DNA from: Nonomuraea angiospora
GTDB lineage: Bacteria > Actinomycetota > Actinomycetes > Streptosporangiales > Streptosporangiaceae
DNA length: 64,000 nucleotides
Direction: 5' to 3'
Assembly: GCF_014873145.1 (NCBI RefSeq)
Contig: NZ_JADBEK010000001.1
Coordinates: forward strand, 7,564,001 to 7,628,000
Each line of letters begins with the position of its first letter. The stretch's first letter is position 1. The notes beneath the pieces were generated by a model, which was not told the DNA's origin, did not search any database, and was given only the letters and a program-made list of their open reading frames with translations. Positions 1 to 64,000 of this stretch are shown one piece after another. Made by a program: the position numbers and the translations under genes.

Positions 1-947
1 GTACGCTCCGACAGCGTGTTCAGCGCCTGCTCGACCGGGTCCAGGTCGGGGGTGTCGGGCGCGCCGAGGCTCATGTTGACGACCTTGGCCTTGACCTCGA
101 CGGCCGCCCACTCCATCCCGGCCAGGATGGCGGACTCGAATATGCCGCTCGCCCCGCCCACCTTGGCAACCGCGAGCTTCGCGTCCGGTGCGACACCCCT
201 GTACGTCTCGTCCGCGCTCGCCACGATCGAGGCCACATGCGTGCCATGGCCGGATAAGTCCCTGACGTCGGTGTCCTCGCTGAAGTTGCGCGACTGCGTG
301 ACCACGCCCTTCAGGTCGGGATGATCGGGATCGTAGCCGCTGTCGAGAACGGCGACCGTGACTCCCTTGCCCGTCATGCCCTGCTTCCACGCCTGAGGGG
401 CGCCGATCTGCTTGACGCTCTGGTCGAGGGCGAAGGAGCGCTGCCCGTCCAGCCAGATCTTCGTGGCGGCGGTCGTACGGGCGCCGCCGATCAGGTCCTT
501 CCACGTCTGGGCCGCGCCCGACTTGGGCACGCGCACCGCGGTCATGCCGAGAGCGGCGACCCGGCGCTCCTCCCGCGCGCCCCGCAGCCCGCCTCCTTGG
601 ACGATCAGTGGGAGGTCGTTCCTGTCGGCGTCGCCGTAGTGCCAGCTCAGGAGCTGGGTGACGTCGAAAAGGCGCCGGTCGAGCCTCCCCTGGGCGATCA
701 GCGGCAGGGCGTCGGAGGGGATCACGTACAGATGGCCTCCGTGCACCTGCCGCATGAACCCCACCTCCCTGCCCGCGCCCGGCTCGACCCGGTATCCGCC
801 CCCGGCCACGATGACCCGGTCCCCGGTGAGCAACGTCACCCCGTTCCCCCGAGCTGTGCTCGTTTGGGTGGTGTTCCCTCCGGTCGTGGGCGCCGGGAGC
901 GGGGCTGCCGCCAGCAGCGCGGCGGCCACCGCCATGCGGAGGATCAT
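1..947 (-). CDS. S8 family (subtilisin-like) serine peptidase, N-terminal part
   Basis: Secreted serine protease running off the left edge of the window, so only about the first 315 residues are visible. A hydrophobic, Ala-rich signal segment covers residues 5-20. A prodomain-like region follows, then the S8 catalytic core: Asp202 in VAVLDSGYD and His234 in GHGTHVAS are the catalytic Asp and His. The catalytic Ser must lie beyond position 1. The start codon overlaps the stop of the upstream gene (ATGA, 944-947), so it is translationally coupled to the membrane protein and ECF sigma factor upstream. Inferred role: extracytoplasmic proteolysis within a sigma-factor operon. The family call is firm; the substrate is unknown. 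Confidence 0.9.
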   Translation of the reverse strand, partial: MILRMAVAAALLAAAPLPAPTTGGNTTQTSTARGNGVTLLTGDRVIVAGGGYRVEPGAGREVGFMRQVHGGHLYVIPSDALPLIAQGRLDRRLFDVTQLLSWHYGDADRNDLPLIVQGGGLRGAREERRVAALGMTAVRVPKSGAAQTWKDLIGGARTTAATKIWLDGQRSFALDQSVKQIGAPQAWKQGMTGKGVTVAVLDSGYDPDHPDLKGVVTQSRNFSEDTDVRDLSGHGTHVASIVASADETYRGVAPDAKLAVAKVGGASGIFESAILAGMEWAAVEVKAKVVNMSLGAPDTPDLDPVEQALNTLSER

Positions 948-1804
948 GAACCGCACCCCTCCTTCCCCAGGATCGTCCTCAGCAGCTCGCCGTCCATCGG
1001 CGTCTCGCTCACGACCAGGTCCGCCGTGCCGTACGAGGCCAGGCCGCCGCCCATCACGTACATGGAGTCGGGCACCGAAGCAGTGACCTGCGCGTCCTCG
1101 CCCCGCTCGCCGGGCCGCTTGACGGCGTACTCCCTGACGCTCACGCCCAGTTCCTTCAGCCGTTCCCGCACCTCGCTCACCGGCCGGTTGTAGAACGGCT
1201 GGCAGTGCAGGGGCTCGCCGTCGTCGTGCAGACCGGCGCTGGCCTGGTATTCCTCCCCGGGACGGCCCTCACGGCCGAGCAGGATGTCCGCCTGGGCGGT
1301 GAAGTCCTTGGCGATGGTGACGCCGATCGGGCACTGCCGGTAGCGCCCGCACTGTTCCGGCCGGTCGATCGTCTTGATCTTGTCTGCGTACGGGAAGGGG
1401 CCCTCCTTCCAGCCGGGCGTGTCGGTGGAGATCTCCCCGACGAAGCTCGGGCTCACGGGCACGACCTTCAGCGAGACCTTGAGCCCCAGCCCGCGCAGCC
1501 TGCTCTCGTACACCTCGGGCTTGGCGTAGAGATCCTTGACCTCGATGACGTAGTGGTCACCCTCCTCCTTGACGTCGAGCGCGGCGGCGGCGGGGGAGGC
1601 GGTGAGGAACGTGGGCAGCGCCCAGGCGGCGACCGTCGCCGCGATCGGCAGCGCCACCGCCCACCTCCTCCTCTTCTTCAGCGGCTTCTGCAGCGGCGCG
1701 GCGTCGTCCATGATCTGGGTCAGCATCTCCCGCGCCCCCGGCGTCAGGCCGGGTCCGGGGTCGGGGGCGAGGCTCCTGACGATGTCGTCGACGTCGGTGT
1801 TCAC
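944..1804 (-). CDS. CU044_5270-like single-pass membrane protein
   Basis: A 286-residue protein starting at GTG, which overlaps the sigma-factor stop as GTGA. Residues 1-47 are cytoplasmic and polar, ending in the basic KKRRR. One transmembrane helix spans about residues 48-69, followed by an extracytoplasmic domain. Two segments there (for example VSEVRERLKELGVSV) resemble PASTA-type folds, which is a weak resemblance. The N-terminal layout matches the CU044_5270 family that commonly sits beside ECF sigma genes in Streptosporangiales. Its place in the operon suggests an anti-sigma or signal-sensing role for the sigma factor at 1801-2352, but no zinc-binding anti-sigma motif is visible. Function is therefore inferred from context only. 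Confidence 0.7.
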   Translation of the reverse strand: MNTDVDDIVRSLAPDPGPGLTPGAREMLTQIMDDAAPLQKPLKKRRRWAVALPIAATVAAWALPTFLTASPAAAALDVKEEGDHYVIEVKDLYAKPEVYESRLRGLGLKVSLKVVPVSPSFVGEISTDTPGWKEGPFPYADKIKTIDRPEQCGRYRQCPIGVTIAKDFTAQADILLGREGRPGEEYQASAGLHDDGEPLHCQPFYNRPVSEVRERLKELGVSVREYAVKRPGERGEDAQVTASVPDSMYVMGGGLASYGTADLVVSETPMDGELLRTILGKEGCGS

Positions 1805-2352
1805 GCGTTCTCCTTGGCGAGGTTCACGGCGCGCGGGCCGTAGGTGGTCAGGTCGGCGTCGGCGCGGGCCAGCTCGACGGCCAGCCGCTTGCGGGCCCGG
1901 TGCAGGCGCTGGCGGGCCGCCGTGGAGGAGCAGCCGAGGACTTTGGCGATCTGCGGCGTGTCGAGCCCCTCCCAGCCGACCAGGGACAGCAGCTCCCTGT
2001 CGTCGCCGGACAGCCGGGCGAACGCCTCCCGGGCCGCGTCGGAGGCCGTGTTCACGACGGTGCCGGTCCAGTCGGCGAGCTCTTCGCGCAGGCGTACGGT
2101 CAGCGCCGCCCTGCGGGACTGGCCGCGCCGGTGGTTGGCCAGGGTGCGCCTGGCCACGCCGTAGAGCCACAGCCGGGCCTCCTCGCCGTTCGGCACGTCG
2201 GCCAGCCGCCGCCACGTCGTGGTGAACGTCTCGGCCAGCACGTCGGCGGCGTCGTCGGGATCTTCGGCACGGCGGCGTACGTAACTGGAGACGGCCGCGT
2301 AATGCTCGGTGTAGATCTCCTCGAAGCGCCGCCGGGGCTCCGCTGGTCCCAC
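1801..2352 (-). CDS. ECF-type RNA polymerase sigma factor
   Basis: A 183-residue sigma-70 family protein with only regions 2 and 4. Region 2 is FEEIYTEHYAAVSSYVRRRA onward, with the DDAADVLAETF core helix. Region 4 carries the helix-turn-helix LDTPQIAKVLGCSSTAARQR near the C-terminus. GTG 2352 was chosen because GGAAGGA lies six bases upstream and the sigma homology begins right after it; in-frame starts further upstream add unrelated sequence. It is the first gene of an overlapping operon with the membrane protein and S8 protease. It probably directs transcription of this operon in response to an envelope signal, but no autoregulatory promoter could be assigned. Confidence 0.88.
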   Translation of the reverse strand: MGPAEPRRRFEEIYTEHYAAVSSYVRRRAEDPDDAADVLAETFTTTWRRLADVPNGEEARLWLYGVARRTLANHRRGQSRRAALTVRLREELADWTGTVVNTASDAAREAFARLSGDDRELLSLVGWEGLDTPQIAKVLGCSSTAARQRLHRARKRLAVELARADADLTTYGPRAVNLAKENA

Positions 2353-2383
2353 GTCGTCGTCCTTCCGGTACAGGAATGTCACA

Positions 2384-2402
2384 TGCCGGTAAATGTCCGG
2401 CA
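2384..2402. promoter_or_regulatory. inverted repeat in the leader of the ECF sigma gene
   Basis: TGCCGG and CCGGCA form a perfect 6-7-6 inverted repeat about 32 bp upstream of the sigma start codon. It could be an operator or a leader hairpin. The rest of the 283-bp gap to ilvA (2353-2635) shows no further gene. Confidence 0.35.
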
Positions 2403-2635
2403 CTTTATGGGTGTGACAGCGGCCGCCCGTCTCTCGGGGAACCGCAGTGACAGGCCCTGTGCAACCGGTGCGGCTCCCTGCTGGGAATAGCATGGCCCGG
2501 TGGGATCGTTGTGGCCGGTGTGCTCGCGCCCGGCGACCAGCACCGTTCCCGATGATCGCCTGTCCGGCCGCGACCGTGGCCGCGACGACGTGACCCGCGA
2601 GCCTTCCTCGATCCACCGCTGTGCCAGGAGCGTGC

Positions 2636-3886
2636 ATGACCGACCGCCTCACCGCCGGCCTGATCAGCCAGGCGGCCGAACGGCTGCGGCCGGTGATCCG
2701 CCACACCGCGCTGGAGCCGAACCAGCGGCTGTCCGGCCTGCTCGGCGGTCAGGTGCTGCTCAAGCGCGAGGACGCGCAGGTCTGTCGCTCCTACAAGGTG
2801 CGCGGGGCGTTCAACCTGATCGCCTCCCTCACGGATGAGGAACGGCGGCGGGGCGTGGTCTGCGCGAGCGCGGGCAACCACGGGCAGGGCGTCGCGTTCG
2901 CCTGCGCGCGGCTGGGGATCAGCGGCCGGGTGTACGTCCCGTCCACCACGCCACGGCAGAAGCGTGAGCGCATCGCGGCGCTCGGCGGCGACCGGGTGGA
3001 GGTCGTGGTCGGCGGCGGCACCTACGACGAGGCGAGCGGCGCCGCGCACGCCGACAGCGAGCACACCGGCGCCATCTACGTGCATCCGTTCGACGACGTC
3101 AGGACGATGGCCGGGCAGGGCACGGTCGGCCTGGAGATCCTGGCGCAGGGCGAGGAGCCACCGCACACCGTGGTCGTCCCGGTCGGCGGAGGCGGCCTGA
3201 TCAGCGGCATCGCCGTCTGGCTGCGCGAGCACTCACCCAGCACCCGCATCGTGGGGGCCGAGCCCGCCGGGGCGGCCAGCATGCGGGCCGCCCTCGACCA
3301 CGGCGGGCCTGTCGCCCTGCCCGAGCTGGACACCTTCGTGGACGGCGCCGCCGTCGGAAGAGTGGGAGACGCCACATTCCCCCTGGTCAAGGACCTGGTC
3401 GACGAGGTCGTGGCGGTCGATGAGGGTGCGGTGTGCACCGAGATGCTGGATCTCTACCAGACCGACGGCATCATCGCCGAACCCGCCGGAGCTCTCGCGG
3501 GTGCGGCGGCCCGCGAGCTCCTGCCGTACGCCTCTGACGGGCCGGTGGTGTGCGTGGTGTCGGGCGGCAACAACGACGTCAGCCGGTACAACGAGGTGCT
3601 GGAGCGCTCTCTCGTGCACATCGGGCTGCGGCACTACTTCCTGGTGACCTTCCCGCAGCGCCCCGGAGCCCTGCGGCACTTCCTGGACGAGGTCCTGGGC
3701 GAGGGCGAGGACATCATCGCCTTCGAGTACGTCAAGAAGAACAACCGCGAAACCGGCCCGGCGCTCGTCGGCATCGAGCTCGAGCGGGCCGGCGACCTCG
3801 ACAGCCTCCTGTTCCGGATGAAGTCCGGCCCGCTCACGGTGGAGCGCATCCCGCCGGGGTCGCCGCTGTTCACGTTCATTCTCTGA
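2636..3886 (+). CDS. ilvA: threonine ammonia-lyase (biosynthetic, short form)
   Basis: A PLP-dependent enzyme of 416 residues that deaminates threonine to 2-oxobutanoate, the first step of isoleucine synthesis. The PLP lysine is Lys54 in SYKVRGAFN. The phosphate-binding glycine loop is VGGGGLISG near residue 184, and SGGNND is a second fold-II signature near residue 308. The last ~85 residues form one ACT-like regulatory domain, as in the short-form enzymes of Actinobacteria. ATG 2636 has AGGAG eight bases upstream. No T-box or leader peptide was seen in the 283 bp upstream, and no partner ilv gene is adjacent. A catabolic enzyme would lack the C-terminal domain, so the biosynthetic call is favoured. 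Confidence 0.95.
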   Translation: MTDRLTAGLISQAAERLRPVIRHTALEPNQRLSGLLGGQVLLKREDAQVCRSYKVRGAFNLIASLTDEERRRGVVCASAGNHGQGVAFACARLGISGRVYVPSTTPRQKRERIAALGGDRVEVVVGGGTYDEASGAAHADSEHTGAIYVHPFDDVRTMAGQGTVGLEILAQGEEPPHTVVVPVGGGGLISGIAVWLREHSPSTRIVGAEPAGAASMRAALDHGGPVALPELDTFVDGAAVGRVGDATFPLVKDLVDEVVAVDEGAVCTEMLDLYQTDGIIAEPAGALAGAAARELLPYASDGPVVCVVSGGNNDVSRYNEVLERSLVHIGLRHYFLVTFPQRPGALRHFLDEVLGEGEDIIAFEYVKKNNRETGPALVGIELERAGDLDSLLFRMKSGPLTVERIPPGSPLFTFIL

Positions 3887-3893
3887 GATCTCG

Positions 3894-4031
3894 TCACCGC
3901 AGCCACGTCCGCTCCGTCGGGAGCAGGCTCACCTTCGACCGCACGCTCGACTCGGGCAGGTCGACTGCCATCCCCTTCGCGATCAGGCGGAGTCCGTTGT
4001 GAAAACAGGCGGCATATCCGGCGGCGAAGAG
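3894..4031 (-). pseudogene. remnant of an Ohr/OsmC organic hydroperoxide resistance gene
   Basis: On the minus strand, an in-frame stretch reads LFAAGYAACFHNGLRLIAKG and continues ~25 codons to a TGA at 3894-3896. LFAAGYAACF is the signature around the peroxidatic cysteine of Ohr proteins (the Cys codon is at 4005-4007). The first ~45 residues and the C-terminal half of Ohr are missing, and no start codon or ribosome site fits, so this is an internal fragment. It lies just after ilvA, in the opposite orientation. Confidence 0.7.
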
Positions 4032-4077
4032 TCCGACATGTTGTTGTCCTTTCGCGGGCAAGTGGGGTGCGGAAGTT

Positions 4078-4105
4078 CGGGCCGGTGTCCTTCGGAACCG
4101 GCCCG
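4078..4105 (-). terminator. hairpin terminator of the beta-propeller gene
   Basis: CGGGCCGGT and ACCGGCCCG form a perfect 9-bp stem with a 10-base loop, 33 bp beyond the stop codon of the minus-strand gene 4139-5200. There is no clear U-tract, as is usual in high-GC actinomycetes. Confidence 0.6.
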
Positions 4106-4138
4106 GGGAGAGAGGCGTCGGCTCGGCGGGTAGTGCGA

Positions 4139-5200
4139 TCAGCGCACGTTGACCGGGCGCAGCGTGAAGCCGTCGTTCGGCTTGCCGGCCAGCAGGGCGG
4201 CCAGACCGCCGCTGAGCGCGTAGGTCGTGCCTCGGGGGCCGGCCGTGACGGAACTGGTGACCGGGTCGGCGACGGTGTCGGTGACCTTGACGGTGGCGGA
4301 CTTCCAGTGACGGTCAGGGCGAACGCGTTGCACGACGGCGGCCTTCCCGCTGAGCAGCCCGCTGCTGACCACAGCGAGCGACTTGTCCGGCAGGACCCGG
4401 ATGCCCGCGGTGAGGGCCTTGAGGTTCTTGGGGAGCTTGACCTTGACGGCCTTCTTGGGGCTGTCGACCGGCACCCGTACCAGGCTGCCGTCGGCCTTGG
4501 CGACGATGAGGAGGTTCCCGGGTATCCATGCGACGGCGCTCATGCCCACGTTGTTCAGGAAATCCGGGATGTTCAGATCCCCGGCCAGCAGGTCGTCGCG
4601 CAGGAGGACGGAGGCCTGTCCGTTGCGGTCGATGCGGAAGATCGTCGGGGAGAGCTGGTCGACGGCGTACGCCGTGCCGTCCGCAGCGATCGTCACGTCG
4701 GAGACGAGATGCTGCTTGTCGTCGTCGGCGACCTTGTTCAGGTCGGCGTACCAGAGCCGGCGTCCGCTGCCGATGGCGTAGGCGGCGACGCCTGCGACCT
4801 TGAACTTGGTGGCGTCCGTGGAGCGGTCGGCCGTCCCGTAGTCCACGTTGCCGGCCAGGATCCTGTTCCCCTTGGAGTCAACCCGCACGGCCTGCACGGA
4901 CACCAGATCCTTGTCTTCGATGATGGTGCGCACCCTGCCCTTCTGGTCGACGGAGGAGATGGTGCTGTGCGCCAGCGAACCCGTCACGAACTTCCGGGAG
5001 CCCGGGTAGTAGTCCACGGAGTGGGGGAAGACCCCCGGCCCCTTGGCGTCGATGGTGGGTGCCGCTTGGCGGGGGCTGTCGAAGGTGGTGGCGACGTGCC
5101 GGTCGGAAGTGGCAAGGGCGTCGGCGGTACCGGCCAGCGTGGTGCCGAGGACCGTCATGGCGGTGAGGGCCGCGGCGGTCGCGGACTGCTTCAGCTTCAT
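4139..5200 (-). CDS. secreted ScyD/ScyE-like (SMP-30/NHL-type) beta-propeller protein
   Basis: A 353-residue exported protein. Residues 1-32 form a Sec signal peptide (MKLKQSATAAALTAMTVLG, then Ala-rich). The rest consists of repeated blades such as VFPHSVDYYPGSRKFVTGSL and VSDVTIAADGTAYAVDQLSP, typical of the SMP-30/ScyD-ScyE propeller families. ATG 5200 has GGAAGGA upstream; the long in-frame extension above it is not protein-like. A strong hairpin follows at 4078-4105. It is divergent from the regulator at 5502. The 301-bp gap between them holds no gene and only one weak promoter candidate for the regulator. Substrate and partners cannot be read from the sequence. Confidence 0.8.
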   Translation of the reverse strand: MKLKQSATAAALTAMTVLGTTLAGTADALATSDRHVATTFDSPRQAAPTIDAKGPGVFPHSVDYYPGSRKFVTGSLAHSTISSVDQKGRVRTIIEDKDLVSVQAVRVDSKGNRILAGNVDYGTADRSTDATKFKVAGVAAYAIGSGRRLWYADLNKVADDDKQHLVSDVTIAADGTAYAVDQLSPTIFRIDRNGQASVLLRDDLLAGDLNIPDFLNNVGMSAVAWIPGNLLIVAKADGSLVRVPVDSPKKAVKVKLPKNLKALTAGIRVLPDKSLAVVSSGLLSGKAAVVQRVRPDRHWKSATVKVTDTVADPVTSSVTAGPRGTTYALSGGLAALLAGKPNDGFTLRPVNVR

Positions 5201-5501
5201 GGAGCGTTCTTCCTTCCGAAGACGCGGTCCCGCCCGGTGCGCCGGACATCGCGTACGGGATGCGGTGGGCGGGGACGTCGTATCCAAGTGAGTCGGTCGA
5301 GCAGGAGCCGGCGCCGCGTGGACGGCGACGCCGCCGTACCGGGGCTCTGACCCGATGACGCCGGCCGGTCCGCGCCAGTTTCCTGTTCCGGGGCCGGCCC
5401 TGCGTCCTGCTCGTGGCTCCGAGTCTGCTGCCGCCGGCCGTTCGCAGCCTGCCCCTGGCGGGAGCAGGCTGCCCGGCGTCCCGGTGCTCGATACTCGGCG
5501 T

Positions 5502-6446
5502 ATGAACAAGAAGACGGGGCTGGGAGAGTTCCTCAGGATGCGCCGGTCGCAGTTGCAGCCGGCGGATGTGGGCCTCCGGGATTTCGGAGAGCGCCGTCGC
5601 GTGCCGGGGCTGCGCCGTGACGAGCTGGCGCAGCTCGCCGGGGTGGGCTTGTCCTACTACACGCGCCTGGAGCAGGGGCTCTCGCTCAACGCGTCACCGG
5701 AGGTGCTGGACGCGCTGGCCCGTGCCCTCGGTCTTGACGAGGTGGAGCGGACCCACCTGCACGACCTGGCCCGTGCCTCGCGCCGCACCGGCACCCGGCG
5801 CAGGCCCGCGCCGGAGCGAGCGGGAGACACGACCCGGCAGCTGCTCGCCGCGTTCGGCGACGCGCCCGCGGTCGTGCTCGGGCGCCGCAGCGACGTACTG
5901 GCCTGGAACCGCATGGGACACACGCTGTTCGCCGGGCATCTGGACCCGCACATCCCCGATCAGCCCGACCAGCGTCCGAACACGGCCTGGCTGGTCTTCC
6001 TGGACGCGCACACGCGGGACCTGTACGCGGAGGACTGGCCGAAGAAGGCCAGGGACGTGGTGGGGAAGCTGCGGCTCGCCGCCGGGCAGCATCCGGATGA
6101 TCCTCGGCTGGCCGCACTGATCGGCGAACTGACCATGAAGAGCCCGGAGTTCGCCGGCATGTGGTCCGAGCACCGGGTCAGGAGGTGGGATCTCGCGACC
6201 TACCGCATGCACCATCCGGTCGTAGGCCGCATGCAGCTCAACCTCCAGACCCTGAACGTCCCGCAGGTGGACGGCCAGCGCATAGTCGTGGCGACCGCCG
6301 AGGCCGGCACCGGGTCGGCGGCAGCGCTGAGCCTTCTTGCCCGGGCCGGTATTGCGAGCGCTGTTCGGCCTGTGCGCCAGGCGGGGCGGACCGAGGCTGC
6401 GGGATCCCCGAGGTACGGGGTCACCGGCGTAAGCCTGATGTCCTAG
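5502..6446 (+). CDS. XRE-family regulator with MmyB-like ligand-binding domain
   Basis: A 314-residue DNA-binding protein. The N-terminal helix-turn-helix (RRDELAQLAGVGLSYYTRLE, about residues 35-55) is followed by the MmyB-like domain, with signatures such as DVLAWNRMGHTLF, NTAWLVFLD and YRMHHPVVGRMQL. This class usually controls a neighbouring oxidoreductase, here possibly the SDR gene at 6443-7258. ATG 5502 lies seven bases after a GATACT -10-like hexamer, which would give a leaderless mRNA, and no ribosome site is visible. The last ~35 residues extend past the usual family end and run into a 4-bp convergent overlap with the SDR stop codon. Confidence 0.88.
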   Translation: MNKKTGLGEFLRMRRSQLQPADVGLRDFGERRRVPGLRRDELAQLAGVGLSYYTRLEQGLSLNASPEVLDALARALGLDEVERTHLHDLARASRRTGTRRRPAPERAGDTTRQLLAAFGDAPAVVLGRRSDVLAWNRMGHTLFAGHLDPHIPDQPDQRPNTAWLVFLDAHTRDLYAEDWPKKARDVVGKLRLAAGQHPDDPRLAALIGELTMKSPEFAGMWSEHRVRRWDLATYRMHHPVVGRMQLNLQTLNVPQVDGQRIVVATAEAGTGSAAALSLLARAGIASAVRPVRQAGRTEAAGSPRYGVTGVSLMS

Positions 6447-7258
6447 GCGAGGTCGACGACTTCGTGCATGCGGAGCCGGCGGTTGAACCCGCCGGCGATC
6501 CGCGCGACGACGGTGCGCGGCAGCAGGCGCGCGGGCCAGGTCAGCGCCCGGTTCACGGCCCGGCCCGGATACGACACCGCGCGCCTGCGGGCGTAGTCGT
6601 TCAGGGTACGGGCCGCGACGGTGGCCGGTGCGTCGGCAACCCGGGAGTCGATCGTGGCCGAGGTGCCGTCGAAGAAGCCTGTCGCGATCGCGCCGGGGTG
6701 CGCGGCCATGACGTGGACGCCGGTGCCGCGCAGTTCCTCGGCCAGCGCCTCGGTGAAGGAGAGCACGAAAGCCTTGGTCGCGGCATAACTGGCCTGGTAG
6801 GGCATGGGCTGGAAGGCCGCGGTGGACGAGACGTTGATGATGCCGCCGGAGCCGCGGGCGACCATTTCGGCCCCGATCGCGTGGGTCAGCGCGAGCAGGC
6901 CGGCGACGTTGAGCCCGACGGAGCGCAGTTGCGGCTCGAGCGGGCGGCCGAGGAACGGGCCCGCGCTGCCCGCGCCGGCGTTGTTGAGCAGCAGATCGAC
7001 GGTCAGGCCGCGGTCACGCAGCTCCCGCAGGACCCGCTCCGGACCATCCGGAGCGCCGAGGTCACCGGTGATGACCTCGGCGTCCGGCCCGCCGTGCCGT
7101 TCCCGAATATGTGCGGCGAGCTCCCGCAGGCTCCCGTCCGAACGGGCCAGCAGGATCACCCGTGCTCCCCGGCGCGCCAGCTCCAGCGCGTACGCCCGCC
7201 CCAGCCCCTTGGACGCGCCCGTGACGAGCGCGGTGACGCCGCGATAGTCGTCGGCCAC
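6443..7258 (-). CDS. SDR-family NAD(P)-dependent oxidoreductase
   Basis: A short-chain dehydrogenase of 271 residues. It has a Rossmann glycine motif TGASKGLGRAYA, a NNAGAG motif, the catalytic Ser in NVSSTAAF and the YxxxK pair in YAATKAF. The C-terminal tail after residue ~225 (PARLLPRTVVARIAGGFNRR) resembles DltE-type SDRs. GTG 7258 is preferred because GGAGGA sits five bases upstream; the ATG at 7270 would contain that site inside the gene and has none of its own. It is divergent from a MarR regulator, and the 81-bp gap carries two matching dyads, so MarR control is likely. Substrate unknown. Confidence 0.88.
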   Translation of the reverse strand: MADDYRGVTALVTGASKGLGRAYALELARRGARVILLARSDGSLRELAAHIRERHGGPDAEVITGDLGAPDGPERVLRELRDRGLTVDLLLNNAGAGSAGPFLGRPLEPQLRSVGLNVAGLLALTHAIGAEMVARGSGGIINVSSTAAFQPMPYQASYAATKAFVLSFTEALAEELRGTGVHVMAAHPGAIATGFFDGTSATIDSRVADAPATVAARTLNDYARRRAVSYPGRAVNRALTWPARLLPRTVVARIAGGFNRRLRMHEVVDLA

Positions 7259-7270
7259 AACATCCTCCAT

Positions 7271-7289
7271 TGCTTCGAGTCTCGAAGCA
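7271..7289. promoter_or_regulatory. candidate MarR operator, proximal to the SDR gene
   Basis: TGCTTCGAG-T-CTCGAAGCA is a perfect 9-1-9 palindrome between the divergent SDR and MarR genes. It lies directly over the SDR translation start region. Confidence 0.7.
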
Positions 7290-7305
7290 TTGACGCTAGC
7301 ACGAT

Positions 7306-7322
7306 CCTTCGAAACTCGAAAC
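7306..7322. promoter_or_regulatory. second candidate MarR operator
   Basis: CCTTCGAAACTCGAAAC matches the 17-bp core of the neighbouring palindrome at 13 of 17 positions. Its centre is 34 bp away, 18 bp before the MarR start codon, fitting autoregulation. Confidence 0.6.
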
Positions 7323-7339
7323 ACCGATAGAATGGCGGC

Positions 7340-7759
7340 ATGACCACGCCCGAGCTCACCGCGGTGGTGGCCGCGACCCATGAGATCTGGATGCGGACCA
7401 ACGACCTGATCGGGCAGGCGCTGGCCAGGCACGGCCTGACCCCGGCGACGTTCCAGGCACTGTGGGCCATCGACCCGGCCGAGCCACCACCCTCGATGAA
7501 GGTGATGACCGAGCGCCTGTACTGCAACGCCCCCAACCTGACCTTCATCACCAACCAGCTCGCCGACCGGGGGCTGGTGGAGCGCGCCGTGGACCCGGCC
7601 GACCGCCGCTCCCGCGTCCTGGTCCTGACCGCCAAGGGCCGCGAGGTTCGCGACGAACTGGTCCGGACGGCGCTGGAGAAGACCCCGCTGGCAGTGCTGG
7701 ACCGCGACGAACTGCGGCAGCTCATGGTCCTGCTGAACCGGGCCGTCCGCTCCGGCTGA
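7340..7759 (+). CDS. MarR-family transcriptional regulator
   Basis: A 139-residue winged-helix repressor. The recognition region is MKVMTERLYCNAPNLTFITN, followed by the wing DPADRRSRVLVLTAKGREV, with dimerisation helices at both ends. It is transcribed divergently from the SDR oxidoreductase, and two palindromes in the gap fit the ~17-bp operators typical of MarR dimers. The likely role is repression of the SDR gene and of itself until a ligand binds. No cysteine sensor of the OhrR type is apparent. A strong terminator follows at 7772-7796. Confidence 0.9.
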   Translation: MTTPELTAVVAATHEIWMRTNDLIGQALARHGLTPATFQALWAIDPAEPPPSMKVMTERLYCNAPNLTFITNQLADRGLVERAVDPADRRSRVLVLTAKGREVRDELVRTALEKTPLAVLDRDELRQLMVLLNRAVRSG

Positions 7760-7771
7760 CGAAGGCGGGGT

Positions 7772-7796
7772 GGGACCGCCGTCGTCTGGCGGTCCC
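7772..7796 (+). terminator. hairpin terminator after the MarR gene
   Basis: GGGACCGCC and GGCGGTCCC form a perfect 9-bp stem around a 7-base loop, 12 bp after the MarR stop codon. Confidence 0.75.
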
Positions 7797-7801
7797 GCGC
7801 T

Positions 7802-7954
7802 TCGGCGCACACGCCCGTCCTGGCTCCCGGGCAGAGCACGACCCTGCACTTCGACGCCCCGCGAGGCGCCCTGCTCACCCTGCTCACCCTGGTCTGCGGC
7901 GCAGGCGGTCATGAGCCGCTGGGCATGCGCGGCACCCTGCGCGTGACCGCGTAG
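7802..7954 (+). pseudogene. C-terminal remnant of a cupredoxin (type-1 copper) gene
   Basis: This plus-strand stretch reads as the last ~50 residues of a blue-copper protein: VLAPGQSTTLHF, then VCGAGGHEPLGMRGTLRV and a TAG at 7952-7954. The copper loop C-x4-H-x4-M is intact. The rest of the domain, including the first His ligand, is absent; upstream lies a terminator and then the MarR stop. Nine bases (CTGCTCACC) are tandemly duplicated inside the remnant. Its final 46 bases are antisense to the 3' end of the phosphatase gene. Confidence 0.65.
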
Positions 7955-9195
7955 GGTCCCATCGGTGCGCCCGCTTGGGGCTGCCATTCCACGAGCAGCA
8001 CGGTGGCGTCGTCCTGGAGCACGCCGTGCTGGTACTGCAGCAGCGCCTGGACCAGCCGGCGCAGCGTCTCGGGAGCCGAGACCTGGTCGGCTTCGTGGCG
8101 GGTGATGAAGTCCACGAAACGGTCAAGACCGAACTCGTGGCCGTCCGGGTCCTTGGCCTCGACGACACCGTCGGTGTAGCACAGCAGCCGGTCGCCGGGC
8201 TGGAGCTGGTAGTGAGCCGGGTCCTGGCCGGCCGGCAGGCGCAGCCCCATGGGAGGGCCGGGTTCGGCGGCCAGTTCGGCCACCACGTGGCCGTGGCGCA
8301 GCAGCAGCGGTGGCGGATGGCCGCGGTTGACCCAGGTGAGCGCGCCGGTGCCGATGTCGAGGGTGGCCAGGATGCCGGTGGCGAACTGGGTGCGGGCGAA
8401 CTGCTCGGCTATGGCGGCATCGATCGCCTCGCCGACGGCGCGCAGGCCGTCGCCGCGCAGGCGGCGATTGCGGAAGGCGCCGATGGCGATGGCGGAGGTC
8501 AGCCCGGCGGTGAGGTCATGTCCCATGGCGTCGAAGACCGCCAGGTTGAGCTGGTCACGCGTCAGGGCGTAGTCGAAGGCGTCGCCGCCGACCTGGTAGG
8601 CCGGTTCCAGAGCGGCGCTGACGACGATCTGGTCGGTGGCGAAGGTCTTGGCGGGCAGCAGGGACCACAGCACTTCGGCCGACAGGTCCATCGGCCGGTC
8701 GCGGACCACGGTGGCGAAGGTGTCGCTGGTGGTCTGCTTGCTGGCCAGCACCACGGCCAGCAGGGAAGCGAGCCAGTGCGCGCGCCGCCGGGTTTCGTCG
8801 TCGTCCTCGGGGGCGGTGACGGCCAGGACGCCCATGCGGTCGGTGCCGTCCAGCATCACCAGCCACCAGCGCCTGGGGCCGTCCTCGCCGGGGCCTGCCT
8901 CCTCATCCGGGTCGGGATCGCCGGTCTTGAGGGAGGAGACCAGGTACAGGCCGCGGTAGGCGCGCCCGGCCAGGGTGGTGTCGATGCGCAGGCGTCGCGG
9001 GGGCGAACCGTCGGGCGCGCGCTGGCCGGGCAGCGGCACCAGGTACTGCTGCTGCAGATCGGCCAGATACAGCAGCGGCTGGGAGAAGCCCGCCAGGCCG
9101 GCGTAGGCGACGACCAGCGCGGGCAGGTCCTCCATGGGCGCGAGGTGATGGGCGGCGATCAGGCCTCCGAGCATCTGTTCGCCGTTCCTGTCCAT
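7909..9195 (-). CDS. GAF domain-containing SpoIIE/PP2C-type protein phosphatase
   Basis: A 428-residue protein-serine phosphatase of the type that dephosphorylates anti-sigma-factor antagonists. Residues ~20-155 look like a GAF sensor domain. Residues ~190-400 are the SpoIIE-type catalytic domain, with metal-binding acidic motifs GGDAFDYA, DAMGHDLTAG, CYTDGVVEA and DDATVLLVEW. The usual family end is near VLLVEW; the last ~24 residues run antisense through the cupredoxin remnant and may have been gained by read-through into it. The start is weakly supported, with no clear ribosome site before ATG 9195. A possible partner is the HATPase at 31953, but nothing links them directly. Confidence 0.88.
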   Translation of the reverse strand: MDRNGEQMLGGLIAAHHLAPMEDLPALVVAYAGLAGFSQPLLYLADLQQQYLVPLPGQRAPDGSPPRRLRIDTTLAGRAYRGLYLVSSLKTGDPDPDEEAGPGEDGPRRWWLVMLDGTDRMGVLAVTAPEDDDETRRRAHWLASLLAVVLASKQTTSDTFATVVRDRPMDLSAEVLWSLLPAKTFATDQIVVSAALEPAYQVGGDAFDYALTRDQLNLAVFDAMGHDLTAGLTSAIAIGAFRNRRLRGDGLRAVGEAIDAAIAEQFARTQFATGILATLDIGTGALTWVNRGHPPPLLLRHGHVVAELAAEPGPPMGLRLPAGQDPAHYQLQPGDRLLCYTDGVVEAKDPDGHEFGLDRFVDFITRHEADQVSAPETLRRLVQALLQYQHGVLQDDATVLLVEWQPQAGAPMGPYAVTRRVPRMPSGS

Positions 9196-9332
9196 ATCTG
9201 GCCGTCTACCCGTGTCCTCCAGTGCAAACGGGCCTCGGCACTCCGCGGGGGCCAGTTACGGAGCCGGCGTTCGGGGCAGCGGAACGGGGTGCTCATCCCG
9301 GTCGGACAGGACATCGGAGACGGTCACCATTG

Positions 9333-10214
9333 GTGATCGTCATCATCGTCTCTCTGGGGGCGGCGTGCCTGCTGGGCATCGGCTTCGTCGCCCAGCAGCA
9401 TGCCGCCTACCGCGAGCCCCTGGAGGAGATGCTGCATCCGCGCCTCCTGCTCGACCTCATGCGCATGCCGTTGTGGCTGGCCGGGATCGGGCTGATGGTG
9501 GGCGGCCAGATCCTCGGCGCCATCGCGCTCCGGTACGCGGACGTGGCGCAGGTGGAGCCGCTGCTCGCGATGAACCTGCTGTTCGCCCTGAGCGCGGCCC
9601 ATGTCATCTACCAGGAGCCGTTCGGCCGCACGCTGCAACTGGGCGCCCTGCTGGTGTGCGGAGGAGTGGCGCTGTTCCTGTTCGCCGGAAAGCCTCATGG
9701 TGGGCGCCTCCCCGACCCGGTCTCCATACGGTGGCTCGCGGCGCTCCCGGTGGTCGTGGCCGCGGCGGCGCTGGTCCTCTTCGGCCTGCGGCGTTCCCTG
9801 AAGGTCAAGGCGATGCTGCTGGCGGCCGCCGCCGGGGTGCTGTACGGCCTCCAGGACGTGCTGACCCGCGGCTCCCTGCTCACGCTGGACAGCGGGCCGA
9901 ACATGCTCGCGACCTGGCAACTGTACGTCCTGCCGTGCGTCGCCGTGGTGGGGCTGCTGCTCAATCAGAGCGCGTTCGACGCCGCCCCGCTCCAGATCTC
10001 GCTGCCGGCCACCACGGTCGCGGAGCCGATCGCCGGGATCGTGCTGGGTGTGGCGATCTTCGCCGAGCGCCTGCAGGTCACCCCGGCGGCGATCGCAGGC
10101 GAGGTGGCCGGTCTGATCGCGATGGTGACCGGCATCGTCATCCTCGGCCGGTCCCCGTTCCTGGCGAAGCCCGCGCAGCCCGTCCTCCAAGGTCCGCACC
10201 GGAAGGAGCGGTGA
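9333..10214 (+). CDS. DMT-superfamily (EamA-like) membrane transporter
   Basis: An integral membrane protein of 293 residues with about nine to ten hydrophobic helices in two similar halves. Recognisable segments are VSLGAACLLGIGFVAQQHAA, AIALRYADVAQVEPLLAMN and, in the second half, LPATTVAEPIAGIVLGVAIF. The second-half signature resembles drug/metabolite transporters. Start choice: GTG 9333 (or TTG 9330) begins at the first helix with GGAG upstream, while ATG 9222 would add an unconserved arginine-rich leader. The 3' end overlaps the convergent TetR gene by 77 bp. Substrate unknown. Confidence 0.8.
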   Translation: MIVIIVSLGAACLLGIGFVAQQHAAYREPLEEMLHPRLLLDLMRMPLWLAGIGLMVGGQILGAIALRYADVAQVEPLLAMNLLFALSAAHVIYQEPFGRTLQLGALLVCGGVALFLFAGKPHGGRLPDPVSIRWLAALPVVVAAAALVLFGLRRSLKVKAMLLAAAAGVLYGLQDVLTRGSLLTLDSGPNMLATWQLYVLPCVAVVGLLLNQSAFDAAPLQISLPATTVAEPIAGIVLGVAIFAERLQVTPAAIAGEVAGLIAMVTGIVILGRSPFLAKPAQPVLQGPHRKER

Positions 10215-10782
10215 TCCCCTGGCCGGACCCGCTCGGGCGGCCGACGCCGCGCAGCAGGGTGTCGACCACGACGTCGGCGGCCTGTGCGGCGCTCAGCTCG
10301 GGCAGGTCCTCGGCGGCGTGCACCATCAGCGGCGGCAGGAGCGCGGCCACCCAGCCGGGCGGCAGGTCGGAGCGCAGCAGGCCCTCGTCGGTGGCGCGCC
10401 GCAGGAAGGCGTCGACCTCGTCGATCAGGCCGCGGCGGCGCTCGCGGAGCGTCTCCTCGCGGAGCATGCGGCTCGTTTCCACCGGCCATTTGCGGTTGGC
10501 GGCGATGATGCCCTCGACGTAACGGTGCAGCGCGACCTCGACGGGGGCCTCGCGCAGCCTGGCCTCCTGGATGGCCTTCTCGACCGCGTCGTAGCGGGCT
10601 CCGTAGACGGCGGCCATGAGGTCTTCGCGGGAGGCGAAGCGGCGGTAGACCGTGCGGCGGTCCACTCCTGCCGCGGCGGCGATGGCGGTGATGGTCGCCG
10701 AGGGGTCGTCGGCGAGCATGCGGGCGCCTGTGCTCAGGACACGTTCGAGATTGCGGGTGGCGTCGGCTCTCACGCGCCCCAA
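10138..10782 (-). CDS. TetR-family transcriptional regulator
   Basis: A 214-residue repressor. Its N-terminal helix-turn-helix is ITAIAAAAGVDRRTVYRRFA, with a ligand-binding helical domain behind it. The listed start is TTG 10782 with AGGGG upstream; GTG 10773 (VRADATRNLERV) is also plausible because many relatives begin at that motif. The final ~30 residues are low-complexity, overlap the convergent transporter gene and are probably unstructured. It is divergent from the SDR gene at 10886; a small dyad in the 103-bp gap may be its operator. Confidence 0.87.
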   Translation of the reverse strand: MGRVRADATRNLERVLSTGARMLADDPSATITAIAAAAGVDRRTVYRRFASREDLMAAVYGARYDAVEKAIQEARLREAPVEVALHRYVEGIIAANRKWPVETSRMLREETLRERRRGLIDEVDAFLRRATDEGLLRSDLPPGWVAALLPPLMVHAAEDLPELSAAQAADVVVDTLLRGVGRPSGSGQGITAPSGADLGGRAARASPGTGTGRG

Positions 10783-10831
10783 GATACCCCTGCTTGCGGC
10801 ACAGAGGACACACTGACGCGGAGTTTAGTTT

Positions 10832-10844
10832 TGTAAGTGCTACA
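10832..10844. promoter_or_regulatory. candidate TetR operator
   Basis: TGTA-N5-TACA dyad in an AT-richer stretch between the divergent TetR and SDR genes. The arms are short, so support is weak. Confidence 0.35.
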
Positions 10845-10885
10845 TTGATGAGGCAGTTAGACGGCATCGACCGAAGGAAGCACCC

Positions 10886-11728
10886 ATGGCCAGGACATGG
10901 CTCATCACCGGATCGTCGCGCGGCTTCGGCCGCCACCTCACCGAAGCGGTCCTCGAAGCGGGCGACCAGGTCATCGCCACCGCGCGCAGCCCCAAGCAGC
11001 TCGACGACCTGGTGGCCCGCCATGGCGACCGGATTCGGGCGGTCGCGCTCGACGTCACCGACGCCGCCGCGGCCGCCCGGGCGGTCGAGGAGGCCACCGA
11101 CGCCTTCGGCGGCCTCGACGTGGTGGTCAACAACGCCGGTTACGGCAACAGCGCGCCGATCGAGGAGATGGCCGAGGACGACTTCCGCGCCCAGATCGAG
11201 ACCAACCTCTTCGGCGTGGTGAACGTCACCCGGGCCGCCCTGCCCGTCCTGCGCGCCCAGCGATCAGGGGTCTTCGTGCAGTTCTCCTCCATCGGCGGGC
11301 GCGTCGGCGGCACTCCCGGCATGGGCGCCTACCAGACCGCGAAGTTCGCCGTCGAAGGCTTCTCCGAGGTGCTCGCCAACGAGGTCGCGCCCTTCGGCAT
11401 CAAGGTCGTCATCGTCGAGCCGGGCGCGTTCCGTACCGACTGGCAAGGGGCCTCCATGGAGATCCACCCCGTCGGCCCCGACTACGAGCAGACCGTGGGC
11501 GCCATCCACCGCTACCGGCGCGACACCGACGGCACCCAGCCCGGCGACCCCGCCCGCGCCGCCAGGATCATCATCGACGTCGTCGGGCATGACGACCCGC
11601 CCCGGCGGCTCCTCCTCGGCAGCGACGCCGTCGCCTCCGCCCAGAAGGCCGCCGAGCTGCGTGCCGCCGAAACCGAGAAATGGGCCGACGTCAGCCGCTC
11701 GGCCGACTACCCCGCCGGCGAACGCTAG
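10886..11728 (+). CDS. SDR-family oxidoreductase
   Basis: A classical short-chain dehydrogenase of 280 residues. It has the cofactor motif TGSSRGFGRHLTE, the NNAGYG motif, Ser in FSSIGGRVG and the catalytic Tyr and Lys in YQTAKFAVEG. The C-terminal part (VEPGAFRTDW) is typical of the classical SDR group often annotated as oxidoreductase/retinol dehydrogenase-like. ATG 10886 has GAAGGAAG upstream. It is divergent from a TetR gene that likely regulates it, and its stop codon abuts that of the convergent TetR gene at 11729. Substrate not predictable. Confidence 0.9.
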   Translation: MARTWLITGSSRGFGRHLTEAVLEAGDQVIATARSPKQLDDLVARHGDRIRAVALDVTDAAAAARAVEEATDAFGGLDVVVNNAGYGNSAPIEEMAEDDFRAQIETNLFGVVNVTRAALPVLRAQRSGVFVQFSSIGGRVGGTPGMGAYQTAKFAVEGFSEVLANEVAPFGIKVVIVEPGAFRTDWQGASMEIHPVGPDYEQTVGAIHRYRRDTDGTQPGDPARAARIIIDVVGHDDPPRRLLLGSDAVASAQKAAELRAAETEKWADVSRSADYPAGER

Positions 11729-12382
11729 TCACCGGCCCGGCCGCGCGGCCGGTGGGGGCGGCGGGAGGGCGAGGACCGCGCGGACCGCGGCTTTCAGCCG
11801 TGCCCGGCTGTCCTCCCCGATCACGGGCCGGCCGTCCGCGGTCGGGCCCGCCAGCGCCCGCCGGAACACAGCGGTCGGCAGGTCGACCACGCACAGCGTC
11901 ACCACCTCGACGCTCGCCCCGTCAGCACGGTCCCACAGCGCCCGCGACAGGCGGGTCAGCAGCGCCACCAACCGCTTGTCCAGGGCGAACATCTCCTCGG
12001 CCAGCTCCTGCGGCACCTCGGGACCGAGCAACTGGTCACGGCGCACCGCCACGAGCATCCGGGCGGCGGCGGGCCGGCGGTCGGCGAACACCGCCGGAGC
12101 GCTCGCCACCGCCGCCACCGCCTCGACTGCCGCTTCGCGGTCACCCCCGTGCACCGCGTCGGCCAGCTCGACCTGGAGATCCAGGAAATCTCCCGCCGCC
12201 CTCAGCCACAGCCGCCCGAGCAGCACCGGCAACGACCCGAACGCGTGGTAAATCACACCGTTCGACACCCCGGCGGCCGTCGCCAGCGCTCGCACCGTGA
12301 ACCGCTCCGGACCGCCGTCGGCCACCAACTGCTCGGCGACGTCCAGCAACCGGCCGAGATCATGGACTCGAGGGCGAGGCAT
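11729..12382 (-). CDS. TetR-family transcriptional regulator
   Basis: A 217-residue TetR protein. The helix-turn-helix is VRALATAAGVSNGVIYHAFG. Downstream helices form the ligand pocket, and the C-terminus is Pro/Arg-rich. ATG 12382 is used, with weak GGTGGG upstream; ATG 12394 would add four residues and sits beside the operator. The gene abuts the convergent SDR stop. A 12-bp perfect dyad at 12399-12410, just upstream of the start, is the likely autoregulatory site. No other obvious target is adjacent except possibly the DUF6220 gene downstream of the dyad. Confidence 0.87.
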   Translation of the reverse strand: MPRPRVHDLGRLLDVAEQLVADGGPERFTVRALATAAGVSNGVIYHAFGSLPVLLGRLWLRAAGDFLDLQVELADAVHGGDREAAVEAVAAVASAPAVFADRRPAAARMLVAVRRDQLLGPEVPQELAEEMFALDKRLVALLTRLSRALWDRADGASVEVVTLCVVDLPTAVFRRALAGPTADGRPVIGEDSRARLKAAVRAVLALPPPPPAARPGR

Positions 12383-12398
12383 GCCCACCATCATAACA

Positions 12399-12410
12399 GA
12401 GCGTGCGCTC
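12399..12410. promoter_or_regulatory. candidate autoregulatory TetR operator
   Basis: GAGCG-TG-CGCTC, a perfect 5-2-5 palindrome, starts 16 bp upstream of the TetR start codon at 12382. Confidence 0.55.
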
Positions 12411-12436
12411 CAGAATTGCGCGTGTCGCGCGGGGCG

Positions 12437-12823
12437 TCATGTCGTGGCGTTCACGCGGGCGCCGCGGCCGGCCCGGATCCGGCCGAGTTGAACGACGCTC
12501 ATGCCGAACATCAGGACGCCCAACGGCACGTGCAGGGTCTTCACGTGCGCAATGCCCAGCGCTATCTGCGCCGACGTGACGACGAAGAAGCCGGCCGCGT
12601 ACAGGATGGGCCTGGGCGAGCCGCCGCCCGGCCGCCACACCAAGATCGCGACCACCAGGTGCAACAGCGTCACAATGAACGTCGCGTATGCTCCAGCACT
12701 GTGCAGGGCCCCACCCCCGGGCAGGGACAGAAGCAGCCCGGCGGTGATCGCCTGGACGAAGACGGCCACGGTTTGCACGGTGATCGCGATCCGCAAGTAC
12801 CTGAGGTTCGTGGGCGTGGACAT
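12437..12823 (-). CDS. DUF6220 family four-helix membrane protein
   Basis: A 128-residue integral membrane protein with four predicted helices (about residues 11-34, 43-63, 72-92 and 98-113). It is paralogous to the protein at 36761-37150: both contain AGLLLSxPGGxALH, a PGGG turn and LHVPLGVLMF. Three histidines (41, 55, 98) are conserved between the two, near helix ends, which would suit heme or quinone binding; that is inference. ATG 12823 has GGGAAG upstream. It is divergent from the ECF41 sigma gene, and its upstream region carries an ECF41-type promoter, so it is likely a direct sigma target. Confidence 0.8.
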   Translation of the reverse strand: MSTPTNLRYLRIAITVQTVAVFVQAITAGLLLSLPGGGALHSAGAYATFIVTLLHLVVAILVWRPGGGSPRPILYAAGFFVVTSAQIALGIAHVKTLHVPLGVLMFGMSVVQLGRIRAGRGARVNATT

Positions 12824-12862
12824 GGCGGGACTTCCCTTCTCGATCCGGTGTCTCGGCAGTCC

Positions 12863-12889
12863 GACGACACGACCGCCAGGAATGTGAGG
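12863..12889 (-). promoter_or_regulatory. ECF41-type promoter for the DUF6220 gene
   Basis: On the minus strand, CCTCACA (-35, 12889-12883) is followed after exactly 16 bases by CGTC (-10, 12866-12863). The published ECF41 consensus as I recall it is TGTCACA-N16-CGTC. Confidence 0.65.
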
Positions 12890-12897
12890 TGCGGCGA

Positions 12898-12924
12898 CCT
12901 CACGTTCCGGGGTGTTGTCTCGTC
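12898..12924 (+). promoter_or_regulatory. ECF41-type promoter for the sigma gene itself
   Basis: CCTCACG (-35, 12898-12904), 16 bases, CGTC (-10, 12921-12924). It mirrors the minus-strand promoter. Both -35 elements lie inside one inverted repeat, 12879-12890 and 12897-12908, whose 12-bp arms differ at one position. Confidence 0.6.
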
Positions 12925-12966
12925 TGTCCGGGTGAGGGCAGAAACGACCGAGGAGCAGGCGACACC

Positions 12967-13899
12967 ATGACCACCCCATCCGAGCCAGGGTCCGACCCGA
13001 GCCTGAGCGTGATCATGAGCGAGCGGCGCCAGCTGATCAATCTCGCCTACCGCCTCCTCGGCTCCCTGGCCGATGCCGAGGATGTCGTGCAGGAGGCCTG
13101 CGCCCGCTGGTACGCCATGACCCCGGAGCAGCAGCAGGCCATCGAGTCCCCCGGCGCCTGGCTGACGAAGGTGGCCGGCCGCATCTGCCTCGACGTGCTC
13201 GGCTCGGCACGGGCGCGGCGCGAGCGTTACGTGGGCGAATGGATCCCCGAGCCGCTGCCCGACCGTACGGAGTGGATCAGCGCGCGGCCGGGCGGCGCCA
13301 TGATCGACCCCGCCGACCGGATCACCCTCGACGAGTCGATCAACATGGCCTTCCTCGTCGTGCTCGAAGCGATGACCCCGGCCGAGCGCGTCGCGTTCAT
13401 CCTGCACGACGTCTTCCGCTACTCCTTCGCCGAAGTGGCGGAGATCGTCGGCCGTACGCCGGTGGCCTGCCGCCAGCTGGCCTCCTCGGCCCGCCGCCGT
13501 CTTCGCGCCACGCAGGCTCCCGCGACTCCGGCGGCCCGGCCCGGCATCGTCGGTGACTTCAAGCGGGCCTGGGAGGCCAAGGACATCAAGGCCCTCATCG
13601 AGCTCCTCGACCCCGACGCCAGGGCGGTCATCGACGGCGGCGGCCTCGTCAGCGCCGGGCTCCGCCCGATCGAGGGCAGCGAGCAGATCGCCCGCTACCT
13701 CCTCGCCATCGCTGGAATGTCACCCGGCCTGACGATCCTCGAACGTACGGTCAACGGTCAGCCCGGCCTGGTGGCCCAGCAGGACGGCGTGACGGTGACG
13801 GTGGCGGCGTTCGACGTCACGGGCGAGCGGATCAAGCACATCTGGGCGGTACGCAACCCCGAGAAGCTCCGGCCGTGGACGGTGCAGCCGCAACCTTAG
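12967..13899 (+). CDS. ECF41-family sigma factor (SigJ-like) with SnoaL-like C-terminal domain
   Basis: A 310-residue sigma factor. Regions 2 and 4 occupy residues ~18-180, and a SnoaL-like domain follows from ~192. The three signature motifs of ECF41 are present in variant form: WIPEP at 92-96, DGGGL at 223-227 and NPEKL at 297-301. In this family the C-terminal extension replaces an anti-sigma factor and modulates activity. Known ECF41 targets are usually neighbouring oxidoreductases or carboxymuconolactone-decarboxylase-like proteins; here the neighbour is a DUF6220 membrane protein. Mirror-image ECF41 promoters in the 143-bp gap suggest autoregulation and co-expression. ATG 12967 has GAGGAG upstream. 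Confidence 0.93.
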   Translation: MTTPSEPGSDPSLSVIMSERRQLINLAYRLLGSLADAEDVVQEACARWYAMTPEQQQAIESPGAWLTKVAGRICLDVLGSARARRERYVGEWIPEPLPDRTEWISARPGGAMIDPADRITLDESINMAFLVVLEAMTPAERVAFILHDVFRYSFAEVAEIVGRTPVACRQLASSARRRLRATQAPATPAARPGIVGDFKRAWEAKDIKALIELLDPDARAVIDGGGLVSAGLRPIEGSEQIARYLLAIAGMSPGLTILERTVNGQPGLVAQQDGVTVTVAAFDVTGERIKHIWAVRNPEKLRPWTVQPQP

Positions 13900-13901
13900 T
13901 G

Positions 13902-15404
13902 TCAGCGGTACTTGTCGAGGGCCGCGGCGACGAGCTTGGCGGCGCGGTCGGCGGTGCCGAACCCGGAGCGTCGCGCTCTGACGGTGATGGACACCGAGAC
14001 GTTCGACAGCCGGAAGGAGATCTTGGTCTCGTAGACCTTCCACGGCCAGTTGGGCACCTGCCGGGTGTAGCTGAAGGCCTCGTCGCCGACCTTCGGCCCC
14101 GTGCGGATCTTGGTCTTCTCGTCGCGCTTCGGCTCGTCCTTCATGTACTCGACCATCTGATCATGGGTCAGGTTGGCCGCGGAGGCGCTCGGCAAGCGGT
14201 ACGCCATGATGCTCAGGATGGAACCATCCGTATTGGACCAGGAGCAGGCGGCGTCGGTCAGGAACTGGCGCTTCATCGCCCCGCCGAACAGCGAGCGCGT
14301 CTGGGCGCTGGTCAGCAGATCGCACGCCTCGAAGTCGCGGGAGATGACCGGGGTGGCCTCCGGTGACGAGCGGAACGTCGGCAGCGGAGAATAGGTGTAG
14401 CTGACGCGGGGGGCGAGCATGGCGCCGAGGAAGCGGACGACGTTCGGGAACAGGTACGGCACGACCACCACCCCCGCCGCCACGACCAGTACCACCGCGA
14501 GCAGGGCGCCCACGACGACCTGGACGCGGCGACGCCGACGGGGGCGGCTGCCCGGTACGGTCCGCGTGCGTGGCGAGGTCGGGACGTCCGTGGGCTCGCC
14601 CCGCGAGAGGGCCCGCAGCCAGCCGGCCACCTGGTCCGGGGAGCAGCGGCGTGCCGGGTCCTTCTCCAGGATCGCGGCCAGCACGGGTGCCAGCGGGCCG
14701 GCCAGCCGGAAGGGGGCGGGCTCCTGCATCAGTACGGCGGCCAGGACCGCGGCCTCGTTCGGGCGGGGGAACGGCGGCCCGCCCTCCACAGCCGTGAAGA
14801 GCGTGGCGCCGAGCGACCACAGGTCGGCGAGCGGGCCGTCGGCCTCGCCGCGCAGGCGCTCCGGCGCGATGTAGCCGGGCGAGCCGGTCAACATCCCCGT
14901 CTGGGTGAGCCCGGTGTCCCCGGCGATCGTCGCGATGCCGAAGTCGGTGAGCAGCACCCGCCCGTCGTCGGTGAGCAGGACGTTGGCGGGTTTGACGTCC
15001 CGGTGCAGGATGCCGGACGCGTGCGCGGCGCCGAGGGCGTCGAGCATCCGCATGCCGATCTCGGCCACGCGGTGCGGCGGCAGCGGGCCGTCGTCGCGTA
15101 CGACCCGGTCGAGGGAGCGGCCGCGGACCAGCTCCATGATGATCCACGGCCGGCCGTCGTCCAGGACCACGTCGTGCACGGTGACGATGGACGGGTGGGA
15201 ACGCAGCGTCGCCGCGGCGCGCGCTTCCCGGAGCGTGCGTTCGGCCAGTTCGGCCCGCGACGCCTCGTCGAGATCCGGCGGGAGCCGGACCTCCTTGACG
15301 GCCACTTCCTGCCGGAGGAGCTCGTCCGTCGCCCGCCAGACGGTGCCCATGCCGCCCTGACCGAGCTGCGAAAGCAGGCGATAACGGCCTGCGAGCAACG
15401 TCAC
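13902..15404 (-). CDS. transmembrane serine/threonine protein kinase (PknB-type)
   Basis: A 500-residue receptor-like Hanks kinase. The catalytic domain spans ~7-265, with the glycine loop GQGGMGTV, the ATP lysine Lys37, catalytic Asp136 in HRDVKPAN and Asp154 of DFG. The juxtamembrane linker ends in RRRRR. One transmembrane helix covers 294-318. The ~180-residue outer domain has paired cysteines (ACDLLTSAQ, ACSWSNTDG) and resembles DUF3558-type lipoprotein domains rather than PASTA repeats. The start is GTG 15404, with weak ribosome-site support. It converges on the sigma gene with only 2 bp between stops. Ligand and substrates unknown. Confidence 0.92.
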   Translation of the reverse strand: MTLLAGRYRLLSQLGQGGMGTVWRATDELLRQEVAVKEVRLPPDLDEASRAELAERTLREARAAATLRSHPSIVTVHDVVLDDGRPWIIMELVRGRSLDRVVRDDGPLPPHRVAEIGMRMLDALGAAHASGILHRDVKPANVLLTDDGRVLLTDFGIATIAGDTGLTQTGMLTGSPGYIAPERLRGEADGPLADLWSLGATLFTAVEGGPPFPRPNEAAVLAAVLMQEPAPFRLAGPLAPVLAAILEKDPARRCSPDQVAGWLRALSRGEPTDVPTSPRTRTVPGSRPRRRRRVQVVVGALLAVVLVVAAGVVVVPYLFPNVVRFLGAMLAPRVSYTYSPLPTFRSSPEATPVISRDFEACDLLTSAQTRSLFGGAMKRQFLTDAACSWSNTDGSILSIMAYRLPSASAANLTHDQMVEYMKDEPKRDEKTKIRTGPKVGDEAFSYTRQVPNWPWKVYETKISFRLSNVSVSITVRARRSGFGTADRAAKLVAAALDKYR

Positions 15405-15539
15405 CGTGCCATTACCGACGTCTCGGACTCCGCGACCATTCGTCGCCTCCTGTCGATATCCGGCTCAGCACGGGCACATCAGATAGTAAGCGAACGGATC
15501 GCGAGCGTCAGGGAATGTCGATCATCCGTGGGGGTCGGT

Positions 15540-16076
15540 TTACCAGTGGTGGGCGCCGTGGAGCTGAGCGCGGACCGCGCCGTCGGGGAACTCGGAGGTG
15601 TGCAGGTTGGCGTACCAGTTCTTCGGGTTCTTCTTGATTCCGTTGAGGACGCTGGTGTCCTTGACGCGTACGGAGCCGGAGCTCGTGTTGCCGCGGATGG
15701 TGCCGTTGCTCAGCAGGTCGATGACGACGGGGCCGTTCTTGCCGGCCTTGCCCCGGTGAATGTGGAAGGCGGTGGGCTTGGCGACCTTCTTCCACTGGAC
15801 GAAGTAGTAGAGACGGTCGCCCTTGATGCGGAACTTCGCGGCCGCCAGGCCGTTCCGGTCGTTGACCTTCTTGCCTGCCTCCGGCACCTCGTTCCTGCCG
15901 AGAAGGACCGCGGTGAAGTAGTACGTCTTGGCGCTGGTGAACGTGGCGGGGGCGGCGTTGGCCGGTGCCGAGGTGGCGGCCAGGGCCGCGGTGGAGGCCA
16001 GCGCCGCGAAGGCCGCGCCGGCCACCGCACGCCGCCACTGGATACGCCGGTTGCCGAGCTGCTCGGAAGTGTTCAT
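15540..16076 (-). CDS. secreted CHRD domain-containing protein
   Basis: A 178-residue exported protein. An Ala-rich signal peptide ends near residue 42 (SAPANAAPA). The mature part is a CHRD domain: TAVLLGRNEVPEAG at its start, then AFHIHRGKAGKNGPVVIDL and WYANLHTSEFPDGAVRAQL at its end. CHRD proteins share the fold of chordin domains; their bacterial role is unclear and no catalytic residues are known. ATG 16076 has AGGCAGGA upstream. The gaps on both sides (about 130 bp each) contain nothing further. No operon partner is visible. Confidence 0.87.
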   Translation of the reverse strand: MNTSEQLGNRRIQWRRAVAGAAFAALASTAALAATSAPANAAPATFTSAKTYYFTAVLLGRNEVPEAGKKVNDRNGLAAAKFRIKGDRLYYFVQWKKVAKPTAFHIHRGKAGKNGPVVIDLLSNGTIRGNTSSGSVRVKDTSVLNGIKKNPKNWYANLHTSEFPDGAVRAQLHGAHHW

Positions 16077-16208
16077 GGGGTCCTGCCTCCGGTTAATCTT
16101 TCGGATCTCTTGGGACAGGGCAGGACGTTAGTAGGGCGGTATCCGACGTTCTGTGGACAAATCCGCATAAGGCCTTGGGGTGATGAGTGTCACAAAGCCC
16201 CGTGTGGG

Positions 16209-16730
16209 TTACGGGGTGACGTCGAGTTCCGCGCGCATGCCCGCGGCGTAGTGTCCTGGGAAGTTGCAGATCAGCTCGTACCGTCCGGGCTTCAGCGTCA
16301 GCGTCGCCCAGCCCGCGGATCCGGGTGCGATGCCGCCGCCCTCGCCCGCGCCGCAGTTGTGGGACGCCTCGCCGACGGAGCCCGTCTCGCTTGCGCGGCT
16401 CTCGGCTCCGATCGGCCGCTTCCCGATGGGCCGGCCCGCCGTCAGCGGGAGGACGACCACCTCGTGGGCCAGGGTGCCGGTGTTGGAGACACGGAGAGAC
16501 ACGGTGCCTGCCGTGACCTTGGCCGGCTTCACGGTCAGGCGCATGGGTGCTGCCCCGGTCGCGTCGGTCACGTCGACGTCCACCACCTTGCCCGGCAGCG
16601 GTGGAGGAGTGCATTCTTGGGCGGGCCGCGACCCGGCCGCCTGCCCCGTGGCCGTTGGTGCGCCGGTGAACAGGGCGGCTGTCATGGCGACTGCCGCGGT
16701 GCCTGCGGACCAGACGTCGTGAGGCCTCAT
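16209..16730 (-). CDS. exported cupredoxin (plastocyanin/sulfocyanin-like)
   Basis: A 173-residue secreted blue-copper protein. A signal peptide of ~35 residues is followed by a cupredoxin fold. The first copper ligand is likely His in LAHEVVVLPL. The C-terminal loop CNFPGHYAAGM supplies Cys, His and Met. Several further residues (CGAGEGGGIAPGS) form an insert before the last strands. ATG 16730 is preferred, with GGGGTGAG upstream; an in-frame ATG about 17 codons higher is possible. It probably carries electrons in the cell envelope. Context gives no partner, though a copper oxidase lies ~19 kb away and a second, broken cupredoxin occurs at 7802-7954. Confidence 0.83.
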   Translation of the reverse strand: MRPHDVWSAGTAAVAMTAALFTGAPTATGQAAGSRPAQECTPPPLPGKVVDVDVTDATGAAPMRLTVKPAKVTAGTVSLRVSNTGTLAHEVVVLPLTAGRPIGKRPIGAESRASETGSVGEASHNCGAGEGGGIAPGSAGWATLTLKPGRYELICNFPGHYAAGMRAELDVTP

Positions 16731-16873
16731 CGGGCTCACCCCCCGAGTGCGCGTGTGCTCACCCGTCTCCCGCGTCATGGTCGCGCTCGACCGGTGAGCA
16801 TTCCACCTTCCAGGGTACGCGTGGCACATCTACCAGGACTGGTGCGAGCCCATCGAGCGCCGCGCGGCCATGT

Positions 16874-16884
16874 TGAAAGTTTCA
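16874..16884. promoter_or_regulatory. candidate LacI-type operator upstream of the sugar dehydrogenase
   Basis: TGAAA-G-TTTCA is a perfect 5-1-5 palindrome 121 bp before the dehydrogenase start. GAAASTTTC dyads are known LacI-family sites near xylan and plant-polymer genes in streptomycetes. The rest of the 274-bp divergent gap (16731-17004) shows nothing else clear. Confidence 0.45.
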
Positions 16885-17004
16885 GCGACCGCGTGGCCGT
16901 CGTCGCAGATGGACGGAACGGGCGGGTCGCGATGATTGAGGTCCTGCGGTCGCGATGCCTACGGTGCTGGGGTCCGCACACGTGATCCCGTCAAGGAGTC
17001 CGTC

Positions 17005-18675
17005 ATGCGCGCCCGTGTCGTACCCGCCCTGATTCTGGCCCTGATCGCCCTCATCATCAGCGCTCCCGAGGCACGTGCGCAGGTGGTCGGGGGCTTCGAC
17101 TTCTCCAGGGCGGAGGTGTCCGTCACGGGACTGCAGGTGCCATGGGGTCTGGCGTTCCTGCCGGACGGCAGCGCGCTGGTCTCCGAGCGGAACACGGGGC
17201 GGATCCTCCAGGTACGGCCCGGCCAGACGCCCACCCAGGTCGCCACCGTCAGCGGGGTGAGCGCCTCCGGTGAGAGCGGCCTGCTCGGCATCGCGGCCAG
17301 GGACGGCTGGGTGTACGCGTACTTCACCAGCACCGCCGGGGACAACCGCCTGGTCAGGTTCCAGCTGAGCGCGCCTCAGACGCAGACGGTGATCTTCTCG
17401 GGCGTCCCGAGCGCCACCATCCACGACGGCGGGCGCCTGGCCTTCGGCCCGGACGGCATGCTCTACCTGAGCACCGGCGACGCCAGTAACACCAGCAACG
17501 CCCAGAACCTCAACAGCCCCGCCGGCAAGATCCTGCGCATGACGCCCACCGGCGGCGTGCCTTCGGACAATCCGTTCGCGGGATCCCCGGTCTGGAGCTA
17601 CGGCCACCGCAACGTGCAGGGCCTGGCCTGGGACTCCCAAGGCAGGATGTACGCCAGCGAATTCGGCCAGAACACCTGGGACGAGATCAACCAGATCGTC
17701 GCCGGCGGCAACTACGGCTGGCCCACCTGCGAAGGCAACTGCGGCAACTCCTCCTTCCGCAACCCCATCGTCACCTGGACGACCGCCGAGGCGTCGCCGA
17801 GCGGGCTCGCGTACGCCAACAACACGCTCTTCGCCGCCGCGCTGGGCGGCCGGCGCCTCTGGACGGTGCCGCTGACGGGCAGCGGCACGCCCGGCACGCC
17901 GCTGGCCGAGCTCCAGTCCACGTACGGACGCCTCCGCGCGGTCGCGCTCGGACCCGACGGCTGGCTCTGGGTGACGACCAGCAACCGGGACGGCCGCGGC
18001 ACGCCGGTGGCCCAGGACGACCGCGTCATCCGCATCCCGCCCGCCACGAACGGAACCGACACCACCCCGCCGACCGCCCCCGGCGGCCTGGCCGCCTCCG
18101 CGGTTACCGCCACCGGCACCACGCTGACGTGGACCGCCTCGACCGACGACGTCGGCGTGACCGGCTATGACGTCCTGCGCGCGCCGGGCTCGTCCGGCGG
18201 CGCCTTCACGCAGGTGGGCACCGCGGCGACCACCTCGTACGCCGACACCGGGCTGACCGCCGCCACCACCTACCGCTACCAGGTGCGCGCCCGCGACGCG
18301 GCGGGCAACTCGTCGCCGGTGTCCAGCACGGTCACGGTCACCACCGGCCCGGGCGGCACGACCGGCGGATGCATGGCCACGCCGACCACCCAGACCCAGT
18401 GGAGCACCGGCTACGTGATCCAGCCGGTCACGGTCGCCAACACGGGCACCTCGACGACCACGGGCTGGACAGTGACGTTCACGCTGCCCAGCGGGCACGC
18501 CGTCACCGGTTCCTGGAACGCCACGCTGACCGTCAGCGGACAGACCGTCACGGTCAGGAACGCCGGTCACAACGGCACGCTCGCGCCCGGCCAGAGCACC
18601 ACGTTCGGCTTCCAGGCCAGCCGTCCCAGCGGCGACACGCAGACTCCTTCCCCCGCCTATCGGTGCACTGGTTGA
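17005..18675 (+). CDS. secreted PQQ-dependent sugar dehydrogenase with FN3 and CBM2
   Basis: A 556-residue modular extracellular enzyme. Residues 1-26 are a signal peptide. A six-bladed soluble-GDH/Asd-type domain spans ~35-350, with signatures VPWGLAFLPDGSALVSER, GLLGIAARDG, DGGRLAFGPDGMLYLSTGD and YGHRNVQGLAWD. A fibronectin type III domain follows (~355-445), then a CBM2-like cellulose/xylan-binding module (~450-556). It probably oxidises sugars at polysaccharide surfaces using PQQ. ATG 17005 has AAGGAG upstream. A LacI-type dyad at 16874 suggests substrate-responsive control. A large palindrome follows the stop codon. Confidence 0.92.
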   Translation: MRARVVPALILALIALIISAPEARAQVVGGFDFSRAEVSVTGLQVPWGLAFLPDGSALVSERNTGRILQVRPGQTPTQVATVSGVSASGESGLLGIAARDGWVYAYFTSTAGDNRLVRFQLSAPQTQTVIFSGVPSATIHDGGRLAFGPDGMLYLSTGDASNTSNAQNLNSPAGKILRMTPTGGVPSDNPFAGSPVWSYGHRNVQGLAWDSQGRMYASEFGQNTWDEINQIVAGGNYGWPTCEGNCGNSSFRNPIVTWTTAEASPSGLAYANNTLFAAALGGRRLWTVPLTGSGTPGTPLAELQSTYGRLRAVALGPDGWLWVTTSNRDGRGTPVAQDDRVIRIPPATNGTDTTPPTAPGGLAASAVTATGTTLTWTASTDDVGVTGYDVLRAPGSSGGAFTQVGTAATTSYADTGLTAATTYRYQVRARDAAGNSSPVSSTVTVTTGPGGTTGGCMATPTTQTQWSTGYVIQPVTVANTGTSTTTGWTVTFTLPSGHAVTGSWNATLTVSGQTVTVRNAGHNGTLAPGQSTTFGFQASRPSGDTQTPSPAYRCTG

Positions 18676-18686
18676 CCAAAGATGTA

Positions 18687-18714
18687 AAGCCATACATCGA
18701 TCGATGTACGGCTT
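18687..18714. promoter_or_regulatory. 28-bp near-perfect palindrome
   Basis: Centred at 18700/18701, with a 16-bp perfect core TACATCGATCGATGTA extended outward to 28 bp with one mismatched pair. It lies 12 bp after the dehydrogenase stop and 55 bp before the DUF418 gene. It could be an operator for that gene or a terminator stem. Confidence 0.6.
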
Positions 18715-18768
18715 ATTTCGCTCGCCGGGACGACGGGGAGGGGCCACCGCGCCACCAGGCTTGATGGT

Positions 18769-19878
18769 GTGACCAGACGTATCGACGCGCTTGACGTGTT
18801 ACGGGGCGTGGCCATCATGGGCACGCTCGGCACGAACATCTGGATCTTCACCGCGCCGGGCGGATCCGCCGAGTTCCTTCAGTTCGGGGGCGGCGCCGGT
18901 GCGGTGGAGACGTTCCTGAAATTCCTGTCCAACGGCAAGTTCCTCGGGCTGCTGACGCTGCTCTTCGGTGTCGGCCTGGAGCTGCAGTACCGCAGCGCGG
19001 TCCGGCGCGGGCTGACGTGGCCGGGCAGGTATCTGTGGCGGGCGACGCTGCTGTTCGTGGAGGGGGCGCTGCACTACGTCCTGGTCTTCGAGTTCGACGT
19101 GTTGATGGGGTACGCGATCACCTCCATGATCGTGGCGTACCTGGTGGGCAGGAGCGACCGTGCGGTCACCGCCTGGATGGTCGCCGCGGGAGCGGTGCAC
19201 GTCGCCATGGTGGCCCTGGTCACGGCGGCCCTGATGGCGGTGCCGGCCGGGGGCGGCACCCCGATTTACCCCCCGGACGGCTGGCTCGACCAGGTCGCCT
19301 TCCGCCTGCGGCATGTCGCCGTGTTCCGCGCGGAGCTGGTGTTCATCATCCCCATGGGCACCGTCCTGTTCCTGCTCGGCGCCCGGCTGCTGCGCGCGGG
19401 CGTCTTCGAGGAGCGTGGCGCGGGACTGCGGAGGAAGCTGATCGTCATCGGCCTCGGCGTCGGTGTGCCACTGAACCTGGCCACCTCCTTCGCGGGCCCG
19501 GCCTGGTTCGCCGTGGACCGCTATCTCATGGCGCCGCTGGTCGCGCTGGGCCTGCTGGGGATGATCACCTCGATCGTGCTCGGCATGGGTGGCGCGCCGG
19601 GCGTGCTCAGGAAAGGGATCACGGACGTCGGGCGGACGGCGCTGTCCTGCTACGTCTTCCAGAACCTGGCGGCCAGCGTCCTCTGCTACGGCTGGGGTCT
19701 GGGGCTGGCGGATCGGTTCGACGGGCTGCGGCCGTGGTGGGTGCCGGTGGGATGGGCCGGGATCTGCGTGCTGTTCATGGTGCTGTCGTCGGTGTGGCTG
19801 CGGCGGTTCAGCCGCGGGCCGCTGGAGCTGGCCTGGCAATGGGCCTACCAGGCACCGGCCCTGGCGCGACGCCCCTGA
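18769..19878 (+). CDS. DUF418 family (YeiB-like) membrane protein
   Basis: A 369-residue integral membrane protein with roughly ten helices. The N-terminal family signature is ALDVLRGVAIMGTLGTNIWI and GKFLGLLTLLFGVGLELQ follows. The C-terminal DUF418 block runs to the conserved WLRRFSRGPLELAWQW end. It is a paralog of the gene at 23743-24741 ([34 protein letters not shown]). Family function is not established; acyltransferase-like or transport roles have been proposed. The GTG 18769 start has no clear ribosome site. The 28-bp palindrome just upstream is the best regulatory candidate. Confidence 0.87.
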   Translation: MTRRIDALDVLRGVAIMGTLGTNIWIFTAPGGSAEFLQFGGGAGAVETFLKFLSNGKFLGLLTLLFGVGLELQYRSAVRRGLTWPGRYLWRATLLFVEGALHYVLVFEFDVLMGYAITSMIVAYLVGRSDRAVTAWMVAAGAVHVAMVALVTAALMAVPAGGGTPIYPPDGWLDQVAFRLRHVAVFRAELVFIIPMGTVLFLLGARLLRAGVFEERGAGLRRKLIVIGLGVGVPLNLATSFAGPAWFAVDRYLMAPLVALGLLGMITSIVLGMGGAPGVLRKGITDVGRTALSCYVFQNLAASVLCYGWGLGLADRFDGLRPWWVPVGWAGICVLFMVLSSVWLRRFSRGPLELAWQWAYQAPALARRP

Positions 19879-19931
19879 ACACCGGAGACCGTACGCTGGT
19901 CGCGAGTCCGGGACAGGGAGGCGAGCGGAGG

Positions 19932-20555
19932 ATGCGCTACCGGCGAGCGGTGGAGAGGCTGCGGCAGCTCGCCCAGGCCTGCGAGCAGACCCGCCGCGTC
20001 CCGGCGGACGAACCCTTCCTGCGCGCCGCGCACGTCTTCGGCGACCTGCTCGCGGGTGAAGACCCCGTCGATCACCTCGAGATCGTCCTGGTGCTGAACC
20101 TCCCGCCGGAGGAGGTGACCTGGGGCTCGCAGCCGCCCGGCACCGCGTGGCTGGTCGATTTCCTGCGGCTGGACCAGGGCGGGGTCGCGTACTGGTGGCG
20201 CTCTCACCTGGATCCGGTGGAGAATCATCGCATTCAGGACCCGGTGCGGTTCTGGTCGCTGGACGGGCCCGAGCAGGACGTGCTCGACGCGCTGGCCGAG
20301 CGCCGCTTCGACCGGGTGCGCGAGGTGGCGTCCCGGCCTCGGGAAGAGCCCGCCCAGGTCGCCGGGGAGTTGCGCGCGGCGCTGGACCACCTGCGTGCCG
20401 TACGCGACTCCTACTGGGACAGGCAGTGGCGCCGGCGGCACCGCAGCCTGGGGCGCTACCCCGAGCACCACCTGTGGGAGGCCGTACAGGGCTACCTGGA
20501 CCTCCTGGACGCGCACGAGGAAATTCGATTGCCGCCGGAATCGGCGGAGGGCTAG
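19932..20555 (+). CDS. hypothetical protein, DUF7711-like
   Basis: A soluble 207-residue protein without signal peptide or membrane helix. It begins MRYRRAVERLRQLAQACE and contains LVLNLPPEEVTWGSQPP, VAYWWRSHLDPVENHRI and a C-terminal YLDLLDAHEEIRLP segment. These resemble an actinobacterial family of unknown function that I recall as DUF7711. GGGAGG lies ten bases before ATG 19932. The long in-frame extension above this ATG lies inside the DUF418 gene and is not protein-like. It follows the DUF418 gene by 53 bp, so co-transcription is possible. No function is proposed. Confidence 0.7.
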   Translation: MRYRRAVERLRQLAQACEQTRRVPADEPFLRAAHVFGDLLAGEDPVDHLEIVLVLNLPPEEVTWGSQPPGTAWLVDFLRLDQGGVAYWWRSHLDPVENHRIQDPVRFWSLDGPEQDVLDALAERRFDRVREVASRPREEPAQVAGELRAALDHLRAVRDSYWDRQWRRRHRSLGRYPEHHLWEAVQGYLDLLDAHEEIRLPPESAEG

Positions 20556-20593
20556 GGTCACGATCACCATCTCGTGACGGAGGAGTTGCTTTT

Positions 20594-20671
20594 ATGCGTG
20601 TCGATGAGCTGACCGTCCCCGTACCTCAGCCATCCCACGTAAGGACTCACGATCTTGGATCTGTCACGTAG
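20594..20671 (+). CDS. candidate 25-codon leader ORF overlapping the methyltransferase start
   Basis: ATG 20594 has the best ribosome site in the neighbourhood (GGAGGAG, nine bases upstream). The ORF encodes MRVDELTVPVPQPSHVRTHD plus five residues and ends in TAG at 20669-20671. It overlaps the TTG start of the methyltransferase by 17 bp in another frame. It may couple or tune translation of that gene. Coding status is unproven. Confidence 0.4.
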   Translation: MRVDELTVPVPQPSHVRTHDLGSVT

Positions 20672-21401
20672 CTTCACCATCCGGGAGAGCAGCCACCGGA
20701 TCATCAACCCGTTCACCCCTGAGAAGCTGGCCACGCTCGGCGCGGCGATCGGGCTGCGGCCCGGGGCCACCGTGCTCGACCTGTGCTGCGGCAAGGGTGA
20801 GATGTTGTGCACCTGGTCCCGCGATCACGGGATCACCGGCACCGGGGTCGACATCAGCACCGTCTTCCTCGCCGCCGCCCGCGAGCGCGCCGCCGGGCTC
20901 GGCGTCGGCGAGCGGGTGACGTTCACGCACGGAAACGCCTCCACGTACGTGGCCGGCGAGCCGGTCGACGTCGCGGCGTGCGTCGGCGCGACGTGGATCG
21001 GCGGCGGGACCGCCGGCACGGTCGCGCTGCTGGAGCGCAGCCTGCGCCCGGGCGGCACGATGCTGATCGGCGAGGTGTTCTGGCGGGCCGAGCCGCCCGG
21101 CCAGGAGGCCCTGGAGGCGTGCCACGCGACCTCGCGCGACGACCGCGAGACGCTGCCCGGCCTCTTCGAGCTGTTCGACGGGCTCGGGTACGACGTCGTC
21201 GAGATGGTGCTCGCCGACGAGGACAGCTGGGACCGGTACGTCGCCGCCCAGTGGCGCAACCTGCGTACCTGGCTGGACGCCAACCCCGACGACGAGCTCG
21301 CGCCCGAACTGCGTGCCGAGCTGTCGCGCGAGCCGATGCGTTATGTCCGCTTCCAGCGGCAGCTGCTCGGCTGGGGCGTGTTCGCCCTCATGAAGCGCTG
21401 A
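20655..21401 (+). CDS. class I SAM-dependent methyltransferase
   Basis: A 248-residue Rossmann-fold methyltransferase. Motif I is VLDLCCGKGEMLCTWSRDHG (residues ~40-60), the acidic motif II is GTGVDIST, and motif IV/post-motif VDVAACVGATWIGGGTAG is characteristic of a common actinobacterial subgroup. The substrate is unknown. The homologous N-terminus MDLSRSFTIRESSHRIINPF fixes the TTG start at 20655; AAGGA lies nine bases upstream. A short leader ORF with a stronger ribosome site overlaps this start. A very strong terminator follows at 21410-21450. Confidence 0.88.
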   Translation: MDLSRSFTIRESSHRIINPFTPEKLATLGAAIGLRPGATVLDLCCGKGEMLCTWSRDHGITGTGVDISTVFLAAARERAAGLGVGERVTFTHGNASTYVAGEPVDVAACVGATWIGGGTAGTVALLERSLRPGGTMLIGEVFWRAEPPGQEALEACHATSRDDRETLPGLFELFDGLGYDVVEMVLADEDSWDRYVAAQWRNLRTWLDANPDDELAPELRAELSREPMRYVRFQRQLLGWGVFALMKR

Positions 21402-21409
21402 CCTGCGCA

Positions 21410-21450
21410 GGCTCTCGGCCCGGCTTGAAGAAGAGGCCGGGCCGAGAGCC
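21410..21450 (+). terminator. strong hairpin terminator
   Basis: A perfect 15-bp GC-rich stem (21410-21424 paired with 21436-21450) with an 11-base loop, nine bases after the methyltransferase stop. Confidence 0.85.
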
Positions 21451-21529
21451 TTCTGCGATGGCCGGGTTTGAAAGAGGGCGCGCGGAGAAACTTGACGGAG
21501 GGATCGCTTCGCAGGTTATCGTTGTTTAT

Positions 21530-21946
21530 ATGAATAGCTCTTCAAGTGAGCGAGTTGTCCTGTCTCCGGACGGCTGCGCGGTCCGGGTGATCGACCCGGA
21601 CCGGGTCGCCGCCGTGTGCGAGCGAATGCCGGCGGCCGACGATCTGGCCGACACCGCCGACATCTTCGGCCTGCTGTCCGATCCGAACCGGCTGCGGCTG
21701 CTCGTGGCGCTGCTGGACGGAGAGCTGTGCGTGTGCGACCTGGCGGCGGTGACCGGACAGAGCGAGTCCGCGGTCTCCCACGCCCTGCGGCTGCTGCGCG
21801 CCCACCGCATCGTCGTCGCCCGGCGCGCCGGGCGGATGGCGTACTACCGGCTGGACGACCCCCACGTACGCATGCTGCTCGACGTGGCGCTCGCCCACAC
21901 CGAGCACACCGAGGCCATCCACCCCGAGCGGGACGGGGCCGACTGA
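21530..21946 (+). CDS. ArsR/SmtB-family zinc/cobalt-type metalloregulator
   Basis: A 138-residue winged-helix repressor. The helix-turn-helix is LAAVTGQSESAVSHALRLLR. The alpha-5 metal site is complete: Asp110-x-His112-x10-His123-x2-His126, the CzrA/SmtB/NmtR pattern. An additional ELCVCD motif (Cys67, Cys69) sits in the alpha-3 position used by CadC/ArsR types. It overlaps the CDF exporter gene by one base (TGATG), so the pair forms an autoregulated metal-efflux operon. A TGAA-N6-TTCA dyad covers its own start codon. ATG 21530 follows an AT-rich promoter region with TTGACG at 21492. Confidence 0.92.
   Translation: MNSSSSERVVLSPDGCAVRVIDPDRVAAVCERMPAADDLADTADIFGLLSDPNRLRLLVALLDGELCVCDLAAVTGQSESAVSHALRLLRAHRIVVARRAGRMAYYRLDDPHVRMLLDVALAHTEHTEAIHPERDGAD
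21531..21544. promoter_or_regulatory. candidate ArsR/SmtB operator
   Basis: TGAATAGCTCTTCA is a 14-bp dyad with 12 symmetric positions overlapping the regulator's start codon. It resembles the inner part of SmtB-type 12-2-12 operators. Confidence 0.6.
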
Positions 21947-22845
21947 TGGGCGCCGGGCACGGACACGGGCACGCCGGTTCCCGGCACCGGTGGCGGCTGA
22001 CGGTCTCCTTCGTCCTGATCGGCGCGTACTTCGTGGTCGAGCTGGTCTACGGCCTGATCTCCGGCTCGCTGGCGCTGATGTCGGACGCCGGGCACATGGC
22101 CGCCGACGTCGTCACCCTGGGCGCCGCCCTGGTGGCCACCCGCATCGCCACCCGGCCGGACGCCACCGGAAAGCGCAGCTACGGCTCCTACCGGGCCGAG
22201 GTGTTCGCGTCCCTGCTGGCCGTGATCATGATGCTCGGCGTCGCGCTGTACGTGGTCGCCGAGGCCATCGGGCGGATCGGCGGACCCGCGGAGGTCTCCT
22301 CCGGCCCGATGCTGGTCGTCGGCGGCATCGGCCTGGTCGTCAACCTCATCGCCCTGTCGCTGCTGCGTGCCGGGGCCAGCGAGAGCCTCAACGTCAAGGG
22401 CGCCTACCTGGAGGTCGTGGCCGACACGGCCGGGTCCGTCGGCGTCATCGTGGCGGGCTGGCTGATCACGGCCACCGGCCAGACGTTCTGGGACACCGTC
22501 GTCGCCCTCGCCATCGGCGTCTTCGTCGCCCTGCGCGCGATCTCCCTCGGCCGTCAGGTCTTCGCGGTGCTGGGCCAGCACGTGCCCGAGGGCATGGACG
22601 CGGCCGCGGTGGCGGCCGACCTGGCGGCGCTCGACGGCGTACGCGACGTGCACGACCTGCACCTGTGGACCCTCACCTCCGGCATGAACGTCGCCACCGC
22701 CCACCTGGTCACCGTCGATCCCAACGACCACCACGCCATCCTGGACAAGGCCCGCGAGCTGCTGCTCCGCCGGCACGGCGTGGCGCACGCGACCCTCCAG
22801 GTCGAGCCCGCCGACCACACCGGCTGCGACGAGCTCGGCTGGTGA
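21946..22845 (+). CDS. cation diffusion facilitator (CzcD/ZitB-like) efflux transporter
   Basis: A 299-residue CDF exporter with six transmembrane helices, an N-terminal GHGHGH metal-binding stretch and a C-terminal cytoplasmic domain (~210-299) containing VHDLHLWTLTSGMNVATAHL. The helix-II transport site is His50-x3-Asp54 (SDAGHMAAD). In helix V the usual His is Glu156, giving Glu156-x3-Asp160. It likely exports Zn2+ or Co2+ in exchange for protons. It is translationally coupled to the ArsR/SmtB sensor, whose alpha-5 ligands support the same metal. No terminator was seen before 22933. Confidence 0.93.
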   Translation: MGAGHGHGHAGSRHRWRLTVSFVLIGAYFVVELVYGLISGSLALMSDAGHMAADVVTLGAALVATRIATRPDATGKRSYGSYRAEVFASLLAVIMMLGVALYVVAEAIGRIGGPAEVSSGPMLVVGGIGLVVNLIALSLLRAGASESLNVKGAYLEVVADTAGSVGVIVAGWLITATGQTFWDTVVALAIGVFVALRAISLGRQVFAVLGQHVPEGMDAAAVAADLAALDGVRDVHDLHLWTLTSGMNVATAHLVTVDPNDHHAILDKARELLLRRHGVAHATLQVEPADHTGCDELGW

Positions 22846-22868
22846 ACCGACCGCCCCTGAGGGAGTCT

Positions 22869-22886
22869 TCAGGGACGTCTCAGGGA
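22869..22886 (+). promoter_or_regulatory. 11-bp-spaced direct repeat, possible response-regulator site
   Basis: TCAGGGA occurs twice with an 11-bp period (22869-22875, 22880-22886) upstream of the lipoprotein gene. That geometry is typical of OmpR/PhoB-type tandem sites. Confidence 0.4.
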
Positions 22887-22932
22887 ACTCCCCGACGCCC
22901 GGGCAGGGCCTCGTGACCCACACTTAGGCGTC

Positions 22933-23637
22933 ATGGGCATGAAGAGAGCGGGCATGATCGCAGGGCTGCTGGTGGTCGCGGCGGTGTCAGCCGGGTGCGG
23001 CCTCGGTGGCCCCCTCGATGAGGACACCAAGTCCTACGACGTCACCGACAAGGTGGCCGGCATCAGGGTCGGGTCCGACTCCGGCACCGTCGAGGTGGTG
23101 GAGTCGGACCGCCAGGGCATCCACGTGACCGAGCATCTCGTCTGGCGCAAGAACAAGCCGGAGACCAGCCACGGCGTGGAGGGCGACACGCTCGCCCTGA
23201 CGTACAAGTGCCCCCGCACCTGGGGGCTGGGGAGCGGGGGCGTGGCCTGCGACGTGAACTACAAGGTGGAGATCCCCAAGGGCCTCCGCGTCAAGATCAC
23301 CTCCGACTCCGGGGACCTGACGCTGAAGGACCTGTCCGGCGAGGTGGACGTCCACAGCGACTCCGGGGTGATCGAGGCCAGCGGGCTGTCGGGCAAGCGG
23401 GTCGTCACGGAGACCGACTCGGGGGACGTCGAGCTCGCCTTCACCGCGCAGCCGGACAAGGTCGTGAGCTCCTCGGACTCGGGCGCGGTCACGGTCCGCG
23501 TGCCGCAGGGGCCGTACCACGTGATCACCAAGACCGACTCCGGCAGCAAGCACGTCACGGCGGCCAACGACGCCTCGGCGCCGCGTACGATCGAGGTCTC
23601 CAGCGACTCCGGCGACCTGGAGGTCGTCACCCCCTGA
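22933..23637 (+). CDS. DUF4097-type beta-helix lipoprotein
   Basis: A 234-residue exported lipoprotein. The signal peptide ends in the lipobox VSAGC. The mature part is a DUF4097-like right-handed repeat in which a (S/T)DSG motif recurs seven times at turns (GSDSGTVEV, TSDSGDLTL, HSDSGVIEA, ETDSGDVEL, SSDSGAVTV, KTDSGSKHV, SSDSGDLEV). Such repeats form stacked beta-strands at the cell surface; function is unknown. ATG 22933 is used; ATG 22939 would drop two residues. A hairpin follows at 23642. The 11-bp direct repeat upstream may bind a response regulator. Confidence 0.82.
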   Translation: MGMKRAGMIAGLLVVAAVSAGCGLGGPLDEDTKSYDVTDKVAGIRVGSDSGTVEVVESDRQGIHVTEHLVWRKNKPETSHGVEGDTLALTYKCPRTWGLGSGGVACDVNYKVEIPKGLRVKITSDSGDLTLKDLSGEVDVHSDSGVIEASGLSGKRVVTETDSGDVELAFTAQPDKVVSSSDSGAVTVRVPQGPYHVITKTDSGSKHVTAANDASAPRTIEVSSDSGDLEVVTP

Positions 23638-23641
23638 GCCC

Positions 23642-23658
23642 CCTGAGGCCCCCTCAGG
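23642..23658 (+). terminator. hairpin after the DUF4097 lipoprotein gene
   Basis: CCTGAGG-CCC-CCTCAGG, a 7-bp perfect stem starting five bases after the stop. The opposite strand reads as repeated CTCAGGGGG, so the site may instead bind the regulator of the 22869 repeats. Confidence 0.5.
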
Positions 23659-23742
23659 ACACAGATCCGGCCGAAAGTACTGTCGCCAACCCTGCTTCCG
23701 GCCGAAGCCGGCACCGGCATGAGGCCCGCAGGATGGGGCGTC

Positions 23743-24741
23743 ATGCCACCCGAAAATCCAGATTCCCGAAGAAGGGCGCGGATCAGCGCGCTCGACGTCA
23801 TCCGCGGCTTCGCGCTCTGCGGGATCCTCCTGGCCAACGTCCAGCCGATCGCCCACGTCGGCGACGCCCTCGTCCCCGTCCGGCACACGGCGCAGAGCCC
23901 TGGCACGATGTGGATGGGGCTGCTGGTCGAGCAGCGGTTCTTCCCGATCTTCTCGCTGCTGTTCGGCATCGGCTTCTCGCTGCTCCTGGAGTCCGCGGCG
24001 GGGCGCGCCACCAGCCCGCGACTGCTCCTGCTGCGCCGGCTCCTGGTGCTGCTCGCGATCGGCCTGGTGCACATGTTCGCGCTCTGGCGGGGCGACATCC
24101 TGACCATCTACGCCGTCGTCGGCCTGGTGGTGCTCCTGCCCTCGACCTGGCTGCCGCGCTGGGCCGTGGCGGGCCTCGCCGTCGCGCTCGTGGCCGCGGC
24201 GCTGGCCTCCGGCGGCGGGACCGCGCTGGTCCCCGGGCTGTTCCTGGCCGGCTCCGCGCTGACCCGGTACGGGGTGATCGACCGGATCGAGCGCTCCGCC
24301 CCCGTGGCGCTGACCGTGCTCTTCGCGGCCGGCGCGGCGGTCGCCCTGTGGCTGCAGGCCGGCACGCAGGACGGATCGCTCGCCGTCGGCGGGCTGCTGA
24401 CGGCGGGCGTGTACGTGTGCGGCCTGCTGGTCCTGCTCAGGACGCCGCTCCGGCCGGTCCTGCAGGCCGTCTTCGCCCCGCTGGGCCGGATGGCGCTGAC
24501 CAACTACCTGTCCGCCACGGTCCTCGTCCTGGTGATCTCCAGGTTCGTGGCCGGCCCGCCGGAGACCTGGCCGGTGACGACGGTGCTGCTGATCGCCGGG
24601 GCGATCCTCGCGGGCCAGTGGCTGGTCTCCACCCTCTGGCTGCGCCGCTTCCGGTACGGCCCCGTGGAATGGCTCTGGCGCTGGGCCACCTGGCTGCGCC
24701 GCCCGGCGATGCAGCGGATCGGGGAGGGCGCGCGCCGATGA
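23743..24741 (+). CDS. DUF418 family membrane protein (second copy)
   Basis: A 332-residue polytopic membrane protein with about nine helices, paralogous to 18769-19878. Family hallmarks are [59 protein letters not shown] and the C-terminal [19 protein letters not shown] 23743 begins just before the conserved N-terminus; ATG 23719 would add eight residues. It ends 54 bp before an alpha/beta hydrolase gene and may be co-transcribed with it. The exact role is unknown for the family. Confidence 0.87.
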
Positions 24742-24795
24742 GTTTCGCCGGCGGCGGGAGTCATATCGGCGACGGTGAAACAACTGGAGGTTTCC

Positions 24796-25605
24796 ATGAC
24801 GACCACGCGCACCCTCGCCATCCCGGGTGGACGCCTGAGCTACGAGGTCCGCGGCGCCGGCCCGGTGCTGGTGATCACCGGGGCGCCGATGGCCGGGGCC
24901 GACTTCGTGCCGCTGGCCGAGGCGATGGCGGGCGACTACACGGTGGTCACCCACGACCCTCGGGGCATCTCGGGCAGCGTGCTCGACGACCCCGCCCAGG
25001 ACTCCACCCCCGAGCTGCGGGCCGACGACCTGGCCCTGCTCCTGGACGCCCTGGGCGCCGAGAGCGCCGACGTGTTCGGCAGCAGCGGCGGCGCGGTGAC
25101 CGGCCTGGCGCTGGTGGCCCGGCACCCCGCCCGGGTCCGTACACTCGTCGCGCACGAGCCGCCCTCGCTGGAGCTGCTCCCCGACGCCGCCGACCAGCGC
25201 GCCGCGACCGAGGACATCATCGCGACCTACCACCGGGACGGCGTCTGGGCGGCTTTCGCCAAGTTCATGGCCACCGCCGGGTTCGACCAGGGCGACGAGG
25301 GCGCCCCGGCCGGGCCTCCCGGGGAGCCGACAGAGCAGATGCTGGCCGACAGCGCGCGCTTCTTCGCCCATGAGCTGCGCGGCACCACCCGCTACGTGCC
25401 CGACGTCGCCGCGCTGAAGGCCGCCCCGGCCCGCGTCGTGGTGGGCATCGGTGACGAGTCGGGCGGGCTGGTCACCTACCGGACCTCCGTGGCGCTGGCC
25501 GAGCTGCTGGGCACGACTCCGACGGAGTTCCCCGGCGACCACGGCGGCTTCATCGGCAGGACCGAGGAGTTCGCCGCGGTGCTGCGCAAGGTGCTCGCCG
25601 GCTGA
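24796..25605 (+). CDS. alpha/beta hydrolase
   Basis: A 269-residue alpha/beta-hydrolase-fold enzyme. The nucleophile elbow is FGSSGGAV, with Ser in the middle. The oxyanion region is VITGAPMAGADF, DPRGISGS follows the third strand, and the likely catalytic His is in GDHGGF near the C-terminus. The acid is probably Asp in GIGDESG. It resembles unspecific actinobacterial esterase/peroxidase-like hydrolases. ATG 24796 has TGGAGG upstream. Substrate unknown. Confidence 0.87.
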   Translation: MTTTRTLAIPGGRLSYEVRGAGPVLVITGAPMAGADFVPLAEAMAGDYTVVTHDPRGISGSVLDDPAQDSTPELRADDLALLLDALGAESADVFGSSGGAVTGLALVARHPARVRTLVAHEPPSLELLPDAADQRAATEDIIATYHRDGVWAAFAKFMATAGFDQGDEGAPAGPPGEPTEQMLADSARFFAHELRGTTRYVPDVAALKAAPARVVVGIGDESGGLVTYRTSVALAELLGTTPTEFPGDHGGFIGRTEEFAAVLRKVLAG

Positions 25606-25637
25606 GATCGGCGGAAGACACCCGCGGGACCCGGGCG

Positions 25638-25657
25638 TTGGGGTGGAAGAACCCCAA
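25638..25657 (+). promoter_or_regulatory. hairpin directly upstream of the patatin ribosome site
   Basis: TTGGGGT-N6-ACCCCAA, a 7-bp perfect stem ending two bases before the AGGAGGA that serves ATG 25670. It could modulate translation or terminate the preceding gene. Confidence 0.45.
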
Positions 25658-25669
25658 TGAGGAGGACCG

Positions 25670-26488
25670 ATGAGCAAGCGGGCACTGGTGCTGGGTGGCG
25701 GCGGGGTCGCCGGGATCGCGTGGACGACAGGTGTGCTGGCGGCGCTCGCCGACGGCGGTGTGGACGTAACAGGGGCCGACCGCATCGTCGGCACGTCGGC
25801 GGGCTCGGCGGTCGCCGTCCAGGTCACCAGCGGACTGCCGCTCTCCGAGCTGTTGGAGCGGCAGGTCGATCCCGCGCTCCAGACGCTCGAACTGCCCAGC
25901 GGGGTGCGGATGGAGGAGCTGTGGGCGAAGCTCCAGGAGGTCTACGAGAGCACGTCCGACCCGGTCGAGCAGCGGCGGAAGATCGGCGCGCTGGCGCTGG
26001 CCGCCGACACGATCAGCGAGGCCAGGCGGCGCGAGGTGATCGAGGCCCGGCTGCCCGTGCATGAGTGGCCGCGGCGCGACCTGGTGATCGTGGCGGTCGA
26101 GGCGGCCGGCGGCGAGACCCGGCTGTTCGAGCCCGGGTCGGGGGTGGAGCTGGTGGACGCGGTGGCGGCCAGCTGCGCGGTGCCCGGCGTGTGGCCGTGC
26201 GTGACGATCGACGGGGTCCGGTACATGGACGGCGGCGTGCGTACGAGCACCAACTCCGATCTCGCGGCCGGGTTCGAGCGGGTGCTGGTGCTGGCCCCGA
26301 TGCCCGACGTCGGCGAGCCGTCCTGGGCCGCGCTCGACGGCCGGGTCGAGGTGATCGGGCCGGACGCCGACTCGCTGGCCGCCTTCGGGACCGACCCGCT
26401 CGACCCGGAGGTGCGCACGCCCAGCGCCCGAGCCGGTTACGCCCAGGGCCGCGGCGCGGTGGCCCAGGTGGCGGCGCTCTGGGAGTGA
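25670..26488 (+). CDS. patatin-like phospholipase family protein
   Basis: A 272-residue serine lipid hydrolase with the full patatin dyad. The oxyanion loop is GGGGVAGIAW (residues 9-18), the nucleophile is Ser in GTSAGSAV and the catalytic Asp is in DGGVRTSTN. It acts on phospholipid or acyl ester bonds; cytoplasmic location is expected because there is no signal peptide. ATG 25670 has a perfect AGGAGGA site, with a small hairpin just before it. The gene ends ahead of three tandem repeats that belong to the 3' end of the convergent lyase gene. Confidence 0.92.
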   Translation: MSKRALVLGGGGVAGIAWTTGVLAALADGGVDVTGADRIVGTSAGSAVAVQVTSGLPLSELLERQVDPALQTLELPSGVRMEELWAKLQEVYESTSDPVEQRRKIGALALAADTISEARRREVIEARLPVHEWPRRDLVIVAVEAAGGETRLFEPGSGVELVDAVAASCAVPGVWPCVTIDGVRYMDGGVRTSTNSDLAAGFERVLVLAPMPDVGEPSWAALDGRVEVIGPDADSLAAFGTDPLDPEVRTPSARAGYAQGRGAVAQVAALWE

Positions 26489-26522
26489 ACCGCGCGCGGC
26501 GGCGGTCCCCAGCGGAGCCTCT

Positions 26523-26617
26523 CTAGCGGAGCGGACGGTCATGGAGGCGGCCCCTAGCGGAGCCGCGCGGTCGTGGACGCGATCCCTAGCGGAGCCGCAC
26601 GGTCGTGGAGGCGCCCT
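26523..26617 (-). repeat. three tandem ~32-bp repeats of the lyase gene 3' end
   Basis: CTAGCGGAG begins three units at 26523, 26554 and 26586 (periods 31 and 32). The unit at 26586 contains the real lyase stop codon and its last eight to nine codons (ASTTVRLR-stop). The next copy still reads ASTTARLR-stop, and the outermost copy is diverged by a one-base deletion. A fourth partial AGCGGAGCC lies at 26511. Confidence 0.85.
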
Positions 26618-28736
26618 CCCGGCCGGCCCGGCCGTCGAAGGTGAACGTCTCCCCCGCCCACGTGACTGTCAGCTCGTCGAGGTCGCACCGGGGGTCCGAC
26701 ACGGTCAGCGCGTCCCCGCGCACCAGCACCGCGCACGGGGCCGAGGCGGTCAGGCCGCCCGCGGTCCCGGCGTCCCAGAAGTTGGCCGCGGTGAGGCCCA
26801 GCGAGGGCACGTGGACGGCCTGCAGGCGGTCGGTGTTGGCGAGCACGCGCACCCAGCCGGGGTCGGCGGCTCTCGCGCGGGTCTCCTCCTGCCCGGCGCC
26901 GGGCAGGAGCAGGTAGACGTATCCGGCCGAGCGCGGGTCGACGCCGTGGTCGAGCCAGAGCGTCACGTAGTCGCGGGTCACGCCGCCGCCGGCGCGGCGC
27001 TCGCGCAGCGTGCGCAGCGCCCCGCGCACGACGTAGCCGCCGTGCCCTTCGAGGTGGGCCCAGCTCTCCCCCACCGTCAGAGCGGCGCCGGTCCTGCGGT
27101 TGTCGACGACCGTCTCGACGGGCACGCCGTCCTCCGCGGCGATGCCCGCGCCCAGGCACACGATCGCGTCGTCGAGGAAGAACCACGACTTGAACGCCTC
27201 CATCGTGCTCTCCAGGCCGTTCAGGTGCTGGCCGACGGTGGCGTACGTGCCGTCCGTGGCCCCGCCCACCCACCGGCCCGGCGGGCAGGTGTCGCCCCAG
27301 TCGCCGCCCGCGCCGTCGGGCAGCCGCTTGGTGGAGACGGTCGTCCCGGGCAGCCGGTAAGGGTCCACGGTGGGCCAGAAGTCGTCCGAGTACTGGTCGC
27401 CGTGGCCCGCCGCCCACCAATAGAGCATCCCCGAGCCGGTGTGCCAGCCGCGCAGGTTCTCGCCGTTGCCGTGCTCGTAGTGGCCGATCCTGGCCGAGGC
27501 CATGCTGAGCGCCGCGCACCAGCCCGGCCTGCGGTGTACGGCCCGTGCGCTCATCGGCAGCAGCCGGTGCCCGACCGGCTCCTCGGCCGCGGGCACGGAG
27601 GCGTCGTCCACGACCGCGGCCAGCCGGGCGTGGAAGGCGGGCTCGGGGTGCTCCAGCATCGGCCGGTACGTGCCGCGTACCGCCCAGCCCTTGACCATGG
27701 CGTGCCAGCGCGCCCGCTCGGCGGCCGGGGCGCCCTCCCCCAGCAGCAGGACCGCGGCGGCGATCTCCCGCCCGCGCTCGTGGTCGCCGAACGGCTTCCT
27801 GCCGACGCTCCTGCCGCGGACCAGGTCCATGCAGGCGCCGTCGCGGACGAAGGGGGCGAACGACCGCTCGACCATGTCGAACACGTTCTGGTCGGAGACC
27901 TCCCACGGCGTGCCCCGCAGCACCGCGAACATCGTCGCCAGCCCCGACAGCAGCGTCACCCCGTAGGCCCCCTGGTAGGGCACGTGCGTGTGCTGGATGA
28001 ACGACCCGTCCCGGTAGAACCCGTCGCCCTCGCCGACGAGGCGGAACAACGGCGCGAGCGCGGACGCCGCCAGCGCCGCCTTGCCGTGGTCGGAGCCGAG
28101 CATGGCCCGCAGCAGCATCACCAGGCACAGGTCCACGCGGTTGGCCGCGGTGCTGTTGCCCCTGTACTGGCCGAGCCGCCGTTCCGGGACGAAGTGGTCG
28201 ACCGCGTCCCGCAGCGGCGCGCTCAGCGGCTCGGGCAGCCCGACGAGCACCGCCGCGTCGAGCAGCGCCTTCGGCACCCCGATCTGCCAGTGCCACCAGT
28301 TGCCGGTCGCCTCGGCGCCGTCGGCGTACACGCTGCGCCGGTAGTGGTCCACGCCCTGCGCGACCGCCGCCGCCAGCCCCGCGTCGCCGGTCAGGCCGGT
28401 GCCCTCCAGCACGTACGCCTGCGCCATGGCCCGCAGCCGCCGCGGGGTGGCCACGAAGGAGGGGAACGCCTGGCCGGGCCAGAGCGAGGCGCGGCCGGGT
28501 GCCATGGTGTCGCGGTGGCGGGCGGCTGTCCTGCCCAGTCTGGCCAGCCAGGTCCGGTACGGCTCGGCGGCCGGGTCGTACCCGCCGCCCACCGTGACCT
28601 CCCGCCAGCGGCGGCGTAAGCGGAAGAAGGAGTCGTCCGGGGTGTACGCGGGGCCGGCGGGCCCCAGCGCGCCGAGCACCCCGGCCGCGGTCACGCCGCC
28701 GAGCCGGAGTAACGAGCGCCTGGTTGGCCGGTACAC
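26586..28736 (-). CDS. Tat-exported polysaccharide lyase family 8 (hyaluronate/chondroitin/xanthan lyase)
   Basis: A 716-residue extracellular polysaccharide lyase. A Tat signal RPTRRSLLRLGG begins at residue 3. The alpha/alpha toroid follows, with NWWHWQIG at 146-153. Asn199, His249 (SFIQHTH) and Tyr258 (QGAYG) have the same 50- and 9-residue spacing as the catalytic triad of pneumococcal hyaluronate lyase (N349/H399/Y408), so the active site is intact. The C-terminal beta-sandwich ends a little early for the family. GTG 28736 lies seven bases after GATAAT, suggesting a leaderless mRNA. The 3' end is tandemly triplicated. Confidence 0.9.
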   Translation of the reverse strand: MYRPTRRSLLRLGGVTAAGVLGALGPAGPAYTPDDSFFRLRRRWREVTVGGGYDPAAEPYRTWLARLGRTAARHRDTMAPGRASLWPGQAFPSFVATPRRLRAMAQAYVLEGTGLTGDAGLAAAVAQGVDHYRRSVYADGAEATGNWWHWQIGVPKALLDAAVLVGLPEPLSAPLRDAVDHFVPERRLGQYRGNSTAANRVDLCLVMLLRAMLGSDHGKAALAASALAPLFRLVGEGDGFYRDGSFIQHTHVPYQGAYGVTLLSGLATMFAVLRGTPWEVSDQNVFDMVERSFAPFVRDGACMDLVRGRSVGRKPFGDHERGREIAAAVLLLGEGAPAAERARWHAMVKGWAVRGTYRPMLEHPEPAFHARLAAVVDDASVPAAEEPVGHRLLPMSARAVHRRPGWCAALSMASARIGHYEHGNGENLRGWHTGSGMLYWWAAGHGDQYSDDFWPTVDPYRLPGTTVSTKRLPDGAGGDWGDTCPPGRWVGGATDGTYATVGQHLNGLESTMEAFKSWFFLDDAIVCLGAGIAAEDGVPVETVVDNRRTGAALTVGESWAHLEGHGGYVVRGALRTLRERRAGGGVTRDYVTLWLDHGVDPRSAGYVYLLLPGAGQEETRARAADPGWVRVLANTDRLQAVHVPSLGLTAANFWDAGTAGGLTASAPCAVLVRGDALTVSDPRCDLDELTVTWAGETFTFDGRAGREGASTTVRLR

Positions 28737-28750
28737 GCCTCGATTATCGG

Positions 28751-28966
28751 TCAGAGCGGGAGCACGGCCCCGAACCGCTTCACGGTCCTGATGATCGGCG
28801 CGGTCTCGATGCGCCCGATCGCGGGCAGCGCGCCCAGGCTCTCGGTCAGGTAGCGGTAGAAGGCCGCGTCGTCGCGGCACACGACGTTGGCCATCAGGTT
28901 GGCGGGGCCGGTCGGCGTGGCGGCGGGGCTCCTGGTCCTGGCGACCGTCCGCCCCGCGAGAGCCAC
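28751..28966 (-). pseudogene. C-terminal fragment of an Lrp/AsnC-family regulator
   Basis: Minus-strand reading gives TGPANLMANVVCRDDAAFYR, then YLTESLGALPAIGRIETAPI and IRTVKRFGAVL to a stop. This is the end of an AsnC ligand-binding (RAM) domain. The helix-turn-helix and most of the protein are missing, and the segment begins right beside the stop codon of the WGR gene. There is no ribosome site. It is judged a deletion remnant. Confidence 0.75.
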
Positions 28967-28984
28967 CTGAAAGCCACGTGAGCG

Positions 28985-30406
28985 TCAGAGCAGGCGGCGG
29001 ATGTCCCCGTACGCGCGGTAGAAGCCGCCCCGGCCGGCCGAGCGCACGCCGTCGACGAGGTAGCGGGCTCCGGCCTCCCGGATGTCCTTGGGGAACTGCA
29101 CGTTCCACGACTCGAAGCCGGGGCTGACGACGCGGACCCGCAGCCGCTCGCCCTCCTTGAAGCACTCCACCACCACGCCGTCGCCCGTGTCGGTGGTGGT
29201 CTCCAGCGTCACCGACGGCTCGACCACCTGCAGCGAGGCGGCCGCCTTGACGTCGAGCGGCTGCGGCACGCTGCCCGCGCGGGCCGCGGCGATGGCCGCC
29301 TCGCTGGCGTCGATGCAGGCCAGCGAGCCGTCGGTGGTGACGATGTAGAGGCGGTCGTCCAGGAACTGCATGGAGAACGCGGAGCCGCAGCCGGTGGCGA
29401 GCTTCCACAGCCGCTCGCCGGAGGCGTCGAAGCAGTAGACCGACGAGTGGTTGTCACCGGCGAAGACGTGGCGGCCGCCCGGCGAGGTGGCGCAGGAGTA
29501 GACGGCGCCGTCGCACTGGTAGGCGGCCTCGATCCGGCCGTCGCCCTTGGCCAGGCGGATCACGCGGCCCACGGAGCCGCGGGCGGTGCCGGCGTAGACG
29601 GAGTGCGCCTCCTGCCAGCCGAACAGCACCTGCTCGCCGAGGGCGGTCTGCCAGACGGGCGTGCCGTCCTGGACGTCGTAGCGGGCCACGCCCTTGGAGT
29701 GCCCGTGGTAGACCGAGTCCTCGTCGCACCTGACCATCCAGGCCGAGTCGCCGGCGACGCCGCGCGACCACTGGAACTCGTCCTCGTAGTCGATCGTGGT
29801 GACCCCGCCGGCGCGGTCGGAGACGCCGAGCACGCCGTCGTGGATGTCGAGCCAGTAGATGTCCACGTCGGCGGCGATCTCGTACGCGGACCTCGGCACC
29901 TTGCCGCTCAGGTCGTACACGCGGCCGTCGTCGCAGCCCGCGTAGATCCAGAAGTCGTCGGCCACGATGCACTTGACGCCGTCCGGCAGCTTGAAGCGGC
30001 CGGTCACGGTGCCGGAGTGGGTGACGGTGTAGACGTCGCCGCGCTGGTTGCCGACCCAGCAGCGCTCGTCGTCCACGAAGATGCCGAACGCGGACGCCCC
30101 GCTGTCGAAGCGCCACAGGACCGGCGCCTGCTGGGCGGTCGACCGGGTGCTGGGGATGGCCCGGTGGGTGACGGCCCGGCGCTGGCGCACGCCGCGGACC
30201 GCCGGGGCGTATCCTTTGCGGGTCTTCTCGCCGAGCTTCTTGGCGGCGGCGGCCTGGGCCTTGGCCTCGGTGGGGAAGTCGGTGACCTTGGTCTGGCCGC
30301 TCTCGCCGATGCGTCCGTACGTGATCGTGACCCGGGTGCCCGCCACGGTCACGTCGTAGAACTTGTGCGATCCGCCGCCGTCCTCTGACAGCTCCAGATA
30401 GGTCAT
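28985..30406 (-). CDS. WGR domain protein with beta-propeller
   Basis: A 473-residue cytoplasmic protein. An N-terminal WGR domain (residues ~1-75: YLELSEDGGGSHKFYDVTVA, ITYGRIGESGQT) is followed by a seven-bladed WD/PQQ-like propeller (~100-390), with blades such as GIFVDDERCWVGNQRGDVYT and YSCATSPGGRHVFAGDNHS. A C-terminal ~80-residue segment ends FYRAYGDIRRLL. WGR domains bind nucleic acid or protein partners in PARP-like proteins; here the domain may recruit the propeller. ATG 30406 has GGAG ten bases upstream. Function unknown; the architecture is the informative part. Confidence 0.82.
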   Translation of the reverse strand: MTYLELSEDGGGSHKFYDVTVAGTRVTITYGRIGESGQTKVTDFPTEAKAQAAAAKKLGEKTRKGYAPAVRGVRQRRAVTHRAIPSTRSTAQQAPVLWRFDSGASAFGIFVDDERCWVGNQRGDVYTVTHSGTVTGRFKLPDGVKCIVADDFWIYAGCDDGRVYDLSGKVPRSAYEIAADVDIYWLDIHDGVLGVSDRAGGVTTIDYEDEFQWSRGVAGDSAWMVRCDEDSVYHGHSKGVARYDVQDGTPVWQTALGEQVLFGWQEAHSVYAGTARGSVGRVIRLAKGDGRIEAAYQCDGAVYSCATSPGGRHVFAGDNHSSVYCFDASGERLWKLATGCGSAFSMQFLDDRLYIVTTDGSLACIDASEAAIAAARAGSVPQPLDVKAAASLQVVEPSVTLETTTDTGDGVVVECFKEGERLRVRVVSPGFESWNVQFPKDIREAGARYLVDGVRSAGRGGFYRAYGDIRRLL

Positions 30407-30484
30407 GTCCGCACTTCTCCTGATTTGCCGGGCCTGATCACTTGCCCGGAGAGTAGAGGACGGCGGCGACAAATCGCAGGAAGG

Positions 30485-31834
30485 TTACTTGTCGTACTCG
30501 TACGCCCCGGCGTCGACCGCGCCGTCACTGCCGTCGATCGCCCGGCCGGTCACGTCGTTGTTGCTGAACTTGGTGATCCCGAAGTCGATGGCCGGGCTCC
30601 CGGCACGCAGGCTCAGCGGGTTGGCGGTGTTCGACAGGTTGAACAGCGGGTCGGCCGTGATGTTGTCGTGGCCGCCCATCTGGTGCTGCGCGGCGCCGAA
30701 GAACACGTTGTGGTGGCTGTCGGTGACGTTCGGGCCGTAGGCGGTCTTGGCCGTGACCTGGATGATGTTCTGCGACATCGACAGGTGGGCGTTGGTGCAG
30801 CCGGCGTCGCAGACGACGCCCTGGGAGCCCGCCTGGGGCAGGTAGACGGAGTTGTTGCGGAACACGGTGCCCAGCACGGGCCCGTTCGGGTCGGGGTCCT
30901 CGCCGGGCTCCTGCGGGCCGCGGGTGACGAGGGCCGCGCCGGTCTTGGGGCCGGTGATCACGTTGTACTCGAAGACGTTGCCCGAGGTCCCGTCGGGGTC
31001 CTCGGGGTTGCCGTTCTCGTCGACGCCATGGCTGGTGCCGAGCTCGGTGAAGGTCTCGTTGTCCACCGAGATGTTGTGGTGGATGCGGTTGCCGGAGCCG
31101 AGGAAGATCTCCACGGCCGCGCCGTCCAGCCCGTAGTCGTAGCTGGACGCGATCGAGCCGCGCATCTCGTTCCAGCCGATGTCGGTGTTGTCGCCCTGGA
31201 CGAGGATCGCGAACGCGCCCGAGTCGTCGTTGCCCGGCTCCTCGGTGTTCTTGCTCATGAAGTTGTTGTCGACGAAGTCGTTGGCCGTCACCGCGTTACG
31301 CTGCGCCTTCGGCGCGATGTAGACCCCGGCCGCGGCGCCCGTGATGTAGTTGCGCTCGACGACGTTGTCGTTGCCCGTCACCTTCACGCCGGCCCACTCG
31401 CAGCGGCCGTCGTCCTGGGGCACGCCCACCTGCAGGTTGTAGACCTCGATGAAGGAGCCGTCCAGGCTCACGCAGGCCTCGTTGTCCCCGGAGATGATCG
31501 GTTTGGCACTGCTCGTGCCATAGGTGTCCACGACGATCGGGGCCTGCGCGTTGCCCGACTCGGTGATGGCGAGTTGCTGCCCCTTCCACCTGCTGCCGCG
31601 CTTCAGCAGCAGCTTGGAGCCGGGGTCCAGCTTCGCCGCCGTGGCCTTGGTGAGGGTCTTCCACGCGGTGGCCTCCGAGAGGCCGTTGGCAGAGTCGTTG
31701 CCGTTGACGGAGTCCACGTAGTAGACGCCGACGGCCGCCGATGCGGTGCCCGTCGCCACGGTGGTGGCGAGCGTGGTGGCGACGAGCGCGAGCGCCGCCG
31801 TGGTCGCACCGGTCCGCAGGTTCCAGTCAGACAT
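30485..31834 (-). CDS. secreted right-handed parallel beta-helix protein
   Basis: A 449-residue exported protein. The signal peptide is ~33 residues (ending GTASAAVG). A PL6/PL9-like N-terminal cap follows (YYVDSVNGNDSANGLSEATA, WKTLTKA). Parallel beta-helix coils rich in Asn follow, such as VVERNYITGAAAGVYIAPKA. The conserved end is AGSPAIDFG then GAYEYDK. Such proteins are polysaccharide lyases or glycan-binding; no catalytic lysine or calcium site could be fixed. ATG 31834 has GGAGG upstream. The leader carries a long bulged hairpin. It lies near the PL8 lyase, suggesting joint glycan breakdown, but they are not in one operon. Confidence 0.83.
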   Translation of the reverse strand: MSDWNLRTGATTAALALVATTLATTVATGTASAAVGVYYVDSVNGNDSANGLSEATAWKTLTKATAAKLDPGSKLLLKRGSRWKGQQLAITESGNAQAPIVVDTYGTSSAKPIISGDNEACVSLDGSFIEVYNLQVGVPQDDGRCEWAGVKVTGNDNVVERNYITGAAAGVYIAPKAQRNAVTANDFVDNNFMSKNTEEPGNDDSGAFAILVQGDNTDIGWNEMRGSIASSYDYGLDGAAVEIFLGSGNRIHHNISVDNETFTELGTSHGVDENGNPEDPDGTSGNVFEYNVITGPKTGAALVTRGPQEPGEDPDPNGPVLGTVFRNNSVYLPQAGSQGVVCDAGCTNAHLSMSQNIIQVTAKTAYGPNVTDSHHNVFFGAAQHQMGGHDNITADPLFNLSNTANPLSLRAGSPAIDFGITKFSNNDVTGRAIDGSDGAVDAGAYEYDK

Positions 31835-31849
31835 TCAGCCTCCAGAACT

Positions 31850-31886
31850 GCCGGGGCTTCGTCACGCAACGAAGATCATCCCCGGC
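31850..31886 (-). promoter_or_regulatory. leader hairpin before the beta-helix gene
   Basis: GCCGGGG pairs with CCCCGGC and CTTCGT with ACGAAG, giving a 13-bp stem with one five-base asymmetric bulge and a six-base loop. It ends seven bases before the GGAGG ribosome site on the minus strand. Confidence 0.6.
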
Positions 31887-31924
31887 TTGCGGCTGACACA
31901 TTAACTGGATTTAGTCGGAAAGTC

Positions 31925-31948
31925 CCGATTTTTCCTGACTCAAATCGG
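31925..31948 (-). terminator. hairpin terminator after the HATPase gene
   Basis: CCGATTT and AAATCGG form a 7-bp stem with a 10-base loop, starting 5 bp past the minus-strand stop codon at 31953. The stem and loop are unusually A/T-rich for this window. Confidence 0.55.
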
Positions 31949-31952
31949 ACGT

Positions 31953-32420
31953 TTAGGTCCCGGCCCGGATCGGCACCACGTTGCCGGGCGCCCCGCCGCG
32001 CGGCAGCGCGAACCAGGTGGCCTTGCCGACGAGCTCGGGGTGGGTGACGTAGCGCTGGGGATGGCAGCCGTAGAACCCGTCGGAGAGCCTGGCGATGATC
32101 CGCAGCCCCCGCCCGTGCTCGGCCCGCACGTCCGGCGGGGCGGGCTCAGGAAGCAGCGGACTGCTGTCCACGACCACGCACATGATCTCTTTCGCGTCGA
32201 TGTGCAGGGCCAGTTCGTACGGGCCGTCACCGTACATCAGGGCATTGGTGACCAATTCGCTCACCATGAGGACGGCGTCGTCAACGAGATCCGAACAAAG
32301 GGAGAGCGCCGACAATTCTTCGCGAATGATCGCCCTCGCGTGGGCGACCGTCCGGACGTCCTCCCGCAGCGGCCACACGTACTGCATCCGGCTCCGACGA
32401 GCTGATCGCAGCGTGGTCAT
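31953..32420 (-). CDS. RsbW/SpoIIAB-like ATP-binding regulatory protein
   Basis: A 155-residue GHKL-fold protein of the HATPase_c_2 type found in anti-sigma kinases. N-box VSELVTNALMYGDGPY and G-box DVRAEHGRGLRIIARLSDGF are clear. No sigma or antagonist gene is adjacent; in actinomycetes many such orphans act with SpoIIE-type phosphatases like the one at 7909-9195. ATG 32420 has GGAGAGAG upstream. It is divergent from a tiny gene at 32625, with duplicated TTTGGGTCGA elements between them. Cytoplasmic. Confidence 0.87.
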   Translation of the reverse strand: MTTLRSARRSRMQYVWPLREDVRTVAHARAIIREELSALSLCSDLVDDAVLMVSELVTNALMYGDGPYELALHIDAKEIMCVVVDSSPLLPEPAPPDVRAEHGRGLRIIARLSDGFYGCHPQRYVTHPELVGKATWFALPRGGAPGNVVPIRAGT

Positions 32421-32624
32421 GGCATCTCTCTCCTGTGTTTGCCGGGCTTCCGGGACAGAGGGACAGCGAATGCGCGTTTCACTCAACAAGAGGGCCTGCC
32501 TTTGGGTCGACGTACTGGGCCGTCGAAACCTGTACGCACGAGAAGGCCTTTTGGGTCGAATCTTCGGCGAGAAATCGCGATTCTTTTTAGCCGCTGCCCC
32601 GAAACGACGGGTATGGGCTTGGCC

Positions 32625-32801
32625 ATGAGCACTGACGAGAACACACCCGAGATCGACTCCCGGCCCCCCGCCGCCGCCCGCCGGCCGGGCAGGCGTGGAG
32701 AGCCGCCGCCGAAGCCCAAGCCCGCGGGGATGCAAGCGCTGGAGCAGGCGCTGTCGCGGGCGGGCAAGGAGTTGAAGGACATCCTGTGGGTCCGGCCATG
32801 A
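32625..32801 (+). CDS. small Pro/Arg-rich hypothetical protein
   Basis: A 58-residue protein beginning MSTDENTPEI, with a disordered basic middle (RPPAAARRPGRRGEPPPKPK) and a short helix near the end, ALEQALSRAGKELKDILW. No family recognised. A GGGTAT hexamer at 32609-32614, eleven bases before ATG 32625, resembles the -10 of stress-type (SigB-like) promoters, though no matching -35 was found. ATG 32613 is an alternative. It is divergent from the anti-sigma-type ATPase. Upstream, TTTGGGTCGA occurs at 32501 and 32550. Coding status is moderately supported by codon bias and the ordered C-terminus. Confidence 0.5.
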   Translation: MSTDENTPEIDSRPPAAARRPGRRGEPPPKPKPAGMQALEQALSRAGKELKDILWVRP

Positions 32802-32861
32802 CCACCGGCTCCTGAGGCCCGGTTCGCGTCGCCGCTGCCGAGGCCCGGCGACGCGACCGGC

Positions 32862-35159
32862 TCACGAGGTCTCGGCCACCCCCGCGAGCAGGGACCAGAG
32901 CGCGTACGGGGTCAAGGGGACGTCGGTGATCCGGCCGGCGATCTCCGGGAGGGCGGCGGCCACGGCGTTGGCGATGGCGGCCGGAGGGCCGATCGTGCCC
33001 GACTCCCCCACTCCCTTCATCCCGCCGGGCGTCAGCGGCGACGGCGTCTCCAGCATCACGACCTCGATGTCCGGCACCTCCCGCGTCGTCGGGAGGAAGT
33101 AGTCGGTGATGGGCTGGCCTTCGGGGGTGTAGACGATCTCCTCGGTGAGCGCCTGCCCGATCCCCTGGACCACGCCGCCGCGGATCTGGCCCTCCACGAC
33201 GGCCGGGTTGACCAGCACCCCGGCGTCGTTGACGACCCAGTAGCGCTCGACCTCGACGGCCCCGGTCTCCGGATCCACGGCCACGGCGGCCGCGTGGGCC
33301 CCGTAGGCGAACGTGTAGGCGTCGGGGTCGTAGCTGACCCGTTCCTCCAGGCCCGGCTCGACCCCGTCCGGGAGGTCCCAGCCGCGCCACGCCGACGTGG
33401 CCAGCTCCCGCAGCGTGAGGGACGCCGCCGGGTCGCCCTTCACCCGCACCGCGCCGTCGGCGATCTCCAGGTCGCCGGGGGCCGCCTCCAGGCGGTGCGC
33501 GGCCAGGGCCACGAGCTTGCCGCGCAGCCGCTCCGCGGCCCGCGTGAGCGCCCCGCCGCCGACCACGAGCGAGCGGCTGGCGATCGACCCGACCGACGAG
33601 TACGGCGTGGCCGCCGTGTCCCCCAGCACCACCCGTACCCGCTCGATCGGCACCCCCACCCGGTCGGCCGCGAGCTGGGCCAGCGCCGTCTCGATGCCCT
33701 GCCCTATCGACACCACCCCCGACGACACGACCACGGACGCGTCCTGCTCCATGCGCAGGAACACCGTCTCGTAGCCGCCCGCCTGGATGCCGGTGTCCCT
33801 GAACTCCTTCGAGGGACCCATGCCCGTGGTCTCCACATGGCAGGAGTAGCCGATGCCGCGCCTGCGCCCGTCTGCCTTCTCAACCGGGGTGATCAGGTCG
33901 CGCAGGGTACGCAGGGCGTTCGGGTAGTCGCCGGAGTCGTAGCGCTGGTAGACGCGGTTCGTGTACGGCAGCTCGGCGGGCCCCAGCATGTTGCGCAGCC
34001 GCAGCTCGACCCGGTCGATCCCCAGCCTGCGCGCCGCCTCGTCGATCAGCCGCTCCCTGGTCAGGCTGCCCTCCGGCTGGCCGAACCCGCGGTAGGAGCC
34101 GGTCGGCGTGGTGTTCGTGACGACGCCGCGCACGCGTACCGCCACCCGGTCGAACCGGTACGGCCCCGGCAGCAGGGTGGCCGTCACCGCGAAGGTCGAC
34201 GCGCCCACGTTCGAGGGATGCGCGCCGAGGTCGCCGACCAGGTCCACGTACATCGCCACGAACCGCCCGTCCCCGTCGAGCGCCAGCCGCGCCCGGTGCA
34301 CGGCGGCCCGCGACGGCAGCGTGGCGACCAGCCGGTCGCCCGGCGACTCCGACCAGCTCACCGGCCGGCCCAGGCGCATCGAGGCCAGGCAGACGAGCGC
34401 CTCGTCCGGGTAGACGTGCTCCTTGCCGCCGAACCCGCCGCCCGTGTCGCGGCTGATGACGCGTACCCGGTCGTGGGAGAGCCCGAACGCCTCCGCCAGG
34501 TGCTCGCGCACCTGGTGCGGCGCCTGCGAGGAGATGTGCACGGTCAGCTCGTCGTCGGCGTACGAGGCCACCACGCCGCGCGGCTCCATGGGGTGCGGCG
34601 AGACCCGGCCCATCGTGAACGTCAGCTCCACGACGTGCGCGGCCCCCTCGACGAAGGCGGCGCAGTCCTCGTCACCCATCATGAAGTCGGTGAGCACGTT
34701 CGTGCCCCACTCCGGGTACAGCAGCGGGGCTCCGTCCCGCATCGCCGGCTCCGTCCCGACCACCGCCGGGAGCTCGTCCAGCGAGAGATCGACGAGCTCG
34801 GCGGCGTCCCTGGCGGCCTCGGGGGTGCGGGCGACGACGAGCGCGAGCGGCTGGCCCGCGTACCTGATGGCGTCGTCCAGCACCCGATAGGACTGCAGCC
34901 GCTGGCCCGGGGACAGGTGGACGCAGGGCAGGCGCAGGTCGGGGGCGTCTTGGGGGGTGATGACGTCGAGCACGCCCTCGACCGCCCAGGCCGCCTTGGC
35001 GTCGCAGCCGAGCAGCCGCCCGTGGGCGATGGGGCTGCGGACCACGTAGGCGTGGACCGTTCCCGGCAGCCGCACCGACCCGACGTACCTGCCTCGACCG
35101 GTCAGCAACCTGGCGTCTTCCCGCCGCGGCGTCCTGGCGCCGACATAAGGCTCACCCAT
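32862..35159 (-). CDS. xanthine dehydrogenase family molybdopterin-binding (large) subunit
   Basis: A 765-residue molybdenum hydroxylase large subunit. Signatures: GRGRYVGSVRLPG at the N-terminus, GGGFGGKEHVYPDEALV near residue 240, and the C-terminal GVGESG containing the catalytic Glu. The CO-dehydrogenase motif AYRCSFR is absent; the equivalent is GSYRGFGQPEG, so this is a form-II aldehyde/xanthine-type enzyme, not a true CO dehydrogenase. The small [2Fe-2S] and FAD subunits that normally flank it are missing here. It starts at ATG 35159 and follows the copper oxidase gene after a 156-bp repeat-bearing gap. Confidence 0.92.
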   Translation of the reverse strand: MGEPYVGARTPRREDARLLTGRGRYVGSVRLPGTVHAYVVRSPIAHGRLLGCDAKAAWAVEGVLDVITPQDAPDLRLPCVHLSPGQRLQSYRVLDDAIRYAGQPLALVVARTPEAARDAAELVDLSLDELPAVVGTEPAMRDGAPLLYPEWGTNVLTDFMMGDEDCAAFVEGAAHVVELTFTMGRVSPHPMEPRGVVASYADDELTVHISSQAPHQVREHLAEAFGLSHDRVRVISRDTGGGFGGKEHVYPDEALVCLASMRLGRPVSWSESPGDRLVATLPSRAAVHRARLALDGDGRFVAMYVDLVGDLGAHPSNVGASTFAVTATLLPGPYRFDRVAVRVRGVVTNTTPTGSYRGFGQPEGSLTRERLIDEAARRLGIDRVELRLRNMLGPAELPYTNRVYQRYDSGDYPNALRTLRDLITPVEKADGRRRGIGYSCHVETTGMGPSKEFRDTGIQAGGYETVFLRMEQDASVVVSSGVVSIGQGIETALAQLAADRVGVPIERVRVVLGDTAATPYSSVGSIASRSLVVGGGALTRAAERLRGKLVALAAHRLEAAPGDLEIADGAVRVKGDPAASLTLRELATSAWRGWDLPDGVEPGLEERVSYDPDAYTFAYGAHAAAVAVDPETGAVEVERYWVVNDAGVLVNPAVVEGQIRGGVVQGIGQALTEEIVYTPEGQPITDYFLPTTREVPDIEVVMLETPSPLTPGGMKGVGESGTIGPPAAIANAVAAALPEIAGRITDVPLTPYALWSLLAGVAETS

Positions 35160-35255
35160 GGTCCCGATTCTGAGCGCCCCCGGCCGGACTGTCGATGACC
35201 CCAGGGGACCTCAGCCCGCTTGTCCCTTTCCCGAGGGCCCGCACCCCGCCCGCAC

Positions 35256-35310
35256 CTCTCCCCCCAAGGGACCGCAACCCCCGCCTCTCCCTCTCCCCCC
35301 AAGGGACCGC
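35256..35310. repeat. 20-bp direct repeat upstream of the molybdenum hydroxylase gene
   Basis: CTCTCCCCCCAAGGGACCGC occurs at 35256-35275 and again at 35291-35310 (35-bp period). A degenerate third copy lies near 35200. It occupies the gap between the copper oxidase stop and the hydroxylase start. Confidence 0.7.
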
Positions 35311-35315
35311 GGCCG

Positions 35316-36764
35316 TCATACGACCTCGAAAGCCGCCATCATCGCCATGTCCTCGTGTTCGAGGTTGTGGCAGTGCAGCACGTACCGCCCCCGATAGTCG
35401 GTGAACCTGGTGACGATCTCCACGGTCTGCGCCTCGCGCAGCTCGACGGTGTCCTTCCACTCGGGCGGCCCCTGCGGCCGCTCCCCGTTCACCGAAAGCA
35501 CCTGGAAGTGGTCCAGGTGCAGGTGCACGGGATGGGCGACGTCACTGGTCAGCCGCCAGACCTCGATGTCCCCGAGCCTCGGCCTGGCCTCCATGCGCCT
35601 GGGGTCGAACGGCTTGCCGTTGATCAGCCACCCCATCCCCCCGCTGCCGAACTCGAACTCCCGCGTCACCTTCGCCTTCCCGGGGTCGAGCGCCTCCACC
35701 GTGGACAGCCGCTCCGGCACGGACGACTCGTCCCTCTCGTCCCGGTCCACGGCGAACCGCATGACCCTCGCCTGCGCGCCCTCCCCCGCCAGGTTCCGCA
35801 GCTCGACCTGCTGCCCCACCTTGTACGCGGAGAAGTCGACCACCACGTCCACCCGCTCGCCGGGAGCCAGCCGGAGCTGCCGCACCGTGCGCGGCCGGCC
35901 CAGCAGCCCGCCGTCGGAACCGATCTGGACCAGCGGCCCGCCGGTCGCCAGCTCGTACGTCCGGGCGTTGGAGGCGTTGCACAGCCGCAGCCGATATCGG
36001 GCCCTGGCCACCCGCAGCTCGGGCCACGGCGCCCCGTTCACCAGGATCACGTCCCCGAGCACGCCCCCCATATACGCCTCCCGCACCCCGGGCCGGCCCT
36101 CCAGCGCCGGATACAGCATCGTGCCGTCCGCGGCGAACGACCGGTCGCAGATCAGCAGCGGAAGGTCGCGCTCCCCTGCGGGCAGCGGCAGCGCCTCCTC
36201 CTCCGCGTCCCGCACCAGGAACATCCCGGCCAGCCCGCGCCAGACCTGCGGCCCCGTGTAGTCCATGCGGTGGTCGTGGTACCAGAGCGTGGCGGCCCGC
36301 TGTTCCAGCGGGAACACGTACTCGCGGGACGCCCCCGGCGCCACCAGGTCGGTGGGGAAGCCGTCGGACTCGGGTGGGGTGTGCCCGCCGTGCAGGTGCA
36401 GGACGGTCGGCTCGCCGAGCTGGTTGACCAGCTTCACGACGGTCCGCCGCCCGGCGCGGGCCTCGATGGTCGGGCCGGGGAAGGTGCCCCCGTACCCCCA
36501 GATCCCGGTGCGCAGGCCCGGCAGCACCTCCACCTCGGCCGCCCGCTCGGTCAGCTCGTAGAAGTCGGCCCCGCCCGCGCTGCGCACCGGCTCGGCCACC
36601 TGCGGGACGGGCAGCGGCACCGCGTACGGCCTGGGCAGCGGCGCCGCGCTCGTCAGGAGCTGCGGCTGCGGGGTGCCGGCGATCAGCGAGCAGCCCGGCA
36701 CCCCGGCCACCGCCACCGCGCCCAGCCCCAGCAGTCGCAGCACGTCGCGTCGCGTGTGGGTCAT
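35316..36764 (-). CDS. multicopper oxidase (Tat lipoprotein)
   Basis: A 482-residue copper oxidase. It begins with a Tat motif (TRRDVLRLLG) and a lipobox-like VAGVPGC. All four copper-ligand clusters are present: HLHGGH, WYHDH, HPVHLH and HCHNLEHEDMAMM with the type-1 Cys and Met. It probably oxidises Cu(I), phenols or bilirubin-like compounds at the outer membrane face. The start codon overlaps the upstream DUF6220 stop (ATGA), which in turn overlaps the AhpD-like gene, so the three are strictly coupled. Substrate not fixed by the sequence. Confidence 0.94.
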   Translation of the reverse strand: MTHTRRDVLRLLGLGAVAVAGVPGCSLIAGTPQPQLLTSAAPLPRPYAVPLPVPQVAEPVRSAGGADFYELTERAAEVEVLPGLRTGIWGYGGTFPGPTIEARAGRRTVVKLVNQLGEPTVLHLHGGHTPPESDGFPTDLVAPGASREYVFPLEQRAATLWYHDHRMDYTGPQVWRGLAGMFLVRDAEEEALPLPAGERDLPLLICDRSFAADGTMLYPALEGRPGVREAYMGGVLGDVILVNGAPWPELRVARARYRLRLCNASNARTYELATGGPLVQIGSDGGLLGRPRTVRQLRLAPGERVDVVVDFSAYKVGQQVELRNLAGEGAQARVMRFAVDRDERDESSVPERLSTVEALDPGKAKVTREFEFGSGGMGWLINGKPFDPRRMEARPRLGDIEVWRLTSDVAHPVHLHLDHFQVLSVNGERPQGPPEWKDTVELREAQTVEIVTRFTDYRGRYVLHCHNLEHEDMAMMAAFEVV

Positions 36765-37150
36765 TGCCGCGCCATGACCCGGTTGAGCTGCTCGACGCCT
36801 CCGTGGAACATCAGCACCCCCAAGGGCACGTGCAGGACCTTCAGCCCAGCGACTCCGAGAATCGCCTGCACCACCGTGGCCACCAGGAGGATCACCGCCG
36901 GAAGGATGAACTTGGCCTTCCCACCGCCGGGCCAGCGGACAAGGATCGCCGCGACGACATGGACGATCCCTATGACGAGCAGGGCGACGGCCGTAGCCAT
37001 GTGCAGCGCCCGGCCGCCGGGCGTGGAGAGCAGCAGGCCCGCCGCCACCGCCTGGAACAGCAGTGCGACGGCATGCAGGGGCGCCACGACCTTGAGCGCC
37101 CACATGGGCCAGGTCGCCGGCCGGACGGCAAGGGTCTGTTGCGCGGTCAT
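36761..37150 (-). CDS. DUF6220 family four-helix membrane protein (second copy)
   Basis: A 129-residue membrane protein with four helices, paralogous to the one at 12437-12823. Shared features are AGLLLSTPGGRALH, PGGG and KVLHVPLGVLMF; histidines 50, 64 and 107 align with 41, 55 and 98 of the paralog. ATG 37150 overlaps the upstream stop (ATGA, 37147-37150), and its own stop overlaps the copper oxidase start. Being locked between an AhpD-like protein and a copper oxidase suggests a membrane electron-transfer or heme/quinone role, which is inference. Confidence 0.82.
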   Translation of the reverse strand: MTAQQTLAVRPATWPMWALKVVAPLHAVALLFQAVAAGLLLSTPGGRALHMATAVALLVIGIVHVVAAILVRWPGGGKAKFILPAVILLVATVVQAILGVAGLKVLHVPLGVLMFHGGVEQLNRVMARQ

Positions 37151-38142
37151 GATCGATCTCCTGTTAGTGCTGAGCCGGTGATGAAGGTCTCCATGCGTTC
37201 CATGGCCGAGGTCGCGCCGAACGCGCAGAGCCGTACCAGGTCCTCGTCCGGCCGCGAGCCGCGCCAGGCGGCCACGTCGGCGTCGGTCACCCGATACGGC
37301 GCGAGCGCGGCGAGCAGGGCCAGCCGGGCCCCGGCGCGCTCCTCCGAGGGAACCCCGGAAAGAGCGGCGTCCAGCCAGGCGCCGCCCATGGGCGGGTGCT
37401 CCCCGTCCCAGGCCGCCACCGCGTCCGCCACGGCGGCGCGGGCGGCGTCCCCGAGCAGCTCCCCACCGGCGGCGCCGGCGGCCCGCAGCGCGGCGTAGGC
37501 GGCGCCGGCGGCCGTGCCGGCGCCCCAGGCGGGCTCCGGCCGCGCGGGCAGGTCCGCGACCAGGGGCAGGCTCGCGCCCGGCGTCAGCCGCCTGCGCACC
37601 GTACGGGCCATCACCCGGCCGCCCACGCTCCTGACCAGGCGGGAGTTCTGGAGGTTCGCGGGCAGGAGGTTCTCGGTGAGCAGCGCCGAGGCCATGCGGT
37701 TGATGAAGTGGAAGGCCAGCGCCGTGCCGATGTGCTCCGGCCCGATCTCCACCCCGCCGCGCCGCGACGTGGCCCAGGCCAGCATCGCGGCGTGCTCGGG
37801 GTCGTCGGGCGTGCCACCGGCCGCGATGGTCTCCGCCAGCCGGTGGTCGCCGGTCGCGTGCAGCAGCGTCGTGTGCGCGGCCACGCAGAACGGGCACCGG
37901 TTCGCCATGGACACGCCGAGCGCCACGACCTCCTTCGCGGTCCTGGACGCGTTCCCGGCCAGCAGCGACTCGCGCAGCATGGCCCAGGTCGCGGCGAGCA
38001 CGTCCGGCGCGGGCGACAGCGTCAGGAAGACCGCCATGCGCGCCATGCCGAAGTCTTCCGCGAGCTGCGCGTACACCTGGGCCACCCGGCCGGTCGCCGC
38101 CTGCGGCTGCACCGGCGTGACATAACGGAACTGTGTCTCCAT
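37147..38142 (-). CDS. carboxymuconolactone decarboxylase/AhpD-like protein
   Basis: A 331-residue protein of the AhpD/CMD fold. The alkylhydroperoxidase motif is present: Glu71, Cys83-Pro-Phe-Cys86 and His90 (ANRCPFCVAAHT). The N-terminal half carries the CMD domain. The C-terminal half (~200-331) is Ala-rich and helical, longer than simple CMD proteins. It likely has thiol-disulfide or peroxidase activity. First gene of the ATGA-coupled operon with DUF6220 and multicopper oxidase. CMD-like proteins are classic targets of ECF41 sigma factors; such a sigma lies at 12967, but no convincing ECF41 promoter was found upstream of ATG 38142. Confidence 0.87.
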   Translation of the reverse strand: METQFRYVTPVQPQAATGRVAQVYAQLAEDFGMARMAVFLTLSPAPDVLAATWAMLRESLLAGNASRTAKEVVALGVSMANRCPFCVAAHTTLLHATGDHRLAETIAAGGTPDDPEHAAMLAWATSRRGGVEIGPEHIGTALAFHFINRMASALLTENLLPANLQNSRLVRSVGGRVMARTVRRRLTPGASLPLVADLPARPEPAWGAGTAAGAAYAALRAAGAAGGELLGDAARAAVADAVAAWDGEHPPMGGAWLDAALSGVPSEERAGARLALLAALAPYRVTDADVAAWRGSRPDEDLVRLCAFGATSAMERMETFITGSALTGDRS

Positions 38143-38308
38143 AGCCGGACATCGTGGTATTTCTCGTGGCTCGGGGCGTCGTGCCGTGGTTGACTCATGC
38201 GCCTACCGCCCTGGAAGCACCTTCGTGCGGAGTACTTCGCCGGGAGTAGCCCGGAATTACATCCAGGCGGCGAGGATCGTGCCCTGGTCAAGGCTCTAAT
38301 CTGCAGGA

Positions 38309-39472
38309 ATGACCTTTCTGCGCGGATGGCACCCGCTCGCCGTGGACAGCGCGCTCGCCGCCGTCGTGGCCGTCATGCTGGCCGCCGCCGTGCTGGTCAC
38401 GCCGCAGGCGGGCGCCCTGGACCTGGCCGCCGTCCTGGTCGGCTCGCTCTCCCTCGTCGCCTGGCGCCGCGCGCCCCTGGTGCCGCTGCTCGTCGGCACC
38501 GTCAGCATGCTCGTCTTCTCCGTGCACGCCCAGCCTGGCCCGCCCGCCGCCTTCCCCGTGCTGATGGCGGTCTTCGCCGCGGTATGGGCCGGACACCGGC
38601 TGCTGCCCGCGCTGGCGAGCGCGGTGTTCCTGGGCGTCAGCCTGGCGACCAGCCTGGCCACCGCGACCGGGCAGAGCCCCAAGGACATCGTCCAGGGAAC
38701 GACGTTGCTGCTCGGCTGGTTCCTGGCGTCGGGGGTGACGGCGACGGTCACCCGGCAGCGGCAGGCGTACCTGGAGCAGGTCGAGCAGCGCGCCGCGGAG
38801 GCCGAGCGCACCCGCGAGGAGGTCGCGCGCCGGCGCGCGGGCGAGGAGCGGCTCAGGATCGCCAGGGAGCTGCACGACTCGCTCACGCACAGCATCTCGG
38901 TCATCAAGGTGCAGGCGGGCGTGGCCGTACACCTGGCCCGCAAGCGCGGCGAGGACGTGCCCGGGGCGCTGCTGGCCATCCAGGAGGCCAGCGGCGACGC
39001 CATGCGCGAGCTGCGCGCCACGCTGGAGGTGCTGCGCGACGACCCGGACGGCTCCGGCGACCCCGACGGCTCCGCCGCGCAGGACAGCCGGCTCGACCGG
39101 CTCGACGACCTGGTGGAGCGGGCCCGATCGACCGGGCTGGCCGCCACGGTGACGATCTCGGGGGTACGGCACGAGCTGCCGGCCGAGGTGGACCGGGCCG
39201 CGTACCGGATCGTCCAGGAGGCGCTCACCAACGTCTCCAGGCACGCGGGCGGGGCGGGGGCGTCCGTGCGCGTCGACTTCGGCGGCGACGAGCTGGTCGT
39301 GCAGGTGGACGACGACGGCCTGGCGAGCGCGGACGCGCCGCCCGTGCCCGGCGTGGGCCTGCTCGGCATGCGCGAGCGGGTCACTGCGCTCGGCGGCCGG
39401 CTGCGGGCCGAGCCCCGCCCGGAGGGCGGCTTCACCGTACGCGCTGAGCTTCCACTGGGGGAACCGACGTGA
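38309..39472 (+). CDS. NarL-type sensor histidine kinase
   Basis: A 387-residue membrane histidine kinase. Four to five helices in residues ~10-150 form the sensor part. A coiled linker (QAYLEQVEQRAAEAERTREE) leads to the HisKA_3 dimerisation domain with phospho-acceptor His in ARELHDSLTHSISVI. The ATPase domain has N-box IVQEALTNVSRHAGGAGA and G-box GVGLLGMRERV. It overlaps the response regulator by 4 bp (GTGA), forming a classic two-component pair. The signal is unknown. The 166 bp upstream show no gene. Confidence 0.93.
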   Translation: MTFLRGWHPLAVDSALAAVVAVMLAAAVLVTPQAGALDLAAVLVGSLSLVAWRRAPLVPLLVGTVSMLVFSVHAQPGPPAAFPVLMAVFAAVWAGHRLLPALASAVFLGVSLATSLATATGQSPKDIVQGTTLLLGWFLASGVTATVTRQRQAYLEQVEQRAAEAERTREEVARRRAGEERLRIARELHDSLTHSISVIKVQAGVAVHLARKRGEDVPGALLAIQEASGDAMRELRATLEVLRDDPDGSGDPDGSAAQDSRLDRLDDLVERARSTGLAATVTISGVRHELPAEVDRAAYRIVQEALTNVSRHAGGAGASVRVDFGGDELVVQVDDDGLASADAPPVPGVGLLGMRERVTALGGRLRAEPRPEGGFTVRAELPLGEPT

Positions 39473-40128
39473 TCCGCGTGCTGCTCGTGGACGACCAGGC
39501 ACTCATCCGCGGCGGCTTCCGCGCCCTGCTGGAGGCCGAGGACGACATCGAGGTCGTGGCCGAGGCCGCCAACGGCGAGCAGGCCCTCGCCCTCGCCCTC
39601 GAACACCTGCCCGACGTCGCGCTCGTCGACGTCCAGATGCCGGTGATGGACGGCATCGAGGCGACCCGGCGCATCGCGGCCGACGAGCGGCTGAGCGAGG
39701 TCCATGTCGTGATCCTCACCAACTACGGCCTCGACGAGTACGTCTTCAACGCGCTCAGGGCGGGCGCGAGCGGATTCCTGGTCAAGGACACCGAGCCCGC
39801 CGACCTGCTGCAGGGCGTCAGGGTCGCGGCCCGCGGCGACGCGCTGCTGTCCCCCGCCATCACCCGCCGCCTCATCGGCGAGTACGTGGCCCGCCGCCCG
39901 GAGCCGGATCCGCAGGGCCTGGAGGTGCTCACCAACCGCGAGCGCGAGGTGACCGCGCTGGTCGCCCGGGGCATGTCCAACGACGAGATCGCCGCGCACA
40001 TGGTGATCAGCCCGACCACCGCGAAGACGCACGTCAGCAGGGCCATGACCAAGCTGCGGGCACGCGACCGGGCGCAGCTCGTGGTCTTCGCGTACGAGTC
40101 CGGCCTGGTGTCGCCGCGCCGGAGCTGA
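39469..40128 (+). CDS. LuxR/NarL-family response regulator
   Basis: A 219-residue two-component regulator. The receiver domain has phospho-acceptor Asp54 (ALVDVQMPV), acidic Asp8-Asp9 and the switch Lys in FLVKDTEP. The GerE-type helix-turn-helix lies near residues 155-210 (LTNREREVTALVARGMSNDE, then TTAKTHVSRAMTKL). GTG 39469 overlaps the histidine kinase stop. The next operon begins 18 bp further on, so read-through into the sulfite-oxidase-like genes is possible. Direct targets unknown. Confidence 0.94.
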   Translation: MIRVLLVDDQALIRGGFRALLEAEDDIEVVAEAANGEQALALALEHLPDVALVDVQMPVMDGIEATRRIAADERLSEVHVVILTNYGLDEYVFNALRAGASGFLVKDTEPADLLQGVRVAARGDALLSPAITRRLIGEYVARRPEPDPQGLEVLTNREREVTALVARGMSNDEIAAHMVISPTTAKTHVSRAMTKLRARDRAQLVVFAYESGLVSPRRS

Positions 40129-40146
40129 CGCGTGATGAAATGAGAC

Positions 40147-40746
40147 GTGAACATCATTTCGCGCGGTTTCCGCGGACGGCACCGGCCGGACGGCGACCGG
40201 CTGCCACCGGGGCAGTACCTGGTCGACGACTTCCCCGTGCTGTCGGCCGGGCCGACGCCGCGGGTGCCGCTGGAGCGGTGGGAATTCGCCATCGACACCG
40301 AGGCCGAGCAGACCCACCGCTGGTCGTGGCAGGAGTTCATGGCGCTGCCCAGTGAGACTCCCACGGTCGACATCCACTGCGTGACCAAGTGGACCAAGCT
40401 GGACACCACCTGGGAGGGCGTCTCGCTCGACGTGCTCTTCGAGGACGTCGAGAGCGCCGCCGAATACGCGCTCGTCTACTCCTACGGCGGCTACACCACG
40501 AACCTCCCGCTCGAGGACCTCCTCGACGGCAAGGCGTGGATCGTGCACCGCTTCGACGGCGAGGACCTGGAGCCGCGGCACGGCGGCCCGGCCCGGCTGA
40601 TCGTGCCGCACCTGTACTTCTGGAAGTCGGCCAAGTGGGTACGCGGCATCCGGCTGCTGAACGAGGACTGGCCCGGCTTCTGGGAGACCGCCGGCTACCA
40701 CAACTACGGCGATCCGTGGCGCGAGCAGCGCTACGAGGGCGACTGA
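40147..40746 (+). CDS. sulfite oxidase-like molybdopterin oxidoreductase
   Basis: A 199-residue single-domain molybdenum enzyme of the sulfite oxidase/MsrP fold. The molybdenum ligand is Cys78 in DIHCVTKWTK. Other signatures: GVSLDVLFEDV, YGGYTTNLPL and LYFWKSAKWVRGIRL. It lacks a signal peptide and the Ig-like dimerisation domain, so it is a compact cytoplasmic type. GTG 40147 is used. The stop is one base from the start of a flavin reductase that likely feeds it electrons, and a zinc-ribbon protein completes the operon. Substrate unknown. Confidence 0.92.
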   Translation: MNIISRGFRGRHRPDGDRLPPGQYLVDDFPVLSAGPTPRVPLERWEFAIDTEAEQTHRWSWQEFMALPSETPTVDIHCVTKWTKLDTTWEGVSLDVLFEDVESAAEYALVYSYGGYTTNLPLEDLLDGKAWIVHRFDGEDLEPRHGGPARLIVPHLYFWKSAKWVRGIRLLNEDWPGFWETAGYHNYGDPWREQRYEGD

Positions 40747-40747
40747 G

Positions 40748-41461
40748 GTGCGCCGCCTGGTCTGGCGGGCGGCCGAGCTCGCCGAGATCGTCACCGAGAC
40801 CGCGACCGCGCGCACGCTGCGGTTCCGGGTGCCCGAATGGCCGGGGCACCTGGCGGGGCAGCACGTGGACGTCCGGCTGACGGCCGAGGACGGCTACACC
40901 GCGCAGCGCAGCTACTCGCTGGCCGGCCCCGCCGACGGCGACCTCGTCGATCTGACCGTGGAGACCGCCCCGGACGGCGAGGTGTCGCCGTACCTGACCG
41001 AGGTCATCGAGGTCGGCGACCAGGTCGAGCTGCGCGGCCCGGTGGGCGGCTGGTTCGTCTGGCGGCCGGAGAGCAAGGCGCCGGTCGTGCTGGTGGCCGG
41101 CGGGTCGGGGATCGTGCCGCTGATGGCGATGGTCAGGGCGCGCAGGCAGGCGGGCAGCCAGGTGCCGTTCCGCCTGCTCTACTCGCTGCGCGACCCCGGC
41201 CGCCGCTACTACGCCGAGGAGCTGCGCCGCCCCGACCCGGGGCTCGACGTCTCCTACCTCTACACCAGGTCCGCGCCGCCCGGCGCGTCCCGACCGGCCG
41301 GGCGGATCATGCTGGACGACCTGGCCGAGGGCGGCTGGCCCGCGAGCTTCGAGCCCGACTGCTACGTGTGCGGGCCGACGGCGTTCGTGGAGGCGGCGGC
41401 CGACCTGCTGCTCGCGCTGGGGCACGCGCCCGAGCGCATCCGTACCGAACGTTTCGGATAG
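40748..41461 (+). CDS. ferredoxin reductase-like FAD/NAD(P)H oxidoreductase
   Basis: A 237-residue FNR-fold flavoprotein. The FAD motif is RSYSLAGPA, the flavin/ribityl region GPVGGWFVW, and the NAD(P) pocket VAGGSGIVPLMAMVR; the end YVCGPTAFVEAAADLL matches the family. There is no [2Fe-2S] domain. GTG 40748 follows the molybdenum enzyme stop after one base, so they are translated together. It most likely passes electrons from NAD(P)H to the sulfite-oxidase-like partner. Localisation is cytoplasmic. Confidence 0.93.
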   Translation: MRRLVWRAAELAEIVTETATARTLRFRVPEWPGHLAGQHVDVRLTAEDGYTAQRSYSLAGPADGDLVDLTVETAPDGEVSPYLTEVIEVGDQVELRGPVGGWFVWRPESKAPVVLVAGGSGIVPLMAMVRARRQAGSQVPFRLLYSLRDPGRRYYAEELRRPDPGLDVSYLYTRSAPPGASRPAGRIMLDDLAEGGWPASFEPDCYVCGPTAFVEAAADLLLALGHAPERIRTERFG

Positions 41462-41472
41462 TGGGAGCTGAT

Positions 41473-41739
41473 ATGACCGCAGAGCACCTCGACGGCAACG
41501 CGCTGGCGGGCCCGCTCGGAGAGATCTTCGCCGTGGACGTCACCGCCGCCACCGGCCGCTGCGCGAGCTGCGGCCTGGCGGGCCCGATCGCCTCGCTGCG
41601 CGTGTACGGCCCCGGCCCCGGGCTGGTCGCCCGGTGTCCCGGCTGCGAGGAGGTGATCCTCCGGCTGGTACGCGGCCCGGGCACGGCCTGGCTCGACCTG
41701 CGCGGCACGGTGTCGCTGCGCGTCAACCTGCCCGACTGA
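41473..41739 (+). CDS. DUF6510 family zinc-ribbon protein
   Basis: An 88-residue protein with two CxxC knuckles (GRCASCGLAG and ARCPGCEEV), forming a likely zinc ribbon. It starts at ATG 41473 with GGGAGC upstream, 11 bp after the flavin reductase. It matches a small family, recalled as DUF6510, that travels with sulfite-oxidase-like and flavin reductase genes. It may help assemble the complex or shuttle electrons if iron replaces zinc; both are inference. No terminator is visible downstream. Confidence 0.8.
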   Translation: MTAEHLDGNALAGPLGEIFAVDVTAATGRCASCGLAGPIASLRVYGPGPGLVARCPGCEEVILRLVRGPGTAWLDLRGTVSLRVNLPD

Positions 41740-41873
41740 CGGCGTTGGGGACAGATCGTTCCTCATGGAGCCGCCCGACTGAGTACACTCGGGCAGGTTC
41801 AACCGGCCGAGATCTGTACGGCGAGGCTCTTGGCCATGGGCTGCGGCCCGCGGCCCCGTCCCTCTGGAGTCAC

Positions 41874-43280
41874 GTGAGCAGCGGGCTAGTCGACGCGCCC
41901 CCGTCCGAACCGAGCGCGCCACCCCGGCGTCGCCGCCGCTGGCTGCGCTGGACGATCGCGGTCGCCGTGACCGTGGTCCTCCTGGTCGCCGGCGTGGCCG
42001 TCGGCGTCTACGCGAAGCTGACCGGCAACGTCAAGCACATCGACGTCACCGCCGACGACCTCGGCGCCACCCGGCCGCCCAAGGTCGCGGGCACCGCCAT
42101 GAACGTCCTGGTCGTCGGATCCGACCAGCGCGACGGCAAGAACGCCAAGTACGGGCACCACATCGCCGGCGAGCGCACCGACACGATCATGCTCGTCCAC
42201 GTGTCGTCCAAGCGCGACAACGCGATGGTCGTCAGCTTCCCGCGCGACTCGCTCGTCCAGCTCCCCGCCTGCCGCGCCACCGGCGGCCTGCCCGGCCAGC
42301 GGCCCCACCTGGGCATGATCAACGAGTCGTTCAACTCCGGCGGCATCGCCTGCACCTGGAAGACGATCGAGACGCTCACCCACATCCGCATCGACCACTT
42401 CGTGAAGGTCGACTTCACCGGCTTCAAGAGCATGGTCAACGCCGTCGGCGGCGTCGAGATCTGCCTGCCCGAGCCGGTGAACGACAAGAAGGCCCTGCTC
42501 CACCTGCCCGCCGGGCGGCAGACGCTCACCGGCGAGCAGGCGCTCGGCTACGTACGCGCCCGCTACAGCATGGGCGACGGCTCGGACATCGGGCGCATCC
42601 AGCGGCAGCAGATGTTCATCGCGTCGATGGTGAAGAAGGTCATGAGCGGCGAGACGCTCACCGACCCCGCCAAGCTGCTGGGCATCCTCGACGCCGGCAC
42701 CAAGGCGGTGACCACCGACCGCGGCCTGAACTTCGGCGTCATGAAGGACCTCGCGACCAGCCTCCAGGGCCTGAACGCCGGGCAGATCCGCTTCATCACC
42801 ACCCCCTGGCACTACTCCCTCACCCAGCCCGGCCGGGTCGAGTGGGTGCAGCCGCAGGCCGGCCACCTGTTCCAGATCGTGGCCAAGGACCAGAGCGTCC
42901 AGGGCGTCAAGGGCGGCCAGGCCAAGGTGGGCCGGACCAAGATCCAGATCGAGCTCCGCAACGGCACCTGGCGCAGCGGCCTCGGCACCCAGGTGGCCGC
43001 CGCCCTGGAGCAGCGCGGCTACCACATCACCAAGATCGGCGACTCGGCCCGCAAGCCACAACCCAAGACCACCGTCCTGTACGGGCCCAACGGCGAGACC
43101 CGCGTCCCCACCCTCACCAACGACCTCCAGACCTCCACGCTGCGGAAGGTGGCGGGGGCGCAGACCAACCGGCTGGTGCTGGTGATCGGCTCGGACTGGA
43201 CGGGCCTGAAGCCGTTGCGCGCGGACGACACGGAGGCCATCAAGGGCTTCGACGCCACCCACGACACCTGCGCCACCTGA
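41874..43280 (+). CDS. LCP (LytR-CpsA-Psr) family cell-wall glycopolymer transferase
   Basis: A 468-residue membrane-anchored enzyme. A cytoplasmic basic tail (RRRRRWLR) precedes one transmembrane helix at ~25-47. The LCP domain spans ~75-290: VLVVGSDQRDG, ERTDTIMLVHVS, VVSFPRDSLV and DHFVKVDFTGFKSMVNAVGG. Its Arg and Asp residues bind the polyprenyl-phosphate. A LytR_C domain follows at ~355-455 (IELRNGTWRSGLGTQVAAAL). It attaches anionic glycopolymers or arabinogalactan-like chains to peptidoglycan. GTG 41874 has TGGAG upstream. The 515-bp downstream gap contains no gene. Confidence 0.92.
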   Translation: MSSGLVDAPPSEPSAPPRRRRRWLRWTIAVAVTVVLLVAGVAVGVYAKLTGNVKHIDVTADDLGATRPPKVAGTAMNVLVVGSDQRDGKNAKYGHHIAGERTDTIMLVHVSSKRDNAMVVSFPRDSLVQLPACRATGGLPGQRPHLGMINESFNSGGIACTWKTIETLTHIRIDHFVKVDFTGFKSMVNAVGGVEICLPEPVNDKKALLHLPAGRQTLTGEQALGYVRARYSMGDGSDIGRIQRQQMFIASMVKKVMSGETLTDPAKLLGILDAGTKAVTTDRGLNFGVMKDLATSLQGLNAGQIRFITTPWHYSLTQPGRVEWVQPQAGHLFQIVAKDQSVQGVKGGQAKVGRTKIQIELRNGTWRSGLGTQVAAALEQRGYHITKIGDSARKPQPKTTVLYGPNGETRVPTLTNDLQTSTLRKVAGAQTNRLVLVIGSDWTGLKPLRADDTEAIKGFDATHDTCAT

Positions 43281-43288
43281 CCCCCCGA

Positions 43289-43623
43289 CGCGCCGCCGTA
43301 CGAGAGCGCCGGGCCCCGCCCCGCACCCCATCCCGCCGACGCGGCGCGCCAAAGACCAGTGCCACCGCACGGCCGCCAAGCCGCCGCACCGTGCACCAGC
43401 AGCACCACGCCGCCGCGCGAGGGTGCCGGGCCCCCGGCCTCAGCCCAAGCCCTCCAAGCGCCGGGTCGGCGGGGCTAAGGACGGCGGCGTCCGGCGCAAC
43501 GCGCACGGCGACCAGCCCACCAGCACGGCGACCCCAGCGGCGCATCCCGGCGCGCCGCCGTACGGGAGCGCCGGGCCCCACCGCACCCCGTCCCACCGAC
43601 GCGGCGCGCCAAAGACCAGCGCG
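43289..43623. repeat. duplicated ~73-bp segment in a 515-bp non-coding gap
   Basis: A ~73-bp sequence beginning CGCGCCGCCGTACG is present at 43289-43363 and 43551-43623 with a few substitutions and a small indel. A partial third copy begins near 43410. The whole gap 43281-43795 is very GC-rich. Its possible ORFs read as repetitive, non-conserved peptides, so I see no gene. Confidence 0.65.
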
Positions 43624-43795
43624 GCGGCCCCACCGGGGTGCGGCGGGCAGCGCTGTGGGCGCGGAGGGCAGCGCTGCGGGTGCGGCGCGCGGTGGTGGTG
43701 CCGCAGGTGGTGCCGGTTGCGGTGATGTGGGAGCGCGGTGTGGCGGGGCCGGGAGTGGGGGTGGGTTCGCGGGTGGCCAGAACGCGGTGAGAGGG

Positions 43796-44362
43796 TCAGA
43801 GGGCTTCGGAGAGGCCGCCCCCGTCGATGGCCGTGAAGCCGGCGTCCTCGATCAGCGGCACCACCGCCTTCTTGGCCGCGTCGTCGTCCCCCCAGTAGGG
43901 CATGTCGGCCCGCGAGCCGCCCCGCTGCCCCACCGTCCCCAGGGTCAGCAGCTCCTTCGAGTACTTCGTGTTGAACGTCCGCACCAGCCGGACCTCAGCC
44001 CCGAGCACGTGCTGCTGGTACTGCGGGCTGGTGAGCCCGCCGGGGACGGCGACCACCACGGACAGGCCGTCCCGTTCGGCGATCGGGTTGCTGGGGTCGA
44101 CGACGATCTTGCCGGAGAGCGCGCCGTCGAGCTCCGCCGCCACGGCGCGGAACGCCTCCCATCCCACCGCCAGCACGATGACCTCGCCGAACCGCGCGGC
44201 CTCGCTCGGCGTGCCGCCCCCGGCCTGCCCGCCGGTCGCCGCCGTGGCCGCCTCCACGCGGTCAGGGTCGGCGTCGCTGAAGAACACCTCGTGTCCGCCC
44301 GTCGAGAGCAGGCGGCCAAGAGGCACGCCGAGTCTTCCAGAACCCACGATTGCCACACGCAT
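43796..44362 (-). CDS. NADPH-dependent F420 reductase-like (NAD(P)-binding) protein
   Basis: A 188-residue single Rossmann-domain protein. The dinucleotide motif is VAIVGSGRLGVPLGRLLSTG. Further signatures are VIVLAVGWEAF, VVDPSNPIAERDG, LVRTFNTKYSKELLTL and the closing AGFTAIDGGGLSEAL, all typical of the short F420-reductase-like/NADP oxidoreductase family. It could transfer hydride between NADPH and F420, but many relatives have unknown substrates. ATG 44362 is directly supported by the motif position. It lies tail-to-head beside a TetR gene with 74 bp between. Confidence 0.88.
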   Translation of the reverse strand: MRVAIVGSGRLGVPLGRLLSTGGHEVFFSDADPDRVEAATAATGGQAGGGTPSEAARFGEVIVLAVGWEAFRAVAAELDGALSGKIVVDPSNPIAERDGLSVVVAVPGGLTSPQYQQHVLGAEVRLVRTFNTKYSKELLTLGTVGQRGGSRADMPYWGDDDAAKKAVVPLIEDAGFTAIDGGGLSEAL

Positions 44363-44436
44363 GTCTTGATCACCTCGTCACCGAAAGGAACCCACCAGAC
44401 CCCGCCGGTGACATTCCTCCCCAGGTCAGAGGCTTG

Positions 44437-45042
44437 CTACGCGATGAGTGACGAGAGAGCGGCAAGGGAGTCGACGACCTGCCGGGCGTCGGGCGTGGCG
44501 GCCGGGTCGAGCAGCCACTGCAGCAGCAGCCCGTCGGTGATGGCCACCAGCACCGACACGAGCACCTCGGGCGGCACCGGCAGCTCGATGCCGAACTGGG
44601 CGACGGCCCGGCGCACCATGTCGGCGCCCGCCTGGCGGCAGCGGGCGTACGACTCGGCCAGCCGCTGCCGCAGCGCGGCCTCGCGCAGCGCCGCCGGGTA
44701 GCCCTCGACGAAGACCACGAGCTGCGGCCGCAGCTCCTCGAACCTGTCGACCAGCTCCGTCATGGCGCGCTCCAGCAGCTCCCGCGCGCTGCCCGGCTCC
44801 GAGCTGAACATCGCCCGCTCGACCTCGGCGATCCACTGGTCGAAGAACTCGGCGAGGGCCTCGTTCAGCAGCGCGTCCTTGCCGCCGAAGTGGTAGCCGA
44901 TGGAGGCCAGGTTGGTGCCCGAGGCGGCGACCAGGTCTCGGGCCGTCGTACGGGCATAGCCCTTCTCCTGCAGGCAGCTCACCGCGCCCGCCAGCAGTCT
45001 CTCCCGGTATCCACCGGCCTCTGTTCGTGCCACGCGATCCAT
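44437..45042 (-). CDS. TetR-family transcriptional regulator
   Basis: A 201-residue TetR protein. The helix-turn-helix is TTARDLVAASGTNLASIGYH followed by FGGKDALLNEAL. A TetR C-terminal domain fills residues ~80-200 (LVVFVEGYPAALREAALRQ, ITDGLLLQWLLDP). It is divergent from the cytochrome P450 gene with only 61 bp between start codons, and that gap contains AGATGTA/TACATCT arms and other dyads. The likely role is control of the P450 and itself. ATG 45042 lies within a good context; no alternative is convincing. Confidence 0.9.
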   Translation of the reverse strand: MDRVARTEAGGYRERLLAGAVSCLQEKGYARTTARDLVAASGTNLASIGYHFGGKDALLNEALAEFFDQWIAEVERAMFSSEPGSARELLERAMTELVDRFEELRPQLVVFVEGYPAALREAALRQRLAESYARCRQAGADMVRRAVAQFGIELPVPPEVLVSVLVAITDGLLLQWLLDPAATPDARQVVDSLAALSSLIA

Positions 45043-45047
45043 GCTAC

Positions 45048-45086
45048 AGATGTATACAAATGTCTATGACGAACGTACGTACATCT
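45048..45086. promoter_or_regulatory. candidate TetR-responsive region between TetR and P450
   Basis: AGATGTA (45048-45054) and TACATCT (45080-45086) are perfect inverted arms 25 bp apart. GTATAC and ACGTACGT palindromes lie between them. The region covers most of the divergent gap. Confidence 0.45.
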
Positions 45087-45103
45087 CAATGAAGAGGTCG
45101 GAC

Positions 45104-46372
45104 ATGATTCCTCCAGGGCCGAGGCTTCCCTCGGCGGTGCAGACGGCGTGGTTCATCCGGGACGCGCCCGGCATGCTCACCAGGCTCCGGCGCAAGTACG
45201 GGCCGATCTTCACGGTCCGCTTCACCGGCCTCCCGCCGGAGGTCTACGTGACCACCGGGGAGCTGGCCGAGCAGGTCTTCCGTACCGACCACGGCGGCGG
45301 GCGCGCGGGCGAGGCGAGGCGCGAGTTCCTCGCGCACATGGTGGGCGAGCACTCCGTCCTCACGCTCGACGGCGACCCGTGGTGGCGGCACCGCAAGCTG
45401 CTCAACCCACCGCTGCGCGCCAAGCAGGTCGCCGGCTACCGCGACGACATCGCGGCCATTGCGGCGGAAAGGATCGCGACCTGGCCGCTGGGCAGGCCGT
45501 TCGCGCTGCGCGACCGCATGCAGGACATCACGCTGGAGATCATCATCCGGCTGATCTTCGGCATCCGGGACGCCGGGCGCGTCAGCCGGCTACGGGCGCT
45601 GCTGCCCCGCCTGATCGAGACCGGCGGGTCGCCGCTGATCCCCATGCTCCCGGAGGGGTTCCGCCGGATCCCGTTCGGGCCCTACCCCCGGTTCGTACGG
45701 GTGAGCGCCGAGGTGGACGCGATCCTCTTCGACGAGATCCGCCGCCGCCGGAGCGCGCCGGGAGGCGCCGACGTGCTCGGCCGCCTGCTGGACACCGAGC
45801 TGGGCGACCACGAGATCCGCGACGAGCTGATCACCATGCTCCTCGCCGGGCACGAGACCACCGCCACCGGCCTCGCCTGGGCCTTCGAGCGGCTCCTGCG
45901 CATGCCCGAGATCCTCGACCGGCTCCCCGACGACGAGACCTACCTCGACGCGGTGGTCAAGGAGGTGCTGCGGGTCAGGCCGGTGGTCTACGAGGCGCCG
46001 AGAATGCTCGACGCCCCGCTACAGCTGGGTGAGTACGAGATCCCCGCCGGATGGTACGCCGGACCGTTCATCCCGCTCGTGCACCACGACCCCGCCGCCT
46101 TCCCCGAACCCGACGAGTTCCGCCCGGAGCGCTTTCTCGACGGGCCCCAGAGCAGGGCCTGGATGCCGTTCGGCGGCGGGCGGCGCTTCTGCGTCGGCGC
46201 GCAGCTGGCGCTGCTGGAGATGCGCGTCATCATCCGCGAGGTACTGCACCGCCTGGAGCTCACGGCACCCGATCAGGCGCCGGAGGCCAGGCGGCTGAAG
46301 AACGTCACGCTCGCACCCGCGAACCTGACCCGCGTCACTGCGCGCGCTCGGACTCCTGCTCGGACCCCGTAG
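45104..46372 (+). CDS. cytochrome P450
   Basis: A 422-residue P450. The I-helix oxygen motif is LLAGHETTATG, the ExxR is KEVLR, and the heme loop is FGGGRRFCVGAQLALLEM with the axial Cys. The N-terminus MIPPGPRLPSAVQTA and the AGHETT form resemble class CYP102/110-like fatty-acid or terpenoid hydroxylases rather than macrolide P450s. No ferredoxin gene is adjacent. ATG 45104 has GAGG upstream; ATG 45089 is an alternative. It is likely repressed by the divergent TetR. The last 38 bp overlap the convergent DUF3073 gene. Confidence 0.94.
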   Translation: MIPPGPRLPSAVQTAWFIRDAPGMLTRLRRKYGPIFTVRFTGLPPEVYVTTGELAEQVFRTDHGGGRAGEARREFLAHMVGEHSVLTLDGDPWWRHRKLLNPPLRAKQVAGYRDDIAAIAAERIATWPLGRPFALRDRMQDITLEIIIRLIFGIRDAGRVSRLRALLPRLIETGGSPLIPMLPEGFRRIPFGPYPRFVRVSAEVDAILFDEIRRRRSAPGGADVLGRLLDTELGDHEIRDELITMLLAGHETTATGLAWAFERLLRMPEILDRLPDDETYLDAVVKEVLRVRPVVYEAPRMLDAPLQLGEYEIPAGWYAGPFIPLVHHDPAAFPEPDEFRPERFLDGPQSRAWMPFGGGRRFCVGAQLALLEMRVIIREVLHRLELTAPDQAPEARRLKNVTLAPANLTRVTARARTPARTP

Positions 46373-46505
46373 GCGGGTAGATCTCCTCGCGGCGCGCATC
46401 GGCTCCCAGCTCCTCCCGAAGCCGGTCATAGTCGATGTTGTGGTTGGTGTACTTCAGCTGGCGAGCGACCTTCGTCTGCTTCGCCTTGGCTCTTCCTCGG
46501 CCCAT
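46335..46505 (-). CDS. DUF3073 family protein
   Basis: A 56-residue basic protein: MGRGRAKAKQTKVARQLKYT, then NHNIDYDRLREELGAD and an acidic Gln/Glu tail. This is the conserved actinobacterial DUF3073 family. The function is unknown; it is soluble, lysine/arginine-rich at the N-terminus and may bind nucleic acid (inference). ATG 46505 is preceded by AGGGAG. Its 3' end overlaps the P450 gene tail-to-tail by 38 bp. Confidence 0.88.
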   Translation of the reverse strand: MGRGRAKAKQTKVARQLKYTNHNIDYDRLREELGADARREEIYPPTGSEQESERAQ

Positions 46506-46592
46506 GGCTACTCCCTAGTCCCCGCTGTCATCCTAGCCAACAACGTTACGACTTGAAGAATTATGCAACTGCGCTGGATTAGTCTGGGCTAT

Positions 46593-46925
46593 ATGCACGT
46601 GGAGGTCCACCAGGCCAAGGCCGACTTCTTCAGAACGCTCGGCCACCCCGCTCGCATCCGAGTGTTGGAGCTACTCCAGGAAGGGCCGCTTCCCGTCCGG
46701 GATCTGCTGGCCCAGATCGACATCGAGGCCTCGAGCCTCTCCCAGCAGCTCGCCGTCCTGCGTAGAGCGGGGATCGTGAGCGCGATTCGCGAGGGCAGCA
46801 CCGTCGTCTACACGCTGGCCACACCCGAGCTGGCCGACCTGCTCGGGGCTGCCCGCAGGATTCTCACCGACATGCTCGCCGACCAGGGCGAGCTGCTCGC
46901 GGAGCTGCGAGCGGAGGTCACTTAG
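46593..46925 (+). CDS. ArsR-family winged-helix regulator
   Basis: A 110-residue ArsR-type protein. The fold is clear: FFRTLGHPARIRVLELLQEG, recognition helix SSLSQQLAVLRRAGIVSAIR and the wing REGSTVVYTLA. There are no cysteines and no DxH...HxxH metal site, so it is probably not a metal sensor. ATG 46593 matches the family N-terminus; an in-frame ATG at 46563 is possible. It converges with a membrane protein gene, overlapping by 8 bp, which could be its partner. Targets are not evident. Confidence 0.88.
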   Translation: MHVEVHQAKADFFRTLGHPARIRVLELLQEGPLPVRDLLAQIDIEASSLSQQLAVLRRAGIVSAIREGSTVVYTLATPELADLLGAARRILTDMLADQGELLAELRAEVT

Positions 46926-47472
46926 CCGGCGCCGGCCGCACGCGCTTGGGATACCAGGCCGTGAAGACGGCGGGCAGAACGAAGGTGAGCACCTTGATGG
47001 CGATGACGAGCGTCGTCGCGTGAGGTGAGACGGAAAGCACGAGCGTCAGGGAGGCCGCGGCGACGGTGAAGGCCGCCGCCCACACCGTGGTGATGACCGC
47101 GTTGACGCGGTGGAACCGCGGGGTCTCCCAGACCTCCTTCGGCGCCATCGTGCGCGCGATGCCGAGCGTGAAGGGCTTGCCGATGGCCAGCGAGCCCCAG
47201 GCGGTGCCCGCCAGCCAGACGTTGACCAGCGCGGGGCCGTACGGAGTGAGCGGCGAGTGCGGGGCCACCAGCGACAGCGCCGTGAGGCAGGCGAAGAACA
47301 GCGCCGCGCTGCTCTCGATCACCATCTCGTCCCAGGCCCTGCCCGCCCTGCGGTCGATGACGACGAGGCCGAGGGCGATGACGAGCCCGGTGATGGCGCC
47401 CCAGCGCCACTCGTCGCCGGTGGCGATGACCGCGTAGACGATCCAGGGCAGGAAGCCGAGCAGACCGCGCAT
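46918..47472 (-). CDS. integral membrane protein (PadR-divergent, VC0807-like)
   Basis: A 184-residue membrane protein with about six helices and no soluble domain. The segments GFLPWIVYAVIATGDEWRWG, LVIALGLVVIDRRAGRAWDE and WLAGTAWGSLAIGKPFTLG are clear; the last, with its APKEVWETPRFHRVN follow-on, resembles a small family of uncharacterised intracellular-septation-like membrane proteins. ATG 47472 has GGAAGGA upstream. It is divergent from a PadR regulator, and a 59-bp dyad spans the gap, so PadR-type repression is expected. Substrate or role unknown. Confidence 0.78.
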   Translation of the reverse strand: MRGLLGFLPWIVYAVIATGDEWRWGAITGLVIALGLVVIDRRAGRAWDEMVIESSAALFFACLTALSLVAPHSPLTPYGPALVNVWLAGTAWGSLAIGKPFTLGIARTMAPKEVWETPRFHRVNAVITTVWAAAFTVAAASLTLVLSVSPHATTLVIAIKVLTFVLPAVFTAWYPKRVRPAPAK

Positions 47473-47490
47473 GGTGGGATGTCCTTCCAC

Positions 47491-47549
47491 ATTCCTAAAG
47501 TGACATGTCGAAACTAGAACCTCCTATCTCGATATGTCAACATAGGAAT
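47491..47549. promoter_or_regulatory. 59-bp dyad with divergent promoters, candidate PadR operator
   Basis: ATTCCTA and TAGGAAT close the dyad; inside, AGTGACATGTCGA mirrors TCGATATGTCAAC. The minus-strand arm supplies TTGACA with TAGTTT 18 bp on (promoter of the membrane protein gene); the plus arm supplies GTGACA. Centre at 47520. Confidence 0.7.
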
Positions 47550-48062
47550 ATGAGCCTTCGACACGCCGTGCTGGGACTGCTCTCCGAGGGGCCCGCGAGC
47601 GGATACGACCTGATGAAGATGTTCGACATCTCGCTGTCGAACGTGTGGCCCGCCACGCAGAGCCAGCTCTACGCGGAGCTGGGCAAACTGGCCGACGCGG
47701 ATCTCGTGGACGTGTCGGCCGAGGGCCCGCGCGGCCGCAAGGAGTACGCGATCACCGAGGCGGGCCTGGCCGAGCTGCGCCACTGGATCACCGAGGTCGA
47801 GCCGGCCAGGGTCCTGCGCAGCGACATGCTGCTGCGCGTGTTCTTCCTGGCCCAGGTCTCGCCCGAGCAGGCCCGCGGATACCTCCGCCACCAGGCCGAG
47901 CACGTCCGCAAGCACGTGGAGCACCTGGAGGGCCTGCGCGAGTTCCTTGAGAACCGCGAGGACAACCTCTCGGCGTACGGCCGGCTCAGCCTCGAATACG
48001 GCCTGCGCCTGGGCAAGGCCCAGCAGGAGTGGGCCGAGTGGGCCGAGGGACAGATCGGTTAG
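47550..48062 (+). CDS. PadR-family transcriptional regulator
   Basis: A 170-residue PadR repressor. The winged helix is LRHAVLGLLSEGPASGYDLM with SNVWPATQSQLYAELGKLAD, followed by the wing VSAEGPRGRKEYAITEAG. The C-terminal Vir/PadR domain is the longer coiled-coil type (QAEHVRKHVEHLEGLREFLE). ATG 47550 matches the family start; the in-frame ATG at 47505 lies inside the operator dyad. It is divergent from the membrane protein at 46918 and probably represses it and itself. Ligand unknown. Confidence 0.92.
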   Translation: MSLRHAVLGLLSEGPASGYDLMKMFDISLSNVWPATQSQLYAELGKLADADLVDVSAEGPRGRKEYAITEAGLAELRHWITEVEPARVLRSDMLLRVFFLAQVSPEQARGYLRHQAEHVRKHVEHLEGLREFLENREDNLSAYGRLSLEYGLRLGKAQQEWAEWAEGQIG

Positions 48063-48072
48063 GCTCTGGCGC

Positions 48073-48951
48073 ATGGTCTCCGAACTGTTCGATCCCAAGG
48101 CGTGGCAGGCGGTCGAGGGATTCGACTTCACCGACATCACCTACCACCGGGCAGTCGACCAGGGCACGGTGCGGATCGCGTTCAACCGTCCCGAGGTGCG
48201 CAACGCCTTCCGCCCGCAGACCGTGGACGAGCTCTACCGCGCGCTCGACCACGCCAGGCAGACCACCGACGTCGGCTGCGTGCTGCTCACCGGCAACGGC
48301 CCCTCGCCCAAGGACGGCGGATGGGCCTTCTGCTCCGGGGGCGACCAGCGCATCAGGGGCAAGGACGGCTACCAGTACGCCGACGGCTCGGCGGCCACCG
48401 GCCGGCTGCACATCCTGGAGGTGCAGCGGCTCATCCGGTTCATGCCGAAGGTCGTGATCTGCGTGGTGCCCGGCTGGGCCGCGGGCGGCGGTCACAGCCT
48501 GCACGTCGTGGCGGATCTCACCCTGGCCAGCGCCGAGCACGCCCGCTTCAAGCAGACCGACGCCGACGTGGCCAGCTTCGACGGCGGCTTCGGCTCGGCC
48601 TATCTCGCGCGGCAGGTCGGCCAGAAGTTCGCCCGCGAGATCTTCTTCCTCGGCGACACCTACACGGCGGCCGACGCGCACCGCATGGGCATGGTCAACG
48701 CCGTCGTCCCGCACGAGGAGCTGGAGCGCACGGCCCTGGAGTGGGGCCGCAAGATCAACGGCAAGTCGCCGACGGCGCAGCGCATGCTCAAGTTCGCCTT
48801 CAACGCGATCGACGACGGGCTCGTCGGGCAGCAGGTGTTCGCCGGCGAGGCGACGCGGCTGGCGTACATGACGGACGAGGCGGCCGAGGGGCGCGACTCG
48901 TTCCTGCAGAAGCGCGAGCCCGACTGGTCGCCGTACCCCTGGCACTTCTGA
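48073..48951 (+). CDS. menB: 1,4-dihydroxy-2-naphthoyl-CoA synthase
   Basis: A 292-residue crotonase-fold enzyme of menaquinone synthesis, converting O-succinylbenzoyl-CoA to DHNA-CoA. The MenB-specific loop CSGGDQRIRGKDGYQY and the segment KQTDADVASFDGGFGSAYLA, with the catalytic Asp, separate it from ordinary enoyl-CoA hydratases. The oxyanion region is PGWAAGGGHSLHVVADL. The C-terminus YPWHF is also typical. ATG 48073 lies 10 bp after the PadR stop. Other men genes are not in the window, so the pathway must be dispersed. Confidence 0.92.
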   Translation: MVSELFDPKAWQAVEGFDFTDITYHRAVDQGTVRIAFNRPEVRNAFRPQTVDELYRALDHARQTTDVGCVLLTGNGPSPKDGGWAFCSGGDQRIRGKDGYQYADGSAATGRLHILEVQRLIRFMPKVVICVVPGWAAGGGHSLHVVADLTLASAEHARFKQTDADVASFDGGFGSAYLARQVGQKFAREIFFLGDTYTAADAHRMGMVNAVVPHEELERTALEWGRKINGKSPTAQRMLKFAFNAIDDGLVGQQVFAGEATRLAYMTDEAAEGRDSFLQKREPDWSPYPWHF

Positions 48952-48978
48952 GCCGGCGCTTTCGGGCAGGCTGGGGGC

Positions 48979-49893
48979 ATGAGGATCAAGGTGCCGGCGG
49001 CGTTGACCGAGTCGCACGTGAAATGGGACGGGGAGGCCGGTCGCGCCTGGTCCGCGGCGCTCCCCGCGCTGGCCGAGCGTTACCTGGAGGAGTGGGCGCT
49101 GCGGCTGGACGGGGAGCCCAGGCACGGGGTGGTGTCCCTCGTGCTGCCCGTCTTACGCGAGGACGGGACGAAGGCGGCGCTCAAGCTCCAGCCCGTCACC
49201 GACGAGAACGCCACCGAGGCCCCCGGCCTGCGCACCTGGGCCGGTGACGCGTCGGTGCTGCTGCTCGACTCCGACCCCGATACCGGCACCCTGCTGCTCG
49301 AACGCCTGGAGGCCGACCGGTCCCTGTCCGGCATGCCGGACGACATGAAGGCCCTGGGCATCCTCGCGGACCTCCTGGCCCGCCTGGTGTCCTACCAGGC
49401 GCCCGAGGGGCTGCGCCGGTTGGCCGACATCGCCCGGGCCATGCTGGACGACGTGGACCGGGCCGTGGCGAAGCTGCCGCGCGAGAGCGACCGCCACTGG
49501 ATGCGCTACTGCGCGGGCGCCGTCGGCGAGCTCGTCTCCGAGCCGGGCGACCGGCTGCTGCACTGGGACCTGCACTACGACAACGTGCTGGCCGCCGAAC
49601 GGGAGCCGTGGCTGAGCATCGACCCCAAGCCGCTGGCGGGCGACCCGGGGTTCGACCTGCTGCCCGCCCTGCACAACCGCTGGGACGACGTGGTCGCGAC
49701 CGGCGACGTGACGCGGGGCGTGCTGCGCCGCTTCGACCTCATGGTGGACCGGCTCGGCCTCGACCCCCGGCGGGCCGCCGGGTGGACGCTCGGCCGGGTG
49801 CTGCAGAACGCCCTGTGGGACGTCAAGGACGAGGAGACCGAGCTCGACGAGATCGGCCTCGCCGTCGCCGAGGCCGTGCGGCACCGCCTCTAG
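48979..49893 (+). CDS. APH(6)/hydroxyurea phosphotransferase-like kinase
   Basis: A 304-residue small-molecule kinase of the streptomycin 6-kinase/hydroxyurea phosphotransferase family. The catalytic loop is LLHWDLHYDNVLAAER (H-x-D-x4-N) and the metal-binding DFG equivalent is SIDPKPLAGDPGFDLLPAL. The N-lobe has an ALKLQPV lysine. Relatives confer aminoglycoside resistance in some hosts, but in soil actinomycetes many have unknown substrates. It follows menB by 27 bp and overlaps the convergent oxidoreductase by 4 bp. No antibiotic gene cluster is nearby. Confidence 0.88.
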   Translation: MRIKVPAALTESHVKWDGEAGRAWSAALPALAERYLEEWALRLDGEPRHGVVSLVLPVLREDGTKAALKLQPVTDENATEAPGLRTWAGDASVLLLDSDPDTGTLLLERLEADRSLSGMPDDMKALGILADLLARLVSYQAPEGLRRLADIARAMLDDVDRAVAKLPRESDRHWMRYCAGAVGELVSEPGDRLLHWDLHYDNVLAAEREPWLSIDPKPLAGDPGFDLLPALHNRWDDVVATGDVTRGVLRRFDLMVDRLGLDPRRAAGWTLGRVLQNALWDVKDEETELDEIGLAVAEAVRHRL

Positions 49894-50813
49894 ACCGTCA
49901 GGACGACCTTGCCCTGGCCGTGGCCGGTCTCGACCTCCCGGTGCGCCTCCGCCGCGTCCTCCAGCGGGTACGTCCTGCGTACCGGGAACTTGAAGGCGCC
50001 CTCGGCGTACAGGCGGGCGTAGCGCCCGAGCCGCTCGGCGGAGCGCTGCCCCTGCACCACCCGGACGCCCAGCTCGGCCGCCTTGCCGTGCTCGGCCAGC
50101 GTGACAATCCGGCCGCGGTCCTTGACCAGCTCGATCGAGACCTCCAGCGCGTGGCCTCCGGCCCCGTCGAGCGCGGCGTCCACGCCGTCCGGGGCGAGCG
50201 CGCGTACCCGGTCGGCGAGCCCTTCGCCGTAGACCACCGGGATCGCGCCGAGGTCGCGCAGGTAGTCGTGGTTGACCTCGCGGGCCGTGCCGATCACGGT
50301 GGCCCCGCGCCGCCGGGCGATCTGCACGGCCGCCGTCCCCACGGCCCCGGCCGCGCCGTGGACGAGCAGCGTCTCGCCCTCCGCGAGGCCGATCCCGTCG
50401 ATCGCCAGCTCGGCGGTCTGCACGCCCGCGGTCAGCCCGCCGGCCACCTCCCACGGCACCTCCGCCGGTTTGGGCGCCACGTCGGTCCCCTTCACCACGA
50501 TGTACTCGGCGTACGCGTACAGCGCCGAGAACCCGAGCACCTCGTCCCCCACGGAGACCCCGCTCACCCCGTCGCCGACCTGGTCCACCACGCCCGCGAA
50601 CTCGTTGCCGGGGATGCGCGGGAAGGGGGTAGGCCCTGTGTACGGCGGCAACCACCCCGCCCGTACGGCCGTGTCGAACGGCTGCACGCCGGCCGCACGC
50701 ACCCGCACCCGGACCTCGCCGGGACCCGCCTGCGGCGCGGGCAGCTCCATCACCTTCAGGACCTCCGGGCCGCCGGGTTCGGCGAAGGCCGCGGCTCTCA
50801 TCACGTCAGTCAT
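49890..50813 (-). CDS. NADP-dependent quinone oxidoreductase-like (MDR family)
   Basis: A 307-residue zinc-independent medium-chain reductase. The N-terminal GroES-like domain includes VQPFDTAVRAGWLPPY and PRIPGNEFAGVVDQVGDGV. The cofactor motif is VHGAAGAVGTAAVQIARRRG and the C-terminal end is HGQGKVVLTV. It likely reduces quinones or enals with NADPH. ATG 50813 sits seven bases after a -10-like CAGGCT in a promoter with 19-bp spacing and a dyad in the spacer, the hallmark of MerR/SoxR-type activation. The mRNA would be leaderless. It overlaps the APH gene by 4 bp. Confidence 0.9.
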   Translation of the reverse strand: MTDVMRAAAFAEPGGPEVLKVMELPAPQAGPGEVRVRVRAAGVQPFDTAVRAGWLPPYTGPTPFPRIPGNEFAGVVDQVGDGVSGVSVGDEVLGFSALYAYAEYIVVKGTDVAPKPAEVPWEVAGGLTAGVQTAELAIDGIGLAEGETLLVHGAAGAVGTAAVQIARRRGATVIGTAREVNHDYLRDLGAIPVVYGEGLADRVRALAPDGVDAALDGAGGHALEVSIELVKDRGRIVTLAEHGKAAELGVRVVQGQRSAERLGRYARLYAEGAFKFPVRRTYPLEDAAEAHREVETGHGQGKVVLTV

Positions 50814-50820
50814 GGGCCCC

Positions 50821-50851
50821 AGCCTGCAACCTCAACCTAAGTGGAGGTCAA
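50821..50851 (-). promoter_or_regulatory. MerR/SoxR-type promoter of the quinone oxidoreductase gene
   Basis: Minus strand: TTGACC (50851-50846), 19-bp spacer, CAGGCT (50826-50821). An 18-bp dyad, CCTCCACTTAGGTTGAGG (50847-50830), lies between. The long spacer with a central dyad is the arrangement MerR-family activators untwist. Confidence 0.65.
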
Positions 50852-50858
50852 CCCCGGG

Positions 50859-50874
50859 AAAGTCGCCAGACTTT
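50859..50874. promoter_or_regulatory. inverted repeat upstream of the flotillin operon
   Basis: AAAGTC-GCCA-GACTTT is a perfect 6-4-6 repeat. A further ACTTTCC at 50881 pairs with GGAAAGT overlapping the first arm. Together they lie ~80 bp before the operon start, followed by an AT-rich TTTATCTGTATATAG stretch that may be its -10 region. Confidence 0.5.
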
Positions 50875-50955
50875 TCGGGAACTTTCCACTTTAGTCGCGC
50901 TTTATCTGTATATAGTCCGTCAGGACATCAACGGGGGATGGGCACACGGGGCGGG

Positions 50956-51507
50956 ATGATCGAGTTCTTAGAGACCGTACTGAGCTTTCCGACTGTCATT
51001 TTCACTTTCCTTCTCGTGGTGGTCATCGGCTATTGGCTGACCGTGATCACCGGGCTGTTCGAACTGGAAGATGACGCCACCTGGCTGGGCCTCGGGGGAG
51101 TCCCGGCCGGGATCGTGCTTTCGCTGTTGATTGCCCTGGCCTGGTTGCTCTGCCTCATAGGCAGCGTGGTGGCGAGTGGCGGCCTGATGATCGCCGTCCC
51201 CTTCGCCGCGCCGGTCGGGGCCTGGCTGGCCATCCGTGGCCTGCTGGGTCCGCTGCGCAGGCTGTTCCCCGCCGGGGACCGGCACTCGCGTGGCGACTTC
51301 GTCGGACAGATGTGTGTGATCCGCACCGGCGCGGCCACCTCCGACTTCGGCCAGGCCGAGGTCACCGCCGCCGACGGCTCGTCCGCGGTCGTGCAGGTAC
51401 GCACCACCGGCGAGGACCGCCTCGCCCGCGGCGACAACGCACTCATCTTCGAATACGACAAAGACGGCGAATTCTTCTGGGTCATGCCCTACGAAAGTGA
51501 GCACTGA
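50956..51507 (+). CDS. NfeD/YqiJ-like membrane protein with C-terminal OB-fold
   Basis: A 183-residue membrane protein. Three helices (about residues 8-35, 48-75 and 80-100: FTFLLVVVIGYWLTVITGLF, GIVLSLLIALAWLLCLIGSV, GLMIAVPFAAPVGAWLAIRG) are followed by a soluble OB-fold (DFVGQMCVIRTG, SAVVQVRTTGEDRLARGDNA, FFWVMPYE). This is the YqiJ/NfeD arrangement that accompanies flotillins. Its stop overlaps the flotillin start (TGATG). ATG 50956 is chosen; ATG 50938 would add six residues. Probable role: membrane partner anchoring or organising the flotillin oligomer. Confidence 0.8.
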   Translation: MIEFLETVLSFPTVIFTFLLVVVIGYWLTVITGLFELEDDATWLGLGGVPAGIVLSLLIALAWLLCLIGSVVASGGLMIAVPFAAPVGAWLAIRGLLGPLRRLFPAGDRHSRGDFVGQMCVIRTGAATSDFGQAEVTAADGSSAVVQVRTTGEDRLARGDNALIFEYDKDGEFFWVMPYESEH

Positions 51508-53603
51508 TGGACGTCATCTCCACCGGCTTCGGCGTATTTCTCGCCGTCATCCTGGTCATCGTGATTGGCCTGGTCGTCGTCATAGGCCGCCTTTTCCGCA
51601 AGGTGGAGCAGGGCAAGGCGCTGATCATCTCCAAGGTCAACAAAGTGGACGTGACGTTCACCGGCGCGGTCGTCTTACCTGTCGTCCACAAGGCCGAGAC
51701 CATGGACATCTCGGTCAAGACCATCGAGATCGAGCGGACCGGCCGCGAAGGGCTCATCTGCCGGGACAACATCAGGGCCGACATCAAGATCACGTTCTTC
51801 GTCCGCGTGAACAAGACCGCCGAGGACGTCATCAAGGTCGCCCAGGCCATCGGCACCGTCCGCGCCAGTGACGAGTCGACGCTGCAGGAGCTGTTCAGCG
51901 CGAAGTTCTCCGAGGCGCTCAAGACGGCCGGCAAGCAGCTCGACTTCGTGGACCTCTACACCAAGCGCGACGAGTTCAGGGACCAGATCGTCCGGCTCAT
52001 CGGCACCGACCTGAACGGCTACAGCCTCGAGGACGCCGCCATCGACTACCTCGAGCAGACCTCGCTGCTGCAGCTCGACAAGAGCAACATCCTCGACGCG
52101 CAGGGCATCCGCAAGATCACCGAACTGACGGCGATCGAGCACGTGCGCACGAACGAGTTCCAGCGCAACGAGGAGAAGGAGATCACCCGCCAGAACGTCG
52201 ACGCCCGCGAGGCCATCCTGGAGCTGCAGCGCCGCCAGGCCGACGCCGAGCTCAAGCAGCGGCGGGAGATCGAGACCGTCAAGGCCCGCGAGGAGGCGGA
52301 GATCGCCCGCGTGCAGGCCGAGGAGCGGCTGCGCGCCCAGAGCGCGAACCTCAAGGCCGACGAGCAGCTCGGCGTGCAGAACGAGAACCGCGCCCGCGAG
52401 ATCGCCGTCGCCGAGAAGAACCGCGAGCGCGTGATCGCCATCGAGTCCGAGCGGATCGAGAAGGACCGCCTGCTGGAGGTCATCGCCCGCGAGCGGGAGA
52501 CCGAGCTGTCGCGCATCGCCAAGGACAAAGAGGTCGAGACCGAGAAGCGGACCATCGCCGAGGTCATCCGCGAGCGCATCGCGGTCGACAAGACCGTGGC
52601 CGAGCAGGAGGAGAGCATCAAGCGGCTGCGCGTGGTCGAGGAGGCCGAGCGCACCCGCCAGACCGTGATCATCGCCGCCGAGGCCGAGGCCCAGGAGAAC
52701 CTGGTCAAGGACATCAAGGCGGCCGAGGCCGCGGAGGCCGCGTCCAAGTTCAGGGCCCGCGAGGAGCTGGTGCTGGCCGAGGCCAGGCAGCAGGCGGCCG
52801 AGCTGGAGACCAGGGCCAAGATCCGGCTGGCCGAGGGCATCCAGGCCGAGTCGGCCGCGGCCGGGCTGGCGCAGGTGCAGGTCAAGGAGCGCGACGCCGA
52901 GGCCATCGAGAAGGTCGGCCGCGCGGAGGCGCTGGTGCTGAAGGAGAGGCTGGCCGCCGAGGCCGACGGCGCCAGGTCCATGGCGCTGGTCGAGGGCGAC
53001 CGGCTCAAGGCGCAGGCCGAGGGTGAGCAGGCGATGGCGCTGGCCGGGGCGGCCGCGGTGGGCGAGAAGCTCAAGGCCGAGGCCGAGGGTCTCACGCAGA
53101 AGGCGGCCGCGATGGCGGCGCTGGACGAGGCCAGCAGGGCGCACGAGGAGTACCGCCTGCGCCTGGAGGCCGACAAGGAGATCAGGCTCAAGCACATCGA
53201 CGTGTCGCGGCAGGTCGCGGAGTCGCAGGCCAGCGTGCTGGCCGCCGGTCTCGCCAAGGCGAACATCGACATCGTCGGCGGCGACACGATGTTCTTCGAC
53301 AAGGTGGTCGGGTCCATCACCGCTGGCAAGGTGGTCGACGGGTTCGTGGACCACTCGGAGGTCGCGGGGGCGCTGGTCTCGCCGTACGTGAACGGCTCGG
53401 CCAGCCTGGCGGCCGACCTGGCGAACCTGGTCGGCGGCGTGCGCAGCGAGGACATCAAGAACCTGACCGTCTCCGCCCTCCTCATGCGGCTCATCCAGGA
53501 CGGCGGCCCGCAGGCGACGGCGCTCGGCGAGCTGCTGGAGACGGCCCGCAGGCTCGGCGTGGCCGACTCCCCCGTGGCGGCGCTCGCCGGAGCCGCTCGG
53601 TGA
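51507..53603 (+). CDS. flotillin-family (SPFH domain) protein, YqiK-like
   Basis: A 698-residue membrane scaffold. An N-terminal hydrophobic anchor (~7-28) is followed by an SPFH domain (~35-215, with KALIISKVNKVDVTFTGAVV and DLNGYSLEDAAIDYLEQTSL). A very long charged coiled coil then runs from ~220 to ~560, rich in Glu/Arg/Ala heptads such as EEAEIARVQAEERLRAQSAN. The end (~600-698) is a conserved oligomerisation tail (IVGGDTMFFDKVVGSITAGK). Flotillins build ring-like cages on the membrane and mark functional microdomains. It is translationally coupled to the genes on both sides. Confidence 0.93.
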   Translation: MDVISTGFGVFLAVILVIVIGLVVVIGRLFRKVEQGKALIISKVNKVDVTFTGAVVLPVVHKAETMDISVKTIEIERTGREGLICRDNIRADIKITFFVRVNKTAEDVIKVAQAIGTVRASDESTLQELFSAKFSEALKTAGKQLDFVDLYTKRDEFRDQIVRLIGTDLNGYSLEDAAIDYLEQTSLLQLDKSNILDAQGIRKITELTAIEHVRTNEFQRNEEKEITRQNVDAREAILELQRRQADAELKQRREIETVKAREEAEIARVQAEERLRAQSANLKADEQLGVQNENRAREIAVAEKNRERVIAIESERIEKDRLLEVIARERETELSRIAKDKEVETEKRTIAEVIRERIAVDKTVAEQEESIKRLRVVEEAERTRQTVIIAAEAEAQENLVKDIKAAEAAEAASKFRAREELVLAEARQQAAELETRAKIRLAEGIQAESAAAGLAQVQVKERDAEAIEKVGRAEALVLKERLAAEADGARSMALVEGDRLKAQAEGEQAMALAGAAAVGEKLKAEAEGLTQKAAAMAALDEASRAHEEYRLRLEADKEIRLKHIDVSRQVAESQASVLAAGLAKANIDIVGGDTMFFDKVVGSITAGKVVDGFVDHSEVAGALVSPYVNGSASLAADLANLVGGVRSEDIKNLTVSALLMRLIQDGGPQATALGELLETARRLGVADSPVAALAGAAR

Positions 53604-53662
53604 CCGAGCGGAGCGAGGGCACCAATGAACACAGCACTGCCAGTCACAGGGCCGGAGGTCCT

Positions 53663-56600
53663 GTGACTGAGCTGAAGGCGGGTGAACTGGAGGCGGGGAC
53701 TTATGAGGTCCTCAGGAACAGGCTCCAGGCCCAGGCCAAGACCCTGACGGCGGCGGCCGAGGCGCTCAACGGGGCGCGGCTGAAGGTGTTCGGCGGCGCG
53801 GAGCTGCGCCTGCTGGGCACCGAACGGATCCGCACGGAGAACAACTGCGTCCCCAGGGACATCGTCTCCCTGGGCGACGTGATGCTCTTCGGCTACAACG
53901 TCTTCATCGGGCTCAAGCCGGAGACGGCGGTGGCGGACGTGTTCGCGGTGCACCGGTTCTCCCGGGACGGCGACGCGTTCAGGTTCGACGCCGACAAGCT
54001 GGAGACGCTGGGCGATCCGGCGTTCAAGAAGGACTTCGCCGAGCTGTACCGGTACTACAAGGAGACCAGGCTGCAGCAGCTGCGGCGGGTCGAGGGCAAG
54101 CTGCTGGCGGTGTTCCAGACGGGACCGGCGGACCTGCGGGTGCTGCGGTGGGCGGTCGACAACGGCGGAGTCCCGAAATATCTGGACAACCGGGGGGAGC
54201 GTGACCACACCTTTCCCCCGTCCCACGACTTCGAGTGGACGCCGACCACGCGCGACGACCACGTGCTCGGACGGCACCCGCACATCTCGATCGAGGGCGA
54301 GGTGTTCGTCGAGACGGTCGGCGGCGACCTGACCATCAAGATCGAGAACAACACGGAGACCGGCGCCGGCATCTACGCCGAGCCGGTCGCCGAGCAGCTG
54401 CAGAGCCTGGCGGACGCCGACGTCGAGTACGCCAAGGTGGGGCCGCTCGTCCTCATGCGGATCAGGCCGTACAAGGAGACCGAGTGGCGCCACCTGGTCT
54501 TCAACACCCGCACCAAGGCCGTCATCAGGCTCGACGGCCTGGGCCAGGCGTGCCAGCGCCTGCCCGAGGACCAGGGGCTGATCTTCCCCGGCGGCTACTA
54601 CCTGGCGACCGGGACCAGCAAGACGTTCGACACGGACGTGACGGACCTGGAGTTCGAGCGGGTGGTCCGCTCGCCCAACGGCGAGGACGTCCTGTACGTC
54701 TTCCACGCCAGGGGCGACGGGCGCTCGCTGCTGCTGCCGTACAACGTGATCAGGAAGGAGGTCGCCAACCCCATCGTCTGCCACGGCTACTCGCTGTTCG
54801 ACGACGGCACGATGGTGGTCTTCCGCGCGACCTCCGACGAGCCCACCCGGGTGCACCCGATGCAGGTCTGGCAGACGCCGTACGTCTCCGACACCTACGC
54901 CGCCGCGCAGCCCGCCGGGACGGGGCCCCTGGAGCGCATCGGCAACGCGGAGCTGGTACGCGGCATCTCCGACTGCCTGTCCGTGTCGCGGATGGTCGAG
55001 GAGATGGCGGCGTCCGCGGGGACGTTCGAGGGGCTGATCGCCGCCTGCACGCGGACGTTCGACTCCTACCACTGGCTGGAGGAGCACGGCCTGAGCGGGC
55101 CGCTCGCCGACGTGCGGGCCACGGCCGAGCAGGTGCTGGACGAGTACGAGAACGTCGAGCAGCTCACCCGCCAGGCCGCCGAGGCGCTCGCCACCGCCTC
55201 CGAGGAGACCACCCACCTGGTACGCGAGGCGCGCTCCGGCAGCCCGGTCACCGCGGACGCCTGGGTCGACACGCTGGCCACGCTGCGGCGGGCCCAGGGT
55301 CGCCTGGTGACGTTGCGCGAGACCCGCTACATCGACCTGGCCGGGCTGGACGCGCTGTCCTCCTCCGTGACGGAGGAGCTGGCCTCCGTCGGCAGGCGGG
55401 CGGTCGGCTTCCTGCAGGGTGCGGACGCGTTCACCGCCTACCACGCGGCCGTCGAGGAGCTCGCCGCCGCGGCGGCCGGGATCGGCACGGTCGCGGAGGC
55501 CGCCCCCGTGGCGGACCGGCTGGCCGCGCAGGCGGAGGGGCTGGAGGTGGTGACGGAGGTCGTCGGCTCGCTGGACATCGCCGACGCGACCGTGCGCACC
55601 TCCATCCTGGGCCGGATCGCCGAGGTCCTCGGCGGGGTGAACCGGGCGCGCGCCATCCTGGACGGGCGCCGGCGCGAGCTGCTCGGGGCGGAGGGGCGGG
55701 CCGCGTTCGCCGCCGAGTTCGCCCTGCTCGGCCAGGCCATCACGGGCGCGCTGGCCATGGCGGACACCCCGGCCAAGTGCGACGAACAGCTCGGGCGGCT
55801 GATGCTGCAGGTGGAGACCCTGGAGTCGCGCTTCGGCGAGTTCGACGACTTCGCGGCGCAGCTTTCCGCCAAGCGGGAGGACGTCTACGAGGCGTTCTCG
55901 GCCCGCAAGCAGACCCAGCTCGACGACCTCGCCCGGCGCGCCGACCGCGTCTTCGCCTCCGCCGAACGCATCCTGGGCAGCATCACGCGCCGCCTCGGCA
56001 CGCTCGGCTCCCTGGACGAGGTCAACACCTACTTCGCCACCGACCCGATGGTGGCCAAGGTCCGCTCGGCCGCCGTGGAGCTGCGCTCGTTCGGGGACGC
56101 CGTACGGGCTGAGGAGCTGGACGGGCGCGTCAAATCCGCCCAGCAGGAGGCCGGGCGGGCCCTCCGGGATCGCCTCGACCTCTTCTCCGACGGCGGCGAG
56201 ACGCTCCGGCTCGGCCGCCACCGCTTCGCCGTCAACACCCAGCCCATCGACCTGACGCTGGTGCCGCACGACCAGTCCATGTACTTCGCGATCACCGGGA
56301 CCGACTACCGCTCGCCGGTGCCCGCCTCCTTCGCCGACACCCGGCCCTTCTGGGACCAGTTGCTGGTGTCGGAGACTCCTGAGGTGTACCGGGGCGAGCA
56401 CCTGGCCGCCTCGCTCCTGGACTCCCTCTCCCCTGGGGCCGCTCTTGAGGACGCGGTACGGCAGGCGGTGGAGTCGCGCTATGACGAGGGGTACGAGCGC
56501 GGGGTCCACGACCACGACGCCGCTGCCATCCTGGACGTGCTGGTACGGCTGCGGTCGGGGGCGGGGTTGCTGCGGTACCCGGCCGAGGTGCGGGCGGCGG

Positions 56601-58687
56601 CGCAGCTGTTCTGGGCGTTCGGGATGGACGAGGTTTCACGTAAAACATTCACCACGCGGGCCGTGTCGCTCGTCCGCGCCCGCGCCGTCTTCGGCCCCAC
56701 CCCTGCCCTGGACTCGCTGGCGGTCGAGCTGGGGACGTTGATCGCCGGCTTCCTGGCAGGTCTCCGCACGATTGCGCCGGGCCCCACCGACGCGGCCCAC
56801 CAGTGGCCGGCACCGGGTGTCGTAGGCGTGGCACCTCACACCGCCGGCCACGCGCCCACCCACCCCGACGCGGCACCCACCGGCGCCGGGTCGGCGGGAT
56901 GGGGTGCGGCGGCACTCGGCACAACGGGGACGGCGCCCAGCACGGGCGCGGGCACGGGCGCCGGGTCGGCGGTTGACGCGGGCATCGGGGCGGGGGCCGG
57001 GCTCGCCGGGGAGTATCTCGTCGAGGAGCTGGGCAGCAGCCCGTTCGGGTTCGTGACCAGCAAGGCGGCGCGCGACCTCCTCGACGGTTTCCGGCAGACC
57101 CTCGGCCCGGCCAAGGTCCGGGAGTTCGAGGAGGAGCTCAAGAGCGTCCCCCTCTCCGAGCGCCTGCAACTGGCCCACGCCTGGATGGCCGCCTACCACC
57201 AGGGTCCCGAGGTGGCGGAGGCCATCGCGGTGCAGCTGTGCGACGTCCCCCGGCACGACTCCAGCGCCGCCACCCAGGAAACCGTGGACGGCCTCCTGGG
57301 CACCCACCCCCGCATCAAGGACCGCAAACTCGACATCCGGCTGGACGAGCTCCTCACCCGGACCCGCCGCTTCCGCCGGGAGCGGGTCCCGGCGTACCGG
57401 GCCTACCAGCGGCGCAGGAGCGAGCTGGTCGAGGCCGAACGCCACCGCCTGCGCCTGGACGAGTACAAGCCCAAGGTCATGAGCGCCTTCGTCCGCAACC
57501 GCCTCCTCGACGAGGTGTACCTGCCGCTGATCGGCGACAACCTGGCCAAGCAGCTCGGCGCGGCGGGCGCGGGCAAGCGCACCGACCAGATGGGTCTCCT
57601 CCTGCTCATCTCACCGCCCGGCTACGGCAAGACGACCCTGATGGAGTACGTGGCCAGCCGCCTGGGCCTGGTGTTCGTCAAGGTGAACGGCCCCGCCCTG
57701 GGCCACGAGGTGACCTCGCTGGACCCGGCGGACGCGCCCGACGCGACGGCCAGGCAGGAGGTGGAGAAGATCTCGTTCGCGCTGGAGACGGGCAACAACA
57801 CGCTGCTCTACCTCGACGACATCCAGCACACCTCGCCGGAGCTGCTGCAGAAGTTCATCTCGCTCTGTGACGCCCAGCGGCGCATCGAGGGCGTGTGGAA
57901 CGGCCGCACCCGCACGTACGACCTGCGCGGCAAGCGGTTCGCGGTGTGCATGGCGGGCAACCCGTACACCGAGTCCGGACAGCGTTTCCGCATCCCCGAC
58001 ATGCTGGCCAACCGCGCCGACGTCTGGAACCTGGGCGACGTCCTGTCGGGCAAGGACGACCTGTTCGCGCTGAGCTACGTGGACAACGCGCTGACCTCCA
58101 ACCCGGTGCTCGCGCCGCTCTCCGGCCGCGACCGCGCGGACGTCGAGCTCCTCGTACGGCTCGCCAGGGGCGACACGACCGTCCAGCCCGACCAGCTCCG
58201 TCACCCGTACAGCAAGCCCGAACTGGACCAGATCCTCAGCGTGCTGGCCAAGCTCGTACGCGTCCAGGAGGTCGTGCTGGCCAACAACCAGGCCTACATC
58301 GCCTCGGCCGCCCAGTCCGACGCGGCCCGCACCGAGCCCCCGTACCGGCTGCAGGGCTCCTACCGCAACATGAACAAGCTGGCCGAGCGCATCGTCCCCG
58401 CCATGAACGACGCCGAGCTGGAAGCGGTGATCGACGACCACTATCTGGGGGAGGCCCAGACCCTGACCACGGACGCCGAGGCCAACCTGCTCAAGCTGGC
58501 CGAACTGCGCGGCCGCCTCACCCCGGCCCAGGCCGGACGCTGGGCGGAGATCAAGACCGCCTACCTCAAGGCCAAGGCCCTGGGCGGCGCCGACGACGAC
58601 CCGATGGCCCGGGCCGTGGGCGCCCTCGGCCTGCTGGCCGACCGCGTGAGCGAGGTGGGCACCGCCATCCGCGAAGCCGACCGCTAG
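53663..58687 (+). CDS. giant AAA-family ATPase with DUF3686 (DNA repair ATPase) N-terminus
   Basis: A 1674-residue cytoplasmic ATPase. The N-terminal third matches the DUF3686 domain (GTERIRTENNCVPRDIVSLG, VFIGLKPETAVADVFAVHRF). A helical region (~450-1000) follows, then a low-complexity Gly/Ala/Thr/Pro linker (~1040-1112). The AAA module has Walker A SPPGYGKTT at ~1317 and Walker B LLYLDDIQH at ~1380, with a lid to ~1550. GTG 53663 is preferred because GGAGG sits four bases upstream; GTG 53600 overlaps the flotillin stop and would add 21 residues. Annotated relatives are called DNA repair ATPases without direct proof. A parS-like site lies inside the gene. Confidence 0.88.
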   Translation: MTELKAGELEAGTYEVLRNRLQAQAKTLTAAAEALNGARLKVFGGAELRLLGTERIRTENNCVPRDIVSLGDVMLFGYNVFIGLKPETAVADVFAVHRFSRDGDAFRFDADKLETLGDPAFKKDFAELYRYYKETRLQQLRRVEGKLLAVFQTGPADLRVLRWAVDNGGVPKYLDNRGERDHTFPPSHDFEWTPTTRDDHVLGRHPHISIEGEVFVETVGGDLTIKIENNTETGAGIYAEPVAEQLQSLADADVEYAKVGPLVLMRIRPYKETEWRHLVFNTRTKAVIRLDGLGQACQRLPEDQGLIFPGGYYLATGTSKTFDTDVTDLEFERVVRSPNGEDVLYVFHARGDGRSLLLPYNVIRKEVANPIVCHGYSLFDDGTMVVFRATSDEPTRVHPMQVWQTPYVSDTYAAAQPAGTGPLERIGNAELVRGISDCLSVSRMVEEMAASAGTFEGLIAACTRTFDSYHWLEEHGLSGPLADVRATAEQVLDEYENVEQLTRQAAEALATASEETTHLVREARSGSPVTADAWVDTLATLRRAQGRLVTLRETRYIDLAGLDALSSSVTEELASVGRRAVGFLQGADAFTAYHAAVEELAAAAAGIGTVAEAAPVADRLAAQAEGLEVVTEVVGSLDIADATVRTSILGRIAEVLGGVNRARAILDGRRRELLGAEGRAAFAAEFALLGQAITGALAMADTPAKCDEQLGRLMLQVETLESRFGEFDDFAAQLSAKREDVYEAFSARKQTQLDDLARRADRVFASAERILGSITRRLGTLGSLDEVNTYFATDPMVAKVRSAAVELRSFGDAVRAEELDGRVKSAQQEAGRALRDRLDLFSDGGETLRLGRHRFAVNTQPIDLTLVPHDQSMYFAITGTDYRSPVPASFADTRPFWDQLLVSETPEVYRGEHLAASLLDSLSPGAALEDAVRQAVESRYDEGYERGVHDHDAAAILDVLVRLRSGAGLLRYPAEVRAAAQLFWAFGMDEVSRKTFTTRAVSLVRARAVFGPTPALDSLAVELGTLIAGFLAGLRTIAPGPTDAAHQWPAPGVVGVAPHTAGHAPTHPDAAPTGAGSAGWGAAALGTTGTAPSTGAGTGAGSAVDAGIGAGAGLAGEYLVEELGSSPFGFVTSKAARDLLDGFRQTLGPAKVREFEEELKSVPLSERLQLAHAWMAAYHQGPEVAEAIAVQLCDVPRHDSSAATQETVDGLLGTHPRIKDRKLDIRLDELLTRTRRFRRERVPAYRAYQRRRSELVEAERHRLRLDEYKPKVMSAFVRNRLLDEVYLPLIGDNLAKQLGAAGAGKRTDQMGLLLLISPPGYGKTTLMEYVASRLGLVFVKVNGPALGHEVTSLDPADAPDATARQEVEKISFALETGNNTLLYLDDIQHTSPELLQKFISLCDAQRRIEGVWNGRTRTYDLRGKRFAVCMAGNPYTESGQRFRIPDMLANRADVWNLGDVLSGKDDLFALSYVDNALTSNPVLAPLSGRDRADVELLVRLARGDTTVQPDQLRHPYSKPELDQILSVLAKLVRVQEVVLANNQAYIASAAQSDAARTEPPYRLQGSYRNMNKLAERIVPAMNDAELEAVIDDHYLGEAQTLTTDAEANLLKLAELRGRLTPAQAGRWAEIKTAYLKAKALGGADDDPMARAVGALGLLADRVSEVGTAIREADR
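56632..56647. other. parS-like ParB-binding site inside the ATPase gene
   Basis: GGTTTCACGTAAAACA matches parS (TGTTTCACGTGAAACA) at 14 of 16 positions, and its 14-bp core differs at one. It is encoded by a run of AT-rich codons (GTT TCA CGT AAA ACA) that is foreign to this high-GC gene. Confidence 0.7.
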
Positions 58688-58801
58688 CGCCGGCCCACCC
58701 TGGTGCGGCACCCGCGAACCCATCCACCGCCCGCCGCACCAGGCCACCACCCGCCACCGCACGCCACGACAAGCCACCACCCGGCCGCCGCCCGAGCCAC
58801 C

Positions 58802-58880
58802 GCACGCCACCACTGCCTGCCGCACCAGGCCGCCGCACACCACCACCGCCTGCCGCACCAAGCCGCCGCACGCCACCACT
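58802..58880. repeat. 33-bp tandem repeat in a 346-bp non-coding gap
   Basis: Units begin at 58802, 58835 and 58868 (two full, one partial), each starting GCAC(G/A)CCACCAC. The surrounding gap 58688-59033 is C/A-rich (GCC, CAC, CCA triplets) and shows more degenerate copies upstream. The period is a multiple of three, but no gene-like ORF with a ribosome site is present on either strand. Confidence 0.7.
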
Positions 58881-59033
58881 CAACGACCACCACCCGACGA
58901 CCACCGGCCACCGCGCCCGGCGCACATCGCCACCGCCATCCGCCGACCCCGGCGCGCCATGTGCAGGGCGTCTGTGCTGGAGACCGCGCGTGATGAGCGG
59001 CGCGGAGGGGGCGGCCCCCGAGGACGGCGGGGG

Positions 59034-59504
59034 CTACGTCGTCAGGTCGCGGGTGGCCGCGCGCTGGAGGGCCGTGGCTCGGGTGACGTAGTCGAGGATC
59101 AGCTCCAGCTCGTCATCCGTGTACCGCTCGTACAGCTCCCCCAACGCCGCCACGAACGGCTCGAACAGCTCGCTGAACCCGGCCAGCCGCTCGTAGTTGA
59201 TCTCCACGATGACCCGCCGCCGGTCCCGCGTGTCACGCACCCGCCGCACCAGCCACTTCGACTCCAGCCGGTCGATCAGCCCGCTGACGGTGGCCGGGGC
59301 CAGCCCCGCGTGCTGGCCGATCTCCCCCGCCGTCAGCGGCCCCATGCGTTGCAGCAGGTCGAGCGTCTTCTCCTCGGTCATGCCGAGCCCCAGCCGCTCG
59401 CCCATGGCGGTGTGGTACATCACGGCGGCGTTGCTGTTGTCCCGCCCGGCCATGCTGAGGGCCTCCAGCAAATTCTTTCGCCGCTCCGAAATATCTCTGG
59501 ACAC
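59034..59504 (-). CDS. MarR-family transcriptional regulator
   Basis: A 156-residue MarR protein. The helix-turn-helix is LTAGEIGQHAGLAPATVSGL followed by the wing RDTRDRRRVIVEINYERL. GTG 59504 has GGAGG nine bases upstream. It is divergent from an FAD monooxygenase, and a perfect 20-bp palindrome lies in the 50-bp gap. It most likely represses the monooxygenase and itself, responding to the monooxygenase substrate or a related aromatic. No sensor cysteine was noted. Confidence 0.92.
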   Translation of the reverse strand: MSRDISERRKNLLEALSMAGRDNSNAAVMYHTAMGERLGLGMTEEKTLDLLQRMGPLTAGEIGQHAGLAPATVSGLIDRLESKWLVRRVRDTRDRRRVIVEINYERLAGFSELFEPFVAALGELYERYTDDELELILDYVTRATALQRAATRDLTT

Positions 59505-59524
59505 AGGTAAAGCCTCCGCATATA

Positions 59525-59544
59525 TTTCGTTCGACCGAACGAAA
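59525..59544. promoter_or_regulatory. MarR operator between MarR and the monooxygenase
   Basis: TTTCGTTCG-AC-CGAACGAAA is a perfect 9-2-9 palindrome centred between the two divergent genes, ten bases before ATG 59555. Confidence 0.8.
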
Positions 59545-59554
59545 GGTTATCACC

Positions 59555-60775
59555 ATGCAGGCTCTGATCATAGGCTGCGGCATCGCCGGACCCGTCACGG
59601 CGATGGCCCTGCGCGAGGTGGGCATCGACGCCCAGATCTTCGAGGCGTACGAGCAGGGCGCGGAGGACGTGGGCTCGTTCCTGAACGTCGCCTCCAACGG
59701 CCTGGCCGCGCTCCGGGTGCTGGGCGCGCACCACAAGGTCCTGGCGCAGGCCATTCCCACCCCACGCATGGTCATGTGGAGCGGATCGGGCAAGCGGCTG
59801 GGCGAGGTGGCCAACGGGCTGCGGCTCGACGACGGCACGGTGAGCCATACCGTCCTGCGGTCCGACCTCTACCGGACCATGCGTGACGAGGCGACCCGGC
59901 GCGGCATCGAGGTCACGTACGGCAAGCGCCTGGTCTCGTACGACGAGAGCGAAAGGAAGGTGACGGCGAGGTTCGCGGACGGCACGGAGGCCACGGGCGA
60001 CCTGCTGATCGCGTGCGACGGCGTGCACTCGCGCACCCGCACGATCCTCGACCCGCAGGCCCCCGCCGCCCGCTACAGCGGCCTCTACAGCTTCGGCGGG
60101 ATCATCAAGGACGCCGGTTTCACCGGCGAGCCGGGCGTCTACAACATGGTCTTCGGCAAGCGCGCGTTCTTCGGTTACACGGAGCGGCGAGCCTGGGGCG
60201 GAGAGCGGCAGCTTGCGTCACCAGCGGAGCCCCGTGCGAGCGCGACCATGGGCGCGGTGCCCGAGCCGGGCGAGACCTGGTGGTTCGCGAACCTGCCCCG
60301 GCGGCTCGGCGACGTTCCGGAGGACTGGAAGCCGGTGCTGGTCAGGGCGTTCGAGGACGACGCGAACTTCTCCGCCGAGCTCATCCGGCGCAGCGACGTC
60401 GGGCCGGGGTCGCCGATCTACGACCTGCCGCCGGTGCCCGTGTGGCACCGCGGCCGGGTCCTGCTGATCGGGGACGCCGCGCACGCCACCTCACCCAGCT
60501 CCGGCCAGGGCGCCTCGCTGGCCGTCGAGGACGCGGTCGTGCTGGCCAGGTGCCTGCGCGACAGCGGGAGCCACACGAAGGCGTTCGAGCGCTTCGAGGC
60601 CGAACGGCGGCCCAGGGCGGAGCGGGTGGTGGCGTACTCGAGGACGATCAGCAACAGCAAGGCCGCGGGCCCGGTCGCCCGGGTCTTCCGCGACCTGATG
60701 CTGCCGTTCTTCCTGAAGAAGAGCGCGAGCCAGGAGTCACTCGCCTGGATGTACCGCTATCAGGCGAGCCTGTGA
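59555..60775 (+). CDS. FAD-dependent monooxygenase (aromatic hydroxylase type)
   Basis: A 406-residue class A flavin monooxygenase. The ADP-binding motif is IIGCGIAGPVTAMALREVG, the DG-type motif LLIACDGVHSRTR and the second FAD motif VLLIGDAAHATSPSSGQGAS. It hydroxylates or degrades aromatic or tetracycline-like substrates; relatives include TetX-like and salicylate-hydroxylase-like enzymes, so substrate prediction is unsafe. ATG 59555 lies just after the MarR operator. The last 39 bp overlap the convergent DapA-like gene. Confidence 0.92.
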   Translation: MQALIIGCGIAGPVTAMALREVGIDAQIFEAYEQGAEDVGSFLNVASNGLAALRVLGAHHKVLAQAIPTPRMVMWSGSGKRLGEVANGLRLDDGTVSHTVLRSDLYRTMRDEATRRGIEVTYGKRLVSYDESERKVTARFADGTEATGDLLIACDGVHSRTRTILDPQAPAARYSGLYSFGGIIKDAGFTGEPGVYNMVFGKRAFFGYTERRAWGGERQLASPAEPRASATMGAVPEPGETWWFANLPRRLGDVPEDWKPVLVRAFEDDANFSAELIRRSDVGPGSPIYDLPPVPVWHRGRVLLIGDAAHATSPSSGQGASLAVEDAVVLARCLRDSGSHTKAFERFEAERRPRAERVVAYSRTISNSKAAGPVARVFRDLMLPFFLKKSASQESLAWMYRYQASL

Positions 60776-61615
60776 GACCGCCGCCTCCCCGGCCGGGACC
60801 AGCGGCAACCGCACGTCCGGGGTCGGGATCAGGCCCTGGGCGTGCAGCACTCCCTTGATCACGGTGGGGTTGGGCTCGGCGAAGAGCGCGGCCGAGAGCC
60901 TGGCCAGCCGGTGCCCGAGCGCCCTCGCCCTGGCCGCGTCGCCCGCGTTCCAGGCCTCCACCAGCTCGACGAAGCCGCGGGTCTGCAGATGCGCCGAGGC
61001 GAGGATCCCGCCGACGGCGCCCAGGGCGAGCAGCGGCGAGATGAACGCGTCGTCGCCGCCCACCACCTCGAACCCCTCGGGCAGGTCCCCCAGCAGGTCC
61101 ACCGCGTCCTGGTCGATCCCGCCCGCCGCGTACTTCATGCCCGCGATCATCGGGTGCGCGCCCAGCTGCCGGAAGGTCGCGGCGCGGACCGCCTGACCCG
61201 TCCGGTACGGGATGTGGTAGATCACCAGTGGCACCGGCGTCGCCTCCGCCAGCGCCTCGAAGTGCGCGATCACGCCGCGCTCGCCCGGCCGCAGGAAGTA
61301 CGGCACCGTCACCAGCGCGGCGCCGACCCCCGAGGGCAGGCCCTGCAGGGCCCGGGCCGTCGAACGCGTGTCGTTCCCCGTCACCCCCACCGTCAGCAGC
61401 GCCTGCCGCTCGGCGCACACCCGCGCGCACGCCTCGATCACCAGCTCCCGCTCGCCGGGGTCGAGCGCGGCCACCTCGCCCGTCGTGCCCAGCGCGACCA
61501 GCCCGGCGGCGCCCTGGTCGAGGTAGTCCGAGGCGAGCTTCTCGATCGCGTCCACGGCCACCTCTCCCGACGAGGTGAACGGGGTGACCAGCGGTACGTG
61601 TAGTCCTCTCAGCAT
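60737..61615 (-). CDS. dihydrodipicolinate synthase/N-acetylneuraminate lyase family protein
   Basis: A 292-residue TIM-barrel aldolase. The Schiff-base lysine is Lys161 (GMKYAAGG), Tyr133 lies in VIYHIPYRTG and Thr44-Thr45 in LGTTGEVAALDPGER; these match the positions in E. coli DapA. However, it stands alone, beside a LysR gene rather than lysine genes, so it could be a catabolic or sialic-acid-type aldolase. ATG 61615 is well placed and is divergent from the LysR regulator, which may control it through a dyad at 61675. Confidence 0.88.
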   Translation of the reverse strand: MLRGLHVPLVTPFTSSGEVAVDAIEKLASDYLDQGAAGLVALGTTGEVAALDPGERELVIEACARVCAERQALLTVGVTGNDTRSTARALQGLPSGVGAALVTVPYFLRPGERGVIAHFEALAEATPVPLVIYHIPYRTGQAVRAATFRQLGAHPMIAGMKYAAGGIDQDAVDLLGDLPEGFEVVGGDDAFISPLLALGAVGGILASAHLQTRGFVELVEAWNAGDAARARALGHRLARLSAALFAEPNPTVIKGVLHAQGLIPTPDVRLPLVPAGEAAVSQARLIAVHPGE

Positions 61616-61674
61616 GGTTCGAGCCTGTCCTGCCCGGACCCGTTAGGTCCAGCGCGGATTTCTTCGGTCGAGAT

Positions 61675-61687
61675 TAAGCTGAGCTTA
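61675..61687. promoter_or_regulatory. LysR-type box overlapping the regulator start
   Basis: TAAGCT-G-AGCTTA is a perfect 6-1-6 dyad that also fits the T-N11-A LysR rule. Its last base is the A of the LysR start codon. Confidence 0.65.
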
Positions 61688-62556
61688 TGCTCGACCCGCG
61701 CAAGCTCCACCTCCTCCGCGAACTCGCCCGGCGCGGCACCATCGCCGCGGTCGCGGAGGCGGTGACGTTCACCCCTTCGGCCGTCTCCCAGCAGCTCAGC
61801 GCCCTGGAGCGGGAGGCGGGCGTGCCGCTGCTGGAGCGCACCGGCCGCACGGTGGCGCTGACGCCCGCCGGGCGCCTGCTGGTCGAGCACGCGCACGCCG
61901 TGCTGGAGCAGCTCGAACGCGCGTCGGCGGCGCTCGCCGCCGCCCGTGGCGGGCCGTCCGGGCCGCTGCGGATCGGCGCGTTCCCGACGGCGGCCCGCGT
62001 GCTCCTGCCCCCGGCGCTCGTCGACCTGACCGGGGCGCATCCCGGGCTGGTGCCGATGGTCTCCGAGATCGACCCCGCCGACGTCTCGGCCGCGCTGCGG
62101 GCGGGCGAGCTGGACGTGGCGCTCGTACACGAGTACGACTTCGTTCCGCCCGTGACCGACGCGTCCATCGAGACGGAGCCGCTGTTCAGCGAGCCGATGT
62201 ACCTGACCGACCGGCCCTCCGTGGCCGACGCCCGCGCCGACGCGTGGATCACCGACAGGCCAGGCACCCTCTGCCACACCATGGCGATCCGGGCGTGCCA
62301 GGCGGCCGGGTTCGAGCCGCTCGTACGGCACCACATCGACGACTTCGACACCGTGCTAGCGTTCGTCGCCGCCGGGCAGGGGGTCGCGCTCGTACCGCAC
62401 CTGGCGGCGATCGACCCGCCGGCCGGGGTGACGCTCACCCGCCTGCCGCTGAGCCGCCGCACGCTCGCGGCGTTCAGGAAGGGGAACGGCGAGCACCCGG
62501 CGATCAGGGCGGCCGTCGCCGCCTTCCACGCGGCGATCCCCCACCTGCCCCTCTGA
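61687..62556 (+). CDS. LysR-family transcriptional regulator
   Basis: A 289-residue LTTR. The helix-turn-helix covers residues ~1-60 (LRELARRGTIAAVAEAVTFT, SAVSQQLSALEREAGVPLLE). The effector-binding domain follows (~90-285), with IGAFPTAARVLLPPAL, a family variant common in Actinobacteria. It is divergent from the DapA-like aldolase. The LysR box covers its own start codon, so autorepression is likely and the transcript may be nearly leaderless. The effector might be the aldolase substrate. Confidence 0.92.
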   Translation: MLDPRKLHLLRELARRGTIAAVAEAVTFTPSAVSQQLSALEREAGVPLLERTGRTVALTPAGRLLVEHAHAVLEQLERASAALAAARGGPSGPLRIGAFPTAARVLLPPALVDLTGAHPGLVPMVSEIDPADVSAALRAGELDVALVHEYDFVPPVTDASIETEPLFSEPMYLTDRPSVADARADAWITDRPGTLCHTMAIRACQAAGFEPLVRHHIDDFDTVLAFVAAGQGVALVPHLAAIDPPAGVTLTRLPLSRRTLAAFRKGNGEHPAIRAAVAAFHAAIPHLPL

Positions 62557-62608
62557 CGCAGCAGCCCCCTGACCAGGCCGGCTCTACCGCAGCAGCCCCC
62601 TGACCAGG
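62557..62608 (-). repeat. 31-bp tandem duplication of the TetR gene 3' end
   Basis: CGCAGCAGCCCCCTGACCAG occurs at 62557 and again at 62588 (period 31). The inner copy is the real C-terminus of the TetR gene (DLVRGLLR); the outer copy lies past its stop. Confidence 0.75.
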
Positions 62609-63186
62609 TCGGCGAAGCCGGCGGCGAGCCGTTCGTGCTGCCCGGCCCGCAGCTGGCTCGCGATCGGCTCCATGTGCAGCGTGCCGAGCAGCATGTGGGC
62701 GATCTGCTCGGCGTCCACGTCGGACCGCCCTTCGGCGATCAGCCGGGACACGTGCCGGTGCCAGGACCGGTAGATCGGGTTCTCCTCCCTGCGCTGCTCG
62801 CCGTGGGCCTTCGTGGTGACCCTGGCGTGCTCGATGGCGCTGACGAGGTTCCCGTTGCGCGCCGCCAGCACGGTCAGGTCCGCGAAGAAGGCGACCAGCC
62901 GCTCGACCGGCTCCGCGCCCGGCCCCAGCGGCGGCGGCCCCTCGGTGAACGCCTGCTCGAACTCGCGCGCCCGCTCGCTCATCAGCTCCAGCATGAGCCT
63001 CGTACGGCTCCCGAACCGGTGGAACACCGTCCCCTTGCCCACGCCGGCGGCGGCCGCCACCCGCTCCACCGAGACCTGCTCGGGCGGGTGCCGCCGCAGC
63101 AGTTCCTCGGCCGCCCGCAGGATGGCCTGCCTGTTGCGCGCGGCGTCGGCCCGCTCTCGACGTTCCATCCAGTCATTCTTTCCCAT
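62584..63186 (-). CDS. TetR-family transcriptional regulator
   Basis: A 200-residue TetR protein. The helix-turn-helix is SVERVAAAAGVGKGTVFHRF with GSRTRLMLELM after it. The ligand domain is of the TetR_C type with HMLLGTLHMEPIASQLRAG. ATG 63186 is used; the in-frame ATG at 63210 lies inside the operator region. It is divergent from a quinone oxidoreductase; two similar operators fill the 64-bp gap. It likely senses an electrophile or quinone and controls the reductase. Its 3' end is tandemly duplicated. Confidence 0.92.
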   Translation of the reverse strand: MGKNDWMERRERADAARNRQAILRAAEELLRRHPPEQVSVERVAAAAGVGKGTVFHRFGSRTRLMLELMSERAREFEQAFTEGPPPLGPGAEPVERLVAFFADLTVLAARNGNLVSAIEHARVTTKAHGEQRREENPIYRSWHRHVSRLIAEGRSDVDAEQIAHMLLGTLHMEPIASQLRAGQHERLAAGFADLVRGLLR

Positions 63187-63192
63187 GGACAA

Positions 63193-63237
63193 ACTTGACC
63201 AGTGGTCCATATATTAACTGGACCATCGGTTCAGTTA
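63193..63237. promoter_or_regulatory. two tandem TetR operators
   Basis: ACTTGACCAGTGGTCCA (63193-63209) and ACTGGACCATCGGTTCA (63217-63233) match at 13 of 17 positions with centres 24 bp apart. The second extends to a 10-3-10 dyad ending at 63237. Confidence 0.7.
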
Positions 63238-63250
63238 GAGGAGTTCAAGC

Positions 63251-64000
63251 ATGCGCGCGATCGTCCTGACGGAAAAGGGCGGCCCCGAACGGCTCGAAGT
63301 CGCGGACCTGCCGCGCCCCAGCCCTGGCGAGGGCCAGGTCCTCATCCGCACCCAGGCCGTGGGCGTCAGCTACGCCGAGACGCAGATCCGGGCGGGGACG
63401 CTGCCGTTTCCGCTGCCGCTGCCCGCCGTGATCGGCGCGGAGGCGGCCGGCGAGGTGGTCGAGGTCGGCGAAGGGGTGGACGCCAAGCTGCTCGGGAGCA
63501 CGATCGTGGGGGTCACCGGCGGCCTCGGCTCGTACGCCGAGTACGCCGCGCTCCCGGCCGCCATGACGGTCCCGGTGCCGGACGGCGTGACACCGGACCA
63601 GGCGCTGGCCGCGGGGGCGCCCGGCGCGATAGCCCTGGCCCTGCTGCACAAGGCGCGCCTCGCCGGCGGGGAGACCGTGCTCGTCGAGGCGGGCAGCAGC
63701 TCGGTCGGGACGTACCTGGTGCGGCACGCGAAGGAGTTCGGGGCCGGGCGGGTGGTCGCCACCGCCGGCTCGGCCGCCAAGCGGGACCGGACCGCCGAGC
63801 TGGGGGCCGACCTCGTGCTCGACCACGGCCCGGCCGGCTGGCCCGGTGAGCTGCCCGAGGTGGACGTGGTGTTCGAGGCCATCGGCGGCACGACGGCCAG
63901 GCGGGTGCTCGACCACCTCACCCCCGGCACCGGCCGGATGCTGTACTACGGGATGCTGACCGGGGAGCCCGCCGCCGTCACGGCCGCCGACCTCATGGAG
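63251..64000 (+). CDS. zinc-independent quinone oxidoreductase (MDR family), 5' part
   Basis: The first 250 residues of an NADPH:quinone reductase, running off the right edge. The GroES-like N-terminal domain has MRAIVLTEKGGPERLEV and GVSYAETQIRAGTLPFPLPL. The Rossmann part shows VLVEAGSSSVGTYLVRHAKE and VVATAGSAAKRD. It is a distant paralog of 49890-50813. ATG 63251 has AGAGGAG upstream. It is probably repressed by the divergent TetR through two operators in the gap. The C-terminus is outside the window. Confidence 0.93.
   Translation, partial: MRAIVLTEKGGPERLEVADLPRPSPGEGQVLIRTQAVGVSYAETQIRAGTLPFPLPLPAVIGAEAAGEVVEVGEGVDAKLLGSTIVGVTGGLGSYAEYAALPAAMTVPVPDGVTPDQALAAGAPGAIALALLHKARLAGGETVLVEAGSSSVGTYLVRHAKEFGAGRVVATAGSAAKRDRTAELGADLVLDHGPAGWPGELPEVDVVFEAIGGTTARRVLDHLTPGTGRMLYYGMLTGEPAAVTAADLME

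Follow-up and report, generated by a model that had tools for sequence, protein, structure and literature searches.

A parS-like Core Spelled by Rare Codons

Why should a gene of extreme GC content carry five consecutive codons that end in A or T, and why should these codons spell something close to parS, the 14-16-bp chromosomal site that is bound by ParB/Spo0J? We examined this question for one locus of Nonomuraea angiospora, which lies in a 64-kb stretch of DNA (called the window below, at its full length; contig positions 7564001-7628000). The features of the locus are listed in Table 1. The 14-bp core, GTTTCACGTAAAAC, is identical to parS (GTTTCACGTGAAAC) at 13 of 14 bases, and the sole difference is at position 10. 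The match at 13 positions that a first-pass annotation of the sequence had reported was thus confirmed, and the site itself is real, but the range assigned to it (56632-56647) is one base too wide on each side.

Table 1. Features at and around the parS-like site (window coordinates)
Feature	Coordinates	Strand	Description
14-bp parS-like core GTTTCACGTAAAAC	56633-56646	+	Perfect half GTTTCAC and degenerate half GTAAAAC (GTTTTAC on the other strand)
Trailing AT	56647-56648	+	Adjoins the degenerate half; belongs to the conserved 16-bp block 56633-56648
Host gene, 1695-aa protein	53600-58687	+	DUF3686 ("ATPase involved in DNA repair"), DUF7902, C-terminal AAA domain
Upstream gene, same apparent operon	51507-53603	+	Called flotillin-like in the first-pass annotation
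Zinc-type oxidoreductase	49890-50813	-	Syntenic anchor; adjoins the site in congeners without the host gene
Dihydrodipicolinate synthase (DHDPS) family gene	60737-61615	-	Syntenic anchor on the other side; present in 7/8 stretches compared

In frame, the 16-bp block reads GTT TCA CGT AAA ACA T (V S R K T), and the site corresponds to codons 1012-1016 of the host gene, between DUF7902 and the AAA domain. Each of the five codons is seldom used in this gene (GTT, 2/129; TCA, 2/80; CGT, 4/146; AAA, 4/44; and ACA, 2/112), and the product of their synonymous frequencies is 1.7e-8. The GC3 of the gene is 95.2%, and five consecutive A/T-ending codons occur nowhere else in it, so the AT-rich run that had been singled out in an extreme-GC gene is indeed the only one. 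A scan of the 64-kb window allowing up to three mismatches to parS returned two matches against 0.75 expected, which is unremarkable by itself.

The Site Lies near the Main parS Cluster

A genome-wide scan of the N. angiospora chromosome (one contig of 13.09 Mb) revealed seven perfect parS sites, all located at 7748674-7752187. The window site was the only one-mismatch parS in the 13.09 Mb, and two sites had two mismatches. The reversed pattern, which served as a control, gave no match in the same genome at up to one mismatch and four at up to two, and it gave none in further genome scans, including those of congeners lacking the host gene and of the family sample. The match at 13 of 14 bases is therefore better than expected by chance (control, 0).

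The TIGR00180 model of ParB matched once in the genome, at 7749439-7749969, inside the parS cluster; no second ParB or Noc-like paralogue was detected in N. angiospora by this model, paralogues beyond its reach being possible. The window site is 128 kb, or 1% of the contig, away from the perfect-parS cluster, and the corresponding distance is 102-138 kb in the 13 genomes (N. angiospora and 12 congeners) in which both lie on one contig. The site thus falls into the neighborhood of parB and the perfect-parS cluster, and the placement of the window near oriC, as inferred in the first-pass annotation, was borne out as proximity to this cluster. The constancy of the distance may be a simple effect of conserved gene order.

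The Core Is Conserved in Nonomuraea Orthologues, Mismatch Included

The host gene is present in 43 of 54 Nonomuraea genomes (N. angiospora counted), and the site was read in all 43. The orthologues keep the site codons: the 14-bp core, mismatch included, is identical in 42 of the 43, and the 16-mer GTTTCACGTAAAACAT is exact in 41, with G030 differing at base 16. The exception to the core, G061, carries GTTTCACGTGCAAC, whose degenerate half also has one mismatch, but at another position. The 43 orthologues were then aligned by codon, with the protein rather than the motif as anchor (405 columns). Among the stretches shared by 41 or more of the 43 sequences, the 16-bp block was the longest, and the next measured 8 bp. 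Nine bp of the block were invariant in 43/43, and the next longest invariant run was 5 bp. The residue that follows the site is F, L, S, C, or I, and its codon begins with T except in G030.

The Site Persists in Congeners without the Host Gene

A host-gene match was absent in 11 of the 54 genomes. Six of these 11 keep GTTTCACGTAAAAC, in every case beside the oxidoreductase, the flanking gene of the operon in the window. In five of them (G031, G012, G067, G014, and G001), no more than 70 bp separate the site from the 5' end of the match to the oxidoreductase; in G071 the site lies 618 bp upstream of this match, separated from it by other sequence, and has C as base 16. Three more genomes (G022, G027, and G069) have a drifted site at the same locus. 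In the last two, G028 and G013, the oxidoreductase is present without an adjacent site, indicating that the site is not essential. In these two genomes no parS with up to two mismatches was found in the 140 kb from the cluster outwards on that side, G028's own cluster aside; two three-mismatch matches in G028 look like chance, and a compensating site was rejected. Further one-mismatch sites were found on other contigs (three in G028 and one in G013). Neither the AAA nor the flotillin-like protein was detected in the six site-bearing stretches without the gene or in the oxidoreductase stretches of G028 and G013.

Because the core persists beside the same neighbor where the host gene is missing, and because the homologues of other genera encode different residues (see below), the conservation is one of DNA independently of coding, and selection acts on the DNA and not on the protein, as had been proposed from the window sequence. 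The first-pass annotation had further placed the site in a flotillin/AAA operon. The host gene does encode an AAA domain; however, a search of the upstream ORF against Pfam and NCBIfam profiles found no family at an E value of 0.001 and did not confirm flotillin, and the operon looks like an incidental host, since the site exists without it.

The history of the operon was followed on a tree of 21 genomes that was built from ten oriC-region reading frames and the oxidoreductase (quick search, SH-aLRT support, midpoint root for drawing). Operon presence changed four times, and at least three of these changes are forced by well-supported branches. The operon-less genomes that bear the site form three separate lineages (G071; G001/G014/G022/G027/G069; and G067/G012/G031), and the site is absent in two operon-less lineages of this tree. 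Loss of the operon with the site left behind is a simpler reading than gain in some lineages, because the site is at the same codons in 43/43 genomes with the gene.

Homologues of Other Genera Lack the Motif

Of 90 family genomes examined, 40 gave a match to the host gene, and 38 of these 40 belong to 29 genera other than Nonomuraea. The motif was absent at the homologous codons in all 28 homologues read outside Nonomuraea (28 of the 38 genomes; 23 genera). All 28 have Trp in the pattern [RK]-x-x-W, where Nonomuraea has VSRKT[F/L/S/C/I] (VSRAT in G061). Since these homologues lack the motif and have an invariant Trp, the most probable origin of the site is in the Nonomuraea ancestor or earlier, with the protein sequence giving way to it. 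The locus thus shows clearly how a DNA site can take precedence over the encoded protein, even at a position occupied by Trp in 28/28 homologues of other genera.

The exact 14-mer was found in 10 of 11 Nonomuraea genomes sampled and in one of 189 genomes from the rest of the family. The latter genome, G125, has a host-gene copy of its own (L238) that lacks the motif, and ParA and ParB were absent from the 3 kb examined around its 14-mer.

The 16-mer Adjoins parAB Elsewhere

A scan for exact GTTTCACGTAAAACAT showed that, among the at least 102 matches listed outside Nonomuraea, 20 share a stretch of at most 8 kb with parA/parB; both parA and parB are present in 16 of these 20 (near-duplicate genomes retained), and a perfect parS is also present in 14. 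For stretches of this size, the expected co-occurrence with parAB is well below one, by a rough estimate rather than a matched control. A PDB search with the correct strand gave matches to ParB, Noc, and Spo0J chains. The same variant beside parAB elsewhere suggests that a full palindrome may not be strictly required.

The Site Drifts with parS in One Clade

In G022, G027, and G069, the sequence at the oxidoreductase locus is ATGTTCTACGTGGAAC (complement, GTTCCACGTAGAACAT), and the site is read as GTTCCACGTAGAAC in the opposite orientation. The parS clusters of the same genomes (L216, L218, and L219) have mixed GTTCCAC and GTTTCAC halves; in the other 18 genomes examined, the cluster parS is GTTTCACGTGAAAC, with three single-mismatch exceptions (G063, G010, and G028). 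The site of this clade thus differs in the same way as the parS of its own genome, indicating co-variation with parS, which was seen in these three genomes only and represents a single event in one clade. One half is still degenerate, on the other side.

As a separate observation, the clade cluster sequence GTTYCACGTGRAAC is a GTTTCAC/GTTCCAC mix, and the ParB of the clade was aligned with the others.

Perfect Sites Are Confined to the Cluster, and Distal Sites Are One Base Short

A total of 52 sites were read at this locus in the 54 genomes. None was perfect; each had one degenerate half, and two intact half-sites were not found in any. We then counted sites with up to one mismatch in ten genomes (N. 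angiospora plus nine congeners with long contigs, which were treated as circular). In the cluster 53 of 55 sites were perfect, versus 0 of 25 distal sites (Fisher p about 1e-18, which overstates the difference since the sites are related). None of the 25 distal one-mismatch sites lay farther than 582 kb from the cluster, a distance of 4.6% of the contig; these sites are not independent and represent about eight families. When eight congeners (mostly drafts, which place contigs incompletely) were added, with three relaxed-parS genomes left out, there were 90 perfect and 3 imperfect sites inside the cluster and 0 perfect and 37 imperfect sites outside. Perfect parS sites in Nonomuraea are thus confined to about 3-5 kb.

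About five further families of distal single-mismatch sites, shared among congeners, were found in a related clade (G070, G024, G063, and G028; L278-L294). In one distal family the mismatch sits at different positions (L281 versus L294), three genomes having GTTTCACGTGAAGC and G028 having GTTTCATGTGAAAC, each with exactly one mismatch.

Discussion

Our preferred reading, to which we assign a probability of roughly 80%, is that the site is a distal single-mismatch parS that is recognized by ParB, weakened, and prevented by selection from becoming perfect in one of its halves. Recognition by the chromosome's own ParB is very probable, given the drift with parS in one clade, the 16-mer beside parAB elsewhere, and the location of the distal sites near the cluster. 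We infer that binding by ParB would be weaker than at perfect sites. We lean toward the view that this weakness is itself selected, but the mismatch may instead be neutral.

ParB is loaded at parS as a CTP-dependent clamp that recruits SMC. A predicted weak ParB site could give low-rate ParB nucleation, and hence SMC loading, about 120 kb from the main cluster. Such sparse distal loading would extend or mark the origin domain without competing with the cluster, and the host gene would play an incidental part. To our knowledge, both the reason for extra parS sites away from the origin and the tuning of site strength are open questions. A natural site that is one base from perfect, genus-wide and beyond the host gene, makes site-strength tuning testable by small edits.

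A more speculative form of the same idea, which we put forward only tentatively, is a two-tier centromere in which perfect parS would be restricted to the 3-5-kb cluster at parB, whereas distal sites would be held one base short, possibly for another mode of ParB binding. The half-degenerate site would then anchor ParB with a clamp that rarely closes and slides, and it would form a fixed origin-domain boundary rather than an extra loading site. A directional element was rejected, as the site is inverted with respect to the cluster in G071 and the G022 clade.

How does a weakened distal parS compare with known systems? The site resembles chromosomal parS of the GTTTCACGTGAAAC type in 13 of 14 bases, in its proximity to the parS/parB cluster, in following the parS of its own genome in one clade, and in the occurrence of the same 16-mer beside parAB elsewhere; intragenic parS sites are also known. 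In contrast to chromosomal parS, the Nonomuraea site has one degenerate half in every copy, far from the cluster, is conserved in its imperfection genus-wide, and is present without the host gene. G056, a genome of the same class (9.2 Mb), likewise has several parS sites spread over hundreds of kilobases; however, 22 of the 26 sites listed there (of 27) are perfect, over 327 kb, whereas none of the Nonomuraea distal sites counted is. The Noc-binding sites (NBS) of Firmicutes are similar in being parS-derived sequences dispersed away from the cluster, but NBS need the ParB paralogue Noc, and their substitutions relative to parS differ from those of the Nonomuraea site. A Noc-like ParB paralogue was rejected as the binder, because TIGR00180 gave one ParB in N. 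angiospora.

The best surviving alternative is an ordinary accessory parS, bound by ParB, whose mismatch is a frozen ancestral variant that is tolerated and functionally meaningless. Scattered degenerate parS sites are common in bacteria, and the tolerance of ParB is apparent from the same variant beside parAB in unrelated bacteria, where a perfect parS often accompanies it (14/20, among the at least 102 listed). We nevertheless consider this alternative rather unlikely. A single A-to-G change would perfect the copies outside the gene, yet 0 of 52 sites are perfect. Moreover, the mismatch is at another position in G061 and in the G022 clade and still leaves exactly one degenerate half, its position also differs between genomes in the other distal family (L281 versus L294), and no perfect site was found outside the cluster in the genomes counted. 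The Lys codon was considered as the source of the mismatch (GAA would be Glu) and was rejected, since copies outside the gene keep the mismatch.

Some other DNA-binding protein, specific to the genus, might recognize GTTTCACGTAAAACAT, its likeness to parS being coincidental or derived. The element is asymmetric, with the trailing AT conserved beside the degenerate half only, and it is nearly confined to one genus in the family sample, as such a protein would lead one to expect. This reading is improbable, however, in light of the G022-clade site, which differs in the same direction as parS, the 16-mer adjoining parAB in other bacteria, the location of distal one-mismatch sites as a class near the cluster, and the single TIGR00180 ParB in the genome.

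It is very unlikely that the site serves as a local regulatory element for the oxidoreductase or the operon, even though five congeners without the gene and the three genomes of the G022 clade have it immediately upstream of the oxidoreductase. In the window, 5.8 kb separate the site from the oxidoreductase, and the site sits well within another gene; regulation of the oxidoreductase was therefore rejected for operon-bearing genomes. In addition, the gene beyond the site varies among the operon-less genomes, being DHDPS in four (L157, L158, L159, and L162) and MarR in G014 (L160), and neither adjoins the site in L161. Finally, a constraint at the protein, codon, or RNA level (a rare-codon pause or mRNA structure) or plain chance, to which the position in coding sequence and the rare codons might point, can be dismissed: copies lie outside the gene where the gene is absent, which rules out protein and codon constraint, other genera encode other residues, and the genome-wide reversed-pattern control, which had no match, together with the conservation rules out chance.

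Three further features were noted in passing. The interval between the oxidoreductase and DHDPS (window 50814-60736) is highly variable among congeners (compared with L157-L162, L256, and L263), holding the entire operon together with MarR and FAD genes in some, just the MarR and FAD genes in others, and next to nothing in the rest. Upstream of the oxidoreductase, the window has CCTCAACCTAAGTGGAGG at 50830-50847, which we take to be similar to MerR/SoxR-type operators; a similar box precedes the oxidoreductase in 14/14 genomes compared at this locus. In rhizobia (L040, L059, L068, L089, L091, and L094) the 16-mer is embedded in long reading frames, and the peptides flanking it are alike in several related species; the same is the case in Pontibacter (L044, L049, L061, and L097); these are possibly other intragenic parS-like sites that are conserved within their own genera.
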